NCBI GenBank assembly: GCA_037200445.1 | Contig: JBBCGH010000001.1 | Span: 4,030,001-4,094,000 of the forward strand | DNA from: Alphaproteobacteria bacterium | GTDB lineage: Bacteria; Pseudomonadota; Alphaproteobacteria; Rhizobiales; Xanthobacteraceae | DNA length: 64,000 nt | Direction of reading: 5' to 3' | Part shown: positions 1-64,000 of the stretch, piece after piece | Layout: each line of letters opens with the position of its first letter | Numbering within the stretch: the first letter of the stretch is position 1 | The notes under the pieces: model-generated | Databases searched by the model: none | What the model was told of the DNA's origin: nothing | The model's input: the letters and a program-made list of their open reading frames with translations, nothing else | Program-made: the position numbers and the translations under genes

Positions 1-684
<684 letters not shown>

Positions 685-686
685 GC

Positions 687-1409
687 TCAAAGGGCCTCCG
701 CACCGAGATAGGACTCGATCACGGCCGGCTCGCGGGTAACTTCGGCGGGCGTGCCGAGCGCGATCGGCGCACCATGGTGCAGCACCAGCACGCGGTTCGC
801 GAGCGCCATTACGGCGCGCATCACATGCTCGATCAGCAGAACGGTGAGGCCCTGCGCATTCAGCTCCCGCAAGATCGCCACCATCCGGTCGGTCTCGGTC
901 GGGCGCAGTCCGGCCATCACCTCGTCGAGCAGCAGAAGCTGAGGCGCGGTCGCGAGTGCGCGCGCGACCTCAAGCCGCTTGCGGTCCGGCAAGGTGAGCG
1001 ATTTCGCCACGCGTTGGCGCTTGTCGAATAGATCGAGCCGCCGCAGCACCTCGTGTGCGGTTTCCCGTGCACGCGCGGTATCCGCTGTGCGCAAGAGCGC
1101 GCCGACCATGACGTTCTCTTCCACGGTCAGTGCCGGAAACGGGCGCACGATCTGAAAGGTGCGCGCGATGCCACGCCGACATACTTCGTCGGGCCGCAAG
1201 CCATCGATGCGCTCGCCCGCAAAGGCGATCTCGCCTTCGTCCGGTTTGAGCGCGCCAGCGATCATGTTGAACAGCGTGGTCTTGCCTGCGCCGTTCGGGC
1301 CGATGACCGCGAAGATCTCGCCCTTCGCGACCTCGCAGCTCACGCGATCGACCGCGACCAGCCCGCGAAAGCGCTTCGACGCGCCGGCGATCGAGAAGAA
1401 CGCGCTCAT
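687..1409 (-). CDS. livG: Branched-chain amino acid/amide ABC transporter ATPase LivG
   Basis: First ATPase of the Liv-type importer, 240 aa. It has Walker [10 protein letters not shown] near residue 38 and Walker [12 protein letters not shown], where EVMAGL in place of EPTAGL is common in LivG. The signature loop reads [15 protein letters not shown] rather than LSGGQ, a degenerate form known in this subfamily. The ATG at 1409 overlaps the livM stop by 4 nt, the coupling expected in one operon. An open frame continues upstream to 1928, but that stretch is the livM sequence in another frame and is not part of this protein. Confidence 0.94.
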
Positions 1410-2395
1410 GGGCGCTCCAACCGCAACCGCCGTGCAAGCCACGGCCAGATGCCGTCGGGCAGCGCCAGCACCACCACGAGCAGGCACACGCCGTAGAACA
1501 CCTGCTTCGCCCCCGGCACGTCGATGCCGAGCCCATGCAGGAGTTCGGTCATGCCTTCGGAAAGACCGGTCAGCACGAACGCGCCGAGGATCGGCCCGAA
1601 AAGCGTCCCGATCCCGCCGATGATCGGCGCGAGGATCAGCTCGATCGAGCGCGAGATGTGAAACACCTGCTCGGGAAACAGATTGTTGTAGTAGAACGCG
1701 AAGAAAACGCCTGCGACCGCCGTCATGCCGGCAGAGATCACCACTGCGAGCATCTTGTAGCGGAACGTATCGATGCCGAGCGCGCGCGCGGCTTCCTCGT
1801 CCTCGCGGATCGCCCGCCAGAAGTAGCCCATGCGGCTGCGCAGTAGAAATTGGCACAACAGAAACGCTGCGGCGGTGAACGCGAGCATCACGTAATAAAA
1901 CATGACCGGCTTGCCGCGCAGGTTCCACAGATCGTTGTGTGCGTACTGCGCGACCGGGAGAAAGAGCCCGGCCGAGCCGCCGGTATAGCCGATGTGATCG
2001 AAACCGATGCGCGCGAACTCGGCGAACGCGATGGTGAGGATCGCGAAGTACACACCCGCAACGCCGAAGCGAAACGCCAGGAAGCCGATGACCGCGCCGC
2101 AGATCATTGCGACCGGCACGGCCACCAGCAGACCGATCCAGGGGCCGATCCCAAAGTGCACGTAAAGCGCCGCCGCCGTGTAGGCGCCGAGCCCGACATA
2201 GATCGCGTGGCCGAGCGAGAGCTGACCCGCGAAGCCCATCATGATGTTCCAGGCCTGCCCGGCGTAGGCGAAATAGAGAATGAGGATCAGGATTGTGAGC
2301 AGGTAGTCGTTCACGAAATGCGGCACGACGATCAGGGCGGCAAGCAGGAGCGCAAGCAATGCAAGACCGCGTTTCGAAGCACCGCCGAGCGTCAT
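1406..2395 (-). CDS. livM: Branched-chain amino acid/amide ABC transporter permease LivM
   Basis: Inner-membrane permease of the Liv-type importer, 329 aa and strongly hydrophobic throughout. It contains the LivM-typical stretch GFAGQLSLGHAIYVGLGAY near residues 55-73 and the cytoplasmic coupling helix around SRMGYFWRAIREDEEAARALG. It forms a heterodimer with LivH. Both ends overlap neighbours by 4 nt (livH upstream, livG downstream), so translation of the whole unit looks coupled. Confidence 0.94.
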   Translation of the reverse strand: MTLGGASKRGLALLALLLAALIVVPHFVNDYLLTILILILYFAYAGQAWNIMMGFAGQLSLGHAIYVGLGAYTAAALYVHFGIGPWIGLLVAVPVAMICGAVIGFLAFRFGVAGVYFAILTIAFAEFARIGFDHIGYTGGSAGLFLPVAQYAHNDLWNLRGKPVMFYYVMLAFTAAAFLLCQFLLRSRMGYFWRAIREDEEAARALGIDTFRYKMLAVVISAGMTAVAGVFFAFYYNNLFPEQVFHISRSIELILAPIIGGIGTLFGPILGAFVLTGLSEGMTELLHGLGIDVPGAKQVFYGVCLLVVVLALPDGIWPWLARRLRLERP

Positions 2396-3264
2396 GACGC
2401 GCGCCTTCCGAGCAGTCCCTGCGGCCGGAACAGCAGCACCAGCACCAGGATCGCGAACGCGAACATGCTCTTGGCGGATGGCGTGAACAGAAGACCCGCC
2501 ATCGCCTCGGTCAGCCCGATCAGCACTCCGCCGAGTAGCGCGCCGGGCATCGAGCCGAGCCCGCCGGTGATAACGATGACGAACGCCAGCAACGTGTACT
2601 GCGGCCCCAGCGGCGGCGTGACGTCGATGATGAGCACAAGCATCGATCCAGCCGCTCCGACACAGGCCGCGCCCAGGCCGAAGGTCAGCGCGTAGAGGTG
2701 CCGCACGTTCAGCCCGACCACCAGCGCGCCGGTGTAGTTGTCCGCGCAGGCGCGGATCGCCTTTCCGGTATCGCTGAAGCGGAAGAAGGCGAACAGCGCG
2801 GCCGCGACGATAATCGCGGCGAGCCCGGCGTAGACTTTCGTCGCGTCAACGATGATCCGCCCGAACGCGAAGCTGTCGAACGCGTAAGACGTCTGCACGC
2901 TGCGCGCGTCGGGCCCGAAGATCAGCAGCAGCACGTTGACCATGACGATCGCGATGGCGACCAGCAGCATGAACTGCGAATGCTCAGGGCGATCGATGAA
3001 CGGGTTGATCAGCCCCGCCTGCATCGCGTAGCCGAGCGCGAACAGCACGCCCGCAATCGGCACCATCATCATCAGCGGATCGAGCTTGAACGCCTGGAAG
3101 GCGACGATCGCGAGATACATCGCGATGGTCATCATCTCGCCGTGCGCGAAGTTGACCACGCGCACGACGCCAAAGATGACCGAGAGGCCGAGCGCCATCA
3201 GCCCGTAGACGAGCCCGGTCAGCAGGCCGCTGACCGCCACGTTGAGATAGATGTCGAGGGGCAC
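2392..3264 (-). CDS. livH: Branched-chain amino acid/amide ABC transporter permease LivH
   Basis: Inner-membrane permease partner of LivM, 290 aa. The N terminus carries the family hallmark GLVYGLMALGLSVIFGVVRVVNFAHGE, with the conserved NFAHGE turn, and the C terminus ends LFRPQGLLGRRAS, where RPQGL is typical for LivH. Eight or more hydrophobic segments are visible. It lies 104 nt downstream of the binding-protein gene, and that gap holds a strong hairpin. The likely start is the ATG at 3264. Confidence 0.94.
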   Translation of the reverse strand: MPLDIYLNVAVSGLLTGLVYGLMALGLSVIFGVVRVVNFAHGEMMTIAMYLAIVAFQAFKLDPLMMMVPIAGVLFALGYAMQAGLINPFIDRPEHSQFMLLVAIAIVMVNVLLLIFGPDARSVQTSYAFDSFAFGRIIVDATKVYAGLAAIIVAAALFAFFRFSDTGKAIRACADNYTGALVVGLNVRHLYALTFGLGAACVGAAGSMLVLIIDVTPPLGPQYTLLAFVIVITGGLGSMPGALLGGVLIGLTEAMAGLLFTPSAKSMFAFAILVLVLLFRPQGLLGRRAS

Positions 3265-3331
3265 GGGCTAGTCTCTCGGTCGCGCCGCAGCACCGCGGCC
3301 CCGGGTTATCCGCGAGCGCAATCGGCGTCGA

Positions 3332-3355
3332 TGGCCGCCACTTCGCTGGCGGCCA
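3332..3355 (-). terminator. Intercistronic hairpin after binding-protein gene
   Basis: Perfect 9-bp inverted repeat TGGCCGCCA / TGGCGGCCA with a 6-nt loop in the gap between the binding protein and livH. No T-run follows, so it is more likely an mRNA-stabilising or partial-termination structure than a full terminator. Such a hairpin would let the binding protein be made in excess over the membrane parts. Confidence 0.5.
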
Positions 3356-3368
3356 AGGGGGAACACAC

Positions 3369-4580
3369 TCACCCGCGCTTGTCGTAGCCAGTCATGGGCC
3401 ATTCCGCCTTGGCATTTGCCGCAACCTTCGGGGCCACCGTCGGCGTCTTGCCGCCGCGGTTCTGGATCGCCGAAAGCTTGAGCTTGTCGTTCTGGCCCTT
3501 TGCGTCGAACGCGATGCCCGGCCCCGGGCTCACATTGTCGGTGATGTTCGTCGCACGGATCGCGTCGGCGAGCGCCTTCGGGTCAGCCGACTTCGCCCGC
3601 TTGTAGGCGTCGGCTGCGACCAGCAGCGCCTCGAACGTGTACACATGGTTGGTGTTGAGATTGATCTCCGGATATTTCTTCGTGACCGCGTCTTCCAGCA
3701 CCTTGGAGAGCTTCTTGTTCGGGTCGTACCAGGGCACGAAGCTGAGCGGCCCGTCGGCGAGCTTGCCGAGCGTCTTGAGATACTGATCCTCGTACCAGCC
3801 GGGGCCCATCGACAGGACGCCCTGCGGCGTCCAGCGCTGCTTGACCAACTCGCGGGTGAGCAGGATCGCGTCGTTGAGGCGGCTCACCACCAGCAGCGCG
3901 TCGGCGCCGGTCGCCTTCGCCTTCGCGACCTCGACCGAAAGATCGCGTGCCGCGGGGTCGTAGGCGATGGTTTCCTTGATCGTGTAGGGCATGTTGTGCC
4001 GCGGCATCACGCCGCCGATGCCGCCAGCCATCGCGGTGCCGAACGTGTCGTTCACGTGCATGAAGACAACCGTCTTGGGCGCCGAGCCCGCGGCTTCGAA
4101 GATCTCCTTCTGATTGGCGAAGGCGTCGTTCAGGATCATTCCCGCGGTCGGGAAGTTGCGGAACACGAACTTGTAGCCCTGCTCGGTGATCGGCGGGGCC
4201 GCCGCAATGTTGATGACGTAGGGAATGCCCTTCTGCTCGGCGACCTGAGCGATCGCGGTGCTCTGGCCGGAGTCGAACGCGCCGACGAGGAGCTGCGCGC
4301 CATCGGCGATCAGCTTCTCGGCGCGCGAGCGCGCGACGTCGACGTTCGTCTCGGTATCGGCATTCATGATCTGCAACTCGGGCAGGCCCATGTCCTTCAG
4401 GATCGGCCCGGCGACCTCCACGCCACGGAAGCAGTCCTGGCCGATGCCGGCCTGCACACCTGAGCGTGGCAGCAGCACGCCGACCTTCAAGGCTGCGCCT
4501 TGGGCACGCACAATCCCGGGCGCGGCCAGTACGGCAGCCGAGCCGGCCAGCAGATGACGGCGGGTGAGAGACATTTTCAT
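3369..4580 (-). CDS. ABC transporter substrate-binding protein, type I periplasmic fold (Liv/amide type)
   Basis: Periplasmic binding protein of the livHMGF-like transporter, 403 aa. It begins MKMSLTRRHLLAGSAAVLAA, a Tat-like twin-arginine signal with a likely cut after VRAQG near residue 28. The mature part starts LKVGVLLPRSG, as in the Peripla_BP_6 family, and the length fits. The start has a good ribosome site (GGGAGGAAC). It is transcribed before livH and after the amidase/DUF2848 pair, so the ligand may be a small amide that those enzymes process. That ligand is inferred from context only. Confidence 0.9.
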   Translation of the reverse strand: MKMSLTRRHLLAGSAAVLAAPGIVRAQGAALKVGVLLPRSGVQAGIGQDCFRGVEVAGPILKDMGLPELQIMNADTETNVDVARSRAEKLIADGAQLLVGAFDSGQSTAIAQVAEQKGIPYVINIAAAPPITEQGYKFVFRNFPTAGMILNDAFANQKEIFEAAGSAPKTVVFMHVNDTFGTAMAGGIGGVMPRHNMPYTIKETIAYDPAARDLSVEVAKAKATGADALLVVSRLNDAILLTRELVKQRWTPQGVLSMGPGWYEDQYLKTLGKLADGPLSFVPWYDPNKKLSKVLEDAVTKKYPEINLNTNHVYTFEALLVAADAYKRAKSADPKALADAIRATNITDNVSPGPGIAFDAKGQNDKLKLSAIQNRGGKTPTVAPKVAANAKAEWPMTGYDKRG

Positions 4581-4647
4581 CAGGTTCCTCCCTCGAAGAT
4601 TTTGCCGAGACTGTAGAAGCTTTGCCCACAGCCCGGCAAGGCAAGAT

Positions 4648-4664
4648 TGTTATGCCTTATAACA
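4648..4664. promoter_or_regulatory. Candidate operator: perfect palindrome upstream of binding-protein gene
   Basis: TGTTATGCCTTATAACA is a perfect 6-5-6 inverted repeat in an AT-rich island inside very GC-rich DNA, 68 nt upstream of the binding-protein start and in the only gap between the amidase and that gene. Its size and position fit a dimeric repressor site (GntR, LacI or TetR type). No adjacent regulator gene is seen. Confidence 0.45.
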
Positions 4665-4680
4665 TTCTGCCGCGAACGCC

Positions 4681-5967
4681 TCACGCGGCAAACAGGCGCT
4701 CGATTCCGGCCGCGATCTCGAACAGGCGGCGGTCGTTCCCATTGCGGCCGACCAGCATCAGTCCGACCGGCAAGCCGCTGCCCGGAATGGGGATCGAAAT
4801 CGCGCAATTGTCGAAGAAATTCCAGGTCAGCGTATTGCGCAGCAGCAGCATGTTCTTGAAATTGAAGGTGTGGGTGTCCTGCATCTCCGCAATCGTGGGC
4901 GCGACGATCGCAGTGGTCGGCATCATCCAGGCATCGAAGGACGAAAGCTGCGCATCCATGGCGCGCACGAGCCGGGAGCGCGCCTGCATCATGTCGACGT
5001 AGTCGGCGGCGGTGACGTTTCCGCCGCGCTCGATGCGCATGCGAACGTTCGGATCGAACTCGTTCGCCCGCCTGGCGAGCCGCTCGCGGTGGATGGCAAA
5101 TGCCTCCGCGGGTGCGAGGCCGCCCTTGGCATTGACCGCGACCATTTCGTCGACCAGCAGCATCGGCTCGTCGGTGACGCGCACACCCGCGTCGGCAAGC
5201 TTCTTGCGCGCGGCGCCGAAGCGCGTGCCGACCGTGTTGTCCCATTCGGTGGTGAGTAAGCCCTGCGGCACGCCGAGGCGCAGGCCTGCGACCGGCGCAG
5301 GCTTCAGCGGCACGTATTCCTCGCCCGCAATCACGGAGTCGCCGCGCACGCAATCCGCGACGCTGCGCGCCAGCGGACCGATCGAATCGAGCGTGAACGA
5401 GAGCGGAAAGGCGCCGTCGGTCGGCACGCGCTGCTTGCTCGGCTTGTAGCCGACGATGCCGCAGAGCGCCGCCGGGATACGGCACGAGCCGCCGGTGTCG
5501 GTGCCGATTGCGATCTCGCACATCCGGTCGGCCGCCGCGACCGCCGCGCCCGATGAGGATCCGCCCGGCACGCGGCTGCGGTCGGCCGGATTGCCCGGCG
5601 TGCCGTAATGCGGGTTCATGCCGACGCCCGAGAATGCAAACTCACTCATGCCGGTCTTCGCAACGATCACGGCACCGGCCGCGCGCAGCCGCCGCACGAC
5701 TGGCGCGTCGGCGGTGGCAGCCGGCGCGTCCGTCTCGGTGCGCGAGCCGGCGCGGGTCGGCTCGCCCTTTACGTCGAACAGGTCCTTGACAGTGACGATC
5801 GTGCCGTCGAGCGGCCCGAGCGAGATGCCGGCCGTGGCGCGCGCATCCGCCGCATCCGCCGCGGCCCGGGCGGCTTCCGCGTAAACCGTGAGGCAGGCGC
5901 GCGCGCCCTCGCCTTTCGGATCGGCGATGGCGGCAAGCGCCTGTTCGAGTCGGTCACGAGAATTCAT
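4681..5967 (-). CDS. Amidase-signature hydrolase
   Basis: Hydrolyses a carboxamide bond to acid plus ammonia; probably cytoplasmic. At 428 aa it carries the complete Ser-cisSer-Lys triad of the amidase signature family: Lys61 (VTVKDLFD), Ser137 in GGSSSG and Ser161 in DTGGSCRIPAA. The 24-residue spacing of the serines is normal. The start overlaps the DUF2848 stop by 4 nt. Its place between urease genes and a Liv-type transporter suggests it releases nitrogen from an imported amide, possibly allophanate-like. The family is too broad to name the substrate. Confidence 0.88.
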   Translation of the reverse strand: MNSRDRLEQALAAIADPKGEGARACLTVYAEAARAAADAADARATAGISLGPLDGTIVTVKDLFDVKGEPTRAGSRTETDAPAATADAPVVRRLRAAGAVIVAKTGMSEFAFSGVGMNPHYGTPGNPADRSRVPGGSSSGAAVAAADRMCEIAIGTDTGGSCRIPAALCGIVGYKPSKQRVPTDGAFPLSFTLDSIGPLARSVADCVRGDSVIAGEEYVPLKPAPVAGLRLGVPQGLLTTEWDNTVGTRFGAARKKLADAGVRVTDEPMLLVDEMVAVNAKGGLAPAEAFAIHRERLARRANEFDPNVRMRIERGGNVTAADYVDMMQARSRLVRAMDAQLSSFDAWMMPTTAIVAPTIAEMQDTHTFNFKNMLLLRNTLTWNFFDNCAISIPIPGSGLPVGLMLVGRNGNDRRLFEIAAGIERLFAA

Positions 5968-6638
5968 GCGATCACCGGCAGGTCGACAATGTCATAGGCA
6001 TGGGTCATGCGGCGCTCGAGCACGGGATCGTCCAGTTTCATCTCGAAGCGCGACGCGGGCCTGATGCCGCCTTGCGCGCCGATCGTACCGCAGAACATAA
6101 TGGTGTTGGGTTCAAGCGCTTGACCATAGCGCGCAATCAGGTCGTCCGGATGGCGCATCGCGGCGAGCGGCCCTTCCTGATAGAGCCTGCGCTGCCCGCC
6201 GATCGCCGCGTATGAGCGGATAACGATCTGGTCCCAGTGGCTGGAGATATCCGCGAATCGCCAGAGGTGCGGGCCGATCACCTTGCCACACAGCTGCTTC
6301 GACAACGCGATACCCATTGTCTCGGCCTTGCGGTCGGTGTGGTCGGAGCCGAGCCCGAGCCACAGGCCGTCGTTGAGGGCGACGATCACCGGCTCGACTT
6401 CACCGGAAGTGTCCGGGCCGAGCACTTCGAGCCGGCCGGTCTGCACGATGTTGGTCGCAGCGTTGCGATAAAACACTGGCACGGACGACGGGCGCGGCAC
6501 GCCGATCGCCGCCAGTTCCTCGATATGATGATTGAGCGCCGCCTCGTCGCGCCCGGTCCAGCCGGCGACGATCAAGGTGCGCGGTTCGACCGTGACCTCG
6601 TCGCTCTTGCCGTAGGAACACCGCGTGAACTTCAGCAT
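5964..6638 (-). CDS. DUF2848 family protein
   Basis: 224-aa soluble protein that I assign to DUF2848 from overall sequence character (MLKFTRCSYGKSDEV start, SDHTDRKAE and GTIGAQGGIRP segments). The fold resembles fumarylacetoacetate-hydrolase-like proteins and no reaction is established. It starts 2 nt after the ureG stop and overlaps the amidase start by 4 nt, so it is co-translated with both. The context suggests a step in amide or urea-derivative breakdown feeding urease. Confidence 0.75.
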   Translation of the reverse strand: MLKFTRCSYGKSDEVTVEPRTLIVAGWTGRDEAALNHHIEELAAIGVPRPSSVPVFYRNAATNIVQTGRLEVLGPDTSGEVEPVIVALNDGLWLGLGSDHTDRKAETMGIALSKQLCGKVIGPHLWRFADISSHWDQIVIRSYAAIGGQRRLYQEGPLAAMRHPDDLIARYGQALEPNTIMFCGTIGAQGGIRPASRFEMKLDDPVLERRMTHAYDIVDLPVIA

Positions 6639-6640
6639 CG

Positions 6641-7258
6641 TTAGTGTCCCAGCCCGCCTTTGTCCTGGATGAAGCTCACCACCGTATCGATGCCGCTGCC
6701 GGTCTTCAGGTTGGTGAACACGAACGGCCGCTCGCGACGCATCTTCTTCGCGTCGCGCTCCATCACCTCGAGCGACGCGCCGACGTAGGGCGCGAGGTCG
6801 ACCTTGTTGATCACCAGCAGATCCGAGCGCGTGATGCCCGGCCCACCCTTGGAGGGAATCTTGTCGCCGGCCGCGACGTCGATCACGTAAATCGTGATAT
6901 CGGCAAGCTCGGGCGAAAAAGTCGCCGCCAGATTGTCGCCGCCTGACTCGATCAGCACCAGGTCGAGCTTGGGAAACTTCTGGCGCATCTCCGCAACAGC
7001 GGCGAGATTGATCGAAGCATCCTCGCGGATCGCCGTGTGCGGACAGCCGCCGGTCTCGACGCCCGCGATGCGCTCGGCCGCAAGCGCACCGGAGCGCACC
7101 AGATATTCGGCGTCCCACTTGGTATAGATGTCATTGGTGATCGCGGCGATTTCGTAAGTGTCGCGCAGGCGCTTGCACAGGGCATCCATCAGCGCGGTCT
7201 TGCCCGAGCCCACGGGGCCGCCGACGCCGACGCGCAATGGTCCGTTTGCACCTGCCAT
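6641..7258 (-). CDS. ureG: Urease accessory GTPase UreG
   Basis: SIMIBI-class GTPase that delivers nickel to apo-urease with UreDF and UreE. The P-loop [12 protein letters not shown], the metal-site motif CPH ([11 protein letters not shown]), ESGGDN and the base-recognition NKVD are all present. I chose the ATG at 7258 (205 aa, [11 protein letters not shown]) because a GGAG sits at the right distance and the length matches the family. An in-frame ATG at 7297 would add 13 residues. It lies downstream of ureF across a 190-nt gap that contains a repeat. Confidence 0.93.
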
Positions 7259-7354
7259 CGAGATTCGCTCCGTCGTCATCATCCGCGACCCGCCCACGCC
7301 AGAAGGCTTCGACGGGTCTAGGCCCGAGTCCGCCGAAGCGCCAGCGAAGGCGGA

Positions 7355-7440
7355 AAGCGGATGATCCAGTAAACACCCGCCTCTCGACCCAATTCTCGCT
7401 TGCGTTTACTGGATGCCCTGCTTTCGCGGGGCATGACAAG
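7355..7440. repeat. Palindromic repeat with CAGTAAAC/GTTTACTG arms, copy 1
   Basis: Between ureG and ureF lies CCAGTAAAC ... GTTTACTGG followed by a GCCCTGCTTTCGCGGGGC hairpin and ATGACAAG. The same arrangement recurs at about 32000-32155 next to leuA. It is an imperfect intergenic repeat, not coding. Confidence 0.7.
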
Positions 7441-7448
7441 CGGAGAAT

Positions 7449-8339
7449 TCACGACCGGAACAGCCGCGTGTACTGGGTCTCGTGGCGCATGCTTGCGATA
7501 TCGGCGCGGAAGACGGCGCCGCCGAGCTGATCGAGCGGTGTTGCCAGTGCGCGAGCGGCGGTCGCGGCGACCGCGGGCTCCAACGCCGCCAGCAGGCGCT
7601 GGCCTTCGGTTTGCCCAAGCGGAATGAGCCGCACGCCCGCCGAGATGAGGTTGGCTGTGACGGCATGCAGATAGGCTGAGAGGGCGGGTTCAACGGCAAT
7701 GCTGTGGCCGGCCGCCGCAACCCCGACGGCGACAGGATATGCGACCGGGCCATCCCAGGCGGCCGACAACCGATCGAGCGCGGCGCACGGCCATGAGGCG
7801 TGGGTCGCCTCGATGAAGGCGTGGCCCTGCGCGGTGGTTTCGAGATGCCGCTCCTTCGAGGGCACGAAGGCGGCGGCCAGCTCGGCAACCATGCGTAAAG
7901 CACTCGGGTCATCCGCTGCCGCAGCACGGTGCGCGTGGACGAACAGCACGGCATCGCAGAACGCGCTCCCGCTGTCGATGACAACCTCAAGCCAGCGCCG
8001 GAAGCTCGCGGCGTCGACGATGTCACAGGCTTCGACCGCCCACTCGATGCCACTGGAATACGAAAACGCCCCCACCGGATAGGCGGGCGAAAGCCACGCC
8101 ATCAGGCGGTAGAGCGCGGCCAGGCCGCTTGCACCGGCAGGCTCCCTCTCCCCGCTTGCGGGGAGAGGGTTGGGGTGAGAGGGACTCTCGGTCGGCTCGA
8201 CTCCTGGGGAGTCCCCCTCGCCCGACCGTCGTCGCTTCGCTCGACGGTCGACCTCTCCCCGCACGCGGGGCGAGGTGACGGAGCGCGTGGCTCGGCCGCG
8301 ACTCCTACTCATGGTCACGGTGATGATGGCTGCCAGCAT
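7449..8339 (-). CDS. ureF: Urease accessory protein UreF with repeat-derived N-terminal extension
   Basis: UreF forms the UreDFG nickel-insertion complex on urease. The core from residue 80 ([18 protein letters not shown]) to the end is a normal UreF of about 217 aa. The open frame from the ATG at 8339 adds 79 residues, rich in Arg, Ser and Pro, which are the translation of the palindromic element at 8141-8275. This start would overlap ureE by 35 nt. The internal ATG at 8102 leaves slightly too short an N terminus for the family, since residues such as [10 protein letters not shown] just before it look like genuine UreF. The true start is therefore unclear. Confidence 0.88.
8141..8275. repeat. 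Inverted pair of GGGGAGAGG palindromes inside 5' part of ureF
   Basis: Left arm at 8142-8169 centred on CCCTCTCCCCGCTTGCGGGG and right arm at 8250-8274 (ACCTCTCCCCGCACGCGGGG), each a palindrome, face each other across about 80 nt with a further internal hairpin. The same doublet architecture is at 59796-59924. It resembles a REPIN-like doublet. No stop codon interrupts the ureF frame through it. Confidence 0.8.
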
Positions 8340-8766
8340 GCGGCGCGGCCGGCTCCGGATCGAACGGCGCCTCGATCTCCTTCGTCACCGCGCCAAGCCC
8401 CTTCACCATCTCTTCGAGCACATGATCGCGCCGGATGCGAAAGGCCTTGTCGATGAATTGCGCGTCGGTGTGGCGGTTGCCGATGTGCCAGGCAAGCCGC
8501 ACCAGATCGAGCGAGGCCTCCGCGCTGATCTCGATCAGCGCCTCCTTCTCTCCCGCAACCATGACGACCGATCCATCATCCAGCACCAGCCCGTCGCCGT
8601 CGCGCAGCATCGCGGGTTCGGGAAAATCGAGCAGCAGCTTCATGCCTTTCTCAGTCGTGAGCACGATCCGCCGCCGCACGCGATCGGCGGCATCGAGCAC
8701 CACGCGATCGACCGCGCGCGCGCGATCCCACGTACTGGCATCAGCAATCCCCGCAACATGATGCAT
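8305..8766 (-). CDS. ureE: Urease accessory nickel metallochaperone UreE
   Basis: Cytoplasmic nickel carrier handing Ni to UreG and urease, 153 aa. The N-terminal peptide-binding-like domain and central metal-binding domain ([13 protein letters not shown]) are present, and the tail is His-rich ([11 protein letters not shown]), typical of Ni-storing UreE. It starts 3 nt after the ureC stop. Confidence 0.93.
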
Positions 8767-8769
8767 CGT

Positions 8770-10479
<1,710 letters not shown>

Positions 10480-10564
10480 GGCCTGCCTCGTCTCAATTCG
10501 TCCCCAGTCTTATCCACCGGGTCTGTGGGTTGTGCGGTTTCGATTGCGCGCAGAAATGCGTGCG

Positions 10565-10768
10565 CTATCCTTGTCTCCAGATGCTCATGTTCGGTTCGCC
10601 GGATGTGAGGATCGCCAGGACCAGATCGGTCTGGGTGATGGCGCCGCTACCGGCGCCGTGCCATGTGGCTGGTTTGATCCTGGTTCCCAGCGGCGGGTAG
10701 CCGCGCTGAGAGCGTGACGGGTGGACGCAAGTCTGCCCGTCATCGCTTTTGGGATGTCGCCAAGACAT
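10565..10768 (-). CDS. Small hypothetical protein between patatin gene and ureC
   Basis: A 67-codon frame starting 2 nt after the patatin stop and ending 85 nt before ureC. It has no recognisable domain and ends SGEPNMSIWRQG. Only the tight spacing to the upstream stop argues for translation. The rest of the gap (10480-10564) shows nothing clear. It may be non-coding. Confidence 0.25.
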   Translation of the reverse strand: MSWRHPKSDDGQTCVHPSRSQRGYPPLGTRIKPATWHGAGSGAITQTDLVLAILTSGEPNMSIWRQG

Positions 10769-10770
10769 CG

Positions 10771-11979
10771 TCAGTGTCCCGTCGTTGCGGGCGCCACCGC
10801 CCTCAGCGCGAGCTTCGCGCGGTCCTTGGCAAGCGCTTCGTTCAGCTTCTTCATTGCGCGCTCATGACCCCGCCTCCGCCGTTCGGCAATCGTGTCGGGC
10901 GAGAAATCGCGCAAGCCCGCCTCATCGTCGAGACGTGCCTGCCCCTTGCCCGGCGTCTGCAGATCGATCTGGACGGTATTGGCGATCTTGTATCCGCGCA
11001 CATCCTTGACGCGCTGTGCGAGACCGGGATCAAGCGTCACACCCCCACCGGTCGCAGCCCTCTCGAGGTCGCGGATCAGCCTGAGCAGATCGTTGATCCG
11101 CTTTGCGGAGGCGCTGTCCTGCCGCATGCGGTTGCCGTAGCTCAACTCGTGCACGCGGTCGGCAACGCCGAGCAGGTTCTCGGGCTTCCTCCCGGTGAGC
11201 GGGTAGAGATTCATCACCACCAGCAGGCGGTATACCTGTTCGCTTTCGGAGAAGATCTCCATCGCATCGCCAAGCGGCGTGTTGTCCACGATGCCGCCAT
11301 CCCAATAGAGCCGCTCTTTGATTTTGGTCCACGGGAACTGCGGTGCGAGGCTGCCGCTCGCCATGATGTGCTCGGGCATGAAGGGCACGACCACGTCGTC
11401 TTCCTCCGGCCGCTGGACACGCTGCTGCCGGCCGGCCGCGTTGCGAAAACGCTTCAGCGTCCCGCCCTCGACATCGACAGCAGACACGATGAACCCGGTC
11501 TCGCTGGCGTCGATTTCCGGAAAAACAATGTGCTTGTCGAGCGTCCCCTTGAGCGGGGTCGTGTCGTAGAGGCTTGTCCACTTCGGGAAATTCCAGACAT
11601 CAGGGCGCGGCGTGTAGAAACCCGGCAGCCCGAGCAGTGAGATGTCGCGGGCGGGCGCAAAGCTGGGCAGTCCGAATGGCAGTTCGAAGCGCCCCCGGAA
11701 TGGTGTTTCGAGCTGGAGGTCGTTCCAGAACGCCGCGAGCTGTGCGCGTCCGGATTTGCGCCGTTCTTTCCCGTCGGCGCCTTTCACGCCCACGACGCAC
11801 GCACCGTTGATGGCGCCAATCGATACGCCCGTGACGACCTTGAGCGCGACCGGCACGGTTTCCTCAAGTTCATCCATCAGATCAAACAGCGCTTCGATCG
11901 CGCCCCACTCATAGGCGCCGAGCGCGCCGCCGCCCTGGAGCACGACGCCGACTTCGATGCTGGTCCAGTCGTGCGACAT
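10771..11979 (-). CDS. Patatin-like phospholipase
   Basis: Serine-aspartate dyad acyl hydrolase acting on lipids, 402 aa. The oxyanion loop GGGALGAYE lies at residues 17-25, nucleophile Ser53 in GVSIG, and catalytic Asp227 in DGGIVDNTP. There is no signal peptide, so it is probably cytosolic or on the inner face of the membrane. It sits between ureB (8 nt upstream) and ureC in the same direction, which is not part of the normal urease operon. It may simply have been inserted. Confidence 0.9.
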   Translation of the reverse strand: MSHDWTSIEVGVVLQGGGALGAYEWGAIEALFDLMDELEETVPVALKVVTGVSIGAINGACVVGVKGADGKERRKSGRAQLAAFWNDLQLETPFRGRFELPFGLPSFAPARDISLLGLPGFYTPRPDVWNFPKWTSLYDTTPLKGTLDKHIVFPEIDASETGFIVSAVDVEGGTLKRFRNAAGRQQRVQRPEEDDVVVPFMPEHIMASGSLAPQFPWTKIKERLYWDGGIVDNTPLGDAMEIFSESEQVYRLLVVMNLYPLTGRKPENLLGVADRVHELSYGNRMRQDSASAKRINDLLRLIRDLERAATGGGVTLDPGLAQRVKDVRGYKIANTVQIDLQTPGKGQARLDDEAGLRDFSPDTIAERRRRGHERAMKKLNEALAKDRAKLALRAVAPATTGH

Positions 11980-11987
11980 CGCCGATG

Positions 11988-12302
11988 TTACAGCTTGCCC
12001 ATGACGTCCTGACGGAAACCGTAGATCGTGCGCTTGCCGGCGAGCGCGACCAGCGTCACGTCGCGCGTCTGCCCCGGCTCGAAGCGCACCGCGGTGCCCG
12101 CCGCGATGTTCAGGCGCATGCCACGCGCCTTCTTTCGGTCGAACTTCAGCGCCGGGTTGGTCTCGAAGAAATGATAGTGCGAGCCTACCTGAATGGGCCG
12201 GTCGCCGGTGTTCGTGACGCTCATCGTGACCGTCTTGCGGCCCTTGTTCAGTTCGATCTCGCCATCCTTGATGAAATACTCGCCGGGGATCATCGTGTTC
12301 AC
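11988..12302 (-). CDS. ureB: Urease beta subunit UreB
   Basis: Structural subunit of urease, 104 aa. Recognised by [19 protein letters not shown] near the N terminus, [13 protein letters not shown] in the middle and FEPGQTRDV with GKRTIYGF near the C terminus. It overlaps the ureA stop by 4 nt. Confidence 0.97.
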
Positions 12303-12601
12303 CGTATCGGCTCGTGCACGGTCACGAGCTTCGTTCCATCGGGGAACGTCGCCTCGACCTGCACGTCGTGAATCATTTCCGGGATGCCGTCCATTACTTG
12401 AGCTCGTGTGAGGACGGCCGCACCCGATTGCATCAGCTCGGCGACCGTCCTGCCGTCGCGCGCGCCTTCCAGGATGAAATCGGTGATGAGGGCCACCGCT
12501 TCCGGGTGATTGAGCTTCACACCACGGTCGAGCCGCCGCCGCGCCACCATCGCGGCGACCGAGATCAGCAGCTTGTCCTTTTCGCGCGGCGTCAGATTCA
12601 T
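12299..12601 (-). CDS. ureA: Urease gamma subunit UreA
   Basis: Smallest structural subunit of the (UreABC)3 urease, 100 aa. [20 protein letters not shown] at the start and [20 protein letters not shown] in the middle are diagnostic, and it ends VTVHEPIR. It begins 10 nt after the ureD stop and overlaps ureB by 4 nt. Confidence 0.97.
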
Positions 12602-12611
12602 GCGTTGCCCA

Positions 12612-13442
12612 TCAATTGGTCCAGATTCGCGGAAGTTCGCCGCGCACCGCGGTCATAACATGCACGAGATCATGGCGTAACGCAGCCCCGTCACGTGCGC
12701 ACAGGCGCACGGCCGCGAGGCCGTTCCAGGCGGATGCGCCGACCTCGCCAATGAATTGGTCTTGCAACGCGCGCACCGCCTGAACCGTGGCGTTACTGCC
12801 CGGCACGATCAACACCGTGGCAATCGCGATAGCCGCCTTGGCGACAGCCGTTTCGGCGAGCCGTTGCGCAATCGCGCCATCAAGCCGTACGCCTTCGGCG
12901 TAAATGAGCTTTCCGCCGCGCCGGACGCGCCAGCGGTCGAACAAGGCGCCCTCCGCGACCGCTTCGCCCATTCCGGTGCGACCGAACACGATCGCTTCAG
13001 CCAAAAATAGCTGCGCATCCGGCGCGAGATCGACCTCGATGCTGCGCGAGAGCCGCGCGCGGTCGAACAGGATGGTTTCCTGCGGCAGCCAGGCGAGCGA
13101 CGCGCCGGCCGCAAGATCGAGCCTCACGCCGATCAGCGACTCCGGCCCGAGCGTGCGGTAGACTTTCTCCGCTGCCGCGGTCGTGACCACGAGCCGCGTG
13201 CCCTGCCCCGCCGCGATCTCGAGATCGAAACGATCCCCGCCTGCGATCCCACCTGCCGTGTTGATGATGACGGCTTCGAGCTCGGCGGACGGCGCGCCGG
13301 GACAGCGCACGCGCAGCGAGCCTGCTTCGCGCACCTGCGCGCGCCGCGTTTTGCCGCCAACAGACTTGACCGAAAGCGCGACGTGCCCGACCGCGCGATT
13401 GGCCGCGAAGATGTCCCCTTTCTTCGCGGCCATCGCGGTCAC
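12612..13442 (-). CDS. ureD: Urease accessory protein UreD
   Basis: Scaffold of the UreDFG activation complex that binds apo-urease, 276 aa. Family features include [12 protein letters not shown] near residue 60, [10 protein letters not shown] and a C terminus ending RIWTN. It opens the urease gene set and lies 91 nt downstream of urtE. That gap is filled by a palindromic repeat. The start at 13442 ([10 protein letters not shown]) could also be the second Met. Confidence 0.92.
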
Positions 13443-13464
13443 GTCCGCCCCCAGAACTCGTTGG

Positions 13465-13533
13465 GCATGGTCTTGTCCGAAAACCGGTGCCCATCCCCGA
13501 TCGACGTCGAGGACATGCTTTTCGGGACCATGC
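13465..13533. repeat. CCGAAAACCGG palindromic repeat, copy 1
   Basis: GCATGGTC ... GACCATGC terminal arms enclose TTGTCCGAAAACCGGTGCCCA and CTTTTCGGGA. The same element occurs at 22732-22776 and 28991-29036. It fills the gap between urtE and ureD and ends at the urtE stop codon. I recall this repeat type from Bradyrhizobium and Rhodopseudomonas genomes. Confidence 0.75.
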
Positions 13534-14229
13534 CTAAATGGCCATCGCGCGCTTGAGCGCCGCCTCGTCGAGATCGGCGCGGCTCGATGAATAGATCACG
13601 GACCCGCGGTCCATGACCAGGAACTGGTCGCCCAGCTCCTGCGCAAAATCGAGATACTGCTCGACCAGGATGATGGCGATCTGCCCCAGGTTGCGCAGAT
13701 ACGAGATCGCGCGGCCGATGTCCTTGATGATGGAAGGCTGAATGCCCTCGGTCGGCTCGTCGAGCAGAAGCAGCCGCGGCCGCATCACCAGCGCGCGGCC
13801 GATGGCGAGTTGCTGCTGCTGCCCGCCGGAGAGATCGCCGCCGCGCCGCCGCAGCATGCTGTTGAGCACAGGGAACAGCGAGAACACGTCGTCCGGGATG
13901 CTCCGCTCCTCGCGCTTCAAGGGCGCAAATCCGGTCTCGAGATTTTCCTCGACGGTGAGCAACGGAAAGATTTCGCGGCCCTGCGGCACGTAGGCGATGC
14001 CGCGCCGCGCGCGATCGGCGGGCTTCAGCGCCGTGATGTCGTTGCCTTCCCACACGATCGTGCCGGCGGACACCGGATGCTGGCCCATCAGCGCATCGAG
14101 CAGACTGGTCTTGCCGACGCCGTTGCGCCCGAGCACGCAGGTCACCTTGCCGGGCTCGGCCTTCATCGAGATGCCACGCAGGGCCTGCGCTGCGCCGTAG
14201 TGAAGGTTGATGGAGTTCACCTCAAGCAT
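13534..14229 (-). CDS. urtE: Urea ABC transporter ATPase UrtE
   Basis: One of the two ATPases of the high-affinity urea importer, 231 aa. Walker A GRNGVGKTS, signature LSGGQQQQLAIGRAL and Walker B LLLLDEPTEGIQPSII are present. The EGIQPSII wording is characteristic of UrtE rather than LivF. It starts 3 nt after the urtD stop. Confidence 0.95.
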   Translation of the reverse strand: MLEVNSINLHYGAAQALRGISMKAEPGKVTCVLGRNGVGKTSLLDALMGQHPVSAGTIVWEGNDITALKPADRARRGIAYVPQGREIFPLLTVEENLETGFAPLKREERSIPDDVFSLFPVLNSMLRRRGGDLSGGQQQQLAIGRALVMRPRLLLLDEPTEGIQPSIIKDIGRAISYLRNLGQIAIILVEQYLDFAQELGDQFLVMDRGSVIYSSSRADLDEAALKRAMAI

Positions 14230-14232
14230 TAG

Positions 14233-14991
14233 TCATCGTCCCAAGTAAACCTCAACCACACGATCGTTCTGCGACACCTGATCGATCGTGCCTTCGGCCA
14301 GCACCGAGCCCTCGTGCAGGCAGGTGACCTTCACGCCCAGCTCGCGTACGAAGGTCATGTCGTGCTCCACGACCACCACGGTCTTTACCTTGGCGATCTC
14401 CTTGAGCAGTTCGGCGGTCTGGTGAGTCTCGACGTCGGTCATACCGGCCACCGGCTCGTCGACCAGTAGCAGTTTCGGGTCCTGCGCGAGCAGCATGCCG
14501 ATTTCGAGCCACTGCTTCTGCCCGTGCGAGAGGCTGCCCGCGACGCGCGCGCGCACCGCGCCGAGCCGGATGATGCCGAGGATCTCATTGATGCGCGCCT
14601 GCTCCTCGCGCGTCTCGCGCCACACAAGCGTTGCGCGCGCAGTACGATCCCCTTTCAGCGCGAGCCGCAGATTGTCCTCCACCGTGTGCATGTCGAACAC
14701 GGTCGGCTTCTGGAACTTGCGGCCGATGCCGAGTTCGGCGATCTGCGTCTCGTCGAGCTTGGTCAGATCGTGCGCGCCGTCGAAATAGACGTCGCCCTTG
14801 TCGGGCCGCGTCTTGCCGGTGACCACGTCCATCATGGTGGTCTTGCCGGCGCCGTTGGGGCCAATGATGGCGCGCATCTCGCCCGGCTCGATGGTGAAGG
14901 ATAAATCGTTGAGTGCGCGGAAGCCGTCGAACGACACCGTGACGGCGTCGAGATAGAGCAGCGCGGAGGTGGTGCGGGCGTCCATGATCAC
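14233..14991 (-). CDS. urtD: Urea ABC transporter ATPase UrtD
   Basis: Partner ATPase of UrtE, 252 aa. It has Walker [21 protein letters not shown], the UrtD-specific signature region LSHGQKQWLEIGMLL and LLLVDEPVAGMTDVET. It overlaps urtC by 4 nt, indicating coupled translation. Confidence 0.95.
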   Translation of the reverse strand: MIMDARTTSALLYLDAVTVSFDGFRALNDLSFTIEPGEMRAIIGPNGAGKTTMMDVVTGKTRPDKGDVYFDGAHDLTKLDETQIAELGIGRKFQKPTVFDMHTVEDNLRLALKGDRTARATLVWRETREEQARINEILGIIRLGAVRARVAGSLSHGQKQWLEIGMLLAQDPKLLLVDEPVAGMTDVETHQTAELLKEIAKVKTVVVVEHDMTFVRELGVKVTCLHEGSVLAEGTIDQVSQNDRVVEVYLGR

Positions 14992-16145
14992 TCCGCAGGC
15001 TTCGGCGCGGCCTCAGCCGCGCGCTCGGCCGCCGCAACGTCACGGCGCTCGCGCCAGACGCGCCAATAGTGCTGCACCGTCCCGACGATGCCGCGCGGCA
15101 GCAACAGCGTCACCAGCACGAACAGGCTGCCGAGCACGAACAGCCAGTAAGGCGCGAGCACGCCCGAGGTGAACGTGGTCTTGCCGTAGTTGACGGCGAT
15201 CGCGCCGATCACCGCGCCGATCAGCGTGCCGCGCCCGCCGACCGCGACCCAGATGACGGCCTCGATGGAGTTGCCGGGCGCGAATTCGCTTGGATTGATG
15301 ATGCCGACTTGCGGCACGTAGAGCGCGCCGGCGACGCCGGCCATGCAGGCCGAGAGCACGAAGACGAACAGCTTGTAGTTCTCGACCCGGTAGCCGAGGA
15401 AGCGCGTCCGCGCCTCGGCGTCGCGGATCGAGACCAGCACCATCCCGAGCTTGGAGGCCACGATAGTGCGGCAGATCAGGAAGCCGAGGATGAGCGCGAG
15501 AACCGAAATCGCGAACAGCGCGGCGCGCGTCGGCTGCGCCTGCACGTTGAAGCCGAGGATGTCCTTGAAATCGGTCAGCCCGTTGTTGCCGCCGAAGCCG
15601 AAATTGTTGCGGAAGAAGCCGAGCATCAGCGCGTAGGTCAGCGCCTGCGTGATGATCGACAGGTAGACGCCGGTGACGCGCGAGCGGAACGCGAACCACC
15701 CAAATACGAAGGCGAGCGCGCCCGGCACCAGGAGCACCATCAGCGCCGCATAGGGGAAGTGATTGAAGCCGTACCAGTAGACCGGCAACTCCGGCCAGTT
15801 CAGGAACACCATGAAGTCGGGCCGGATCGGATCCGCATAGACGCCGCGCGTGCCAATCTGGCGCATCAGATACATGCCCATCGCATAACCGCCGAGCGCG
15901 AAGAACGCGCCGTGGCCGAGCGAAAGGATGCCGCAGTATCCCCAGATCAGATCGATCGAGAGCGCGAGCAGCGCGTAGCAGACATATTTGCCCCACAGCG
16001 CGACCAGATACGTCGGCACATGCCACGGCGATGACTCCGGCAGCATGAGGTTCAGAAGCGGCACGACGATGCCGACCGCCGCAAGCACGACCACGAACCA
16101 CACCGCGCCGCGATCGAGCGCGCGGATGAGCGGCGAGCCGGTCAT
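14988..16145 (-). CDS. urtC: Urea ABC transporter permease UrtC
   Basis: Inner-membrane permease, 385 aa, with at least eight hydrophobic segments. It has the LivM-like core DLIWGYCGILSLGHGAFFAL and the long FVVGWFAF-type central region with FRNNFGFGGNNGLTDFKDI, which is specific to UrtC. The start is the ATG at 16145, overlapping the urtB stop by 4 nt. The open frame continues upstream to 16727 only as a shadow of urtB. Confidence 0.95.
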   Translation of the reverse strand: MTGSPLIRALDRGAVWFVVVLAAVGIVVPLLNLMLPESSPWHVPTYLVALWGKYVCYALLALSIDLIWGYCGILSLGHGAFFALGGYAMGMYLMRQIGTRGVYADPIRPDFMVFLNWPELPVYWYGFNHFPYAALMVLLVPGALAFVFGWFAFRSRVTGVYLSIITQALTYALMLGFFRNNFGFGGNNGLTDFKDILGFNVQAQPTRAALFAISVLALILGFLICRTIVASKLGMVLVSIRDAEARTRFLGYRVENYKLFVFVLSACMAGVAGALYVPQVGIINPSEFAPGNSIEAVIWVAVGGRGTLIGAVIGAIAVNYGKTTFTSGVLAPYWLFVLGSLFVLVTLLLPRGIVGTVQHYWRVWRERRDVAAAERAAEAAPKPAE

Positions 16146-17797
16146 GCCTCGACCGCCCGGCCCTTCAGCGCGAACAGCCCGCGCGGGCGCTTCTGGATGA
16201 ACAGGATGATGAACACGAGGATCGCGATCTTGCCCAGCACGGCGCCCGCGAAGGGCTCGAGGAACTTGTTCGCGATGCCGAGCGAAAACGCCGCAACCAG
16301 CGTGCCCCACAGATTGCCGACTCCGCCGAACACGACGACCAGGAACGAGTCGATGATGTAGCCCTGCCCGAGGTTCGGACTCACGTTGTCGATCTGCGAG
16401 AGCGCGACACCCGCGATGCCGGCAATGCCAGAGCCGAGCCCGAAGGTCAGCGCATCGATGCGCGCGGTGCGGATGCCCATCGAGGCCGCCATGGTCCGGT
16501 TCTGCGTCACGGCGCGCATTTCGAGGCCGAGGCGGGTAAAACGTAGAAGCCCGAGCAATGCGACGAACACCGCGAGCGTGAACACGATGATCCACAGCCG
16601 GTTGTAGGTGATCGTGATGCCGCCAAGCTCGAACGCGCCGCTCATCCAGGACGGGTTGCTCACGTCCTTGTTGGTGGGGCCGAAACCGGTTCGCACCGCC
16701 TGTTGCAGGATGAGCGATATTCCCCACGTCGCGAGCAGAGTTTCGAGCGCCCTGCCATAGAGAAAACGGATGACCCCACGCTCGATCAGGATGCCGACCA
16801 CGCCGGCGACAACAAAAGCCAAAGGCACCGCGATCGGCAAGGACCAGTCGAGCGAAATATCGAAGGGCAGCGGAAAACGGAAGCCGATATTTGTCCCCGG
16901 CAGGTAAAAGAAGATTGCTTTCTGGCGGATGTACTCTTGAATGACGAATGTCGTGTAGGCGCCGAGCATCACCATCTCGCCATGCGCCATGTTGATGACG
17001 CCCATCACGCCGAACGTGATGGCGAGCCCGATCGCAGCGAGGAGAAGCACGGAGCCGAGCGAGAGCCCGTACCAGGCGTTCTGCACCGTATTCCAGAGCG
17101 CGAGCCGGTTATCGATCGAGGCGATCGCGTCCGCGGCGGCTTTTTGCACCGATGCAGACTGCCCGGCCGGCAAGCCGGCAAGCAGTCCACGCGCGTCCTG
17201 ATTGGCGAGATCCCTGATCACGCCAATCGCAGCGATCTTGTCGTTCTCGGCGGCGTTCGGTTGGAATAGAATCACGGCGGCGCGCGCTTCGGTCAGCGTG
17301 CGCTTCACGCGCGCGTCGGTCTCCTTGGCGAGCGCCGCATCGAGCGTCGGCAGCGCATTCGCATCGCGAGATTTGAACACCGCCTGCGCGGCTTCCAGCC
17401 GCCGGGCCGGATCCGGCGACATTAAGGTGAGGCCGCCGAGCGCCGCCTCGATCGAGCGGCGCAAGCGATTGTTGAGGCGCACCGTTTTCAGATCGGCCGG
17501 AGCGGCCGCGGCGGGCTTGCCGGTCGCCGCGTCGAGGGTGGTCCCGCTCTTCTCGCGGATGAAAACCTTGTCGCCGCTGAAGGCGAGACGCCCGTCCTGC
17601 AGCGCCTCGATCACCTGGACGGCAAGCGGGTTGCCGCTGGCCGCAACCGCGCCGATCGCAGCGTCGGTGTCGTTGAAACTGTCCTTGGTGAAGCCTGCGA
17701 GCGCCGCTTCATAGTTCTGGGCGTTCGCGGTAAGCGTCCCGGCGAAAAGCAAACCGAGAGCGAATACGAGCGCGATGATGCGTTCGCACAGCAGCAT
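16142..17797 (-). CDS. urtB: Urea ABC transporter permease UrtB
   Basis: Inner-membrane permease, 551 aa. A signal peptide (LLCERIIALVFALGLLFAG) is followed by a periplasmic helical domain of about 200 residues, a normal UrtB feature absent from LivH. A LivH-like membrane domain follows from about residue 240, with GVMGVINMAHGEMVMLGAY. I chose the ATG at 17797 because the signal peptide begins there; an upstream ATG at 17845 would add 16 unrelated residues. Confidence 0.94.
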   Translation of the reverse strand: MLLCERIIALVFALGLLFAGTLTANAQNYEAALAGFTKDSFNDTDAAIGAVAASGNPLAVQVIEALQDGRLAFSGDKVFIREKSGTTLDAATGKPAAAAPADLKTVRLNNRLRRSIEAALGGLTLMSPDPARRLEAAQAVFKSRDANALPTLDAALAKETDARVKRTLTEARAAVILFQPNAAENDKIAAIGVIRDLANQDARGLLAGLPAGQSASVQKAAADAIASIDNRLALWNTVQNAWYGLSLGSVLLLAAIGLAITFGVMGVINMAHGEMVMLGAYTTFVIQEYIRQKAIFFYLPGTNIGFRFPLPFDISLDWSLPIAVPLAFVVAGVVGILIERGVIRFLYGRALETLLATWGISLILQQAVRTGFGPTNKDVSNPSWMSGAFELGGITITYNRLWIIVFTLAVFVALLGLLRFTRLGLEMRAVTQNRTMAASMGIRTARIDALTFGLGSGIAGIAGVALSQIDNVSPNLGQGYIIDSFLVVVFGGVGNLWGTLVAAFSLGIANKFLEPFAGAVLGKIAILVFIILFIQKRPRGLFALKGRAVEA

Positions 17798-17828
17798 TTC
17801 AGATTGTTCCCGACCCCGGCATTGAGTC

Positions 17829-17854
17829 GAGGCGGCGGGACTCACCGCCGCCTC
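17829..17854 (-). terminator. Intercistronic hairpin between urtA and urtB
   Basis: Perfect 10-bp inverted repeat GAGGCGGCGG / CCGCCGCCTC with a 6-nt loop, 35 nt after the urtA stop. No U-run follows. It probably slows 3' decay or causes partial termination so that UrtA is made in excess. Confidence 0.55.
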
Positions 17855-17889
17855 CGAGCTTCCAGCTTAGCAGACCAGCGGGTGAAGCG

Positions 17890-19179
17890 TCAGCTTCCGC
17901 ACTTGTTGGTCTTGGTGTTCCAGTTGCCGCACTTCTTGTCGACCCAGTCGCCGACCAGGTCCCTGGAGCCCTCGAGCTCCTTCGACCATGCGTCACCAGG
18001 CACCAGGCCTTCGGTCTTCCACACCACGTCGAACTGGCCGTCACCGCGCACTTCGCCGATGAACACCGGCTTGGTGATGTGGTGATTCGGAAGCATCTTG
18101 GAGATGCCGCCGGTCAGGTTCGGCGCTTCGATGCCGGGCAGCGCGTCGATCACCTTGTCGGGATCTGTCGACTTGGCCTTCTCGACCGCCTTGACCCACA
18201 TGGCGAAGCCGATCACGTGGGCTTCCATCGGATCGTTGGAGACGCGCTTCGGATTCTTGGTGTAGGCCTTCCACTTCGCGGTGAAGTCCTTGTTCGCCGG
18301 CGTGTCGATCGACTCGAAGTAGTTCCAGGCGGCGAGGTGGCCGAGCAGCGGCTTGGTGTCGATGCCGGCGAGCTCTTCTTCACCCACCGAGAACGCCACG
18401 ACCGGGATGTCCTTGGCCGAGATGCCCTGGTTGCCGAGCTCTTTGTAGAACGGAACGTTGGCATCGCCGTTGATGGTCGAGACCACCGCCGTCTTCTTGC
18501 CCGCCGAGCCGAACTTCTTGATGTCGGCGACGATCGTCTGCCAGTCGGAATGTCCGAACGGCGTGTAGTTGATCATGATGTCTTCCGGCTTCACGCCCTT
18601 CGACTTGAGGTAGGCCTCGAGGATTTTGTTGGTCGTGCGCGGATAGACGTAGTCGGTGCCGGCGAGCACCCAGCGCTGCACTTTCTCTTCCTTGGCGAGA
18701 TAGTCGACCGCCGGGATCGCCTGCTGGTTCGGCGCCGCACCGGTGTAGAACACGTTGCGCTCGCTCTCTTCGCCTTCGTACTGGACGGGATAGAAGAGAA
18801 TGCTGTTGAGCTCCTTGAACACCGGGAGCACGGACTTGCGCGACACCGAGGTCCAGCAGCCGAACACCGCCGCCACCTTGTCCTTGGTGATCAGTTCGCG
18901 CGCCTTTTCGGCGAACAGCGGCCAGTTGGAGGCCGGGTCGACCACCACCGCCTCGAGCTTCTTGCCGAGCACGCCGCCCTTCTTGTTCTGCTCATCGATC
19001 AGGAACAGCATCGTGTCCTTCAGCGTGGTCTCGCTGATCGCCATGGTGCCGGAGAGCGAATGGAGAATGCCGACCTTGATCGTATCCTGGGCTTTCGCCG
19101 GCAATACCGCTGCACAGCCCAAGGCAAGCCCGGCCGTCGCCATCAGGGCGCGGCGGGTAATCCCGTGTGAATAGCGCAT
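17890..19179 (-). CDS. urtA: Urea ABC transporter substrate-binding protein UrtA
   Basis: Periplasmic urea-binding protein, 429 aa. It has a Tat-like signal (ITRRALMATAGLALG) with cleavage near PAKAQ, and a mature start IKVGILHSLSGTMAISETTL. FGCWTSVSRKSVLPVFKE and LFYPVQYEGEESERNVFYTG are the UrtA/FmdD hallmarks. First gene of the urt-ure unit. The leader of about 55 nt and the sigma-54 promoter upstream fit nitrogen-starvation control. Confidence 0.97.
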   Translation of the reverse strand: MRYSHGITRRALMATAGLALGCAAVLPAKAQDTIKVGILHSLSGTMAISETTLKDTMLFLIDEQNKKGGVLGKKLEAVVVDPASNWPLFAEKARELITKDKVAAVFGCWTSVSRKSVLPVFKELNSILFYPVQYEGEESERNVFYTGAAPNQQAIPAVDYLAKEEKVQRWVLAGTDYVYPRTTNKILEAYLKSKGVKPEDIMINYTPFGHSDWQTIVADIKKFGSAGKKTAVVSTINGDANVPFYKELGNQGISAKDIPVVAFSVGEEELAGIDTKPLLGHLAAWNYFESIDTPANKDFTAKWKAYTKNPKRVSNDPMEAHVIGFAMWVKAVEKAKSTDPDKVIDALPGIEAPNLTGGISKMLPNHHITKPVFIGEVRGDGQFDVVWKTEGLVPGDAWSKELEGSRDLVGDWVDKKCGNWNTKTNKCGS

Positions 19180-19244
19180 TGAAGTCCCTCTGCGTTGACA
19201 GCGCGTTCGTGGCCCCGGCAGGGGTCAACGCGCGCAGAGTGTTT

Positions 19245-19262
19245 CGCAAGGGACGTGCCAAG
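19245..19262 (-). promoter_or_regulatory. Sigma-54 (RpoN) promoter for urtA
   Basis: The minus strand reads TTGGCACGTCCCTTGCGA, matching the -24/-12 consensus TGGCAC-N5-TTGC with GG and GC exactly 10 nt apart. The predicted transcript start is about 55 nt before the urtA ATG. An AT-rich stretch lies just upstream, where an NtrC-like activator could act. I could not assign a clear NtrC site by eye. Confidence 0.75.
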
Positions 19263-19445
19263 CCTTTGAGGAAGCGTAATTTATTGAATCGGAAAGGGAA
19301 TTTGTCAGGCTCCGCTGCCCGCCCTTTAATCAGGCAAATACCTGCGGCTATTGGAAGTGCAACATGCCTATTTTTTAGGCAGCTTCGGCGGGAGACTCTT
19401 TTTTGGGCGGGCGGGTGCTGTGGCCCCGCATGATAGGGTCCTCGG

Positions 19446-19850
19446 ATGCCTGACCTTAGCGCACTCAAAGAGGGCCTCGCGGGGACCGCCGAAATCACCG
19501 TTGGCGAGGAGCACACCGCGCCGCGCGTCGGCAGCGGGCGGGTTCACGTGCTCGCGACGCCGGTGATGATCAACCTGATGGAAGCGGCAGCGCTCGACGC
19601 GATCGAGCGCCTCCTGCCGGCCGGCCATCAGAGCCTCGGCACGCATCTGAACGTCGGACACTATGCGGCGACGCCGGTCGGCATGCGGCTCCGCGCGGGC
19701 GCGGTCGTCACAAAAGTCGAGGGGCGCACGGTCGAATTCCGCGTCGAGGCGTTCGACGAAAAGGAGCGCGTCGGCGACGGCACGCATACCCGGGTCGTGG
19801 TCAACGTCGAGCGGTTCGATCAACGGGTCCAACGCAAGCTGCTGCCATGA
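19446..19850 (+). CDS. Hotdog-fold acyl-CoA thioesterase, FlK-like
   Basis: 134-aa thioesterase resembling fluoroacetyl-CoA thioesterase FlK of Streptomyces cattleya. The triad residues are conserved: Thr38 (VLATPVM), Glu46 (NLMEAA) and His72 (VGHYAATPVG), and the C-terminal GTHTRVVVNVERF also aligns. Family members hydrolyse acyl-CoA esters, and FlK itself removes fluoroacetyl-CoA. Whether this one prefers fluoroacetyl-CoA is unknown. It is divergent from urtA and overlaps the next gene by 4 nt. Confidence 0.85.
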   Translation: MPDLSALKEGLAGTAEITVGEEHTAPRVGSGRVHVLATPVMINLMEAAALDAIERLLPAGHQSLGTHLNVGHYAATPVGMRLRAGAVVTKVEGRTVEFRVEAFDEKERVGDGTHTRVVVNVERFDQRVQRKLLP

Positions 19851-20752
19851 CGCACAAGAACACCAACAGGCCGCGCCTCTGCTTCATCGGCTTCGGCGAA
19901 GCCGGACAGGCGATCGCCACCGGTTTGCGCGAAGCCGGCGTCGAGCAGATCGCCGCCTGGGACATTCTCTTTCCGAAGGATGAAGGCGCGCGCCTGCGCG
20001 AGGCCGGCAAGACCATCGGCGCGCGGCTTGCAAGTTCGGCGGCGGACGCGGCCACAAACTCCGACATCATCGTCTCGGCGGTGACGGCGGGGTCGAGCCT
20101 CGATGCGGCACGGTCCGTCGCGCCGCATCTGTCGGACAATCCGTATTTTCTCGACGTCAATTCGGTTTCGCCGGGACGCAAGAAAGAGGCAGCGCAGGTC
20201 CTCGGCGGAGCGGCGCGCTACGTCGATGTCGCGATTCTGGCGCCGATTCATCCCAAGCGTCATCAAACTCCGCTGCTGGTCGCGGGGCCGCACGCGCAAG
20301 CCGTGATGCCGCTACTGATCGACGAACTCGACATGCGCGGGGCGATCGCCTCGGACGAGATCGGCGCCGCGGCGGCGCTGAAGATGGTCCGCGGCGTGAT
20401 GATCAAGGGCATCGAGGCGCTCACTGCCGAGTGCTTCGTCGCTGCGCAACGCGCCGGCATCGCGCCCGAAGTCGCGGCGTCGCTCGCGAACAATTATCCC
20501 ACGCTCGATTGGCAGAAAGCCATCGACTACAATCTCGAACGCATGGCGAGCCACGGCATCCGCCGCGCCGAGGAGATGGAGCAGGTCGCCGCCACGCTGC
20601 GCGAGCTTGGCGTCGCGCCGCTGATGACCGAGGCGATCGTTAAGCGCCAGCGTGAGATGGGTGAGATCGGGAAGGTCGACGCCGTGCGCGCGGCGAAACG
20701 CGAAGGGGGCGCCGCGATGCTGGAGGCGATCGACCGAGCCACGAAGCCGTAG
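19847..20752 (+). CDS. NAD(P)-dependent oxidoreductase with DUF1932 C-terminal domain
   Basis: 301-aa beta-hydroxyacid-dehydrogenase-like enzyme. The Rossmann motif GFGEAGQAIATGL lies near residue 16, a 6-phosphogluconate-dehydrogenase-type NAD domain spans residues 10-170, and a DUF1932 helical domain follows. The conserved segment DVNSVSPGRK near residue 104 sits where the family has its substrate loop. Translationally coupled to the thioesterase, so they probably act on the same acid pool. The exact substrate is not known. Confidence 0.85.
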   Translation: MTHKNTNRPRLCFIGFGEAGQAIATGLREAGVEQIAAWDILFPKDEGARLREAGKTIGARLASSAADAATNSDIIVSAVTAGSSLDAARSVAPHLSDNPYFLDVNSVSPGRKKEAAQVLGGAARYVDVAILAPIHPKRHQTPLLVAGPHAQAVMPLLIDELDMRGAIASDEIGAAAALKMVRGVMIKGIEALTAECFVAAQRAGIAPEVAASLANNYPTLDWQKAIDYNLERMASHGIRRAEEMEQVAATLRELGVAPLMTEAIVKRQREMGEIGKVDAVRAAKREGGAAMLEAIDRATKP

Positions 20753-20756
20753 GGTG

Positions 20757-20846
20757 AGCAAAGGGGCGGAACGCGCCGTGCCCACCGATTCACATCACAG
20801 GGAAATGGTGGGCACGCGCCGCATGCGGCGCTTTGCCCACCCTATG
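20757..20846. repeat. GTGGGCA palindromic repeat between convergent genes
   Basis: GGAACGCGCCGTGCCCACC ... GGTGGGCACGCGCC followed by GGCGCTTTGCCCACCCTA. This is an intergenic palindromic repeat of a type common in Bradyrhizobium relatives. It occupies nearly all of the gap and could act as a two-way terminator. Confidence 0.6.
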
Positions 20847-20857
20847 AAACCGAATCC

Positions 20858-21811
20858 CTACCTCGCCGGTATCTGCACAAACTCCACGATCTGCTCCTTG
20901 GTGAGCGGCCCGTCCAGAAACTTCAGCTTCACGGCGTCCGTCACCGCCCCATCGAGGTCGGCCATCTTGTCGGTCTGCATCGCCGACTTCGGATGAAACT
21001 CCTTGAGCGACTCCTGCAGGATCTCGACCGGTTGCTTCACCTTCTCGGAATACATCTGCAGCGCCTTGGGGTCGGCGTACATCCAGTCCACCGCCTCGCG
21101 GTAACCCTTCACAAAGCGCATGATCGCGTCATGCTTCTCCTTTAAGGCGTTCGCGTTCACGATGATCGCGCGCACGGTCTGGCCGTGCAGCGAGGGAATG
21201 TCACTGCCGCGCGCGATGATGCGGATCTTGCCCTCTTTGATGTCCTTCAGCCCGAAGGGCGGCGCGGCCCAGCCGATATCGATCTGGCCGGTCATCACTT
21301 GCGTCAGCGTGCCGGGTGGTCCGCCAGTCGCGACCGCCTTTGCCTTCACGCCGAGTTCCTGCCCGAACGCAACCACGATGTTGTTCGAGCTGGAACCGGA
21401 GGTCGAATAGGCGATGGTGTTCTGCTCGGTCGCGTCCTTCAGCGACTTGAGCGGCGAGTCCGCCTTCACATACCAGAAGAGATCGCCGGTGCCGGTGAAC
21501 GCGGGCAGCAGCACGCGCACCGGGGCGCCGCGCTGGAAGGCGCGCATCGCACCCGCGACACCGACTCCACCGCCGAGATCGGCCGACCCTGAGATCACCG
21601 CCTGGATGGTTTCGCCGGCGCCCTGCGTGCCAAACGACTCGATCTTCAGATTCTGCTTCTTGAAGATGCCGGCCTCTTCGCCGAGCGTCGGCGCCTGATT
21701 CTCCCAGTTGTTGATCTGCCCGATCGCGATCTTCAGCGTGTCCTGCGCGGCGGCGTGACCCACGCTGAACGCCAGCGCGATCAGTGCCCCTTCGATCCTC
21801 AGCAATCTCAT
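20858..21811 (-). CDS. ABC transporter substrate-binding protein, NMT1/SsuA type
   Basis: 317-aa periplasmic protein of the nitrate/sulfonate/taurine-binding superfamily. A Sec signal ends near VGHAAAQ (residue 23) and the mature part begins DTLKIAIGQINNWENQAP. Internal motifs FKKQNLKIESFGTQGAGE and DIGWAAPPFGLKDI fit the family. No permease or ATPase is nearby. It overlaps the class II aldolase gene by 4 nt, so the ligand may be related to that enzyme's substrate. Confidence 0.85.
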   Translation of the reverse strand: MRLLRIEGALIALAFSVGHAAAQDTLKIAIGQINNWENQAPTLGEEAGIFKKQNLKIESFGTQGAGETIQAVISGSADLGGGVGVAGAMRAFQRGAPVRVLLPAFTGTGDLFWYVKADSPLKSLKDATEQNTIAYSTSGSSSNNIVVAFGQELGVKAKAVATGGPPGTLTQVMTGQIDIGWAAPPFGLKDIKEGKIRIIARGSDIPSLHGQTVRAIIVNANALKEKHDAIMRFVKGYREAVDWMYADPKALQMYSEKVKQPVEILQESLKEFHPKSAMQTDKMADLDGAVTDAVKLKFLDGPLTKEQIVEFVQIPAR

Positions 21812-22647
21812 TTCTTGCTCCCTCCGCTTTTTTTCTTCGCCCCCTTGTCCGATTTTGCCGCGGGCTTAACCGGGTTCGGCAGCCGCGCGGCTGCCTCCGC
21901 GGCGCGCAGCATCGGATCGGATTTGCCGCGCCCTTCGCGCTCGGCCAATCGCCGCACCCAGTATTCATAGCCGCGCGCGAGCGGCCCCGGCGCGCGATGG
22001 ATCTCGAAGGCCATCTGGGTCTCGCCGGCGGTGAGCGGCGACACATTGCCGAGCATGTGCGCGGCCAGCTGATGCTCGGCGTTCTTGGCCGAATAGATCG
22101 TGCGGAAGACGAGCTCGCGCAGATTTCCGCCGACCACGGTTGCGCCGTGGCGGCGCATCACGACGATGCTCGCCGCGCCGAGCGCGCGCGCCAGCGAGGC
22201 GCCCTCTTCGGGTTTCACCACCAGCAAGTTGGTGTCGCCGAACTCATCGCGGCTGTCCCAGAACGGCGCGCTCGCCCCCATCGAGGCGCCGAGGTGGAAT
22301 ACCGGAACCAGCGGCACGCCCGAGATCGCGAACGGCATGATGGATGGCGCGTGGTGATGACATACGGCGTTGACGTCCGGCCGCGCCTTGAAAATCTCGC
22401 CATGGATGACGCGCTCCGAATAGGGCCGTTCCTTCGGCGGCACGATCGGATTGGAATCGAGATCGTATTCGAGGATGTCGTCGGCCTGCACCAGCCCAGG
22501 CGCGCGTGAGCGCGAGAGAAAATAGCGCTGCGGATTGTTCGGATTGCGAACGCTGATGTGGCCGAAGGCATCGAGAATGCCCTCGTTGGCGACGATGCGA
22601 TACGCCGCCGCGAGATCGCGGCGCAGCTCTGCAAGAGAATCGGGCAC
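21808..22647 (-). CDS. Class II aldolase/adducin family protein
   Basis: Zn-dependent aldolase or decarboxylase-type enzyme, 279 aa, cytoplasmic. It has the metal-binding HHH cluster (AVCHHHAPS) near residue 98 and the third ligand region VVMRRHGATVVG near residue 168. The C terminus is a lysine-rich tail (AAKSDKGAKKKSGGSKK) beyond the family core. It is first in a two-gene unit with the NMT1-type binding protein. The substrate is not evident. Confidence 0.87.
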   Translation of the reverse strand: MPDSLAELRRDLAAAYRIVANEGILDAFGHISVRNPNNPQRYFLSRSRAPGLVQADDILEYDLDSNPIVPPKERPYSERVIHGEIFKARPDVNAVCHHHAPSIMPFAISGVPLVPVFHLGASMGASAPFWDSRDEFGDTNLLVVKPEEGASLARALGAASIVVMRRHGATVVGGNLRELVFRTIYSAKNAEHQLAAHMLGNVSPLTAGETQMAFEIHRAPGPLARGYEYWVRRLAEREGRGKSDPMLRAAEAAARLPNPVKPAAKSDKGAKKKSGGSKK

Positions 22648-22731
22648 GACGTTTCCTCTAACGTTACGGCGGCGTCACCGCGCCGCCTGCGCATGGCAGC
22701 AAAGCCGAATGACTCGGGTTATTCAAGCAGC

Positions 22732-22776
22732 GCATGTCCCGGAAAAGTAGGTACCGGTTTTCCGAGAAGGACATGC
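22732..22776. repeat. CCGAAAACCGG palindromic repeat, copy 2
   Basis: GCATGTCC ... GGACATGC arms enclose CGGAAAAGTAGGTACCGG, the same element as at 13465 and 28991 but in reverse orientation. It lies directly upstream of the duplicated gene start at 22785-22886. Confidence 0.75.
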
Positions 22777-22829
22777 GCACGTGCAAGAATGTGCTAGCGT
22801 TCGCGCCCGCTCCGAACAGGTGAAACTCC

Positions 22830-22988
22830 GTGCCGGCAACCATTGCGATCCTCGACGACGACCACGTCATCCGCCTGATCCGCTACACGCCGGTCCGCGC
22901 CCAGAGGCGCGGCTGCAGTGCAGATCTGGGCGGCGAGCACGTGCGCCTGCGCCCTACGCTGCGCGCGGCGGGCGGAGGCAAGCGATGA
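22830..22988 (+). pseudogene. Truncated duplicate of the 5' end of the 2-hydroxyacid dehydrogenase gene
   Basis: The first 19 codons from GTG (VPATIAILDDDHVIRLIRY) match the start of the dehydrogenase at 24200 with about four base changes in 57. The match extends roughly 40 nt upstream through the shared CCGCTCCGAACAGGTGAAAC. After the tyrosine the two diverge, and this frame runs on to TGA at 22988, overlapping the aminotransferase ATG. It is a gene fragment, possibly still translated as a 52-aa leader. Confidence 0.75.
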
Positions 22989-24088
22989 TCACCGTTTTCG
23001 GTTCTCTGATGGGCCCCGAGGAGCTCGAGGAGATCCGTACGAGCCTTGAGGCGCAGTGGACCGGCATTGGCCCCAAGACAGCAGCCTTCGAGAAGCAATT
23101 CGCTGAGCGCCTCAAACTACCCGGCTTCCTCCTTCTCGATTCGGGCTCCAACAGCCTGTACCTCGCGGTCAAGCTCCTGGACCTGCCGCCCGGTTCGGAC
23201 GTGATCGTGCCCTCATTCACCTGGATCGCCTGCGCGCACGCCGTCGTGCTCGCGGGGCACCGCCCCGTGTTCGCGGACGTCGATTTGGAAACCTTCAACA
23301 TCACGCGCGCGACGGTGGAAGCGGCGCGCACGAAGGGCACGCGGGCCGTGATGGTCGTGCACTATGGCGGCCTGCCCGTACGCCTCGATGAGATCCTGCC
23401 GCTGGGCCTTCCCGTTGTCGAGGACGCGGCGCACGCCGTCGACTCTGCGCTGCAGGGCCGCGCCTGCGGGGGCATTGGCGATGTCGGCATGTACAGCTTC
23501 GATGCGGTCAAGAATCTCGCGATGGGCGAAGGCGGCGGCCTCACCGCCAAAGACTCCGCACGCTTGATTCGCGCCAGGCAGCTTCGCTTCTGCGGCGTCG
23601 GCAGTTCGGGCTTCGCCGCGTCAAGCTCGAAGGACCGCTGGTGGGAGTATGATGTGACGGACTTCTTTCCGAAGATGCTCCCCAGCGACATCGCTGCGTC
23701 GATCGGGCTCGCGCAACTGCGCAAGCTCGACCGCATGCAGGCCTATCGGAGGTCGATCTGGGAGCTCTATCAACGCGAGTTCGCTCCGCTGGGTTGGCTC
23801 GCGCGCCCGCAGGACGCGCCCGCTGACGCGCGGCACTCCTATTTCACCTATTGCGTACGCGTGGGCGGCGGGCGCCGCGATGCGTTCGCGAAGTATCTCT
23901 ACGAAAGGGGGATCTACACGACCCTGCGCTATCATCCACTGCACATGAACAAGATCTACGGCTCCGCTGCGAATCTGCCCGTCTGCGCGCGCCTCAACGA
24001 CGAGGCGCTGAGCCTCCCCATCCATCCGGGCTTGAAGGAAGGGGACCTCACCAAGATCGTGGACACGGTCAGGGCCTGGAAAGGATGA
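22985..24088 (+). CDS. DegT/DnrJ/EryC1/StrS-type PLP aminotransferase
   Basis: Fold-type I PLP enzyme of the sugar-aminotransferase family, 367 aa. The PLP lysine is in SFDAVKNLAMGEGG. The Asp of DAAHAVDS and the N-terminal SGSNSLYLAVKLL cofactor region are also present. I chose the ATG at 22985 with GGAGG just upstream; the open frame reaching back to 22781 reads the duplicated sequence in another frame. Such genes normally sit in surface-polysaccharide clusters, but none is here. It lies between two copies of the dehydrogenase start, suggesting a local insertion. Confidence 0.85.
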   Translation: MITVFGSLMGPEELEEIRTSLEAQWTGIGPKTAAFEKQFAERLKLPGFLLLDSGSNSLYLAVKLLDLPPGSDVIVPSFTWIACAHAVVLAGHRPVFADVDLETFNITRATVEAARTKGTRAVMVVHYGGLPVRLDEILPLGLPVVEDAAHAVDSALQGRACGGIGDVGMYSFDAVKNLAMGEGGGLTAKDSARLIRARQLRFCGVGSSGFAASSSKDRWWEYDVTDFFPKMLPSDIAASIGLAQLRKLDRMQAYRRSIWELYQREFAPLGWLARPQDAPADARHSYFTYCVRVGGGRRDAFAKYLYERGIYTTLRYHPLHMNKIYGSAANLPVCARLNDEALSLPIHPGLKEGDLTKIVDTVRAWKG

Positions 24089-24199
24089 GCACACCGGTCT
24101 CGCTCCCGTCGGCGCGCATGGCAGGTAAAGCGGAACGGGTCCCCATATTCAAAGACGATATGCTAGGAGTCCGCCCCCGCTCCGAACAGGTGAAACCGC

Positions 24200-25279
24200 G
24201 TGCCGGCAACCATTGCGATCCTCGACGACGACCATGTCACCCGCCTGACGCGCTACGCGATCTCCGGTCCCGGCGAGATCACGACGGACTGGGCGCGCGA
24301 GTTCTTCATGCCCGAGGAGATGGACCCGGCGCAGGTCCACGCCCTTGGTAGCGGCCTGCAGGCGAGCGACGGCGTGTCGCTGATCCCGATGTCGGCGAAG
24401 CTCGACCTGCGCAAGGGGAGCGACGCCGACATTCTGGTGTTCCGCCGCGGCGCGATTGACGCGGCCTTCATGGATGCCAACCCGAAGCTGAAGCTGATCC
24501 AGCGTCTCGGCGCGCGCGCCGATGCGATCGACCTCGCGGCGGCGGCAACACGCGGCATCCGCGTCTCCTGCGTGCCGCGCGCCACGCTCCAGCTGACCGC
24601 CGAACACGCGATTTTGCTCATGATGGGGCTCGGCAAGCGCCTGCTTCAGGCCGACGACGCTGTGCGAAAGGACTCCTGGGACCGCGACCGTGTGCGCCCG
24701 GACCATGACGTTGCCTACAACTGGGCCGGCGTCGCGCCGCTCGTCGGTTTGTTTGGCAAGACACTGGGCATTATCGGTATGGGCGAGGTCGGCTCACTCG
24801 CCGCCGGCATGGCGCGGGCTTTCGGCATGCGCGTGCTCTATTGCAATCGCAACCGGCTCCCCGCCGGGCAGGAGCAGAAGGCCGGAGTCGAGTTCGCCGA
24901 GATCGGCAAACTGCTGGCCGAATCCGATTTCGTGTCACTGCACGCGACCAATATTCCGTCGAACAAGGGCCTGATCGACGGCAAGACGTTCGGCGCGATG
25001 AAACCGACCGCCTTCTTCATCAATACGGCGCGCGGGCCGATCGTCGACGAGGACGCGCTCCATGATGCGTTGACCAAAGGCACCATCGCGGGTGCCGGGC
25101 TCGACGTGCACGTAATCGAGCCGCGCCCGCAGCCGGACAAGCTTTCCATGCTGCCGAACGTCATTCTCACCCCGCACATCGCGGGCGGCTCGCGCAAGGG
25201 CGTGCTCTCCGAGATCGGCGTGGTGCTGGACAACTGCCGCGCCGTGCTCAACGGCAAGCCGATCAAGTACCAAGTCTGA
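24200..25279 (+). CDS. D-isomer-specific 2-hydroxyacid dehydrogenase
   Basis: NAD-dependent reductase or dehydrogenase of 2-keto/2-hydroxy acids, 359 aa. It has the Rossmann motif GIIGMGEVGSLAAGMARA near residue 191, the catalytic Arg in NTARGPIVDE and the catalytic His in LTPHIAGG. The start is the GTG at 24200 (VPATIAILDDDH) behind an AGG at 24188-24190. It heads an operon with the Bug-type binding protein (3 nt downstream) and an amidohydrolase, which suggests catabolism of an imported organic acid. Confidence 0.9.
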   Translation: MPATIAILDDDHVTRLTRYAISGPGEITTDWAREFFMPEEMDPAQVHALGSGLQASDGVSLIPMSAKLDLRKGSDADILVFRRGAIDAAFMDANPKLKLIQRLGARADAIDLAAAATRGIRVSCVPRATLQLTAEHAILLMMGLGKRLLQADDAVRKDSWDRDRVRPDHDVAYNWAGVAPLVGLFGKTLGIIGMGEVGSLAAGMARAFGMRVLYCNRNRLPAGQEQKAGVEFAEIGKLLAESDFVSLHATNIPSNKGLIDGKTFGAMKPTAFFINTARGPIVDEDALHDALTKGTIAGAGLDVHVIEPRPQPDKLSMLPNVILTPHIAGGSRKGVLSEIGVVLDNCRAVLNGKPIKYQV

Positions 25280-25282
25280 GAC

Positions 25283-26251
25283 ATGACGATTCACCGCCGC
25301 GCGCTCCTCGCCGGACTGTCTAGCCTCATCGCGTGCCCTGCCCTCGCCCAGTCCGGCAGGCCAGACCGCGCGATCCGCATCGTGGTGCCGTTCGCAGCCG
25401 GCTCTTTCACCGACATCGCGGCGCGGCTGCTCGCGACCGAGCTGACCGAACAGCTCGGCCAGCCGGTCGTGGTCGAGAACCGCGGCGGCGCTGGCAGCAC
25501 GGCCGGCACGCAGGCGGTCGCGCGCGCGGAGCCGGACGGCTACACACTCGTCCTCTCCGACATCTCGCTGTCGATCTCGCCCGCCATCTATCCGAAGCTC
25601 CCCTACGACCCTTTGAAGGACCTCACCTTCATCAGCCGCATCGCGGACTCGCCCGCGCTCTTGATCGCGCGCCCCGGCCTTGGCGTGCGCACGCTCGCCG
25701 AGTTGATCGCGCTCGGCAGAGCAAAGCCCGGCGAGCTGACCTTCGGATCGGGCGGCCCCGGCTCGTCGGCGCACATGGCGATGGAACTGTTTCTCGACAT
25801 CGCCGGCATCAAGGCGCTGCATGTCCCGTTCCGCGGCATCGCGGCGGCGATCAACGAAATGGTCGGCGGCCGGGTCGATATGGCAATCGGCAGTCTCGCC
25901 TCCGGTCTCGCACAGGTTCAGGCCGGGATGCTCATCGGCCTCGGCATCACAGGAGCCGCGCGCAATCCGGCGCTCCCCGATGTTCCGACGTTTGCGGAAG
26001 CCGGCCTGCCGAAATTCAACGTGCCCTACTGGTTCGCACTCGCGGCGCCCGCCGGCACGCCCGCAGCGGTGATCGAGCGGCTCAACCGCGAAGTGGTGCG
26101 CGCCTGTGCGCAGCCGCGGCTACGCGAGGCCTTCGCCAAGCAGGCCGCGGTCGCCGTCACATCGACGCCGGCCGAGATGACCGGGCACCTTGCGCGCGAG
26201 ATCGCGGTCTGGCGCGATATCGTCACGCGCGCGAACATCACCATCCAGTAA
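25283..26251 (+). CDS. Bug/TctC family tricarboxylate-type binding protein
   Basis: Periplasmic solute receptor of the tripartite tricarboxylate transporter superfamily, 322 aa. The signal peptide ends at CPALAQ, followed by PDRAIRIVVPFAAGSFTDIAAR and the family loop VVENRGGAGSTAGTQAVA. It lies between a 2-hydroxyacid dehydrogenase and an amidohydrolase. As with most Bug proteins the TctAB membrane parts are elsewhere. The ligand is unknown, probably a carboxylate. Confidence 0.92.
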   Translation: MTIHRRALLAGLSSLIACPALAQSGRPDRAIRIVVPFAAGSFTDIAARLLATELTEQLGQPVVVENRGGAGSTAGTQAVARAEPDGYTLVLSDISLSISPAIYPKLPYDPLKDLTFISRIADSPALLIARPGLGVRTLAELIALGRAKPGELTFGSGGPGSSAHMAMELFLDIAGIKALHVPFRGIAAAINEMVGGRVDMAIGSLASGLAQVQAGMLIGLGITGAARNPALPDVPTFAEAGLPKFNVPYWFALAAPAGTPAAVIERLNREVVRACAQPRLREAFAKQAAVAVTSTPAEMTGHLAREIAVWRDIVTRANITIQ

Positions 26252-26268
26252 TTGCCGGAGCACTACCA

Positions 26269-27141
26269 TTGGATCACGCGAACGAAGGAGCGCCTGCGTT
26301 CCGCGCGCCGCCGGGCTCGTGCGATGCGCATTTCCATGTGTTCGGCCCGGCAGAGCGCTATCCCGTCGGCGGGGTGAACGAGACGCTGCGCTATGCGCCG
26401 CCGCTTGCGCCGCTTGCCGACTATCTCGCGTTGGCGAAGCACATCGGCCTCTCGCGCTTCGTGTTCGTGCAGCCGAGCGCCTATGGCCGCGACAATTCCT
26501 GCATGCTCGATGCGATGCGCGAGGTCGGCACAACGCGTTGCCGCGGCATCGTCGACGTGAACGAGAATGCGCCCGACGCGCTGCTCGCCGAGATGCATTT
26601 GCGGGGCGTACGCGGCGTGCGGATCAACGTCTCACCGGTGAAGCCGCCGGAGCCGGGTTTCGCCCAGACGATGCGTCCGCGCATTGAACGCCTCGATGCG
26701 CGTTGCGCCGAACTTGGCTGGCATCTCGATTTTCTCAGCCCCGGCTGGCTGACCGAAGAACTGATGCCCCTGTTCGCGACGATGAAATGTGCCTACAGCC
26801 TCGCGCACATGGGCATGTTCAGGGCCGAGGCCGGCCCGGCACAGCCGGGCTTTCGCAAGCTCATCGACATCCTGCGCCACGGCGACGGCCGTGCCTGGGT
26901 GAAGCTCACCGGCACCTATCGTATGGCGACGCCACCAACCTATGCCGACGCCGTGCCGATGGCGCGCGCCCTGATCGAGGCCGCACCGCGCCGACTGATC
27001 TGGGGCAGCGACTATCCGCACCTTTCGTTCGCCGATAAAGTCGGCTCGGTGCAGCTGTTCAACCTCCTTGCTGACTGGGCGGACGAGACCGAACGCAGCA
27101 AGATCCTCGTCGACAATCCAGTCGAGCTGTTTCGATTCTAG
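26269..27141 (+). CDS. Amidohydrolase-2 family hydrolase (pyrone dicarboxylate lactonase-like)
   Basis: TIM-barrel metal hydrolase of 290 aa related to 2-pyrone-4,6-dicarboxylate lactonase. Metal ligands appear as DAHFHVFGP near residue 19, and the catalytic Asp is in IWGSDYPHL near residue 246. No ATG lies at the natural start. TTG at 26269, 17 nt after the preceding stop and behind GGAG, gives a full-length N terminus. It probably opens a lactone ring in the pathway fed by the upstream dehydrogenase and binding protein. Confidence 0.85.
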   Translation: MDHANEGAPAFRAPPGSCDAHFHVFGPAERYPVGGVNETLRYAPPLAPLADYLALAKHIGLSRFVFVQPSAYGRDNSCMLDAMREVGTTRCRGIVDVNENAPDALLAEMHLRGVRGVRINVSPVKPPEPGFAQTMRPRIERLDARCAELGWHLDFLSPGWLTEELMPLFATMKCAYSLAHMGMFRAEAGPAQPGFRKLIDILRHGDGRAWVKLTGTYRMATPPTYADAVPMARALIEAAPRRLIWGSDYPHLSFADKVGSVQLFNLLADWADETERSKILVDNPVELFRF

Positions 27142-28562
27142 CTGGCCGGCCGCGGCTGTAGCGGCGGCTTCACGTCCTCCGGCATCGGGCAGACATACGG
27201 CGTCACCTCATGGCGCGCCTCGAGGTCTGCCTTGGCGCGCGCGATCAGCGCGGCATCGCTGAGTGCATCGACCGCAAGCCCCGCCATCACCTTCGCGGCA
27301 TTGACCATGCCCTTCTTGGCCTGGCCGGATTTGCCCTGCGCGGTGATCTGCCACGAATGACCGGGCGTGCCGATCGCGACCGTCGCGCAGCGCGCCTGCA
27401 CGGTCGGCACCACCCAGCTCACATCGCCCACGTCGGTCGAGCCGATCATCGGCGCGCCCTTGGTACCGTACGGCACGACGAAGTCGCACAACGGCTTGTC
27501 CTTCTGCACCGGCATTGCAATGCGCGCGTAGGATGACGCGATGTCCTCCGCCGAAAGCGTCGCCTGAATGTCGGCCGCGTACTTGCGGTCCGCCGCATCG
27601 AACGGCGGCGGCCCGAGCCGCTCGAGCTGGCTCTGCATCGCCTTTTCGAGCGGCGTGTTGCCGAGCAGGTTCGACACGGCGGTCGCCATCTTCACTTCGA
27701 CCTTTGTCTCGGTCATGAGCGCGGCGCCGTCGGCGACCTTGCGCACCCGCTCGATCAGCGCGTTCATGCCGGTCACGTCACGCGCGCGGATCGAGTAGCG
27801 CACCTTCGCGTAGGCCTGCACCACGTTCGGCGCGATGCCGCCCGAATCGAGCACCGCGTAGTGGATGCGCGCGTCGGACGGCATATGCTCGCGCATGTAG
27901 TTGACGCCGACGCTCATCAGCTCGACCGCATCGAGCGCGCTGCGTCCGAGGTGCGGCGACGCGGCCGCATGCGAGGCGCGGCCGCGGAAGGTGTAGTCGA
28001 TGCGCGCGCCCGCAAGGCTCAGTGCATCATCAACGCGGTTCATCGCGCCCGGATGCCAGGTGATCGCGATGTCCACGTCCTCGAAGCAGCCGGCGCGCAC
28101 CATGAAACTCTTCGCGGCGCCGCCCTCCTCGGCCGGGCAGCCGTAGTAGCGCACGCGGCCCGCGACGCCGGCGTCGGCGAGGTAATTCTTCACCGCGGTC
28201 GCGGCGAGCAGCGCCGCGGAGCCGAGCAGATTATGCCCGCAGCCATGCCCGTGGCCGCCGCGCTCCATCTCCTTCGGCTCCGCGATGCCGGCGACCTGCG
28301 AAAGGCCGGGCAGCGCGTCGTACTCGCCGAGGATCGCGATAACCGGCCCGCCATCGCCGGCCTCGCCCATCACGGCGGTCGGAATGTCCGCGAGATTTTC
28401 GGTGATGCGGAAGCCTTCCTGTTCCAGCATCGCGCGGTGCTCGGCTGCCGAGCGGTATTCCGTGTAGGCGATTTCCGGCATGCCCCAGACGCGATCGGAC
28501 AGCGCCTCGTAGTCGTCCTTGCGCACATCGACCAGCCGCCAGATTTTTTCCGAGTTCTGCAT
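27138..28562 (-). CDS. M20 family amidohydrolase, AbgB-like
   Basis: Cytoplasmic metallo-amidohydrolase of 474 aa. Residues HGHGCGHNLLGSAALLA near 110 and AEEGG near 143 give the metal site, and a dimerisation domain (ASHAAASPHLGRSALDAVEL) sits in the middle. The length and the C terminus GTPGHSWQITAQGKSG match AbgB (aminobenzoyl-glutamate utilisation) rather than short IAA-amino-acid hydrolases. Its stop overlaps the convergent amidohydrolase stop by 4 nt. The substrate is an amide-linked acid, not further defined. Confidence 0.88.
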   Translation of the reverse strand: MQNSEKIWRLVDVRKDDYEALSDRVWGMPEIAYTEYRSAAEHRAMLEQEGFRITENLADIPTAVMGEAGDGGPVIAILGEYDALPGLSQVAGIAEPKEMERGGHGHGCGHNLLGSAALLAATAVKNYLADAGVAGRVRYYGCPAEEGGAAKSFMVRAGCFEDVDIAITWHPGAMNRVDDALSLAGARIDYTFRGRASHAAASPHLGRSALDAVELMSVGVNYMREHMPSDARIHYAVLDSGGIAPNVVQAYAKVRYSIRARDVTGMNALIERVRKVADGAALMTETKVEVKMATAVSNLLGNTPLEKAMQSQLERLGPPPFDAADRKYAADIQATLSAEDIASSYARIAMPVQKDKPLCDFVVPYGTKGAPMIGSTDVGDVSWVVPTVQARCATVAIGTPGHSWQITAQGKSGQAKKGMVNAAKVMAGLAVDALSDAALIARAKADLEARHEVTPYVCPMPEDVKPPLQPRPAS

Positions 28563-28572
28563 CCTGTCCTCT

Positions 28573-28977
28573 TCAATTCGCCGGCGCGTCGCCGACGCGC
28601 TCCCAGATGAGTTCGCGATGCTGCATCACGCCCTGCCAGAGCCGCGGCTTCTGCGTCAGCACCATGTGCTCGCCGTCGAAGCGCACGAACCGCTTCTGCT
28701 CGCCGCCGACCCGGTCCTTGGCGGCGGAGGCGTCGACGCGCGTCACCAGATTTGTCCCGTCGTACTCGTAGTTGCCGCAATACGAATTGTATTCCCGCAC
28801 GGTTTCGTCCGGCGGAAGCTCGCCACGCCCATCGCACAGCACCGACATCATGCGCTTGTCGGGATAGAATACGACGAGCCCGCGCGGCTTTTCTCCATAG
28901 GGCGGGTGCATCGATTCGCCCGCGTCGTTGCGCGCGGACGTGCGGATAAGCCGCCAGATGCCGACGATACTTTTCAT
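28573..28977 (-). CDS. Lipocalin-like domain protein
   Basis: 134-aa protein beginning MKSIVGIWRLIRTSARNDAG, with the GxW...YGxxPxGxxxY pattern of the lipocalin-like (Lipocalin_5) family: YGEKPRGLVVFYPDKRMM. No signal peptide is seen. It lies 10 nt upstream of the AbgB-like gene in the same operon. Members probably bind small ligands; nothing more specific can be said. I chose the ATG at 28977 over a frame opening at 29082 that reads through a repeat. Confidence 0.8.
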   Translation of the reverse strand: MKSIVGIWRLIRTSARNDAGESMHPPYGEKPRGLVVFYPDKRMMSVLCDGRGELPPDETVREYNSYCGNYEYDGTNLVTRVDASAAKDRVGGEQKRFVRFDGEHMVLTQKPRLWQGVMQHRELIWERVGDAPAN

Positions 28978-28990
28978 GAGTTCCCTTTGC

Positions 28991-29036
28991 GCATGATCTT
29001 TTCCGAAAACCGGCGTCCACTTTTCGGGATCATGCG
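28991..29036. repeat. CCGAAAACCGG palindromic repeat, copy 3
   Basis: GCATGATC ... GATCATGC arms around TTTTCCGAAAACCGGCGTCC and ACTTTTCGGGA. This is the most regular of the three copies in the window. It fills the gap between the Bug-type gene and the lipocalin-like gene. Confidence 0.8.
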
Positions 29037-29039
29037 CCG

Positions 29040-29996
29040 TCAGTTGATCACGAGCCCGATCTTCTTCAGCAGCGCATCCCACTTCGCTTCGTCCCGCACG
29101 ATCAGTGCGGCGTATTCGTCCGGGGAGGTCGCTGCCGGATCGCCGCCGTCCGAGACGATGCGCTTTGAAATCTCGTCGGACGCGATGATCGCGCGCATCT
29201 CCGTATTGATGCGCTCGATGATTGGCTGCGGCGTGCCGGCCGGCGCCCCGATGCCATAGGTCAGAACCGCCTCGAAGCCGGGCAGCCCCGCCTCGGCGGC
29301 GGTCGGAACGTCGGGCAGCGCCGCCGAGCGCTTCGGCGCCGCGACCGCAATCGGTCGAATCTTGCCGGCCTGGATGTTGCCGAGCGCTGGCGCGGTCGTG
29401 TTGAAAGCTATCGGAACGTGCCCGCCGACGAGATCGTTGGTGAGCGGTCCGGTGCCCTTGTAGGTGACGATGGTGAATTCGATGCCGGCCATCACCTTCA
29501 TCAGCTCGATGGCGAAATAGTTCAGCGTCGGAGGCGGCGGCGTGCCCACGTTGACCTTGCCCGGGTCTTTCTTTGCCAGCGCCACAAGATCCGAGAGCGA
29601 ATTCACCGGCGCCGATGGATGCGCCATCACGACGATCGGCGTCGACGAGATGGACCCGACGGCCGCGAAGTCCTTCGCCTCGTAGCCGGTGTTGGCCGGA
29701 AGCGTGAAGCCGGTGGCGAGCATCACCAGCGTGTAGCCGTCGGGAGCGGCCTTGGCGGCAGCGCGGGTGCCGATCACGGCGCCGGCGCCGGGGCGGTTTT
29801 CGATCACGATCTGCTGGCCCAGCCGCTCCGTCAGCTTGCCGCCGATGACCCGCGCAATGGTGTCGACGCCACCGCCCGGTGGATATGGGACGATCAGCGT
29901 GAGCGGACGGTTGGGATAGTCGTCCGCGCGCACGGCGTGCGCAGATGCGAGCAGCGACACAGCGACCAGAATTGCGGCAAGTCGCGCGGTTCGCAT
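29040..29996 (-). CDS. Bug/TctC family tricarboxylate-type binding protein
   Basis: 318-aa periplasmic receptor with signal peptide (LAAILVAVSLLASAHAV) and the mature start DDYPNRPLTLIVPYPPGGGVD. The family loop IVIENRPGAGAVIGTRAAAK is intact. It precedes the lipocalin-like and AbgB-like genes on the same strand, so it may bind the amide or acid that the M20 enzyme cleaves. It is a paralogue of the gene at 25283 but not a close duplicate. Confidence 0.92.
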   Translation of the reverse strand: MRTARLAAILVAVSLLASAHAVRADDYPNRPLTLIVPYPPGGGVDTIARVIGGKLTERLGQQIVIENRPGAGAVIGTRAAAKAAPDGYTLVMLATGFTLPANTGYEAKDFAAVGSISSTPIVVMAHPSAPVNSLSDLVALAKKDPGKVNVGTPPPPTLNYFAIELMKVMAGIEFTIVTYKGTGPLTNDLVGGHVPIAFNTTAPALGNIQAGKIRPIAVAAPKRSAALPDVPTAAEAGLPGFEAVLTYGIGAPAGTPQPIIERINTEMRAIIASDEISKRIVSDGGDPAATSPDEYAALIVRDEAKWDALLKKIGLVIN

Positions 29997-30093
29997 CGGC
30001 TCCTCCCCGGGTTTCGGGTCAGTCTAGTCTTGCGCCGAAGCGGACGCCAAGGGACATGGCGGCAGTGGCGCCGTGCGCGCAAGGCAGGAGCCC

Positions 30094-30663
30094 TCAGGTC
30101 CGCACGCGTTGCTCCTTGCGCGCCTCGATGCCGTTCGGCCCGGGAACCAGACGAACCGACTCATCCGGTCCGACCTGGCCGACATCGATCTCGCGGTCGG
30201 GAAGAACGATGGTCACGCGCGCGCCGACGCGAATGGTGATGACGCGCGGCGGCGTCGCACGCGCGCCTTCGAGCGACCAGCGCTTGAAGGTTTCGAAGTA
30301 CGGCGCTTTGCGCCACGCCGTCGGACTCCCGGGATCGACGAACGCCGTGAGATGCGCGCCCTCGCCCATGACGAGGGCGAACTTCGCGCGCTCCGGCTTC
30401 CATTCGGGCCCGAGGCTTGGCGCGTGCATCCACTCGCAGAAAAACGTGCGGCAATCGGCCGGGCGCGTCTCGTAGATGCCGCAGCCTTTGCCACGCACGC
30501 AATGCGGGCACCACACGCCCGGCAATTTGTCGAACTCCGCGACCGCGATCACCTTGCAGCACAGCGTGCAGGTTCCGCAGGCGCGGCCGGGCACCACGCG
30601 CGACTGCGCGCGCGCCACCGGATCGAGGTCGCGCGGCGTGGATTCGGACGAGGGCTCTGACAT
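30094..30663 (-). CDS. YkgJ-type CxxCxxCC cysteine-cluster protein
   Basis: 189-aa protein with the CGTCTLCC motif near residue 29 and further cysteines in CPHCVRGKGCGIYETRPADCRTFFC. This is the zinc/iron-chelating (UPF0153) pattern thought to bind a metal or Fe-S cluster. The rest is a beta-rich C-terminal part ending EARKEQRVRT. Function is not established. It stands alone on the minus strand. Confidence 0.82.
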   Translation of the reverse strand: MSEPSSESTPRDLDPVARAQSRVVPGRACGTCTLCCKVIAVAEFDKLPGVWCPHCVRGKGCGIYETRPADCRTFFCEWMHAPSLGPEWKPERAKFALVMGEGAHLTAFVDPGSPTAWRKAPYFETFKRWSLEGARATPPRVITIRVGARVTIVLPDREIDVGQVGPDESVRLVPGPNGIEARKEQRVRT

Positions 30664-30727
30664 GCCGGTCGCTTATGCCATGCAGCGCAACGCGTGACTA
30701 CGCTGCGCGGTGGCGCGACCGGTCGCT

Positions 30728-31126
30728 CTAGAAGATCGAGGCGCCGGCCATCGAGCGCAGCGCATGGCGGCCGCTCTCGCGCTGCTTCTCGTCGAGGCTT
30801 GCGATCAGCGGACCCGCGGCGGACATCGCACGCTGGAGCGCCATGGCGCTGCCCGCATAACTTCCGACGCGGTCGCGCACTTTCTGGACGAAGCCCTGGC
30901 CCTCGCGCTGCTCGCGGATCGCGGCACGCAGCGCGGCTTCAACCGGACGCCAGTGCTGAATCTGCTCGCCGGTGAGGCGGAGCGCGCTACGCAGGCGCGC
31001 AATCTTGCCCTCGGTCACAACGACCTCCTGGGCGGAAGCGGTTGACGGTCCAAATCCATGCTCGGAAACGAACAGCGGTCCCATCATCGCGAGCGCAACA
31101 GCACCCGCGAACACTGCCTTCTTCAT
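30728..31126 (-). CDS. Spy/CpxP-like periplasmic protein (LTxxQ motif)
   Basis: 132-aa secreted protein with a signal peptide (MKKAVFAGAVALAMMGPLF, cut near ASAQE). The predicted helical body carries LRLTGEQIQHW, an LTxxQ motif as in Spy and CpxP chaperones. It is a likely envelope-stress or metal-response protein, with the role inferred from the motif only. The 246-nt gap upstream (31127-31372) shows no gene. Confidence 0.6.
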   Translation of the reverse strand: MKKAVFAGAVALAMMGPLFVSEHGFGPSTASAQEVVVTEGKIARLRSALRLTGEQIQHWRPVEAALRAAIREQREGQGFVQKVRDRVGSYAGSAMALQRAMSAAGPLIASLDEKQRESGRHALRSMAGASIF

Positions 31127-31372
31127 GCAGTCTTTCTCCAGTTCACGTGGGGGTGAATGACGCGCGAGGTAGGCAGAAATCGCGCCCTGAACAAGGTTAA
31201 AATGCGCGCCAAATGTGGCGCCGTTTAAGGGCTAACCCGGATAAACGGAAACATGCGCAAGATCGTCTCGTGATCTACTTCCCTGTTGTTCGATCCGTGC
31301 GCTGCTACACCTTTCGGCGAAACAAAATGGCTCAATCGCGCCGGTCACGAATTAAGGCAAACTGCAACATTC

Positions 31373-31993
31373 TCATCGCGCACGCGTAAACGCGAGCCAT
31401 ACGCCGCCCCCGATCAGGAACAATCCGCTTGCGCGCTGCGCCCACTTCACCCGTTGCTCCGGCATGAATCGCCGCGTGCGGCCGCCGAGAATCGCATAGG
31501 CGCCGTCGGTCAGTGCGGCGGATGCCATCGCGGTCAGCCCGAGGATGATGAGCTGCGTGACGTAATTCCCCGAGGCGTCGACGAATTGCGGGATGAAGGC
31601 GCCGAACCACAACAGCGCCTTGGGATTGCTCATCAGCACCAGGAAACCCTGCAGCAGGAACCCGCCGCGCGGCTTTTGGGTGCGGCCGACATCGCCGAAG
31701 CCGGCATTTGCGCGCAACAGCTTCCAGCCGAGCCACACCAGGTAGATCGCACCGGCGATGCGCACATAGTCGAACCATGCGCCCATCGCGGCGATGACCG
31801 AGGAGAGGCCCACCATCAGCACGCCGAGCATGACCAAAAGCCCGAGCTGCGTTCCCGCCACGTTAAGCAGTCCTGCCCGCGTGCCATGGGTCAGGCTGTT
31901 GGCGATGATCAGCGTGACGGTCGGGCCGGGAATGATGGTGATCAGAATGCAGGCCGCCACATAGGCGAGATAGACTTGCAGAGACATCATCAA
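31373..31993 (-). CDS. LysE/RhtB family amino acid exporter
   Basis: 206-aa inner-membrane protein with six hydrophobic segments. The LysE hallmark ITIIPGPTVTLIIANSL is near residue 18, with GTQLGLLVMLGVLMVGL and LMSNPKALLWFGAFIPQFVD following. Such proteins export neutral or basic amino acids. It lies just downstream of leuA across a repeat, on the same strand. Confidence 0.9.
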   Translation of the reverse strand: MMMSLQVYLAYVAACILITIIPGPTVTLIIANSLTHGTRAGLLNVAGTQLGLLVMLGVLMVGLSSVIAAMGAWFDYVRIAGAIYLVWLGWKLLRANAGFGDVGRTQKPRGGFLLQGFLVLMSNPKALLWFGAFIPQFVDASGNYVTQLIILGLTAMASAALTDGAYAILGGRTRRFMPEQRVKWAQRASGLFLIGGGVWLAFTRAR

Positions 31994-31999
31994 ACTCCG

Positions 32000-32155
32000 G
32001 CGTCATGCCCCGCCAACGGGTCCGGCCTCTGGCCGGCCCGATGACGGGCTCCGGCGGGGCACCCAGTAAACGCAGAAGGCTTTTGGAGTGGCAAGCGTGC
32101 GCCACGCACGCTCGCGTTTACTGGATCACCCGCCTACGCGGGTGATGACAAGGTG
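32000..32155. repeat. Palindromic repeat with CAGTAAAC/GTTTACTG arms, copy 2
   Basis: CCCAGTAAACGC ... GCGTTTACTGGATC is followed by the hairpin CACCCGCCTACGCGGGTGATGACAAG and preceded by a CGTCATGCCCCGCC...GGCGGGG hairpin. Same design as at 7355-7440. It occupies the leuA-lysE gap. Confidence 0.7.
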
Positions 32156-32163
32156 GAGTGGCC

Positions 32164-33747
32164 CTATCCCACATCCTGCGAATGGATGCGCCGCTGGCCG
32201 ACGACAAGCTCCTCGCCGCGTGTGCGCTTCACCATCAGCTTGTTGAGCGCGCCGAGATAGGCCTTCGCCGAGGCAACCAGCGTATCGGGATCGGCACCTT
32301 TTGCGGTCACGGCACGCCCGCCGTGCGCAAGCCGCACCGAGACTTCGGCCTGCGCGTCGGTCCCAGCCGTCACGGCGTGCACCTGATAGAGCTCGAGCAC
32401 CGCCTCGTGCGGAACGATCTCCTTGATGCAGTTGAACACCGCATCGACCGGGCCGTTGCCCTCGCATTCCGCAAGCGGCTGTTTGCCGTCGATGTCGAGC
32501 TTCATGGTCGCGCGCTGGGGCCCGCGCGTGCCCGCGATCACCGAGAGCGAGACGAGCTTGATGCGGTCCTGCGCGTGGGCGATCTCCTCATCGACCAGCG
32601 CCTCGATGTCCTCGTCGTAGATGTGCTTCTTGCGGTCGGCGAGCGTCTTGAAGCGGACGAAGGCGTCCTCGAGCTGGTTGCTCTGCAGGTGGTAACCCAT
32701 CTCCTCGAGCTTGTGCACGAAGGCGTGGCGGCCCGAGTGCTTGCCCATTACCAGCGAGGTCTGTTTCACGCCGACCGTCTCGGGCGTCATGATCTCGTAG
32801 GTCTGCGCGTTCTTGAGCATGCCGTCCTGATGAATGCCGCTCTCGTGCGCGAACGCGTTCCGCCCGACGATCGCCTTGTTGTACTGCACCGGGAACGACG
32901 TCGCGGCCGCAACCAGCTTCGAGGCGCGCGTCAGCATGGTGGCGTCGATATTGGTCCAGAACGGGAGCACGTCGTTGCGGACCTTCATGGCCATCACGAC
33001 CTCTTCCAGCGCCGCATTGCCGGCGCGCTCGCCAATGCCATTGATGGTGCATTCGATCTGGCGGCAGCCGGCCTTCACGCCGGCGAGCGAGTTCGCAACC
33101 GCCATGCCGAGATCGTTGTGGCAATGCACCGAGAACACTGCTTTGTCGGAATTCGGCACCGCATCGCGCACGCGCGTGAACATCTCGAAATATTCTTCCG
33201 GCGTCGTGTAGCCGACAGTGTCCGGGATATTGATCGTGGTCGCCCCGGCCTTGATGGCCTCCTCGACACAGCGGCAGAGGAAGTCGAACTCGGTGCGGGT
33301 GCCGTCCTCAGCGCTCCATTCGACGTCGTCCACGTGATTGCGCGCGCGCGTCACCTGCGCAATCACCATGTCGAGCACCTCGTGCGGCTCCTTCTGCAGC
33401 TTCCACTTCATGTGCACCGGCGAGGTGGAGAGGAACGTGTGGATACGCTTGCGCTCGGCCGGCTTGATCGCCTCGGCGCAGCGGTCGATATCGTTGAACG
33501 CCGCGCGCGAGAGGCCGCAGATCACGGAATTCTTCGCGCGCTTGGCAATCTCGTTGACGGCGTAGAAGTCGCCATCCGAGGCGATCGGGAAACCCGCCTC
33601 GATGATGTCGACGCCCATGGTGTCGAGCAATTCGGCGACCTCGATCTTCTCCTCGTGGGTCATGGTGGCGCCCGGGCATTGCTCGCCGTCGCGCAAGGTC
33701 GTGTCGAAGATGACGACGCGATCCTTCTCGGATTGAGTGGTGGTCAT
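32164..33747 (-). CDS. leuA: 2-isopropylmalate synthase LeuA
   Basis: First committed step of leucine synthesis: condenses acetyl-CoA with 2-oxoisovalerate. At 527 aa it has the DRVVIFDTTLRDGEQCPGAT start, the catalytic HCHNDLGMAVANSLAG near residue 205 and NGIGERAGNAALEE. A C-terminal regulatory (leucine feedback) domain begins near residue 395 (LVSLSVIAGTRGPQRATMKL). I chose the ATG at 33747; an upstream ATG at 33792 would extend into the attenuator. Expression is probably controlled by the leader peptide and hairpins directly upstream. Confidence 0.96.
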   Translation of the reverse strand: MTTTQSEKDRVVIFDTTLRDGEQCPGATMTHEEKIEVAELLDTMGVDIIEAGFPIASDGDFYAVNEIAKRAKNSVICGLSRAAFNDIDRCAEAIKPAERKRIHTFLSTSPVHMKWKLQKEPHEVLDMVIAQVTRARNHVDDVEWSAEDGTRTEFDFLCRCVEEAIKAGATTINIPDTVGYTTPEEYFEMFTRVRDAVPNSDKAVFSVHCHNDLGMAVANSLAGVKAGCRQIECTINGIGERAGNAALEEVVMAMKVRNDVLPFWTNIDATMLTRASKLVAAATSFPVQYNKAIVGRNAFAHESGIHQDGMLKNAQTYEIMTPETVGVKQTSLVMGKHSGRHAFVHKLEEMGYHLQSNQLEDAFVRFKTLADRKKHIYDEDIEALVDEEIAHAQDRIKLVSLSVIAGTRGPQRATMKLDIDGKQPLAECEGNGPVDAVFNCIKEIVPHEAVLELYQVHAVTAGTDAQAEVSVRLAHGGRAVTAKGADPDTLVASAKAYLGALNKLMVKRTRGEELVVGQRRIHSQDVG

Positions 33748-33794
33748 TGAACTGGTCCTTCTAAGGCTGCGCTTTGCGCTGGTGTCTGACAAAT

Positions 33795-33870
33795 GCGCCG
33801 CAAGGGCGCCGAGGGGTTTTCGACCTCCCCTGAGTGCCCAGGCGCATGCGCCCGACCGGCCCTCAGGGGC
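33795..33870 (-). promoter_or_regulatory. leuA: Leucine attenuator: alternative hairpins before leuA
   Basis: On the minus strand the end of the leader frame reads CCCCTGAGGG. This 5' arm (33862-33869) pairs with CTCAGGGG (33827-33834). The same CTCAGGGG can instead pair with CCCCT at 33812-33816. A GCGCC-cttgc-GGCGC hairpin followed by ATTT (33795-33809) is the candidate terminator. Mutually exclusive pairings beside a leucine-rich leader are the classic attenuator layout. The terminator itself is weak by eye. Confidence 0.65.
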
Positions 33871-33961
33871 TGATAAGAAGGAGGTTCAGAATGAGGGCGA
33901 GAGCCGGCCGGGCCGTTTCGGCCCCCGGAGCGATCGCGCGAGAATCGCGGCTGATCGACAT
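33863..33961 (-). CDS. Leucine leader peptide of leuA
   Basis: A 32-codon frame, ATG at 33961 behind AGAGGG, running MSISRDSRAIAPG ... to RPALALILNLLLISP and a TGA that lies in the 5' arm of the attenuator hairpin. Six of nine residues in LALILNLLL are leucine, coded mainly by CTC and CTT. Ribosome stalling there on scarce Leu-tRNA would free the downstream RNA to refold. No homology search was possible; the call rests on composition and position. Confidence 0.7.
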   Translation of the reverse strand: MSISRDSRAIAPGAETARPALALILNLLLISP

Positions 33962-34098
33962 TACTCTACCCTCTATCGCCTTCCCAAGGTCGCCCGGAAC
34001 GGTAAACCGAACGTTACGCGAAGGCGGCGTGACGGCGGGTTTCTAGCGGAAAGACTGACCGCGACGCAAGGCGGGAATATGTCAGCAGGGGTGACGTT

Positions 34099-34156
34099 TT
34101 TACTCGTGGCCCAGCCGCAGACCCCCGTTTACTCGTGGCCCAGCCGCAGCCCCCCG
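34099..34156. repeat. Two tandem copies of a 29-bp unit upstream of leuA
   Basis: TTTACTCGTGGCCCAGCCGC followed by AGNCCCCCG is repeated exactly once, differing at one base. It lies in the 305-nt stretch 33962-34266 between the leu leader start and the GNAT gene. The rest of that stretch holds no gene that I can support and should contain the leuA promoter. Confidence 0.7.
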
Positions 34157-34266
34157 GGCAGAATCTTGACCGGCGTTGCTCTTTGGCGGAAGGTAACAAC
34201 CCTACATTTTGAGAATAATCGGACACATCCGTGTTGCGCCTTTTCGGATCTCACTAGCGGCGTCCC

Positions 34267-34785
34267 CTAGCTACGCGCCAGATTCTTCTCCAAATGATAG
34301 CGGCGGATGTTGCCGACGGTCTTGTTCGATTGGGCCGCGCCGGTCTCCTCCGACACCAGCCGGTATCCTGAGGCCCGATAGAATGCGAGCGCGGCCTGCT
34401 GCAGCTCCGAGGTGCTGAGCGTAAGCGTCCGCGTGCCGGCCTCCCGGCAGGCCTGCTCGGCGAACTCCAGCATCATGCGCGCGAGCCCTTGGCGGCGATA
34501 CGCCGCATCCACGTACATGCGCCGCAGCTCGGCGGCCGGGACGCCGAGCCTCTCAATCCCGAACACGCCGGCAAGCTTGTCGCCATCGTGGACGACGAAG
34601 AATGCGCCCTGCCGCTCTGCATAGTAGTCCGCGAGCCGGTCGATTTCGTCGCGCAGCGAGACCGCCACGTAACTCTCAAACGCGTCGCGCAGGTCGGGTC
34701 TCGACAGTTCGCGATTGATCCTGACGAATAGATCGCGCACCGCAGCGTCGTCGCTGTCGCGATAGCGGCGGATCTCGAAGGTCAC
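34267..34785 (-). CDS. GNAT family N-acetyltransferase
   Basis: 172-aa acyltransferase. The acetyl-CoA-binding motif A reads AAYRRQGLARMMLEFAEQACRE (R-x-x-G-L-A at about residues 97-102), followed by the LSTSELQQAALAFYRASGYRLVS helix-strand typical of GNATs. The substrate is unknown. It overlaps the PPK2 gene by 4 nt, so they are co-translated. Confidence 0.87.
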   Translation of the reverse strand: MTFEIRRYRDSDDAAVRDLFVRINRELSRPDLRDAFESYVAVSLRDEIDRLADYYAERQGAFFVVHDGDKLAGVFGIERLGVPAAELRRMYVDAAYRRQGLARMMLEFAEQACREAGTRTLTLSTSELQQAALAFYRASGYRLVSEETGAAQSNKTVGNIRRYHLEKNLARS

Positions 34786-35681
34786 GTCGTGCGCCGTCTT
34801 GGCTTCTCTGCCTCAAGCGCGCCGCGCACGCGCTCGAGCTCCTTCAGCGCGTTGCCCTCGATTTTCGGGTATTCGAGCTTCAGTCCTTCCATGGCCTCGA
34901 TCATCGCTTCGGCGATGACCAGCCGCGCGAACCATTTGTTGTCGGCGGGAACGACGTACCACGGGGTCTCTTCGCGGCTGGTGTGCCGGATCGCGTCCTC
35001 GTAGGCATGCATGTACTTGTCCCAGGATTTGCGCTCTGCGACATCGTCCATGTTGAACTTCCAGCGCTTGGCCGGCTCGTCGAGCCGCGCGAGGAAGCGC
35101 TGACGCTGTTCCTCCTTCGAGACGTGGAGGAAAAACTTGAGAACCAGCGTGCCGTTGCGCGCGAGGTGGCGCTCGAATGTGCGGATGCTCTTGAAGCGTT
35201 CCTTCCAGACGTCCTTGCCGACGAGACTCTTCGGCAGGTGCTGCTTGGCCAGCAGGTCCGGGTGCACGCGCACCACCAGTACTTCCTCGTAGTGCGAGCG
35301 GTTGAAGATGCCGATGCGCCCGCGCTCGGGAAGCGCCTTGGCTATGCGCCAGAGGAAGTCGTGATCGACCTCCTCGTGGCTCGGCGCCTTGAAGGAATGC
35401 ACCTGGCATCCTTGCGGATTGATGCCGGACATCACGTGCTTGATCGCGCCGTCCTTGCCGGCGGCGTCCATCGCCTGGAAAATCGCCAGCACCGCCCACT
35501 GATCCTGGGCGTAGAGTTTCTCCTGCAACGCCGCGAGACGTTCGACGCCGCTTGCGAGCATCGCCTTCGCCTCGGCCTTCTCGAGATCAACACCGCAGGT
35601 ATCGGCAGGATCGTAGTCGGCGAGCTGGAACTTGTCCGGCTTGTCGACGCGGAAGCGGCGCAGGGCTTTGGTGAGTGGCAT
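34782..35681 (-). CDS. Polyphosphate kinase 2 family protein
   Basis: Uses polyphosphate to phosphorylate nucleoside mono- or diphosphates. At 299 aa it has Walker A FQAMDAAGKDGAIKHVMSG near residue 73, the Walker B/lid region GIFNRSHYEEVLVVRVHP and the lid arginine block (KEEQRQRFLARLDEPAKRWKF). These are single-domain PPK2 features. The start is taken at ATG 35681; a GTG at 35696 is possible. Class (ADP- or AMP-directed) cannot be decided by eye. Confidence 0.9.
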   Translation of the reverse strand: MPLTKALRRFRVDKPDKFQLADYDPADTCGVDLEKAEAKAMLASGVERLAALQEKLYAQDQWAVLAIFQAMDAAGKDGAIKHVMSGINPQGCQVHSFKAPSHEEVDHDFLWRIAKALPERGRIGIFNRSHYEEVLVVRVHPDLLAKQHLPKSLVGKDVWKERFKSIRTFERHLARNGTLVLKFFLHVSKEEQRQRFLARLDEPAKRWKFNMDDVAERKSWDKYMHAYEDAIRHTSREETPWYVVPADNKWFARLVIAEAMIEAMEGLKLEYPKIEGNALKELERVRGALEAEKPRRRTT

Positions 35682-35721
35682 GGGGGAGAGTTTCACGCCT
35701 CGCGAGGCGATCTGGCAAGGG

Positions 35722-36420
35722 CTAGCGCAGGTGGCTTTCGAGAAACGCGGTCACGAAGCGAGGCATGGCAGGCCGCAGATCGCTCACGCTGCGCACGATA
35801 TGGATGTCAGCCAGCTCCGGCTGCTGCTGCGATGCGAGGAACGCGCGGGTGCGCTTGGCCAACTCGTCCGCGCTCGCCGGCGCGTCGACGATCTTCATCA
35901 GGGCGATGCGCTGGCCATGCAGCACCGCGGTCCATCCCGCTTGCGGCGACACCTCCGGCGGAACGAGACCGGTTTCTTCGGCGAGCTCGCGCATCACGCC
36001 GCGCTCGAGGTCGACAGTGTCTCCGACGAGATCCTGCCGATCAGGCGTGCCCGCCGCAAAGTAGATCTGGCCTGCGGTCGCGGTATGCGCACCCATTTCG
36101 CCGAGCAGGAACGCGCCATCACTCGAACGCAGCGCCGCCATGGCAAAGCAGTTGCGCGCCGATGTGTCTGGAAAACCCCAGTCGCGCCAGGCGATAAAGC
36201 TCGCAAAATCCACCTCGGAGTACGCGCCGCTCAGCACATCATCCGCAATCTCTCCGCGACGCAGCAGCAGCACGCGCCCGTTCCACATTTCGGGTTTGGC
36301 GGCGCGCAGCTTTGCAAAATGCGCATTGATCTCGGTACGGCGCTCGTCCGCGAACGGCCACGGCGCTGGCTCGAAGCGCAGGTCGAGCCGCGAAAGCGGA
36401 ATGATCGGGATCTCGGTCAC
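35722..36420 (-). CDS. Nudix hydrolase
   Basis: 232-aa pyrophosphohydrolase-like protein. A Nudix-like box reads LERGVMRELAEETGLVP near residue 145 and is shorter than the canonical 23-residue box in its first half. The N-terminal part (IIPLSRLDLRFEPAPWPFA) matches longer Nudix proteins of alphaproteobacteria. There is no ATG; GTG at 36420 or 36441 are the two candidate starts, the latter just after the phzF stop. Substrate unknown. Confidence 0.75.
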   Translation of the reverse strand: MTEIPIIPLSRLDLRFEPAPWPFADERRTEINAHFAKLRAAKPEMWNGRVLLLRRGEIADDVLSGAYSEVDFASFIAWRDWGFPDTSARNCFAMAALRSSDGAFLLGEMGAHTATAGQIYFAAGTPDRQDLVGDTVDLERGVMRELAEETGLVPPEVSPQAGWTAVLHGQRIALMKIVDAPASADELAKRTRAFLASQQQPELADIHIVRSVSDLRPAMPRFVTAFLESHLR

Positions 36421-36452
36421 GCCGCGTGTGCTCGCAGCCACGCCGCGCGCGG

Positions 36453-37349
36453 TCAAGCCTCGATGACGCCTTCCATCACGGTGACCGCGCTCCCGCCGAT
36501 CGAGGCGCCGGTCAGCTTGCCGCCGCCGATCTTGAGCGTCAGCTCGATCAGGCTTGGACGGCCCATTTCGTATCCCTGCTCCATGCGTACGAGATGGTCG
36601 CCGTCCTTGTAGCCGCCATGCGCGGCGAGATAGCCCGCGAACGCCGCCGCCGCCGAGCCGGTCGCGGGGTCTTCGGACACGCCCTGAAGCGGCGCGAACA
36701 TGCGCGTGTGGAACTGATGGCCGCCTTCGGCGGTCTCGCGGCAGACCATGTAGGCCGCCGCGTGCGCGTCGAAGCCGAAAGCTGCCTTCCAGTGCCCGGT
36801 CTCGACGCGGCAGCGCTTGATCGCATCGAGACCGCGCACCGGCACCACCGTGTAGGGCGCGCCCGCGGACCAGCGCGCGGCCTTCAGTCCGTCGAAGCCG
36901 ATGTCTCCGGCCCCGATGCCGAGCGCCGCCGCGATCGTCGCGTCGTCCGCCGGCGCGCCAACATTTTCCGGCAGCCGGGGAAGCCCGAATACCGCGCGGC
37001 CCTTGGCCGTCGCGGGCGTCACGTGGCACGGCACCGCGCCGATGTTGAGTCCGAGGATGAAATCGCGCGCCTGCGATCCGCCGTCGAGCAGCCCAAGCAG
37101 CACCGCCGTCCCCACCGTCGGATGACCCGCGAATGGCAATTCCGAGACCGGCGTGAAAATGCGGATGCGGGCGCGCTGCGAAGCCACTTCGGGCGGAAAC
37201 ACGAACACCGTCTCGGACAGGTCGAACTCGCGCGCGATCTGCTGCATCGCCACGGCATCGAGACCATCCGGCTCCAGCACCACGGCGAGCGGATTTCCCG
37301 CAAAGCGCTTGTCGGTGAACACGTCGAGCGTGACGAAACGGCGGCGCAT
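36453..37349 (-). CDS. PhzF family isomerase/epimerase
   Basis: 298-aa protein with two PhzF/DapF-like halves. The N terminus RRRFVTLDVFTDKRFAGNPLAVVL, the catalytic Glu in DLSETVFVFPP, GHPTVGTAVLL near residue 75 and the second-half DPATGSAAAAFAGYL are all diagnostic. Reaction in this branch unknown. It lies 9 nt after pdxY and is followed by the Nudix gene, all on the minus strand. Confidence 0.92.
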   Translation of the reverse strand: MRRRFVTLDVFTDKRFAGNPLAVVLEPDGLDAVAMQQIAREFDLSETVFVFPPEVASQRARIRIFTPVSELPFAGHPTVGTAVLLGLLDGGSQARDFILGLNIGAVPCHVTPATAKGRAVFGLPRLPENVGAPADDATIAAALGIGAGDIGFDGLKAARWSAGAPYTVVPVRGLDAIKRCRVETGHWKAAFGFDAHAAAYMVCRETAEGGHQFHTRMFAPLQGVSEDPATGSAAAAFAGYLAAHGGYKDGDHLVRMEQGYEMGRPSLIELTLKIGGGKLTGASIGGSAVTVMEGVIEA

Positions 37350-37358
37350 GATGACACC

Positions 37359-38207
37359 TCAAATTTTCTCGGCTTCGAAAAGCTGGCTTGGATTGACGAA
37401 TTCCTCCTGCGCCGCGACCAACAGGATTTCGCGCGATCCCACTTCGGCAGTGCGCTTGAGTACCCCAAAAATGGATGAGGTGGCGCACGCGAGCGCGTCC
37501 ATTGCCGAGCCGCTGCGCAGGTAATGCGCGAAGAACAACGCTGCGATCGCATCGCCCGCGCCATTCACCGAGATCGGCAGCTTGGGCGTGCGCACGCGGA
37601 AGCGGCCCGCGGCATCCGAGGCGACGAGGTCGATCGCGTCGGGCGGGGTTTCATCGGTATGCAGCGACGTCACCAGGATCGCCTTCGGTCCGAGCGCGTG
37701 CAGGGCGTCGATCGCCGCCAGCGCGTCGCGCCGCATCGCGCTGGTGCGACGGGTCAAATGGTCGAGCTCGAACTGGTTCGGCGTCACCACGTCCGCCGCC
37801 GACACCGCGTGTACACGCATGAATTCCGGGATGCCGGCCTTGACGAACACATCGCGGCCCACGTCGCCGATCACCGGATCGCAGCAATAGCGCGCCTTGG
37901 GATTCGCCGCTTTCACCCGCGCGACCGCGTCAAGGATCGCGACGCCGGTCTCGGCCGAGCCCATGTAGCCGGAGAGCACGCCGTCGCACTGGCCGAGCAC
38001 GCCGCGCTCCGAAATGCCCTGCACCAGCTCGGTGATCAGGCCCGCGTCGAACACGCGGCCGGTCCAGCCGCCATAGCCGGTGTGGTTGGAGAACTGCACC
38101 GTGTGAATCGGCCAGACCTCGACGCCGATCCGCTGCAGCGGAAACGTCGCGGCGGCATTGCCGACGTGGCCGTAGGCGACGTGCGACTGGATCGAGAGGA
38201 TGTTCAT
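37359..38207 (-). CDS. pdxY: Pyridoxal kinase PdxY
   Basis: Phosphorylates pyridoxal to PLP in the salvage path, 282 aa. The start MNILSIQSHVAYGHVGNAAA is canonical, and the substrate region TVQFSNHTGYGGWTG, the YCCDPVIGDVGRDVFV loop and the catalytic VNGAGDAIAALFFAHYL follow. An alternative ATG 9 nt upstream exists. It precedes phzF with a 9-nt gap. Confidence 0.92.
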   Translation of the reverse strand: MNILSIQSHVAYGHVGNAAATFPLQRIGVEVWPIHTVQFSNHTGYGGWTGRVFDAGLITELVQGISERGVLGQCDGVLSGYMGSAETGVAILDAVARVKAANPKARYCCDPVIGDVGRDVFVKAGIPEFMRVHAVSAADVVTPNQFELDHLTRRTSAMRRDALAAIDALHALGPKAILVTSLHTDETPPDAIDLVASDAAGRFRVRTPKLPISVNGAGDAIAALFFAHYLRSGSAMDALACATSSIFGVLKRTAEVGSREILLVAAQEEFVNPSQLFEAEKI

Positions 38208-38225
38208 GGGTGCCACAAACAGGAA

Positions 38226-38251
38226 GCGGCGGGAACCTTAGTCCCCGCCGC
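38226..38251 (-). terminator. Hairpin after NMT1-type binding-protein gene
   Basis: Perfect 8-bp inverted repeat GCGGCGGG / CCCGCCGC with a 10-nt loop in the gap between the binding-protein stop and pdxY. It has no clear U-run. Confidence 0.5.
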
Positions 38252-38300
38252 GCCAAATGCTCCAACCGTTTTTCGTGATCGCGGCGATCAGCGGCCTTGA

Positions 38301-39317
38301 TCACATGCCCTTGGCGGCCGCCTCGACGAACCGGTTGGTATAGGTCTTCGACAGGTCGATATTCGCCTTGGCGATCTCGGGCACGGACTGGCTGAATACC
38401 GCAAGCACGGCCTGCGCGCCCTTCGGGTCCATGAGGCCCGTCTGCGAATACATCGGGATCGTGTTCTTCAGCGCCGCCAGATAGAGCGCCTTGTCGGCGC
38501 CGACGAAATCTTCCGGCATCTTGGCCATGATCTCTTCCGGCGTGTGCGAATGGATCCACTTCAGCGTGGCGAGGATCGCGTTGGTCAGCTTCTGCACCGT
38601 CGCCTCGTTCTTGGCGATCCAGTCGGCGCGTGTATAGAGCGCGCCGCCGGGATATTCGCCGCCGAAAATATCGAGCGTGTCCTTCTGCGTCCGCACATCG
38701 GCAAGGATCTTGAAGTCCTTGAACTTGCTCTGCAGCAGCGTTGCCGCCGGATCGAGCATCACGGCGGCGTTCACCTTGCCGTGTTCCATGGCGGCCACCG
38801 CCGTTGCATCAAGACCGATGCCGACCACGCTGGCGGAGGTCGGGTCCATGCCGTTCTTCGCGAGCAGATATTTCAGGAAGAAATCGGTCGAAGAGCCCGG
38901 CGCCGAAACGCCGACGGCCTTGCCGGCAAGGTCCTTGATCGACTTGATGTCCTTGGTTTCGGGCGAGACCGCCAGAACCATGCCGGGATAGCGGTCATAG
39001 ACCACGAAGGACTGCAGGCTCTGGCCCTTGGCGGCCAGATTGACGCAGTGATCGTAGTAGCCCGAAACCACATCGGCCGAGCCGCCGATCACGGCTTGCA
39101 GCGCTTGGCTGCCACCCTTGAAATTGATCAGTTCGACCTCGAGCCCGGCCTTGTCGTATTCGCCGAGCTGCTTTGCCAGCACCGTCGGCAGGTAGCACAG
39201 GCACCCCGCCCCGCCGACCGCGATCGAGACCTTCTGCTTGCCCTGCGCCGCCGCAGCGCCGGTCAGGAGCGCGAGCGCGCCAAGCGCCGCAACCGCCCCT
39301 CGGATGAGTTTACGCAT
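38301..39317 (-). CDS. ABC transporter substrate-binding protein, NMT1/SsuA type
   Basis: 338-aa periplasmic protein. The signal peptide MRKLIRGAVAALGALALLTG ends near AAAAQ, and the mature part begins KVSIAVGGAGCLCYLPTVLA. Family motifs LEVELINFKGGSQALQAVIGG and SAPGSSTDFFLKYLLAKNG are clear. No permease or ATPase follows; the next genes are pdxY and phzF. In this superfamily ligands include nitrate, sulfonates and pyrimidine or thiamine precursors. The pdxY neighbour gives only a weak hint of a pyridine-type ligand. Confidence 0.87.
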   Translation of the reverse strand: MRKLIRGAVAALGALALLTGAAAAQGKQKVSIAVGGAGCLCYLPTVLAKQLGEYDKAGLEVELINFKGGSQALQAVIGGSADVVSGYYDHCVNLAAKGQSLQSFVVYDRYPGMVLAVSPETKDIKSIKDLAGKAVGVSAPGSSTDFFLKYLLAKNGMDPTSASVVGIGLDATAVAAMEHGKVNAAVMLDPAATLLQSKFKDFKILADVRTQKDTLDIFGGEYPGGALYTRADWIAKNEATVQKLTNAILATLKWIHSHTPEEIMAKMPEDFVGADKALYLAALKNTIPMYSQTGLMDPKGAQAVLAVFSQSVPEIAKANIDLSKTYTNRFVEAAAKGM

Positions 39318-39465
39318 GGGAGTTCCTCCGCGATTTTCCTTCGTCGCCGCCCCGCGAATTGGCGCGGACCATAGAGCAGCCATCCGGCTGTGCAAAGCCT
39401 CGCTAGACACTGCTGCGGCGCTTTGCTACAGCACGCCCCGCTTGTGCGGACGCCCTTCGGGCTCC

Positions 39466-39541
<76 letters not shown>

Positions 39542-39551
39542 CAAGCCTTTC

Positions 39552-39923
39552 TTAAGCTGCCCGATCCTGCCCCATCTTGATCAATGACTCGGCCGGGATG
39601 CCGAGACCCTCGTGCAGTTGCCGGATCATTTTCAACGTCAGGGGACGACGCCGATTCAACACCTCGTACACGCGATTGCGGCTGCCGATGAAAGGGATGA
39701 GATCGCGTGGCGCGAGGCCCTTCTGATCCATATGAAACTTGATCGCCTCCACCGGATCGGGAAGATCCAAGGGATAGTGCTTTTGCTCCCACGCCTCGAC
39801 GAGCGTGACCAGGATATCCAGCCGGTCCCCTTCAGGGGTGTCGCGCTTCGCTTTCATCAGCCCTTCAATTTCCTTGAGCGTACGACGATAGCCGCGATCG
39901 TTCTTGATTGGCTCTATTTCCAT
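39552..39923 (-). CDS. higA: HigA-type antitoxin, HTH transcriptional regulator
   Basis: 123-aa antitoxin and autorepressor. An N-terminal segment is followed by an XRE-like helix-turn-helix near residues 72-105 (GLAPRDLIPFIGSRNRVYEVLNRRRPL), typical of HigA proteins with a longer N terminus. It lies 10 nt downstream of the toxin gene, the toxin-first order normal for higBA. It should bind the palindrome in the higB promoter. Confidence 0.87.
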   Translation of the reverse strand: MEIEPIKNDRGYRRTLKEIEGLMKAKRDTPEGDRLDILVTLVEAWEQKHYPLDLPDPVEAIKFHMDQKGLAPRDLIPFIGSRNRVYEVLNRRRPLTLKMIRQLHEGLGIPAESLIKMGQDRAA

Positions 39924-39933
39924 GACCTTTGCC

Positions 39934-40236
39934 TCAGATCGTTTGCGCGTCGATTTGGTCGTACTGTCGGTGCGTGCCCACGAAACGAATGTACATCACG
40001 CGATACGGATAGTTGATCCACACCACGACACGGTACTTGTTGCCGGCGATGTTGAAGACGACCCGCCCATCCTTGAGCACGCTTGCGCTGCGGACAGCTC
40101 GTTTCACGTCCGCCGGGGTTGCCCAATCTGCCTTTCTTGCCTCCCGGTACCAGGCCATCAGCGGCTCGCGCGCGTCTGCATGGGCGGCGCTCCGATTGGC
40201 GAAGGCCTTCAGTGTACTGAGCGCTATGATCCTCAC
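39934..40236 (-). CDS. higB: HigB-type mRNA interferase toxin
   Basis: 100-aa RelE/ParE-superfamily toxin that cleaves mRNA on the ribosome. VRIIALSTLKAFANR at the start, PLMAWYREARKADW and the C-terminal VVWINYPYRVMYIRFVGTH match HigB. The start is the GTG at 40236. It lies only 6 nt after the predicted -10 box, so the message may be leaderless. The tRNA-Lys gene beside the pair is a common neighbour of mobile loci. Confidence 0.88.
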   Translation of the reverse strand: MRIIALSTLKAFANRSAAHADAREPLMAWYREARKADWATPADVKRAVRSASVLKDGRVVFNIAGNKYRVVVWINYPYRVMYIRFVGTHRQYDQIDAQTI

Positions 40237-40242
40237 CTTTCC

Positions 40243-40271
40243 ATTGTAGCATGGTCCCAGACTGGGACCAA
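40243..40271 (-). promoter_or_regulatory. higBA promoter with 19-bp palindromic operator
   Basis: On the minus strand TTGGTC, a 17-nt spacer and TACAAT (an extended -10, TGCTACAAT) form a good sigma-70 promoter. Nested in it is the perfect palindrome TGGTCCCAGACTGGGACCA (40252-40270), covering most of the -35 box and the spacer. Repressor binding there would block polymerase. Confidence 0.75.
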
Positions 40272-40362
40272 GGATGCCTGCTAGTGGCCCGCCCACCGCA
40301 AGCCTTTTCAGACCGGCGCGGGACCGACATCATGGGAACCATAACTCCATGAGGTTTGAGGC

Positions 40363-41829
40363 ATGCGCATCTTCACGGCGTCGCTTGCGACCGAAACGAA
40401 CTCGTTCTCGCCGATCCCGACCAGCCGCCAGAGCTACGAACAGACGCTCTATTTCCCGCCCGGCAAGCATCCCGACCGCGCCACCCATTGCACGGCGCCG
40501 CTCTTCGTCGCGCGGCGGCGCGCCAGGCAGGAAGGCTTCGAGCTGATCGAGGGCTCTTGCTTCTGGGCCGAGCCGTCCGGGCCGACGCTACAGGCGAGCT
40601 ACGAGAGCATGCGCGACGAGATCCTCGCGCAGTGCCGCGCCGCGATGCCGCTCGACGGCGTGCTCCTCGGCCTGCACGGCGCGATGGTGGCCTACGGCTA
40701 CGACGACTGCGAGGGCGACATCATCGCGCGCGTGCGCGAGATCGTGGGGCCGAAAGCCGTGATCAGCGTCGAGCTCGATCCGCACTGCCATCTTACCGAA
40801 CAACGCGTGCGCGGCGCCGATATCGTCATCCTCTACAAGGAATACCCGCACACGGATTTCCTCGAGCGCGGCGAGGAACTGGTCACGCTGACGGTCAAGG
40901 CGATCCGCCGCGACATCAGGCCCACCACCTCGCTCTACGACTGCGGCATGATCGACGTGTTCCCGACCTCGCGCGAGCCCGGGCGCGCCTTCGTGGAGAA
41001 GATGAAGAAGCTCGAGGGCCGCGACGGCGTGTTGTCCGTGTCGCTCGGACACGGCTTCACGCAGGGCGACGTGCCCGAGCAGGGCACGCGTGTGCTGGTC
41101 GTCACCGACAACGCCAAGGCGCGCGGCGACGCGCTGGCGCGTGAACTCGGCGAGGAGGTCCGCAAGAAACGCGGCACCTGGTATCCGCCCTATCTTTCCT
41201 ATGACGAGGCGATCACCGCCGCCTATGCGGAGCCGAAAGGTCCGGTCGTGGTCGCCGATCCGACCGACAATGCGGGCGGGGGCGCTGCCTCCGACAACAC
41301 CAACATCATCCGCCGCCTGATCGAGCGCGGGCTCACCGACGCGGCCGTCGGTCCGCTCTGGGATCCGGTCGCGGTCGCGTTCTGTCACGCCGCAGGCGTG
41401 GGCGAAACCATCCCGCTGCGCATCGGCGGCAAGACCGCGCCAAGCTCGGGCCTGCCGGTCGACGGCAACGCCACCATTCTGGGGCTTGTCAAGAACGGGG
41501 TGCAGAGCTTCGGCACCGCCAAGGTGAAGTTCGGCGACGGCGCCGGCGTTCGCATCGGCGGCGTCGACGTCGCGCTGATCGCGCACCGCACGCAGGCGCT
41601 CGGCACCGAAATCTTCAGCGCGGTCGGGATCGATCTTTCGACCAAACGCTATGTCGGCGTGAAGTCTACCAATCATTTCCATGCCGCCTATGCGCCGATC
41701 GCGACCAAGGTCCTGTATTGCGACGGCGAAGGCCCCTCGGCGCTCGATGCACGGAAGTATCCGTTCCAGAAGGCGCGCCGCACCATCTGGCCGCACGCGG
41801 AATTGCCCGAGGGACGCATGGTTGTGTGA
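40363..41829 (+). CDS. M81 family metallopeptidase (MlrC-like), copy 1
   Basis: 488-aa zinc peptidase of the microcystinase C family, probably cytoplasmic as no signal is seen. Conserved blocks are RIFTASLATETNSFSPIPT, LGLHGAMVAYGYDDCEGD, SVELDPHCHLTEQ, YKEYPHTDFLERGEE and the C-terminal ADPTDNAGGGAASDN. MlrC hydrolyses linearised microcystin peptides; in non-degraders the family acts on unknown small peptides or amides. It is followed by a family-5 binding protein, and the pair is repeated at 44810-47949. Confidence 0.9.
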   Translation: MRIFTASLATETNSFSPIPTSRQSYEQTLYFPPGKHPDRATHCTAPLFVARRRARQEGFELIEGSCFWAEPSGPTLQASYESMRDEILAQCRAAMPLDGVLLGLHGAMVAYGYDDCEGDIIARVREIVGPKAVISVELDPHCHLTEQRVRGADIVILYKEYPHTDFLERGEELVTLTVKAIRRDIRPTTSLYDCGMIDVFPTSREPGRAFVEKMKKLEGRDGVLSVSLGHGFTQGDVPEQGTRVLVVTDNAKARGDALARELGEEVRKKRGTWYPPYLSYDEAITAAYAEPKGPVVVADPTDNAGGGAASDNTNIIRRLIERGLTDAAVGPLWDPVAVAFCHAAGVGETIPLRIGGKTAPSSGLPVDGNATILGLVKNGVQSFGTAKVKFGDGAGVRIGGVDVALIAHRTQALGTEIFSAVGIDLSTKRYVGVKSTNHFHAAYAPIATKVLYCDGEGPSALDARKYPFQKARRTIWPHAELPEGRMVV

Positions 41830-41835
41830 TCCGTC

Positions 41836-41940
41836 ATGGCCGGGCTTGACCCGGCCATCCCGCTTAGGGTCGGATCGCCCTTCCCGCAATGTCGGGATCA
41901 CCGGATCTCGCCGCTGCGCGGCGGCCCGGTGATGACGAAA
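41836..41940. repeat. GGCCGGGCTTGACCCGGCC palindromic repeat
   Basis: CGTCATGGCCGGGCTTGACC with its complement, a central TCGGATC region, and a terminal GCCGCTGCGCGGCGGC hairpin followed by CCGGTGATGACG. It occupies the M81-binding protein gap. It belongs to the widespread GTCAT...ATGAC class, also seen at 55400-55496. Confidence 0.65.
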
Positions 41941-41958
41941 ACAGAGGGAGGACTTTTC

Positions 41959-43557
41959 ATGCGCACGACCCGCCGCCGCTTCGTGCAGAGCACGCTGGCC
42001 GCCACCGCGCTGTCCAGCATTCCAGGCATCACCCGCGCCGAGCCCGCGCGCAACCGCACCATCCGCGCCGTGATGCAGGGCGACCTGCGCTCGCTCGATC
42101 CGATCTGGACCACCGCGAACATCACCGCCTACCACGGTGCAATGATCTACGACACGCTCTTCGCGCTCGACGGCGACCAGAAGACCCAGCCGCAGATGGT
42201 CGGGAAGTTCGGGGTATCCGACGACAAACTCACCCACACCTTCGAGCTGCGCGACGGACTGAAATTCCATGACGGCGCCCCCGTCACGGCCGACGACGTC
42301 GTCGCCTCGATCCGCCGTTGGGCGGCGCGCGACGGCGGCGGGCAACACATGATGCTGCGCGTGAGGGACATCTCAAAGAAGGACGACAAGACCTTCGTGG
42401 TCGCGCTGAAGGAGCCCTACGGCCTGGTCGCCGACCTGTTCGCCAAGACCGCCACGCCGCTTTGCTACATCATGCCGAAGAAAGTGGCCGAGACCGACCC
42501 GAACCAGCAGATCACCGATTACACGGGCTCCGGCCCCTTCATCTACAACCGCAACGAAACACAGATGGGCCAGCGGTACATCTACGACCGCTTTCCGAAT
42601 TACGTCCCGCGCTCTGAACCCGCGACCGGCATGGCAGGCGGCAAGATCGCCAAGGTCGATCGCGTCATCTACGAGAACATGCCAGACTCGCAGACCGCGC
42701 TGCAGGCGCTCAAGGCCGGCGAGATCGACTTCTTCGAAATCCCGCCGATCGACCTGCTCGACACGCTGGAGGGCGATCCGGACATCAAGATCGAGGTGCT
42801 CAACAAGACCGGCAACTTCGGCATCATGCGGATCAATCATCTCTATCCGCCGTTCAACAACGTCGATGCCCGCAAGGCCCTGCTCTACCTGATCGACCAG
42901 GAAGAGTTCATGAAGGCCTCGTTCGGCAATCCGAAGTACTACCGCAAATGCGGCTCGAACTTCGCCTGCGGCACGCCGATGGAGAACGACGAGAACACGG
43001 CTTGGTTCAAGGAGGCGCCGAATCTCGCCAAGGCGAAGGAGCTGTTCGCCAAATCGGGCTACGACGGCAAGCCGGTGACGCTGCTGCACGCGACCAACAT
43101 CGACTTCATGAACAACTCCGCCCAGATCATGGCGCAGCGTCTGCGCGATATCGGCGTCAACGCGCAGCTCGCGACCTCCGACTGGGGCGGTGTGATCACG
43201 CGCCGCGCCGTGAAGGCGCCGCCGGATCAGGGCGGCTGGAACCTGTTCATCACCTGGTCGGGCGCGGCGTCGGTCGGCAACCCGATCGCGTTCGTTGGCC
43301 ATCAGACCAACGGCGAGAAAGGCTGGTTCGGCTGGCCGACCGACGAGACGCACGAGAAGCTGCGCGACAAATGGGCGGCCGCCGGCTCGCTCGACGAGCA
43401 GAAGGCGGTCGCGCGCGAGATGCAGAAGCACGACTGGGATTTCGTGCCGCATGTGTGGCTCGGCCAGTGGGCCTCGCCGGTCGCCTATCGCAAGAACCTG
43501 CGCGGCGTGCTGGCGCTGCCGGAAGTCATTCCGTTCTGGAATATCGAGAAGGTATAA
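41959..43557 (+). CDS. Family-5 (DppA/DdpA-type) ABC substrate-binding protein, copy 1
   Basis: 532-aa periplasmic peptide- or amide-binding protein. It has a Tat signal (RTTRRRFVQSTLAATALS) and the SBP_bac_5 start SLDPIWTTANITAYHGAM, then HTFELRDGLKFHDGAPVTADD near residue 90. The C terminus VLALPEVIPFWNIEKV is shared with the other three copies here. The start ATG 41959 has GGGAGG upstream. Ligand inferred to be the M81 peptidase substrate. Confidence 0.93.
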   Translation: MRTTRRRFVQSTLAATALSSIPGITRAEPARNRTIRAVMQGDLRSLDPIWTTANITAYHGAMIYDTLFALDGDQKTQPQMVGKFGVSDDKLTHTFELRDGLKFHDGAPVTADDVVASIRRWAARDGGGQHMMLRVRDISKKDDKTFVVALKEPYGLVADLFAKTATPLCYIMPKKVAETDPNQQITDYTGSGPFIYNRNETQMGQRYIYDRFPNYVPRSEPATGMAGGKIAKVDRVIYENMPDSQTALQALKAGEIDFFEIPPIDLLDTLEGDPDIKIEVLNKTGNFGIMRINHLYPPFNNVDARKALLYLIDQEEFMKASFGNPKYYRKCGSNFACGTPMENDENTAWFKEAPNLAKAKELFAKSGYDGKPVTLLHATNIDFMNNSAQIMAQRLRDIGVNAQLATSDWGGVITRRAVKAPPDQGGWNLFITWSGAASVGNPIAFVGHQTNGEKGWFGWPTDETHEKLRDKWAAAGSLDEQKAVAREMQKHDWDFVPHVWLGQWASPVAYRKNLRGVLALPEVIPFWNIEKV

Positions 43558-43565
43558 GGCGCGGC

Positions 43566-43591
43566 GCGCGAGCTACTCCGCGAGCTCGCGC
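43566..43591. terminator. Bidirectional hairpin between binding protein and tarD
   Basis: GCGCGAGCT / AGCTCGCGC, a perfect 9-bp inverted repeat with 8-nt loop between convergent genes, partly inside the last codons of the tartrate dehydratase gene. No T-run on either side. Confidence 0.45.
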
Positions 43592-44736
43592 ATCACCTTG
43601 ATCAGATCGGACTTGCCCTCGAAGCCGATGCCGGGGATGTCCGGCATTGTGATGAAGCTGTTCTCGACCCGCACGCTGTCCGGGAAGCCGCCGTATGGCT
43701 GGAACAGGTCCGGATAGCTCTCGTTGCCGCCGAGCCCGAGGCCCGCCGCGATGTTGAGCGACATCTGGTGGCCGCCGTGCGGAATGCAGCGGGCCGGCGA
43801 CCAACCGTACTGTTTGAGCACATCGAGCGTGCGCAGGTACTCGACCAGCCCGTAGGAGAGCGCGCAGTCAAACTGCAGCCAATCGCGATCCGGCCGCATC
43901 CCGCCGTGGCGCAGCAGGTTGCGGGCGTCCTGATGCGAAAACAGGTTCTCGCCCGTCGCCATCGGCCCCGGATAGAACTCGGCGAGCGCTGCTTGCAGCG
44001 CATAGTCGAGCGGATCGCCCGCCTCCTCGTACCAGAACAGCGGATAGTCGCGCAGCATCCTGGCGTAGGCGATCGCGGCTTCGAGATCGAAACGGCCGTT
44101 CGCATCGACCGCAAGCTGCGCATTCTTGCCGATCTCGGTGAGCACCGCTTCAATGCGGCGACGGTCTTCGGCGACCGATGCTCCGCCGATCTTCATCTTC
44201 ACCACGCTATAGCCGCGATCGAGATAGCCGCGCATCTCGGCGCGCAGCGCACTGTCGTCCTTGCCGGGATAGTAGTAGCCGCCCGCCGCATAGACGAAGA
44301 CCTTCGGGTTCGCGGCGCGCCTGCCGCGCTCCGCGAGCAACCGGAACAGCGGCTTGCCGGCAATCTTTGCCGTCGCGTCCCAGACCGCCATGTCGAGCGT
44401 GCCGACCGCGACCGAGCGCTCGCCGTGACCGCCCGGCTTTTCGTTGGTCATCATGGCGGCCCAGATCTTGTGCGGGTCGAGATTGTCGCCGGCCTCGTTC
44501 AGAAGGCTTTCCGGCTTCGCTTCGAGGATGCGGTCGCGGAAGCGCTCGCGAATGAGCCCGCCCTGCCCGTAGCGGCCGTTCGAGTTGAAGCCGTAGCCGA
44601 CGACGCGCCGCCCGTCGCGCTTCACGTCCGTGACGACCGCCACGAGACTCGCCGTCATCTTGGAGAAATCGATGTAGGCGTTGCGGATCGGCGACGCGAT
44701 CGGCTTGGTGACTTCGCAGACATCGACAATGCGCAT
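43573..44736 (-). CDS. tarD: D(-)-tartrate dehydratase, enolase superfamily
   Basis: Dehydrates D-tartrate to oxaloacetate with Mg2+; 387 aa. The sequence follows the characterised Bradyrhizobium enzyme closely as I recall it (RNAYIDFSKMT, GYGFNSNGRYGQGGLIRERF, NPKVFVYAAGGYYYPGKD). The catalytic KxK lysines are 180 and 182, metal ligands Asp211, Glu237 and Glu263, and the base His320 in PHGGHQ. It points against the flanking M81 and binding-protein modules, so it is a separate unit inserted between them. Confidence 0.93.
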   Translation of the reverse strand: MRIVDVCEVTKPIASPIRNAYIDFSKMTASLVAVVTDVKRDGRRVVGYGFNSNGRYGQGGLIRERFRDRILEAKPESLLNEAGDNLDPHKIWAAMMTNEKPGGHGERSVAVGTLDMAVWDATAKIAGKPLFRLLAERGRRAANPKVFVYAAGGYYYPGKDDSALRAEMRGYLDRGYSVVKMKIGGASVAEDRRRIEAVLTEIGKNAQLAVDANGRFDLEAAIAYARMLRDYPLFWYEEAGDPLDYALQAALAEFYPGPMATGENLFSHQDARNLLRHGGMRPDRDWLQFDCALSYGLVEYLRTLDVLKQYGWSPARCIPHGGHQMSLNIAAGLGLGGNESYPDLFQPYGGFPDSVRVENSFITMPDIPGIGFEGKSDLIKVMRELAE

Positions 44737-44809
44737 TTTCACTCTCCCGCCTACTCGTCCGCTGTTGGCACAGTTGCTACGCTGCGCCGGCAACGACGGA
44801 GTAACTTGA

Positions 44810-46276
44810 ATGCGCCTGTTCTACGCCGCGCTTGCCCTCGAGGCGAACACGTTTCTGCCGATCCCGACCTCGTATCAGGCCTTCGTCGAGAAGATCTATT
44901 ATCCGCCCGGCAAGCATCCGGAAAATTCGGGCCACCAGACCGGCGCGATCGCGGCCGCGCGCGCGGCGGCCAAGCGGCACGGCTTCGAGCTGATCGAAGG
45001 CTCCTGCTACGCCGCGCAGCCGGGCGGCGCAGCCTCGCGCGAGGCCTACGAGCGGATGCGCGATGAAATTCTCGGGCAACTCAAGGCGGCGCTGCCGGTC
45101 GACGGCTGCTTCTTCAACCTGCACGGCGCGATGGTGGCGCACGGCTATGACGACTGCGAGGGCGACTTCCTCGAGCGCGTGCGCGCGCTGGTCGGGCCCA
45201 AGGCCGTCATCGGCGTCGAACTTGACCCACACTGCCATCTGACAAAGAAGCGCTGCGCCGCGGCCGACGTAATCGTCCTGTTCAAGGAATACCCGCACAC
45301 GGATTTCGCCGAGCGCGGCGAGGAAATGGTCGATCTCACGCTGCGCACCATCCGCCACGAGATCAAGCCGGTGAAGTCGGTCTACGACTGCCGCGTGATC
45401 CAGAGCTTTCCGACCTCGATCCAGCCGATGCGCGGGCTGGTCGACAAGATCATGGCGCTGGAAGGCAAGAACCGTGTGCTGTCGATCTCGATCGCACATG
45501 GCTTTTACTATGGCGACGCGCCCGAGAGCGGCGCGCGAATTCTCGTCCTCACCGACGAAGCGAAGCCGCATGGCGACAAGCTCGCGGAGGAAGTCGGCCA
45601 CGAGTTGATCGCGCTGCGCGAGCAAGCCGCGCCGCCGGAGTATTCCGTCGATGGCGCGATCGATGCGGCCCTCGCCCATCCCGGCGGTCCGACCGTGATC
45701 GCGGACACGACCGACAATGCGGGCGGCGGCGCGCCCTCCGACAACACCACATTCATCCATCGCCTGATCGCGCGCGGCGTTCAGGGCGCCGCGGTCGCAC
45801 CGATCTGGGACCCGATGGCGGTGCGCAACGCGTTCGACGCCGGCGAAGGCGCGCGGCTGCCGTTTCGCTTCGGCGGCAAGACCGCGAAGGCATCGGGGCC
45901 GCCGGTAGACGCCGAAGTGGAAGTGATCCGCTGTGTGCGCAATGCCTATCAGTCGTTCTCCGGCGCGACCGTCGGCATCGGCGATGCGGCCTCGATCCGC
46001 ATGGGCGGCGTCTCGGCGGTGCTGATCACGACGCGCGCGCAGGGCATGGGCATTGACCTGTTCTCCAACCTCGGCATTGACCCGAAGCAGCAGAAAATCC
46101 TGGTGGTGAAGTCCAACCAGCACTTCTACGCGTCGTTCTCGCAGATCGCCGCACAGGTGCTCTATGCCGAGGGCGACGGCCCGCTGCCGCGGCATTACGC
46201 CAAGTTGCCGTGGAGGAAAGTGCAGCGTCCGATCTGGCCGCTCGATCAGGTGACGGAACCGCGGCTCATCATTTGA
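44810..46276 (+). CDS. M81 family metallopeptidase (MlrC-like), copy 2
   Basis: 488 aa, the same length as copy 1 at 40363 and clearly paralogous: FFNLHGAMVAHGYDDCEGD, GVELDPHCHLTKK and FKEYPHTDFAERGEE align block for block. It differs in the first third (ALEANTFLPIPTSYQAF) and the C terminus (PIWPLDQVTEPRLII). It precedes a second family-5 binding protein and a complete Dpp-type transporter. Confidence 0.9.
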   Translation: MRLFYAALALEANTFLPIPTSYQAFVEKIYYPPGKHPENSGHQTGAIAAARAAAKRHGFELIEGSCYAAQPGGAASREAYERMRDEILGQLKAALPVDGCFFNLHGAMVAHGYDDCEGDFLERVRALVGPKAVIGVELDPHCHLTKKRCAAADVIVLFKEYPHTDFAERGEEMVDLTLRTIRHEIKPVKSVYDCRVIQSFPTSIQPMRGLVDKIMALEGKNRVLSISIAHGFYYGDAPESGARILVLTDEAKPHGDKLAEEVGHELIALREQAAPPEYSVDGAIDAALAHPGGPTVIADTTDNAGGGAPSDNTTFIHRLIARGVQGAAVAPIWDPMAVRNAFDAGEGARLPFRFGGKTAKASGPPVDAEVEVIRCVRNAYQSFSGATVGIGDAASIRMGGVSAVLITTRAQGMGIDLFSNLGIDPKQQKILVVKSNQHFYASFSQIAAQVLYAEGDGPLPRHYAKLPWRKVQRPIWPLDQVTEPRLII

Positions 46277-46335
46277 CGCGCCGAGGGTGCCCGTGGCCTA
46301 CTTTGTGCAACGCCGGCCGTAACGGAGGCATCCTC

Positions 46336-47949
46336 ATGACGACACGCAGAAGCATGCTGAAGGGCGGCCTTGCGGCCGCCGCGCTGACCAGCGCGCCTTC
46401 CATCATCAGTTCCAAGGCGCAGCCTTCGGCTGCCCGCACCGTCAAGGCCGTGATGCACGCCGACCTGCGCGTGCTCGATCCGATCTGGACCACCGCGAAC
46501 ATCACCGCCTACCACGGCGCAATGGTCTACGACACGCTGTTCGGGCTCGATGGCGACTTCAAGCCGCAGCCGCAGATGGTGAGCAAGTGGGGCCTCTCCG
46601 ACGACAAGCTCACCTACACGTTCGAGCTGCGCGACGGACTGAAATTCCACGATGGCGCGCCGGTGACGCCCGCGGACTGCGTCGCGTCGGTGCGCCGCTG
46701 GGCGGCGCGCGCCGCGGCCGGCCAATCGATGATGCAGCGCGTGAAGGACACGCCCGTCGTCGACGACAAGACGTTCCGCATCGTGCTGAACGAGCCGTAT
46801 GGCCTCGTGATCGACAGCCTGTCCACGATATCGACGTCGCTCTGCTACATGATGCGCAGACGAGACGCCGAGATCGACCCGAACCAGCAGGTCCGCGACA
46901 CGATCGGCTCCGGCCCGTTCCTCTACAATCGCGACGAGACGCGGCCCGGCAATCGCCACGTCTACGATCGCAATCCGAATTACGTGCCGCGCCCTGAGCC
47001 CGCCTCGGCGATGGCCGGCGGCAAGATCGTGAAGCTCGACCGCGTCACCTTCGAGAACATCGCCGACGAACAGACGGCGCTCTCCGCGCTTCAGGCGGGC
47101 GAGATCGATTTCTACGAGGTGCCGCCGCAGGACCTGATCGATGATCTGAAGAAGGACAGGAACCTCACCGTCGAGGTGCTCAACAAGACCGGCCACATCG
47201 CCTTCATGCGGCTCAACAGCCTGCATCCGCCGTTCAACAACCCGGATGCCCGCAAAGCGATGCTCTACCTCGCCAAGCAGGACGACGTGATGCGCGCGAT
47301 CTTCGGCCAGACCTCGAAGGCGTGGCAGGCCTGCGGCTCATACTTTGCCTGCGGCACGCCGATGACCAACGACGAGAATACCGAGTGGTTCAAACACGGC
47401 CAGGATATCGCGAAGGCGAAGCAGCTGTTCGCCAAGGCCGGCTATGACGGCAGGCCGGTGGTCGTGCTGCAGGCGACCGATCATTACCTCGCCAACCCGG
47501 CCGGACTGTTCGCCGCACAATGGCTGCGCCAGGCCGGTGTGAACGTGGATCTGGCCGCGATGGACTGGGGCGCACTGGTGACGCGCCGCGCTTCAAAGAA
47601 GCCGCCGGCCGAAGGCGGCTGGAACATCTTCTCCACCACCGTGACCGGCATCACCTTCGCCGATCCGATCTCATTCACCGGCCAGGCGGCGAATGGCGAG
47701 AAGGCCTGGTTCGGCTGGCCGACCAATGAGCTGCAGGAGCAGCTTCGCAACAAGTGGGCGACCGCACCGACGCTGGAGGCCCGCCAGGCGATCGCGAAGG
47801 ATCTACAGAAGAACGGCTGGGACTACGTACCGCACGTGATCCTCGGCCAGTTCTACCGCAACTCGGCCTGGCGCAAGAACATCACCGGCGTGATCGGGAT
47901 GCCCGAGGTGGTGGGATTCTGGAACATGGAAAAAGGCGTTTCCGGTTGA
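46336..47949 (+). CDS. Family-5 (DppA/DdpA-type) ABC substrate-binding protein, copy 2
   Basis: 537-aa paralogue of the protein at 41959. It has a twin-arginine-type signal (MTTRRSMLKGGLAAAALTS) and the start VLDPIWTTANITAYHGAMVY, with FELRDGLKFHDGAPVTPADC in the same place. It is the binding protein nearest to the permease genes and probably serves them. The start ATG 46336 follows GGAGG. Confidence 0.93.
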   Translation: MTTRRSMLKGGLAAAALTSAPSIISSKAQPSAARTVKAVMHADLRVLDPIWTTANITAYHGAMVYDTLFGLDGDFKPQPQMVSKWGLSDDKLTYTFELRDGLKFHDGAPVTPADCVASVRRWAARAAAGQSMMQRVKDTPVVDDKTFRIVLNEPYGLVIDSLSTISTSLCYMMRRRDAEIDPNQQVRDTIGSGPFLYNRDETRPGNRHVYDRNPNYVPRPEPASAMAGGKIVKLDRVTFENIADEQTALSALQAGEIDFYEVPPQDLIDDLKKDRNLTVEVLNKTGHIAFMRLNSLHPPFNNPDARKAMLYLAKQDDVMRAIFGQTSKAWQACGSYFACGTPMTNDENTEWFKHGQDIAKAKQLFAKAGYDGRPVVVLQATDHYLANPAGLFAAQWLRQAGVNVDLAAMDWGALVTRRASKKPPAEGGWNIFSTTVTGITFADPISFTGQAANGEKAWFGWPTNELQEQLRNKWATAPTLEARQAIAKDLQKNGWDYVPHVILGQFYRNSAWRKNITGVIGMPEVVGFWNMEKGVSG

Positions 47950-47980
47950 CGCGACGCCTGTGCGGCATACTCAGCTGTGT

Positions 47981-48465
47981 TCCCCTCCCCCTTGCAGGGA
48001 GGGGTTAGGGGTGGGGGTCAGGAGGTAGCGCTCAGTGGGGAATGGCGTGACCATCACGTGGCGGGATGATCCGACGCGGACACCGACAGCCAACAAGCGC
48101 AGTCAAGCGCGTGGGCTGCGACGCCGCGCGACCGAGCCCGAGCAAAAACTGTGGTGGCATTTGCGTCATCGCTTGCCCGTCGAGGACTCGCATTTTCGTC
48201 GCCAAGTCCCGATCGGTCCTTACGTCGCTGACTTCTGCTGCTTGAAAGCGAAATTGATCGTCGAAGTCGATGGCAATCAGCATGGTCTCGACGACCATCT
48301 GCCAAGGGACGCAAAGCGAACCGTCTATCTCACCTCGCAAGGATTCTCTGTTCTTCGTTTCTCGAATCGCGAAGTGATGACCGAAATAAACGGAGTTCTC
48401 GAGGCGATCTACGCTCACCTAGCCTCGACCCCCGCCCCCCACCCCTCCCCTCAAGGGGGAGGGGA
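47981..48465. mobile_element. DUF559 gene bracketed by inverted palindromic repeats
   Basis: A 39-bp sequence (47981-48019, starting TCCCCTCCCCCTTG) and the reverse complement of 48427-48465 agree at 34 of 39 positions and face inward around the DUF559 gene. Each is itself palindromic. The unit splits the transporter operon between the binding protein and the first permease. The sequence left of the first arm (GCATACTC) also precedes the gene-less repeat pair at 52387. I infer a mobile unit from this; no target duplication was recognised. Confidence 0.55.
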
Positions 48466-48481
48466 GCCCGCCGGAGCGTGA
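48035..48481 (+). CDS. DUF559 domain protein, Vsr-like nuclease fold
   Basis: 148-aa protein of the DUF559 family, related to very-short-patch-repair endonucleases. RRATEPEQKLWWHLR, FRRQVPIGPYVADFCC and the acidic core LIVEVDGNQHG (a PD-(D/E)xK-like D...ExDG pattern) are visible. The last residues (PAPHPSPQGGGEPAGA) are the translation of the right-hand repeat. Start GTG 48035; nearby GTG codons are possible. The gene is foreign to the transporter operon. Function of the family is unproven. Confidence 0.82.
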   Translation: MGNGVTITWRDDPTRTPTANKRSQARGLRRRATEPEQKLWWHLRHRLPVEDSHFRRQVPIGPYVADFCCLKAKLIVEVDGNQHGLDDHLPRDAKRTVYLTSQGFSVLRFSNREVMTEINGVLEAIYAHLASTPAPHPSPQGGGEPAGA

Positions 48482-48487
48482 CGCTAT

Positions 48488-49429
48488 ATGCTAGCCTACA
48501 TCATCCGGCGGCTTGCCTCGACGGTGCTCGTGATGGGCATCGTCGCGGTGTTCGTGTTCCTGCTCCTGCATCTCTCGCCCGGGGACCCCGCGGCGATCAT
48601 CGCCGGCGACAATGCGACGAACGAACAGATCGCGGGCATTCGCAAGCAGCTCGGCCTCGACGATGCGTTGCCCGTCCAGTTCTATCGCTGGCTGGTGGCG
48701 GTGCTGCACGGGGACCTCGGCATCTCGATCTTCTCCAACGAACCCGTCGCCAAGCTGATCAGCCAGCGCATAGAGCCGACGCTGTCGCTGGCGCTAACCA
48801 CCATCACGGTCGCGGTGACGCTCGCGGTCTCGTTCGGCGTGCTCGCCGCCTGGAAGGTCGGGAGCTGGATCGACCGCTCGCTGATGGTCGTGTCCGTGCT
48901 CGGCTTCTCGGTGCCGGTATTCGTGGTCGGCTACATGCTGATCTACGTGTTCTCGATCAATCTGCGCTGGCTGCCGGTGCAAGGCTATTCGCCGATCGAC
49001 CAGGGCTTCGGCCCCTGGATGGAGCGGCTGATCCTGCCCTCGATCGCGCTCGGGCTTGCCTACGTGGCGCTGATCGCGCGCATTACCCGCACCTCGATGC
49101 TCGAAGTGCTGGCCGAGGACTACATCCGCACCGCCAACGCCAAGGGCGTTGCGACCCGGTCAGTGCTGCTCAAGCATGCGCTGAAAAACGCGGGCGTGCC
49201 GATCGTCACCGTGATCGGCATCGGCGTCGCGCTGCTGATCGGCGGCGTCGTCATCACCGAGACCGTGTTCAACATCCCGGGCGTCGGCCGGCTCGTGGTC
49301 GATGCGATCTCCAAGCGCGATTACCCGATCATCCAGGGCGTGATCCTGATCTTCTCCGGCGTCTATGTGCTGGTGAATCTGCTGGTCGACCTGTCCTACA
49401 CGCTGCTCGATCCGAGGATACGCTATTGA
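48488..49429 (+). CDS. Dipeptide/oligopeptide-type ABC transporter permease (DppB-like)
   Basis: 313-aa inner-membrane permease. The N-terminal MLAYIIRRLASTVLVMGIVA anchor and the post-anchor LSPGDPAAIIAG are typical of DppB. The cytoplasmic EAA loop is EDYIRTANAKGVATRSVLLK near residue 215 and the end is LLDPRIRY. It overlaps the next permease by 4 nt. It works with the binding protein at 46336, from which the DUF559 unit now separates it. Confidence 0.93.
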   Translation: MLAYIIRRLASTVLVMGIVAVFVFLLLHLSPGDPAAIIAGDNATNEQIAGIRKQLGLDDALPVQFYRWLVAVLHGDLGISIFSNEPVAKLISQRIEPTLSLALTTITVAVTLAVSFGVLAAWKVGSWIDRSLMVVSVLGFSVPVFVVGYMLIYVFSINLRWLPVQGYSPIDQGFGPWMERLILPSIALGLAYVALIARITRTSMLEVLAEDYIRTANAKGVATRSVLLKHALKNAGVPIVTVIGIGVALLIGGVVITETVFNIPGVGRLVVDAISKRDYPIIQGVILIFSGVYVLVNLLVDLSYTLLDPRIRY

Positions 49430-50304
49430 GCGTCGTGACCGCAGAGCCTGCATTGGCCGCCGCGAAGCCGCGCGGCGCGCAGCTGCGCCGCTTTGCGCGG
49501 CGCAATCCCACCATCGTGGCGGGTGGCGCGATCCTCACGATCATCGCGTTGCTCGCGATCTTCGCGCCGATGTTCGCGGGCGACGCGATTACCATGCAGC
49601 CCGCGCTGCGGCTGCGCCCGCCCTCGGAAACAAACTGGTTCGGCACCGACCATCTCGGCCGCGACGTGTTCGCGCGCACGGTCTACGGCGCGCGCGTCTC
49701 GCTCTATGTCGGCATCGCGGTTGCCACAGTGTCGATTGCAGGCGGCCTCGTCATCGGACTGCTCTCGGGTTACTTCCGCCGTGTCGATGCCGTCGTGATG
49801 CGGCTGATGGACGGCCTGATGGCGATCCCGGCCATTCTCCTCGCGATCGCGCTGGTCGCGCTGACGCGGGCGAGCGTCGGCACCGTGATCATGGCGATCA
49901 CCATTCCGGAAATCCCGCGTGTGGTGCGCCTCGTGCGCGCCGTGGTGCTGAGCGTGCGCGAGGCCCCATATGTCGAAGCCGCCATCGCGGGCGGCACGCC
50001 GACCTGGAAAATCCTCATTCGCCACATCCTGCCCAACACAATCGCGCCGCTGATCGTGCAGGCGACGTACATCTGCGCCTCCGCGATCCTGATCGAGGCG
50101 GCGCTCTCGTTCCTCGGTGCCGGCACGCCGCCGGAAATCCCGACCTGGGGCAACATGATCGCGCAGAGTCGCCTGTTCCTCTCGCGTGCGCCGTGGACCA
50201 TCTTCTGTCCCGGCATCGCGCTGGCGCTGGTCGTGCTCGCCGTGAACTTATTGGGCGACGGCCTGCGCGACCGGCTCGACCCGCGCCTCGCGAGGCGGAT
50301 GTGA
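49426..50304 (+). CDS. Dipeptide/oligopeptide-type ABC transporter permease (DppC-like)
   Basis: 292-aa permease partner. GTDHLGRDVFARTVYGARVS near residue 68 is the DppC hallmark and APYVEAAIAGGTPTWKILIR is the EAA loop. No ATG is available; TTG 49426 overlapping the upstream stop gives the best coupling, GTG 49435 is the alternative. The stop overlaps the next GTG start by 4 nt. Confidence 0.92.
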   Translation: MSVVTAEPALAAAKPRGAQLRRFARRNPTIVAGGAILTIIALLAIFAPMFAGDAITMQPALRLRPPSETNWFGTDHLGRDVFARTVYGARVSLYVGIAVATVSIAGGLVIGLLSGYFRRVDAVVMRLMDGLMAIPAILLAIALVALTRASVGTVIMAITIPEIPRVVRLVRAVVLSVREAPYVEAAIAGGTPTWKILIRHILPNTIAPLIVQATYICASAILIEAALSFLGAGTPPEIPTWGNMIAQSRLFLSRAPWTIFCPGIALALVVLAVNLLGDGLRDRLDPRLARRM

Positions 50305-51419
50305 ATAACGAAAATCCTCATGGTGAGGAGCCGCCGAAGGCGGCGTCTCGAACCATGGCCCCAGACGCCGCGCGGCCGTCCTTCGAGACGCGCCCTGCGG
50401 GCGCTCCTCAGGACGAGGGCCGAGCGCTCCTCACCATCCGCGATCTCAAGACTCACTTCTTCACCGTCGACGGCGTGACGCGCGCGGTCGACGGCGTGTC
50501 ATTCGATGTCTTTCCCGGCGAGACGCTCGGCATCGTCGGCGAATCCGGTTGCGGCAAGAGCGTCACGGCACTTTCGATCATGCGGCTGCTGCCGCCGCGG
50601 CTGGCGCGCACCGTGAACGGCAGCGTCACATTTGAGAACCGCGATCTCGTGCAGCTCGACGAGCCCGAAATGCGCAAGCTGCGCGGCAACCGGCTGGCGA
50701 TGATTTTCCAGGAGCCGATGACCAGCCTCAATCCGGTGCTCACCGTCTGTCACCAGATCGCCGAGTCGGTGCGCATCCACACCGGCGCGAGCGCGAGTGC
50801 CGCAAACGCGCGCGCCGTCGAGATGCTGCGGCTGGTCAAGATTCCGGACGCGGAGCGGCGGCTCACCGACTACCCGCACCAGTTCTCCGGCGGGATGCGC
50901 CAGCGCGTGATGATCGCGACCGCGCTGGCCTGCAATCCGACGCTGCTGATCGCCGACGAGCCGACCACCGCGCTCGACGTGACCATTCAGGCGCAAATCC
51001 TCGACCTGATGCTGGAACTCAAAGCCCGCACCGGCGCCGCAGTGATCCTGATCACGCACAATCTCGGCATCGTGGCCGAGACGTGCGCGCGCGTGATCGT
51101 GATGTATGCGGGCCGCAAGATCGAGGAGGCCGCGACGACGGAGCTGTTCGACCGCCCCGCGCATCCCTATACGCGCGGGCTGATGGCCTCGATCCCGCGC
51201 CTGCGCGCGAAGAACCGCAAGCGGCGCCTCGCCGAAATCCCCGGCATCGTGCCCTCGCTGCGGGAGCCGATCGAGGGTTGCGCTTTCGCACCGCGCTGCG
51301 CCTATGCGGTCGCGCGTTGCCGCGCCGAGGCGCCGGAATTGCGGCCAATCGGCACCGGGCATGTCGTTGCCTGTCACGAGGCCGAGCGCGTGCTAGCCGC
51401 CGACCGGGCCGCCGCATGA
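50301..51419 (+). CDS. Dipeptide-type ABC transporter ATPase (DppD-like) with repeat-derived N terminus
   Basis: 372-aa ATPase. Walker [14 protein letters not shown], signature [15 protein letters not shown], Walker [15 protein letters not shown], and the C-terminal [14 protein letters not shown] oligopeptide-transporter domain are intact. The GTG start at 50301 overlaps the DppC stop. Residues 5-40 ([13 protein letters not shown] ... GAPQDEG) are encoded by an intergenic-type palindromic repeat, so the protein carries about 40 extra residues before the normal start [11 protein letters not shown]. Confidence 0.93.
50316..50417. repeat. CTCATGGTGAGGAG...CGTCTCGAACCATG repeat inside the DppD-like gene
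   Basis: CCTCATGGTGAGGAGCCGCC, CGTCTCGAACCATGG, then CCTTCGAGACGCGCC and CTCCTCAGGACGAGG: two inverted halves of an element I know as a common intergenic repeat in Bradyrhizobium-like genomes. It is in frame and contains no stop. Confidence 0.75.
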
Positions 51420-52381
51420 GCCCGGTGGTCGAAGTCGAGAACCTGAAGAAGCATTTTCCGCTGCAGAGAGGCCTGCTCGCGCGCTCAATTGCAATGGTGA
51501 AGGCGGTCGATGGTGTCAGCTTTGCGATTGCGCCTGGCGAGACGCTGTGCCTCGTCGGTGAATCCGGCTGCGGCAAATCCACCGTCGGAAAGCTCTTGCT
51601 GCGCCTGCTCGAGCCGACCGAAGGCACGATCCGGCTCGACGGCGAGGACATCACGCATCTGACGCCAGGCGATATGCGCCCGCATCGCAAGCGCATGCAG
51701 ATGGTGTTCCAGGACCCGTATGCCTCGCTCAACCCGCGCATGGCCGCCGGCCGGATCGTGAGCGAGCCTTTGGAGAATTACTCGGACATCTCAACGAACG
51801 AGCGCGAGGCGCGCACCGCCGAGCTGTTCGAGAAAGTGGGCCTGCGCACCGACGCGATGAAACGCTTCCCGTTCGAGTTCTCCGGCGGGCAGCGCCAGCG
51901 CCTCGGCATTGCGCGCGCGCTTGCGCTCAATCCGGCGGTGATCATCGCCGATGAGCCGGTCTCCGCCCTCGACGTCTCGGTGCAGGCGCAGGTCTTGAAC
52001 CTGATGATGGACCTGCAGGAGGAACTCGGCCTCGCCTACCTGTTCGTCTCGCACGATCTCGGCGTGGTCGAGCATATCGGCCATCGCGTCGCCGTGATGT
52101 ACCTCGGCCGCATCGTCGAGATCGCCGACAAGGAGCCGCTGTTCGAGACGCCGCTGCATCCCTACACACAGGCGCTGATGGCTGCGGCGCCGATCGCGGA
52201 CCCGCACGTGAAGCGCGAACGCATCGTGCTGCAGGGCGACGTCCCCTCGCCGATCAATCCGCCCTCAGGCTGCGCGTTTCATACGCGGTGCCCGTTCGTG
52301 TTCGAGCGGTGCAAGGTGGAGACGCCGGCGCTGAAACCCGCCGCCGATGGGCGGCGGGTGGCGTGTCATCTGGTGGAGTGA
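51416..52381 (+). CDS. Dipeptide-type ABC transporter ATPase (DppF-like)
   Basis: 321-aa second ATPase. [16 protein letters not shown], Walker [18 protein letters not shown], signature [19 protein letters not shown], Walker [17 protein letters not shown] and the C-terminal [14 protein letters not shown] block are all present. It overlaps the DppD-like gene by 4 nt and closes the transporter operon. A repeat pair follows. Confidence 0.95.
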
Positions 52382-52386
52382 GCGTG

Positions 52387-52520
52387 CCGCATACTCGGTC
52401 TGTTACCCTCCCCCTTGCGGGGAGGGTCGACCGCCAGAGGCGGTCGGGGTGGGGTCGAGAGAGTGGGCGCCGATCTCGCGACCCCCACCCCCAACCCCTC
52501 CCCGCAAGGGGGAGGGGAGC
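52387..52520. repeat. Inverted pair of CCCTCCCCCTTGCGGGGAGGG palindromes without a gene
   Basis: Left half at 52405-52456 and right half at 52480-52520 carry the same palindromes as the DUF559 unit arms, facing each other across about 25 nt with an extra GACCGCC...GGCGGTC hairpin. The flank GCATACTC is shared with 47967. It looks like a gene-less version of the DUF559 unit. It fills the gap between convergent genes. Confidence 0.8.
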
Positions 52521-52541
52521 GCACGTGCGCTTGCGGCTGGA

Positions 52542-53003
52542 TTAATCCACCACGCGCATCACGGCCTCGATCTCGACCGGAATGTTCACCGGCAGCGAGC
52601 CCATGCCGACCGCGGAGCGCGCGTGACGACCACGCTCGCCGAGCACATTGACGAACAGGTCCGAGCAGCCGTTGATCACCTTCGGCTGGTCGCCGAAGCC
52701 GGGCACCGCATTGACCATGCCGAGCACTTTGAGCACCTCGACCTTCTCGAGGCTGCCGCCCGCCGCGGCTTTCGCGGCCGCCAGCAAATTGAGCCCGACG
52801 AGCTGCGCATACTGATAGGCCTGATCCACAGTCACATCCTTGCCGACCGTGCCGGTGATATGCTTGCCGTCCTTGTCGCGCGGCCCCTGGCCCGAGAGAT
52901 AGATCGTGTTGCCGTCGCGCTTCCACGGCACGTAATTCGCGACCGGCGTCGGAATGTTCGGCAGCGTCAGTCCCAGCTTCCTCAGATTGTCTTCGACGCT
53001 CAT
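52542..53003 (-). CDS. RidA/YjgF family protein
   Basis: 153-aa Rid-superfamily member; RidA itself hydrolyses reactive enamine/imine intermediates made by PLP enzymes. TIYLSGQGPRDKDGKHITG near residue 33, QAYQYAQLVGLNLLAAAKAA, and the C-terminal VGMGSLPVNIPVEIEAVM fit. It is a longer Rid subgroup, not RidA proper. It overlaps the deacetylase-type amidohydrolase by 4 nt and is probably co-translated. Confidence 0.88.
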   Translation of the reverse strand: MSVEDNLRKLGLTLPNIPTPVANYVPWKRDGNTIYLSGQGPRDKDGKHITGTVGKDVTVDQAYQYAQLVGLNLLAAAKAAAGGSLEKVEVLKVLGMVNAVPGFGDQPKVINGCSDLFVNVLGERGRHARSAVGMGSLPVNIPVEIEAVMRVVD

Positions 53004-54169
53004 GCGGCCTTCTCCAGCTTCTTGAATTTAGTCGCATCGTTCGGGTGCCACCATTTGCCGTTGAGCACCACGCCTTCGGACAAGATGCGCTTATCGCCGG
53101 TCAGGTGCTCGCCGACCACATCGACATAGTCGAACTGGCCGTCCTTGATGCTGAGGATCGTGGCGTCGCCCGCGCTGCCCGGCTTGAAGGTGCCGAGCTC
53201 CGGGCGCTGCAGCGCCATCGCGGCGTTCACGGTCGACGCCGCGATCACGTCGCTGAGCGGCATGCCCATGCAGAGAAACTTCGACAGCGTCGTCACCTGA
53301 TCGAACGCCGGGCCCTCGATGCACAGCGTGTGCACGTCGGACGAGATCGTGTCCGGATAGAAGCCGTTCGCCAGCATGTTGCGCGCGGTCTTGAACGCGA
53401 ACGACCCCTTGCCGTGGCCGATGTCGAATTTGACGCCCCTCGCGCGCGCCTCGCGCACTACGTCCTTCACGCGCCCCTGATGATCGTAGGGCGCGTTGGG
53501 GAACGGCCGGAACGCGTGGGTGAGCACATCGCCCGGCCGCAGCATCTGCACCACTTCCTCATAAGACGGCGGCGGGAAGTCGATGTGGCACATCAGCGGC
53601 ATGCCAAGCTCGTTCGCGGCCTGCAGCGCGATGGAGAGCGGCGCCGCGCCGTGAATGCCGGACGAGCCGCGCCCGACCCGCACCTTGATGCCGACGATCA
53701 CGTCGCGGTTCTTGTCCGCCACTTCAACGGCTTCGATCGGCGCCATCAGCCGCATCTCCTCGCTCTCGCCGACCATTACGGTCTTGGAGAATGCGTAGAT
53801 GCCGGCAAACGAGATGTGCAGATAGGCGAGAATGCGCACGGCCGACGGCTCGATCACGTGCCTGCGAAAGCCCGCGAAATTCCCCGGCCCGGCGCTGCCG
53901 GTATCGATCGCGGTGGTCACGCCGGAGGTGCGGCAGAAATCCTCCGCGTCGATGCCCAACGAGGTGCCGCCCCAGTACACATGGGTGTGCAGGTCGATCA
54001 GGCCGGGGGTGACGACGTAGCCCTTGACGTCGCGCACTTCCGTTGCGTCGCCGAGATTGTCGCCGACCTTCGCGACCTTGCCGCCCGAGAAGGCGACATC
54101 GGTCACGCGATCGATATTCTGCGACGGGTCGATGACGCGCCCGCCCTTCAGGATGAGGTCGTAAGCCAT
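53000..54169 (-). CDS. Amidohydrolase/deacetylase family metallohydrolase
   Basis: 389-aa TIM-barrel metal hydrolase. The N-terminal MAYDLILKGGRVIDPSQNID, metal ligands in GLIDLHTHVYWGG near residue 60, the lysine region VGIKVRVGRGSSG, and H-containing MCHIDFPPP, FDIGHGKGS and SSDVHTLC are visible. Related to D-aminoacylases and dihydroorotases. The RidA and ArgE neighbours suggest processing of an N-acyl or cyclic amide. The long open frame reaching 55024 upstream is a shadow of the ArgE-like gene. Confidence 0.88.
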   Translation of the reverse strand: MAYDLILKGGRVIDPSQNIDRVTDVAFSGGKVAKVGDNLGDATEVRDVKGYVVTPGLIDLHTHVYWGGTSLGIDAEDFCRTSGVTTAIDTGSAGPGNFAGFRRHVIEPSAVRILAYLHISFAGIYAFSKTVMVGESEEMRLMAPIEAVEVADKNRDVIVGIKVRVGRGSSGIHGAAPLSIALQAANELGMPLMCHIDFPPPSYEEVVQMLRPGDVLTHAFRPFPNAPYDHQGRVKDVVREARARGVKFDIGHGKGSFAFKTARNMLANGFYPDTISSDVHTLCIEGPAFDQVTTLSKFLCMGMPLSDVIAASTVNAAMALQRPELGTFKPGSAGDATILSIKDGQFDYVDVVGEHLTGDKRILSEGVVLNGKWWHPNDATKFKKLEKAA

Positions 54170-54195
54170 GATGTCTCCCGGAATGATTCCGCGCG

Positions 54196-55353
54196 CTATT
54201 GCTGACAATGTTCGATCAGGCGATCGATGAACCGGCCGCACTTCTCGAGCTCGGTGATCGCGATCCACTCGTCGGCCTTGTGTGCCTGGTCGATATTGCC
54301 TGGCCCGCAGACGATGGTCGGGATGCCGGCCTTCGCGAACAGCCCACCCTCGGTGCCGTAGGCGACCTTGCTGTGATTGTTGCGGCCTGACAGTCGCTTC
54401 GCAAGCAGTGTCACGTCTGCGTCCAGCGCGGTGTCGAGGCCCGCGAACTCGCCGCGATCCTGAAACTCGAAGCCCGCCTCGGGCGCGACCTTCTGCATCT
54501 CCGGTTCGAGCACATTCTTGGCATAGTCGATTACTTCCTTCAGCAGTGTGTCGGACTTGTCGACCATGAGCACGCGAAACTCGAACTCGAACATCGCGAT
54601 GTCCGGCACGATGTTGAGCGCGGTGCCGCCGTGCAGATAGCCGGTGTGGCCAGTCGAAAACGGCACATCGTAAAGCTCGTCGCGTGCGCCGCTCTTCGCC
54701 ATGCGGTCCGAGATATCGCGGATCTTCGCGATCACACGCGCCGCATATTCGACCGCGTTCACACCGAGCGGCGCGAGCGAGGAATGGCAGGTGCGCCCGC
54801 GCACGATGACCTTGATCGAACGCTTGCCCTTGTGGCCGATCACCACGTCCATCTCGGTCGGCTCTCCGACAAAGCATGCGGCCGGCATCGCGACGCCTTC
54901 GATGATCTTCGGGATCATGCGCCGCACGCCCCAGCAGCCGACCTCCTCGTCGTACGAGAATGCCAAGTGCAGCGGTCGCTTCAACTTGGCCTTCAGCATG
55001 TCGGGCACCGCCGCAAGGCAGCACGCCACGTACCCCTTCATGTCGGTTGAGCCGCGGCCATAAAGCTTGCCGTCGCGCTCGGTGAGCTTGAACGGGCTGT
55101 CAGTCCAGTTCTGGTCGTCCACCGGCACGACATCCGTGTGCCCCGACAGGATAAAGCCCGGCACGTCCTTCGGCCCGATCGTCGCCCAGACGTTCGATTT
55201 CTGTCCGGTCTCGTCGTAGACGCGTTGATGCTTGACGCCGTGCTTGTCGAGATAGCCTTCGATCCAGGCGATACAGTCGAGATTGGAATTGCGGCTCACC
55301 GTGTCGAAGCCGACCAGGGCCGAAAGAATGTCTTTGCTGCTTTGCAGGTTCAT
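54196..55353 (-). CDS. argE: Acetylornithine deacetylase-like M20 hydrolase
   Basis: 385-aa zinc deacylase. LSGHTDVVPVDDQNW near residue 66, YGRGSTDMKGYVACCLAA, the catalytic Glu in FSYDEEVGCWG, and dimerisation-domain GRTCHSSLAPLGVNAVEYAA all fit ArgE. The chosen ATG 55353 gives the normal length; an upstream ATG reaches into a repeat. In this neighbourhood it may act on N-acyl amino acids from transport rather than in arginine synthesis. Confidence 0.87.
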   Translation of the reverse strand: MNLQSSKDILSALVGFDTVSRNSNLDCIAWIEGYLDKHGVKHQRVYDETGQKSNVWATIGPKDVPGFILSGHTDVVPVDDQNWTDSPFKLTERDGKLYGRGSTDMKGYVACCLAAVPDMLKAKLKRPLHLAFSYDEEVGCWGVRRMIPKIIEGVAMPAACFVGEPTEMDVVIGHKGKRSIKVIVRGRTCHSSLAPLGVNAVEYAARVIAKIRDISDRMAKSGARDELYDVPFSTGHTGYLHGGTALNIVPDIAMFEFEFRVLMVDKSDTLLKEVIDYAKNVLEPEMQKVAPEAGFEFQDRGEFAGLDTALDADVTLLAKRLSGRNNHSKVAYGTEGGLFAKAGIPTIVCGPGNIDQAHKADEWIAITELEKCGRFIDRLIEHCQQ

Positions 55354-55399
55354 TTTTGGTTCTCGGTGGATTGCGCATCTTGCATGGCACACGGCGCGC

Positions 55400-55496
55400 T
55401 GTCATCCCGGGCGAGCGAAACGAGACCCGGGACCCATGAAACACCGTTGATATATGGGTCCCGGCTTTCGCGCTTGCGCTCGGCCGGGATGACATT
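55400..55496. repeat. TGTCATCCCGGG...CCGGGATGACA palindromic repeat
   Basis: CTGTCATCCCGGGCGAGCG, ACCCGGGACCCATG, a short AT-rich centre, ATGGGTCCCGG and GCTCGGCCGGGATGACA form nested inverted repeats between the divergent argE-like and amidase genes. It covers most of their shared upstream region, so promoters must overlap or flank it. Confidence 0.75.
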
Positions 55497-55540
55497 CGGT
55501 GCGGTTATGCAATGATCGCGCGCCACTCTTGGGACTACCC

Positions 55541-56947
55541 ATGCCCGATATCAAATCGCTGACCGCCGCCGAATTGCTGCGCCTCTACCGCCGCAAGGAA
55601 CTGTCCCCCGTCGAAGTCACGCGCGACCAGCTCGACCGCATCGACAAATTCCAGCCGGTGCTCAACGCCTTCATCATCATCGACCGCGACGGCGCCCTCA
55701 AAGCCGCGAAGGACTCCGAAGCACGCTGGCAGAAGGGCGAGCCGGTCGGCCTCATCGACGGCCTTGGCGCAACCGTAAAGGACAATGTCTGGCTCATGGG
55801 ATTTGCGTCGCGGCGCGGATCGCTGACCGTCCCCGATACCCCGATGAAAGACGACGCCCCAGCCGTCGCGCGGCTGCGTGAAGCCGGCGCTGTCATTCTC
55901 GGCAAGACCACGCTCCCCGAGTTCGGCTGGATCGGCGCCTGTCATTCGCCGCTCACCGGCATCACGCGCAATCCCTGGAAGCTCGACCGCACGCCCGGCG
56001 GCTCGTCCGGCGGTGCGGCATGCGCGGCGCTGCTCAATCTCGGCCATCTGCACATCGGCACGGACGGCGCCGGCTCGATCCGTATCCCGTCGGCTTTCAC
56101 CGGCGTGTTCGGCATCAAGCCGAGCTTCGGCCGCGTCGCCGCCTATCCGGCCTCGCCGTTCAGCATCCTCGCACATGTCGGACCGCTGACGCGCAGCGTC
56201 GCGGATGCCGCGCTGATGCTCTCGGTGATCGGCGGGCCGGACGAGCGCGACATGACCGCCTGGAATACGCCGGCGCCCGACTATCGCGTCGGCCTCGACG
56301 ATGGCGTGCGCGGTCTGCGCATCGCCTGGAGCCCGCGGCTCGGTTACGTGAAGAAGATCGATCCAGAAGTCGAGGCCGCGACCGCGAAGGCTGCACAAGT
56401 GTTCACCGAACTCGGCGCGACCGTCGAACAGGCCGACCCCGGCTTCACCGATCCCTTCGAGATGATCATGACGCTGTGGGGCGCGGTGTCGGCGACGGTT
56501 GTGGCGGCGGCGCCCGAGAAGGATCGCGTCCAGATGGACCCGGGCTTCCTGCGGATCGCCGAGTGGGGAAAGAAGTACTCGCTCGCGGATTATCTCGCCG
56601 CCTACACGGCGCGCGCGGACTATGCCAACGCGATGGTCCGCTTCCACGAGCAGTATGACCTGCTGCTCACCCCGCAGATGCCGACGCCGGCCATCGAGGC
56701 GGGCCGCGTGACGCCGGCGGACGGCAGCTATGGCGACAACTGGCTCAACTGGTCGCCCTATACCTATCCGTTCAACCTGACCCAGCAGCCCGCCGCGTCC
56801 GTGCCGTGTGGCTTTTCGTCCGACGGCCTGCCCATCGGGCTTCAGATCGTCGGCCCAGCGCGCTCCGACCATCTGGTGCTGCGCGCGGCGCGTGCCTTCG
56901 AGACCGCGCGGCCGTTCGCCTTCATCGACACCCCGCGACAAATTTGA
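55541..56947 (+). CDS. Amidase-signature hydrolase (GatA-like)
   Basis: 468-aa amidase. The triad is Lys80 (GATVKDN), Ser155 (GGSSGG) and Ser179 (DGAGSIRIPS), 24 residues apart as expected. The start MPDIKSLTAAELLRLYRRKE is normal for the family. It is monocistronic, divergent from the argE-like gene. It probably hydrolyses an amide supplied by the nearby transporters, with the substrate unknown. It is not closely similar to the amidase at 4681. Confidence 0.9.
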   Translation: MPDIKSLTAAELLRLYRRKELSPVEVTRDQLDRIDKFQPVLNAFIIIDRDGALKAAKDSEARWQKGEPVGLIDGLGATVKDNVWLMGFASRRGSLTVPDTPMKDDAPAVARLREAGAVILGKTTLPEFGWIGACHSPLTGITRNPWKLDRTPGGSSGGAACAALLNLGHLHIGTDGAGSIRIPSAFTGVFGIKPSFGRVAAYPASPFSILAHVGPLTRSVADAALMLSVIGGPDERDMTAWNTPAPDYRVGLDDGVRGLRIAWSPRLGYVKKIDPEVEAATAKAAQVFTELGATVEQADPGFTDPFEMIMTLWGAVSATVVAAAPEKDRVQMDPGFLRIAEWGKKYSLADYLAAYTARADYANAMVRFHEQYDLLLTPQMPTPAIEAGRVTPADGSYGDNWLNWSPYTYPFNLTQQPAASVPCGFSSDGLPIGLQIVGPARSDHLVLRAARAFETARPFAFIDTPRQI

Positions 56948-57090
56948 CCCATTCCAATCTGGCATAGCTACCGCCCTTGGCGATGGGCTAGTCTCGCCAC
57001 CAAGCCGGGGCGACGGCTTTGTCTGCTTCCTCCGGTTTTCAAAACGGCGGCCCTCGATGGATGGCCGCCTGACATATCTGAGGGACGCAC

Positions 57091-57579
57091 ATGGCCAAAC
57101 TCAACATCAACGGCAAAGTGCGCGACGTGCAGGCTGAGCCCGACACGCCGCTGCTCTGGGTGATTCGCGAACAAGTCGGACTGACGGGCACCAAGTACGG
57201 CTGCGGCGTTGCGCAATGCGGCGCCTGCTCGGTGCACATCAACGGCGAAGTGCAGCGCTCCTGCTCGCTGCCGCTCTCGGCCGTGAAGGCAAGCGACAAG
57301 ATCGTCACCATCGAGGGCCTGTCGGCGAACTCCTCACACCCGGTGCAGAAGGCCTGGGCCTCGGTCGACGTGCCGCAATGCGGCTACTGCCAGTCCGGCC
57401 AGATCATGGCCGCGGCCGCTCTTCTGAAAAAGAAGCCGAAGCCGACCGATGCCGACATCGACGAGGCGATGACCAACATCTGCCGTTGCGGGACGTACCA
57501 GCGTATCCGCGAGGCCGTGCATCAGGCCGCCGGCAACGGCTCAACGCGCGCCGCCGATCGCGCGCAGCGCCGGTCGTAA
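57091..57579 (+). CDS. (2Fe-2S) small subunit of a molybdenum hydroxylase (IorA-like)
   Basis: 162-aa electron-transfer subunit. Cluster II ligands Cys38, Cys43, Cys46 and Cys58 ([18 protein letters not shown]), and cluster I ligands Cys97, Cys100, Cys131 and Cys133 (CGYC, CRC). The size matches isoquinoline 1-oxidoreductase alpha subunit. It lies 11 nt before the large subunit. The Ala/Arg-rich tail after residue 145 is less conserved. Confidence 0.93.
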
Positions 57580-57590
57580 GGGAGGCAGAC

Positions 57591-59786
57591 ATGAAAAAAA
57601 TGATTTTCGGCAAAGGCCAGAAGCTCTCCCGCCGCACCTTCGTTGTCGGCGCTGCTGCCGCGACGAGTGGCGCGCTCGCTCTTGGTTTCAAGGCGCCGCT
57701 CGTCACCGAGGCCGCCGCGCAGAGCGGCGCGACCGAGGTCAATATCTGGGTCGCAATCAAGCCGGACGACACCTGCGTCATCCGTATCGCCCGCTCCGAA
57801 ATGGGTCAGGGCACCCTGACCGGTCTCGCCCAGCTCGTCGCGGAAGAACTTCAGTGCGACTGGAACAAGGTGACGACCGAGGGCATCACGCCATCGCGCA
57901 ATCTCGCCAGCAAGCGCGCCTGGGGCGACATGAGCACCGGCGGCTCACGCGGCATCCGCACCTCGCAGGAATACGTGCGCAAGGCGGGAGCCGCGGCGCG
58001 CATGATGATGCTGCAGGCTGCGGCCGATCAGTGGAAGGTGCCGGCCGATGACCTGACCGTTGCGAATGGCGTCATCACGCATGCCGCATCGAAGCGCACC
58101 ACAAGCTACGGCAAGGTCGCGGCCGCTGCTGCAAAGATCGCGCCGCCCGATCCCCAGAACATCAAGCTGCGCGATCCCAAGGCCTGGACCATCGCCGGCA
58201 AGCCGCTGAAACGGCTCGACACCGCCGACAAGCTCAACGGCTCGAAGATCTATGCCATCGACGTGAAGCTGCCCGGCATGCTCAACGCCGCCGTCAAGGA
58301 CGCCCCGGTGTTCGGCGCGAAGGTGGTGAGCTTCGATGACGCCAAGGCCGGCAAGATGCCGGGCGTGAAGAAAGTCGTGAAGGTAGGCGACACTGCCGTC
58401 GCGGTCGTGGCCGATACCTGGTGGCATGCCAAGACCGCGCTGGAAGCCGTCGACATCAAGTGGGACGAGGGCGAGAACGCCAAGGTCTCCAACGCGAGCA
58501 TCCTGCAGCATCTGACCGAAGGCCTCTCGGCCGCGGAAACCAATGGCGACCGCAAGAACGGCGATGCGATCGCGGCGATCGCGGGCGCGGCGAAGAAGGT
58601 CGAGGCGACCTATTCCACGCCGTTTCTCTCGCATGCCTGCATGGAGATGATGAACGCGACCGTACGACTGTCCAAAGACAAAGCCGAGGTGTGGGTCGCA
58701 ACGCAGAACCTCGAGGCATCACTGGCGGCGCTGTCGGAAGCCTCCGGCATCCCGCTCGCGAACTGCGAGGTGCACCGGCACGATCTGGGTGGCGGCTTCG
58801 GCCGCCGCGGCGGAACGCAGGACTACGTCCATCAGGCGGTCGAGATCGCGAAGCAGTTCCCAGACACGCCCGTGAAGCTGATCTGGAGCCGCGAGGAGGA
58901 TCAGGCGCACGACTTCTATCGCCCCATCTCGATGTGCAAGATGTCCGCCGGCCTCGACGAGCAGGGCAATCTCGTCGGGCTGCACGTTCGTTCCTCCGGT
59001 CAATCGATCAATGCCTGGAGCAACCCGAAGGCCATCGTCGGCGGCAAGGACATGCGCCAGCTTCAGGGCTGGTACGAGGCGCCGGGCGACGCGCAGCTCG
59101 GCTACACGGTGCCGAACCTGCTGATCGAGTACGTAATGCGCAACACGCATGTGCCGGTCGGCCCATGGCGTGGCGTCAACACCAACCAGAACGGCTACTA
59201 CATGGAGGCCTTCATCGAGGAGTGCGCGCGGGCCGCGGGCAAGGATTCGCTCGAATTCCGCCGCACCCTGATGAAGGACCATCCCAAGCACCTCGCGGTG
59301 CTCAACGCGGCAGCCGAGAAGGGCGACTGGGGCAAGCCGCTGCCTACGGGCGTGCATCGCGGCATCGCGCAGTTCATGGGCTATGGCAGCTATTCGGCCG
59401 CCACAGCGGAAGTCTCGGTCAGCCCGCAGGGCAAGGTGAAGGTGCACCGCATGGTGCTCGCCTTGAACTGCGGCCACGCGGTCAATCCGCACCAGATTGC
59501 CGCGCAGGTCGAAGGCTCGGTCGCCTACGGGCTCTCCGCCACGTTCTACGGCGAGATGGTCATCGACAAGGGCCGCGTCACCAACACCAACTTCGACAGC
59601 TACGAGATCATGCGTCTCGCCGAGATGCCGAAGGTGGAGACCGTCATTGTGCCGACCTTCGACTTCTGGGGCGGCGTCGGCGAGCCCACCATCTGCGTGG
59701 TCGCGCCCGCCGTGATCAACGCGATCCAGGCGGCAACCGGCAAGCCGGTGCGCAGCCTGCCGCTGAAGCATGTGAAGCTGGTGTGA
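57591..59786 (+). CDS. Molybdopterin large subunit of a molybdenum hydroxylase (IorB-like)
   Basis: 731-aa catalytic subunit that hydroxylates N-heterocycles or oxidises aldehydes. It has a Tat signal (KLSRRTFVVGAAAATSGALA), so it is exported with its small subunit. Moco-binding features are RSEMGQGTLTGLAQLVAEEL near residue 66, HRHDLGGGFGRRGGTQDY and the catalytic Glu region VGEPTICVVAPAV near the end. No FAD subunit or XdhC-like maturation gene is in view. Length and Tat signal match IorB. The actual substrate is unknown. Confidence 0.92.
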   Translation: MKKMIFGKGQKLSRRTFVVGAAAATSGALALGFKAPLVTEAAAQSGATEVNIWVAIKPDDTCVIRIARSEMGQGTLTGLAQLVAEELQCDWNKVTTEGITPSRNLASKRAWGDMSTGGSRGIRTSQEYVRKAGAAARMMMLQAAADQWKVPADDLTVANGVITHAASKRTTSYGKVAAAAAKIAPPDPQNIKLRDPKAWTIAGKPLKRLDTADKLNGSKIYAIDVKLPGMLNAAVKDAPVFGAKVVSFDDAKAGKMPGVKKVVKVGDTAVAVVADTWWHAKTALEAVDIKWDEGENAKVSNASILQHLTEGLSAAETNGDRKNGDAIAAIAGAAKKVEATYSTPFLSHACMEMMNATVRLSKDKAEVWVATQNLEASLAALSEASGIPLANCEVHRHDLGGGFGRRGGTQDYVHQAVEIAKQFPDTPVKLIWSREEDQAHDFYRPISMCKMSAGLDEQGNLVGLHVRSSGQSINAWSNPKAIVGGKDMRQLQGWYEAPGDAQLGYTVPNLLIEYVMRNTHVPVGPWRGVNTNQNGYYMEAFIEECARAAGKDSLEFRRTLMKDHPKHLAVLNAAAEKGDWGKPLPTGVHRGIAQFMGYGSYSAATAEVSVSPQGKVKVHRMVLALNCGHAVNPHQIAAQVEGSVAYGLSATFYGEMVIDKGRVTNTNFDSYEIMRLAEMPKVETVIVPTFDFWGGVGEPTICVVAPAVINAIQAATGKPVRSLPLKHVKLV

Positions 59787-59795
59787 TCTTGCTTT

Positions 59796-59924
59796 CCCTC
59801 TCCCCGTGAAACGGGGAGAGGGTGGCGAGCGCAGCGAGCCGGGTGAAGGGCAATTCCCAACTCCGGCTCCCCCTCACCCGCCCCGCCTTCGGCGGGTCGA
59901 CCTCTCCCCGCAAGCGGGGAGAGG
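59796..59924. repeat. Inverted pair of CCTCTCCCCG...CGGGGAGAGG palindromes
   Basis: Left palindrome at 59796-59823 and right palindrome at 59901-59924 flank GCGAGCGCAGCGAGC and CGCCGAAGGCGG-type hairpins. Same design as the element inside ureF at 8141. It lies between convergent genes and could terminate both. Confidence 0.8.
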
Positions 59925-59934
59925 TAAAGAAGGC

Positions 59935-60789
59935 TCAACTCTTCAACACCACGCACGCGCCGCCCGCCTTGTGCAGCCGCGCGCAGATCTCGCTCGCGGC
60001 CGCGCGCGTCGCCGCCGGGATGCGCACCCGATAGAACGCGTGCGTGCCGCGGCTGCGCAGGCGGGTCCCGATGATCATCGGCGTCACATCACCGAGGATA
60101 TCGGCATGCCGCGTCAGCGCGCGCGCATAGCTTGCGAGCGCGAGCGGTTTGGAGAAATTGCCCGCAACCTGCACGCCCCAGGGCGCTAGCGGAGACTCAC
60201 CGGTCGGCTCTTGCCCCTGATACGCCTCGATCATGCGGCGATCGGTTCCGCGCCGGAAGCTCGCCACCCGAATCAAACAACGCGTCGGCGGTTCGGGCTG
60301 CGCCTGCGTCGCGCTGCGCGCATCGTCCGCCCACGCCTCGGCGGTCCGCCCCGTGATCGCCGAGACATAATTGCGTGTCTCGCCCGGAAGTGAGCCACGC
60401 CCGGCAAGCCATGCCTCGACCCGCGCCGGCCCGCCATTGTAGGCGGCGGCCGCGAGCCCGAGATTGCCGAAACGGCCGCGCAGGTCGGCCAACAGCTCGG
60501 CGGATTTCGGAATCGCCTGCTCGGGATCGAACGGGTCGGCGAGCCTGCGCTCGGCGGCCGTGCCCGGCATGAACTGCGCGACGCCCTGCGCGCCGGCGCC
60601 GCTCGTCACATGCGGGCGGAAGCTGCTTTCCTGCCAGATCAGCCGCGTGAAGAAATCGACCGGCAGCTCATGGGTCGCGGCCGCGCCCTCGATCATGCGG
60701 CACAGCGCCTGGTCGATCGTCTCACCCTGCGCCAGTGCGCGGGCCGGGAGAAGGACCGCCATCAGCGCCAAGGTTGCGAACGCCCGCAT
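59935..60789 (-). CDS. Lytic transglycosylase, SLT domain
   Basis: 284-aa periplasmic peptidoglycan-cleaving enzyme. The signal peptide MRAFATLALMAVLLPARALA is cut near AQG. The SLT domain spans about residues 25-130 with catalytic Glu in IWQESSFRPHVTSGAGAQG and the motifs GVAQFMPGTAAERRL and AAAAYNGGPARVEAWLAG. The C-terminal half, ending FYRVRIPAATRAAASEICAR, resembles a SPOR septal-peptidoglycan-binding domain. Start ATG 60789 chosen for the signal peptide. Confidence 0.9.
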   Translation of the reverse strand: MRAFATLALMAVLLPARALAQGETIDQALCRMIEGAAATHELPVDFFTRLIWQESSFRPHVTSGAGAQGVAQFMPGTAAERRLADPFDPEQAIPKSAELLADLRGRFGNLGLAAAAYNGGPARVEAWLAGRGSLPGETRNYVSAITGRTAEAWADDARSATQAQPEPPTRCLIRVASFRRGTDRRMIEAYQGQEPTGESPLAPWGVQVAGNFSKPLALASYARALTRHADILGDVTPMIIGTRLRSRGTHAFYRVRIPAATRAAASEICARLHKAGGACVVLKS

Positions 60790-60929
60790 GTTTCCTGCAA
60801 GCCTCACGCGCCGGTTGCCGTTCCCTGCGTCATTTGCCGCACAGTGCGGCACAGCAAAGCGGCTTGGCTACCCCCGCCTACCCCGGTAGCATCGGGGAAA
60901 CGTCCATCCGGCGCCTGGAGATATCCATC

Positions 60930-62504
60930 ATGTGGAAGGCTTTGAAGGTCCTTGCGGCGGCGGCCGCACTCGCGCTCCCGTGTGGCGCGAATGCGCAGAC
61001 CACCCTGAAGGTGGTGATGCATTCCGATCTCAAGATCGTCGACCCGATCTGGACCACCGCCTACATCACGCGCAACCACGGCTACATGGTCTACGACACG
61101 CTCTTTGCGATGGACGCAAAGGGCGAGATCCAGCCGCAGATGGTCGACAAATACGACGTGTCGGCGGACAAGCTCACCTATACGTTCACGCTTCGCGACG
61201 GGCTGACGTGGCACGATGGCGCGCCGGTCACCGCCGAGGACTGCGTCGCCTCGATCAAGCGCTGGGCCGCGAAGGACTCGCTCGGCCAGAAGGTGATGAC
61301 CTTCGTCGACACGATTACCGTTGGCGACGCCAAGACATTCACCGTCAAGCTCAAGGAGCAGACCGGCCTTCTGATCTTCGCGCTCGGCAAGCCGTCGTCG
61401 AACGTGCCGTTCATGATGCCGAAGCGCGTCGCCGAAACCGACCCGAACACGCAGATTTCGGATTTCACCGGCTCCGGTCCGTTCGTGTTCAAGAAGGATG
61501 AATGGAAGCCGGGCGACAAGGCGGTCTACGTCAAGTTCGACAAGTACAAGCCGCGCTCCGAGCCGGCCTCCGGGCTCGCGGGCGGCAAGGTCGTCAAGGT
61601 CGATCGCGTGGAGTGGCTTGCGATCTCCGACCAGCAGCAGGCGATCAATGCGCTGCTCGCGGGCGAGATCGACTACATCGAGGCGCCCTCGCACGACCTG
61701 CTGCCGCTGGTGAAGGCCAACTCGAACGTCAAGCTGATCGATTGGAACCCGCTCGGCAACCAATACACGTTCCGGCCCAATCACATCCAGCCGCCCTTCA
61801 ACAATCCGAAGATCCGGCAGGCGCTGTGGTACGCCTTCAATCAGAAGGATTTCCTCGACGCCGTGATCGGAGATCCAACCTACTACAAGGAATGCAAATC
61901 GGAATTTCCCTGCGGCACCGCGATGTCGACCGATGCCGGAATGGCGGGTCTGCTCGAGTCCAACTTCCAGAAGTCGAAGGAATTGCTGAAGGAAGCCGGC
62001 TACGACGGCACGCCGGTGGTGCTGATGCACTCGACCGACCTGCAGGTGCTGACCAACCTCGCGCCGGTCGCGAAGTCGCTGATGGAGAAAGGCGGCTTCA
62101 AGGTCGACATGCAGTCGATGGACTGGCAGACCGTCGTCGCGCGCCGCGCCAAGAAGGAGCCGCCCAATGCGGGCGGCTGGAGCGCGTTCCTCACCTCGTG
62201 GGTCTCGGCCGACATCCTCAATCCCGTGATGGCGGGCTTTGCCAATGCGGGCTGCGACAAGGCGATGTTCGGCTGGCCATGCGACGAACAGACCGAGAAG
62301 CTGCGCGACCAGTTCGCGCGCGAGACCGATCCTGCCAAGCAGAAGGAAATCGCGGCCGCGGTCCAGAAGCGCAACACGGAAATCACCACACATCTGTTCC
62401 TTGGCCAGTGGTATCTTCCCGCCGCGGCGCGCAAGAATATCGATGGCGTGCTGACCACGCCCGCACCGGTGTTCTGGAACGTGGAAAAGAAGAGCCAGTC
62501 GTAG
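60930..62504 (+). CDS. Family-5 (DppA/DdpA-type) ABC substrate-binding protein, copy 3
   Basis: 524-aa paralogue of the proteins at 41959 and 46336. It has a Sec signal (MWKALKVLAAAAALALPCGA) rather than a Tat signal, then VMHSDLKIVDPIWTTAYITRNHGYMVYDTLF and TFTLRDGLTWHDGAPVTAEDC in the same places. It ends TTPAPVFWNVEKKSQS. An inverted repeat (GCGCCG / CGGCGC, about 62515-62540) follows. It is immediately upstream of copy 4. The permease genes, if any, lie beyond the window. Confidence 0.93.
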   Translation: MWKALKVLAAAAALALPCGANAQTTLKVVMHSDLKIVDPIWTTAYITRNHGYMVYDTLFAMDAKGEIQPQMVDKYDVSADKLTYTFTLRDGLTWHDGAPVTAEDCVASIKRWAAKDSLGQKVMTFVDTITVGDAKTFTVKLKEQTGLLIFALGKPSSNVPFMMPKRVAETDPNTQISDFTGSGPFVFKKDEWKPGDKAVYVKFDKYKPRSEPASGLAGGKVVKVDRVEWLAISDQQQAINALLAGEIDYIEAPSHDLLPLVKANSNVKLIDWNPLGNQYTFRPNHIQPPFNNPKIRQALWYAFNQKDFLDAVIGDPTYYKECKSEFPCGTAMSTDAGMAGLLESNFQKSKELLKEAGYDGTPVVLMHSTDLQVLTNLAPVAKSLMEKGGFKVDMQSMDWQTVVARRAKKEPPNAGGWSAFLTSWVSADILNPVMAGFANAGCDKAMFGWPCDEQTEKLRDQFARETDPAKQKEIAAAVQKRNTEITTHLFLGQWYLPAAARKNIDGVLTTPAPVFWNVEKKSQS

Positions 62505-62583
62505 CCGTAGCGCTTTGCGCCGGCACACGTTCGGCGCCGGCGGTCAGGCCGGGACCATTGCGCCGCAAGGCGAAGGAGGACTC

Positions 62584-64000
62584 ATGGTTTCCCGTTCTCT
62601 GAAGCTCATGACGCTTGTCCTTGCGGCTGCGCTGGCGCTCGGAGGAGCCGCTAGTGCGAAGACGCTGCGCGTGGCACTGCACTCCGATCTCAAGATCGTC
62701 GACCCGATCTGGACCACGGCGCTGATCACCGTGAACCACGGCTACATGATCTACGACACGCTGTTCGCACTCGACGAGAAGCTCGCCGTGAAGCCGCAGA
62801 TGGTCGACCGCACCGAGACCTCGGCCGACAAGCTCACCTGGACCTTCACGCTGCGCGATGGCCTCGAGTGGCACGACGGCGCGCCCGTGACGGCGCAGGA
62901 TTGCGTCGCGTCGCTCAAACGCTGGGGCGCGCGCGACGCCATGGGCCAGAAGCTCATGTCGTTTGTCGCCAACCTGTCGGCGCCGGACGCCAAGACCATC
63001 CGCATGACATTGAAGGAACCATACGGCCTCGTCCTGCAGACACTCGCCAAGCCCGGCGCCAGCGTGCCGTTCATGATGCCGAAGCGCATCGCCGAGACCG
63101 ATCCGCAGAAGCAGATCACCGAATACGTCGGCTCAGGTCCCTTCGTCTTCAAGGCCGACGAATGGCGGCCCGGCGAGAAGGCCGTCTACCTGAAGAATCC
63201 CAAATACAAGCCGCGCGCTGAGCCGCCTTCTGGTCTTGCCGGCGGCAAGGTTGCCAAGGTCGATCGCGTCGAGTGGATCTGGATCGCGGACACGCAGACC
63301 CAGGTCAACGCGCTGATCAATGGCGAGATCGATCTGATCGAAGCGCCGCCGCACGATCTCATTCCGCTGCTCGCCGAAGACAAGAACATCGAATTGTTCG
63401 TCTTCAATCCTGCCGGCCGGCAGAACGCGATCCGCTTCAACGTGCTGCACAAGCCGTTCGACAACCCGAAGGTCCGCCTTGCGGTCGCCTACGCGTTGAA
63501 CCAGAAAGACCTGCTCGATGCCGTGATCGGCAATCCGAAATGGTACGTCGAGTGCAAGTCGCTGTTCCCCTGCGGCTCCCCGCTGCAATCGACCAAGGGA
63601 TGGGACGACAAGTTCACCTCCGATTTCGCCAAGGCGCGCGCGCTGCTGCAGGAAGCGGGCTACGACGGCACACCGGTCGTGCTGATGCAGTCGACCGACA
63701 TCGCCTCGCTCAGCAACCTCGCACCGGTGACGAAATCGCTGCTCGAGAAAGCAGGCTTCAAGGTCGACCTGCAGGCGATGGACTGGCAGACGCTGGTGAC
63801 GCGGCGGACCAAGAAGGATCCGCCGAACGCGGGTGGCTGGAGTGCGTTCCTCACCTCTTGGGCGTCGGTCGATATCCTCGATCCGGTCGCCGCCTCCTTC
63901 CTCAACGCAAGCTGCGATAAGGCCTCGTTCGGCTGGCCTTGCGATGCCGAGATGGAGAAGCTGCGCGACGCCTTCGCCAAGGAGACCGATTCGGCGAAGC
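62584..64000 (+). CDS. Family-5 (DppA/DdpA-type) ABC substrate-binding protein, copy 4, 3' end cut by window
   Basis: At least 472 residues, open to the right window edge. The Sec signal is MVSRSLKLMTLVLAAALALGG and the mature start VALHSDLKIVDPIWTTALITVNHGYMIYDTLF. It is closer to copy 3 than to copies 1 and 2: it shares KSLLEKAGFKVDLQAMDWQT and NAGGWSAFLTSWASVDILDP. GAAGGAGG precedes the ATG. Tandem with copy 3, so a recent duplication or two binding proteins for one transporter are both possible. Confidence 0.92.
   Translation, partial: MVSRSLKLMTLVLAAALALGGAASAKTLRVALHSDLKIVDPIWTTALITVNHGYMIYDTLFALDEKLAVKPQMVDRTETSADKLTWTFTLRDGLEWHDGAPVTAQDCVASLKRWGARDAMGQKLMSFVANLSAPDAKTIRMTLKEPYGLVLQTLAKPGASVPFMMPKRIAETDPQKQITEYVGSGPFVFKADEWRPGEKAVYLKNPKYKPRAEPPSGLAGGKVAKVDRVEWIWIADTQTQVNALINGEIDLIEAPPHDLIPLLAEDKNIELFVFNPAGRQNAIRFNVLHKPFDNPKVRLAVAYALNQKDLLDAVIGNPKWYVECKSLFPCGSPLQSTKGWDDKFTSDFAKARALLQEAGYDGTPVVLMQSTDIASLSNLAPVTKSLLEKAGFKVDLQAMDWQTLVTRRTKKDPPNAGGWSAFLTSWASVDILDPVAASFLNASCDKASFGWPCDAEMEKLRDAFAKETDSAK

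What the first reader, a model, noticed from the sequence alone, without database searches (positions are those of the whole stretch)
47981..48465. DUF559 nuclease gene inside a REPIN-like inverted-repeat unit splitting a transporter operon
Seen: a 39-bp palindromic sequence left of the DUF559 gene and its reverse complement on the right agree at 34 of 39 positions. The gene's own C terminus is the translated right arm. The unit sits between a binding-protein gene and its permeases. A gene-less pair of the same palindromes lies 4.4 kb away (52387-52520) and shares the outer flank GCATACTC. Known: REPINs are paired inverted REPs mobilised by RAYT transposases encoded between such repeats. Inference: here a Vsr-like DUF559 nuclease could take the RAYT role, with solo doublets as non-autonomous copies. 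That would be a different class of REP mobiliser.
Basis: partly seen in the sequence, partly recalled or inferred. Interest (0 to 1): 0.78.

Follow-up and report, generated by a model that had tools for sequence, protein, structure and literature searches.

The report
Nuclease gene carried by palindromic repeats
A small gene for a Vsr-like DNA-cutting enzyme sits between two mirrored palindromic repeats and looks like a tiny mobile element; most of the relatives of the gene that were sampled have the same layout, which makes this enzyme a candidate for what spreads a class of short bacterial repeats.

Summary
The gene encodes DUF559. The layout is general: 137 of 187 testable DUF559 loci score as flanked by an inverted pair, against 0 of 30 PIN controls; of 22 Y1-transposase loci 12 have inverted repeats but none has this arm type. 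Repeat number tracks the gene: at least 3 arms in 53 of 55 genomes with DUF559 against 15 of 95 without, and 42 of 46 against 14 of 141 in a second sample. One congeneric genome has a clean empty site here, another lacks a second DUF559 unit, and the solo doublet at 52378-52537 is absent from a relative. The gene is under purifying selection (dN/dS 0.04-0.15, 13 pairs). The predicted fold resembles homing endonuclease I-Bth0305I and, more weakly, Vsr. That the nuclease itself moves the repeats is inferred, not shown. Ten searches of open PMC papers found none linking the two.

The parts
47950..48487 (+). whole inserted unit (538 bp) between the binding-protein stop codon and the permease ATG
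   Evidence: In congeneric G002 the two genes overlap (ATCTGATGCTC) and nothing of the unit is present
47962..48019 (+). left arm: outer GCGGCATACTC, palindrome CCCCTCCCCCTTGCAGGGAGGGG, inner edge GGGGTGGGGGTC
   Evidence: the repeat finder I2; 34 of 39 match to the right arm
48035..48481 (+). DUF559 (PF04480) nuclease-family gene, GTG start, 148 aa
   Evidence: Pfam 1.4e-36; residues invariant in 30 flanked relatives; predicted fold like 3hrl, 3r3p, 1cw0
48427..48484 (-). right arm, inverted copy of the left arm; its inner part is translated as the C terminus of the protein
52378..52537 (.). solo (gene-less) doublet of the same kind of arms, 160 bp, bracketed in this genome by the 4-bp repeat TGGA
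   Evidence: absent from G002 at the orthologous site; 52401-52520 folds as one long hairpin, z -9.84

Best explanation
The unit is an autonomous member of a widespread family of REPIN-like mobile elements: two inverted palindromic arms (typically CCCTCTCCC- or CCTCCCC-loop-GGGGAGGG-like, an optional second hairpin, then an inner GGGTGAGGGG- or GGGTGGGGG-like edge) around a single gene for a Vsr-fold DUF559 protein, about 500 bp in all. SHOWN: the cis association across many taxa; an arm type not seen at the Y1 and hardly at the PIN control loci; arms abundant where the gene is present and, in most genomes looked at, resembling the arms of the resident gene; empty sites in relatives; closely similar units at unrelated sites in one genome; purifying selection and invariant acidic/His residues. 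INFERRED: the protein is an active nuclease that recognises the arms, cuts DNA at them, and so moves or copies both its own unit and the gene-less doublets, which would be non-autonomous derivatives. In role it would be the counterpart of RAYT, with unrelated chemistry. At the sites read here, insertion falls just after a stop codon.
For: Own genome: 6 of 7 DUF559 hits are flanked. Survey: 80 of 107 testable loci (108 collected, one with too short a flank) and 57 of 80 in the second sample, by my reading of the record titles 36 of 51 alpha, 5 of 7 unclear, 16 of 22 non-alpha; PIN 0 of 30. Arm type: 0 of 22 Y1 loci, although 12 of 22 have inverted repeats of other sequence (30 fetched, 8 cut short and not tested). 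Orientation: of 94 loci with both inner arms typed, 78 point inward, 6 outward, 10 the same way. Trans association; PIN presence is a weaker predictor (logit 1.39 against 4.74). Solo arms resemble the flanks of the same genome's DUF559 genes: 34 of 47 typed arms from five genomes beat 90% of random foreign sets. Arm similarity rises with protein similarity (Spearman 0.15 in 135 loci below 65% identity, 0 of 300 permutations as high). Mobility: L070 and L088 in one genome, 93% identical proteins, no flank homology found. Empty sites. dN/dS 0.04-0.15. Nearest solved structures: a DUF559 protein and a homing endonuclease, then Vsr.
Against: No call shows cleavage, excision or transposition. 50 of 187 testable loci are not flanked by the score used; those in the tree are scattered, 35 changes. 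A few of the 137 pass the score with repeats that do not look like this arm type (L220; L237 at exactly 32; L238 in part). Arms without the gene: at least 10 arms in 8 of 95 genomes and 9 of 141 lacking DUF559 by the cut-off used; the gene with fewer than 3 arms: 2 of 55 and 4 of 46. PIN presence is itself associated with arms (57 of 97 against 11 of 53). In the own genome only 4 of 12 typed solo arms match resident flanks clearly better than foreign ones. The arm-protein correlation is modest and not corrected for genome relatedness. The arm pattern was derived from DUF559 loci of the order sample. Most non-alpha loci come from metagenome bins, whose labels can be wrong. Target-site duplication is unproven: one 4-bp repeat at one doublet. 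One unit is shared at one site by several genera, so movement may be rare. Several dS values exceed 1.
Confidence: 0.62

Rival explanations
1. Homing. The nuclease cuts pre-existing solo doublets or arms, and the gene is copied into them by double-strand-break repair, so the gene spreads among repeats that something else creates.
For: Apart from a structural-genomics DUF559 protein (3hrl), the best match by sequence and by fold is the catalytic domain of homing endonuclease I-Bth0305I (3r3p). G001 carries a single arm-like unit at the very junction where the window has the gene. Gene-bearing and gene-less doublets share one layout.
Against: At the finding's site G002 has no doublet at all, and at the L002 site in G001 the two convergent stop codons abut, so the empty site need not hold a doublet. 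Homing alone does not explain why arms are so much more numerous where DUF559 is present.
Confidence: 0.18
2. Passenger. The arms are moved by an unrelated enzyme, and DUF559 is cargo that happens to be carried between two arms.
For: Some genomes have many arms and no DUF559 hit at 1e-15 (G188 106, G124 82, G065 42 arms; G124 and G188 have weaker DUF559 hits). The mobiliser of alphaproteobacterial CGTC repeats is likewise unknown (PMC3733652, sections 6 and 16 read).
Against: Layout and arm type recur with the same gene in distant taxa; purifying selection; the only Y1 hit of the own genome has its own different arms, and 0 of 22 order-wide Y1 loci have these arms.
Confidence: 0.1
3. Host function. 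DUF559 is a Vsr-like repair nuclease (as proposed for VsrA of Caulobacter), and the arms are terminators or folded DNA that it processes, without mobility.
For: PMC12907096 (passages seen): the DUF559 protein VsrA is needed for the SOS response of methyltransferase mutants and is predicted to be a mismatch-repair endonuclease. One unit is kept at the same site over several genera.
Against: Empty sites within the genus, closely similar units at unrelated sites, and several different gene-arm pairs in one genome fit a mobile element better than a fixed repair gene.
Confidence: 0.08

Closest known systems
RAYT / REPtron and REPIN (REP-associated tyrosine transposases; PMC2817692 abstract, PMC3116915 passages)
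   Same: A gene flanked by two inverted repeats; gene-less inverted doublets elsewhere; repeat abundance follows the gene; gene and repeats co-vary (here modestly).
   Different: The protein is of the Vsr-fold DUF559 family, not an HUH Y1 transposase; the arms are CTCCC/GGGTGAGGGG type, without the GTAG or CGTC tags; up to eight DUF559 hits per genome, whereas the PMC3116915 passages describe each RAYT as single-copy.
Vsr-like homing endonuclease I-Bth0305I (PDB 3r3p) and Vsr (1cw0, 1vsr)
   Same: Predicted fold; conserved acidic and His residues.
   Different: No intron or intein; a stand-alone domain inside palindromic arms with gene-less derivatives.
DUF559 proteins 3hrl (Neisseria) and VsrA of Caulobacter (PMC12907096)
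   Same: Same family.
   Different: The passages seen say nothing of flanking palindromes ('palindrom' 0 times); VsrA is treated there as a putative mismatch-repair enzyme.
MITE with parent insertion sequence
   Same: An autonomous unit plus short non-autonomous copies with the same ends.
   Different: No DDE or Y1 transposase in the unit; a regular target-site duplication is not established.
E. coli ycjD and a Box C-like repeat (the name Box C is recalled, not tested by sequence)
   Same: The E. coli DUF559 gene ycjD lies beside copies of a repeat with the same arm consensus.
   Different: ycjD is not between an inverted pair within 400 bp (score 19).

Membership tests
RAYT / REPtron | gene between two REPs in inverted orientation | tested here: met
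RAYT / REPtron | HUH Y1 tyrosine transposase | tested here: not met
   PF04480, and PF18741 below its cut-off; predicted fold like 3hrl and I-Bth0305I
RAYT / REPtron | abundance of cognate repeats follows presence of the gene | tested here: met
   cognate resemblance, weak in the own genome
RAYT / REPtron | GTAG-tagged REP | tested here: not met
   read in the sequence; a GTAG-type arm flanks the Y1 gene L079 instead
REPIN | two inverted repeats with a short spacer as the replicating unit | tested here: met
   facing pairs in the listed part of the own-genome matches; 52387-52520, absent from G002; replication itself not testable here
Vsr-like (EDxHD) homing endonuclease | fold and conserved active-site-type residues | tested here: met
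   (conservation and predicted fold, not activity)
Vsr-like (EDxHD) homing endonuclease | resides in an intron or intein | tested here: not met
   intergenic unit between two intact ORFs
Vsr-like (EDxHD) homing endonuclease | copies its gene into the cognate empty allele by double-strand-break repair | not testable with these tools
   needs an experiment
Insertion sequence / MITE | target-site duplication | tested here: inconclusive
   TGGA at one solo doublet; none defined at the DUF559 units
CGTC repeats of alphaproteobacteria | CGTC tag, 8-9 bp stem, CCA-type tail | tested here: not met
   definition read in PMC3733652; compared by eye with the arms

The most novel reading that the evidence does not exclude
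A lone Vsr-fold nuclease is the mobiliser of a new, taxonomically wide class of self-moving palindromic elements, mechanistically unrelated to RAYT/REPINs, DDE insertion sequences and known homing systems. It would account for many of the CTCCC/GGGTGAGGGG-type repeats of Alphaproteobacteria and relatives, perhaps including the Box C-like repeat beside ycjD in E. coli.
Probability: 0.5. Interest if true: 0.93.

Novelty: new variant of a known kind. Interest (0 to 1): 0.85.

Why it matters
REP-like palindromes are common bacterial repeats, and outside the GTAG families their mobiliser is not established: PMC3733652 states that CGTC repeats are not associated with transposase genes. This finding gives a concrete candidate enzyme for another abundant repeat class, turns a domain of unknown function into a testable mobile-DNA enzyme, and suggests that REP/REPIN-type systems arose independently around a different nuclease fold.

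Tried and rejected
E. coli as a source of clean empty sites: 3361 of 5426 genomes hold at least 80% of the ycjD stretch, but the two fetched alleles without an annotated ycjD carry transporter genes there instead, so no clean empty site. S. meliloti pSymB (L250) has very strong arms (score 208); its strain-level empty sites were not pursued. Of the other four plasmid-collection loci tested there, L254 scored 41 and L251, L252 and L253 scored 18.5, 19 and 28; these five are outside the 187. Concerted evolution of the two arms at one long-kept site was examined and is not supported: within-locus left-right score (median 64) is not above between-species left-left (70) or right-right (134.5) (200-bp flanks, which include some non-arm sequence). 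Target-site duplication from the L070/L088 pair: the boundary is not clear enough. A first cognate-arm test used only aligned arms in one orientation and gave 20 of 47 fewer good matches in effect: none of 9 for G088 and none of 6 for G162 were under 0.1. It was redone with both strands, 300-bp flanks and all DUF559 loci, a change made after seeing the first result. In some searches truncated loci were first placed wrongly; L056 and L077 were corrected and L075, which raised the count from 79 to 80. The Y1 locus L079 slipped into the sets and is left out of all counts here; the arm-protein correlation was 0.17 with it and is 0.15 without it and without two duplicates. Three DUF559 counts per genome were typed one off; the corrected Spearman is 0.78 as before. 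Codon comparison of L115/L119 failed because of a stop codon.

Dropped or duplicate rows: L182 and L244 are the same loci as L009 and L070; L013/L018 and L015/L019 are by position two pieces of one broken gene each; all are in the 187. The tree used 175 rows, without duplicates, stops and short pieces. The score limit of 32 was set after seeing the first loci. In one search, 14 genomes with only hits weaker than 1e-15 count as lacking DUF559; three genomes already in the order sample were left out.

Papers: PMC3733652 sections 6 and 16 and passages; PMC12907096, PMC3116915, PMC2267715, PMC11879112 and PMC6006769 passages; PMC2817692 abstract and outline; PMC10969869 term search without a hit; PMC3239194 not held. 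Ten literature searches listed no paper that by title or abstract start links DUF559/COG2852 to REP-like repeats; most listed papers were not opened, and only open PMC papers were searched.

Full report
WHAT IS THERE. The window is G000:C1:4030001-4094000 of an unnamed 5.84-Mb genome. Between a family-5 solute-binding-protein gene (stop at 47949) and a permease gene (ATG at 48488) lies a 538-bp unit: left arm, a 148-codon GTG-start gene, right arm. The arms agree at 34 of 39 positions in inverted orientation. The gene is PF04480 DUF559, and its C terminus is the translated right arm. This is a common trait: in 78 of 137 flanked loci the stop codon lies beyond the inner edge of the right arm. 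The unit, outer arm edge to outer arm edge, has a median of 500 bp in those 137. A gene-less doublet of the same kind lies at 52378-52537.

THE SAME GENOME. Seven PF04480 hits exist. Six lie between inverted palindromic arms, of several arm families, the two arms of one locus resembling each other (scores 76, 44, 53.5, 75, 74, 70; the seventh, a weaker hit in a 433-codon frame, 24). By reading of the neighbouring coding sequence (names recognised from memory, no call) three others sit at pheS|pheT, sucC|sucD and glyQ|glyS junctions. The single weak Y1-transposase hit has its own, quite different arms beginning GTAGGGTGGGCAAAGG, a RAYT/GTAG-like arrangement, which serves as an internal contrast. 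A pattern for the arm (palindrome plus inner edge) has 121 matches in the genome against 25 for the reversed control, some arms being matched twice; in the listed part many are facing pairs a few tens of bases apart.

GENERALITY IN CIS. I scored the best local alignment of the left 400 bp with the reverse complement of the right 400 bp. Of 108 DUF559 loci from the own genome, its genus and its order, 107 were testable and 80 scored 32 or more (one search gives 79; L075 was repositioned). Thirty PIN-domain loci from the same order gave none, highest 28.5. A second sample of 80 loci from titled genome records gave 57; by the titles, 36 of 51 alphaproteobacterial, 5 of 7 unclear and 16 of 22 others, among them Chloroflexi, beta- and gammaproteobacteria, Geobacteraceae and Gastranaerophilales. 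Most of the non-alpha records are metagenome bins, whose labels can be wrong; two Acidovorax isolates (L241, L245) are not bins. L220 has an inverted repeat of quite other sequence, L238 one that is only partly arm-like, and L237 passes at exactly 32 without looking like an arm; they are in the counts. A Deinococcus plasmid locus, outside these samples, scored 41 and splits a row of hpa-type catabolic genes. A regex for the arm type finds it on at least one side of 162 of 188 DUF559 loci and on both sides of 97, on one side of 1 of 30 PIN loci, and in 0 of 22 Y1 loci, although 12 of those 22 have inverted repeats of other sequence (8 of 30 fetched Y1 loci were cut short and not tested, and L273, L290 and L299 look like copies of one element). 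So the method detects other inverted-repeat layouts, and this arm type goes with DUF559. Inner arms face inward in 78 loci, outward in 6 and the same way in 10, of 94 with both typed; in 43 of 137 at least one side could not be typed. Loci without a flanking pair are scattered over the protein tree (47 of 175 rows, 35 changes), apart from the three long-frame proteins L007, L016 and L017, which group together.

TRANS ASSOCIATION. In 150 genomes of the order, at least 3 arms occur in 53 of 55 with DUF559 (E at most 1e-15) and in 15 of 95 without; Spearman 0.78; within taxonomic families 13 contrasts go up, 2 down, 1 tie. With the pattern fixed, 187 further genomes of the class gave 42 of 46 against 14 of 141. 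After removing two arms per gene, 49 of 55 and 40 of 46 genomes still have at least 3. PIN presence is also associated with arms (57 of 97 against 11 of 53), but less strongly, and DUF559 predicts arms within either PIN class. Solo arms typed for five genomes resemble the flanks of the resident DUF559 genes: 34 of 47 do better than 90% of random equal-size sets of foreign loci (10 of 10, 5 of 9, 9 of 10, 6 of 6), but only 4 of 12 in the own genome (arms within a genome are not independent, and the test was changed after a first version).

MOBILITY. At the finding's site G002 (same genus; permease 96% identical in protein) has the two genes overlapping; G001 has one palindromic unit of about 60 bp of another arm family; G037 has about 70 bp of unrelated sequence. 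At the L002 site the two convergent stop codons abut in G001, and G002 carries a different palindromic repeat. The window's solo doublet is absent from G002, and here the insertion is bracketed by TGGA; this could be a target-site duplication but is one case. Two units in genome G130 share 93% of the protein and nearly identical arms at places without detectable flank homology; similar pairs occur between bins labelled betaproteobacterial. Other units are old: that of L001 (pheS|pheT by my reading) is shared, with both or one flank homologous, by loci of several genera.

THE PROTEIN. Thirty flanked proteins keep invariant D46, E57, D59, H63, D72 and R75 (numbering of the fragment). dN/dS is 0.04-0.15 in 13 pairs, several with dS above 1. 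A profile finds 3hrl (1.5e-36) and the mobile-intron protein 3r3p (4e-4). The predicted structure (mean pLDDT 82) matches 3hrl, 3r3p (homing endonuclease I-Bth0305I) and, more weakly, Vsr. A Caulobacter DUF559 protein, VsrA, is needed for an SOS response in cells lacking a methyltransferase (PMC12907096, passages).

READING. RAYTs were recognised by three facts: the gene always between two inverted REPs, co-evolution, and abundance of cognate REPs where the gene is present (PMC2817692 abstract). The DUF559 units show the same three kinds of evidence, the first in about three quarters of loci and the second only modestly (Spearman 0.15, 0 of 300 permutations). The simplest reading is a REPIN-like system built on a Vsr-fold nuclease. 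Cutting and movement remain inferred. Clean empty sites favour insertion of the unit over homing into an existing doublet, but do not exclude homing.

A POSSIBLE LABORATORY HANDLE. The E. coli DUF559 gene ycjD lies between sapF and fabI, beside copies of a repeat with the same consensus (CCCTCGCCCC-TCT-GGGGAGAGGGTTAGGGTGAGGGG at a site between ypfG and tkt), of which a median of 6 places per genome is detected in 5100 of 5426 genomes. I recall this as Box C, which PMC2267715 lists for E. coli as 56 bp and 32 copies; I did not see its sequence there, so the identity is not tested.

LIMITS. Literature was searched only in open PMC papers. The arm-protein correlation is not corrected for species relatedness. 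The control families differ from DUF559 in their genomic setting. The genome collections hold one genome per species, so very recent insertions were out of reach.

Noticed in passing
50316-50418: Another palindromic unit (CCTCATGGTGAGGAGC... type) lies between the second permease and the first ATPase gene, is absent from G002 at that site, and appears to be translated as an N-terminal extension of the ATPase ORF.
   Followed up: partly
L079 (G000:C1:259604-259891): The only Y1-transposase hit of the genome lies between GTAGGGTGGGCAAAGG-type inverted arms, a RAYT-like layout, so two unrelated REP-type systems seem to coexist in one genome.
   Followed up: partly
L255, L256, L257, L258 (E. coli): 3361 of 5426 E. 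coli genomes hold most of the ycjD (DUF559) stretch; two others fetched lack an annotated ycjD there. ycjD lies beside copies of a repeat that resembles the DUF559 arms and may be Box C.
   Followed up: partly
L220: In a bin labelled Bipolaricaulota the DUF559 gene is enclosed by a much longer inverted repeat (about 158 bp, score 167.5) of different sequence.
   Followed up: no
L065, L072, L074, L102, L113, L130, L131: On each side of the gene the matching flank is a doublet-like pair of palindromes rather than a single arm, so the gene seems to lie between two doublets.
   Followed up: no
L001, L067, L175, L178, L207, L208, L210, L246, L010: A DUF559 unit is shared at one junction (pheS-pheT by my reading) over several genera, i.e. 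kept for a long time at one place.
   Followed up: partly
L264:2915-3010 (G002 at the L002 site): A different palindromic repeat occupies the same junction that holds a DUF559 unit in the window's genome: such junctions seem to be reused by unrelated repeats.
   Followed up: no
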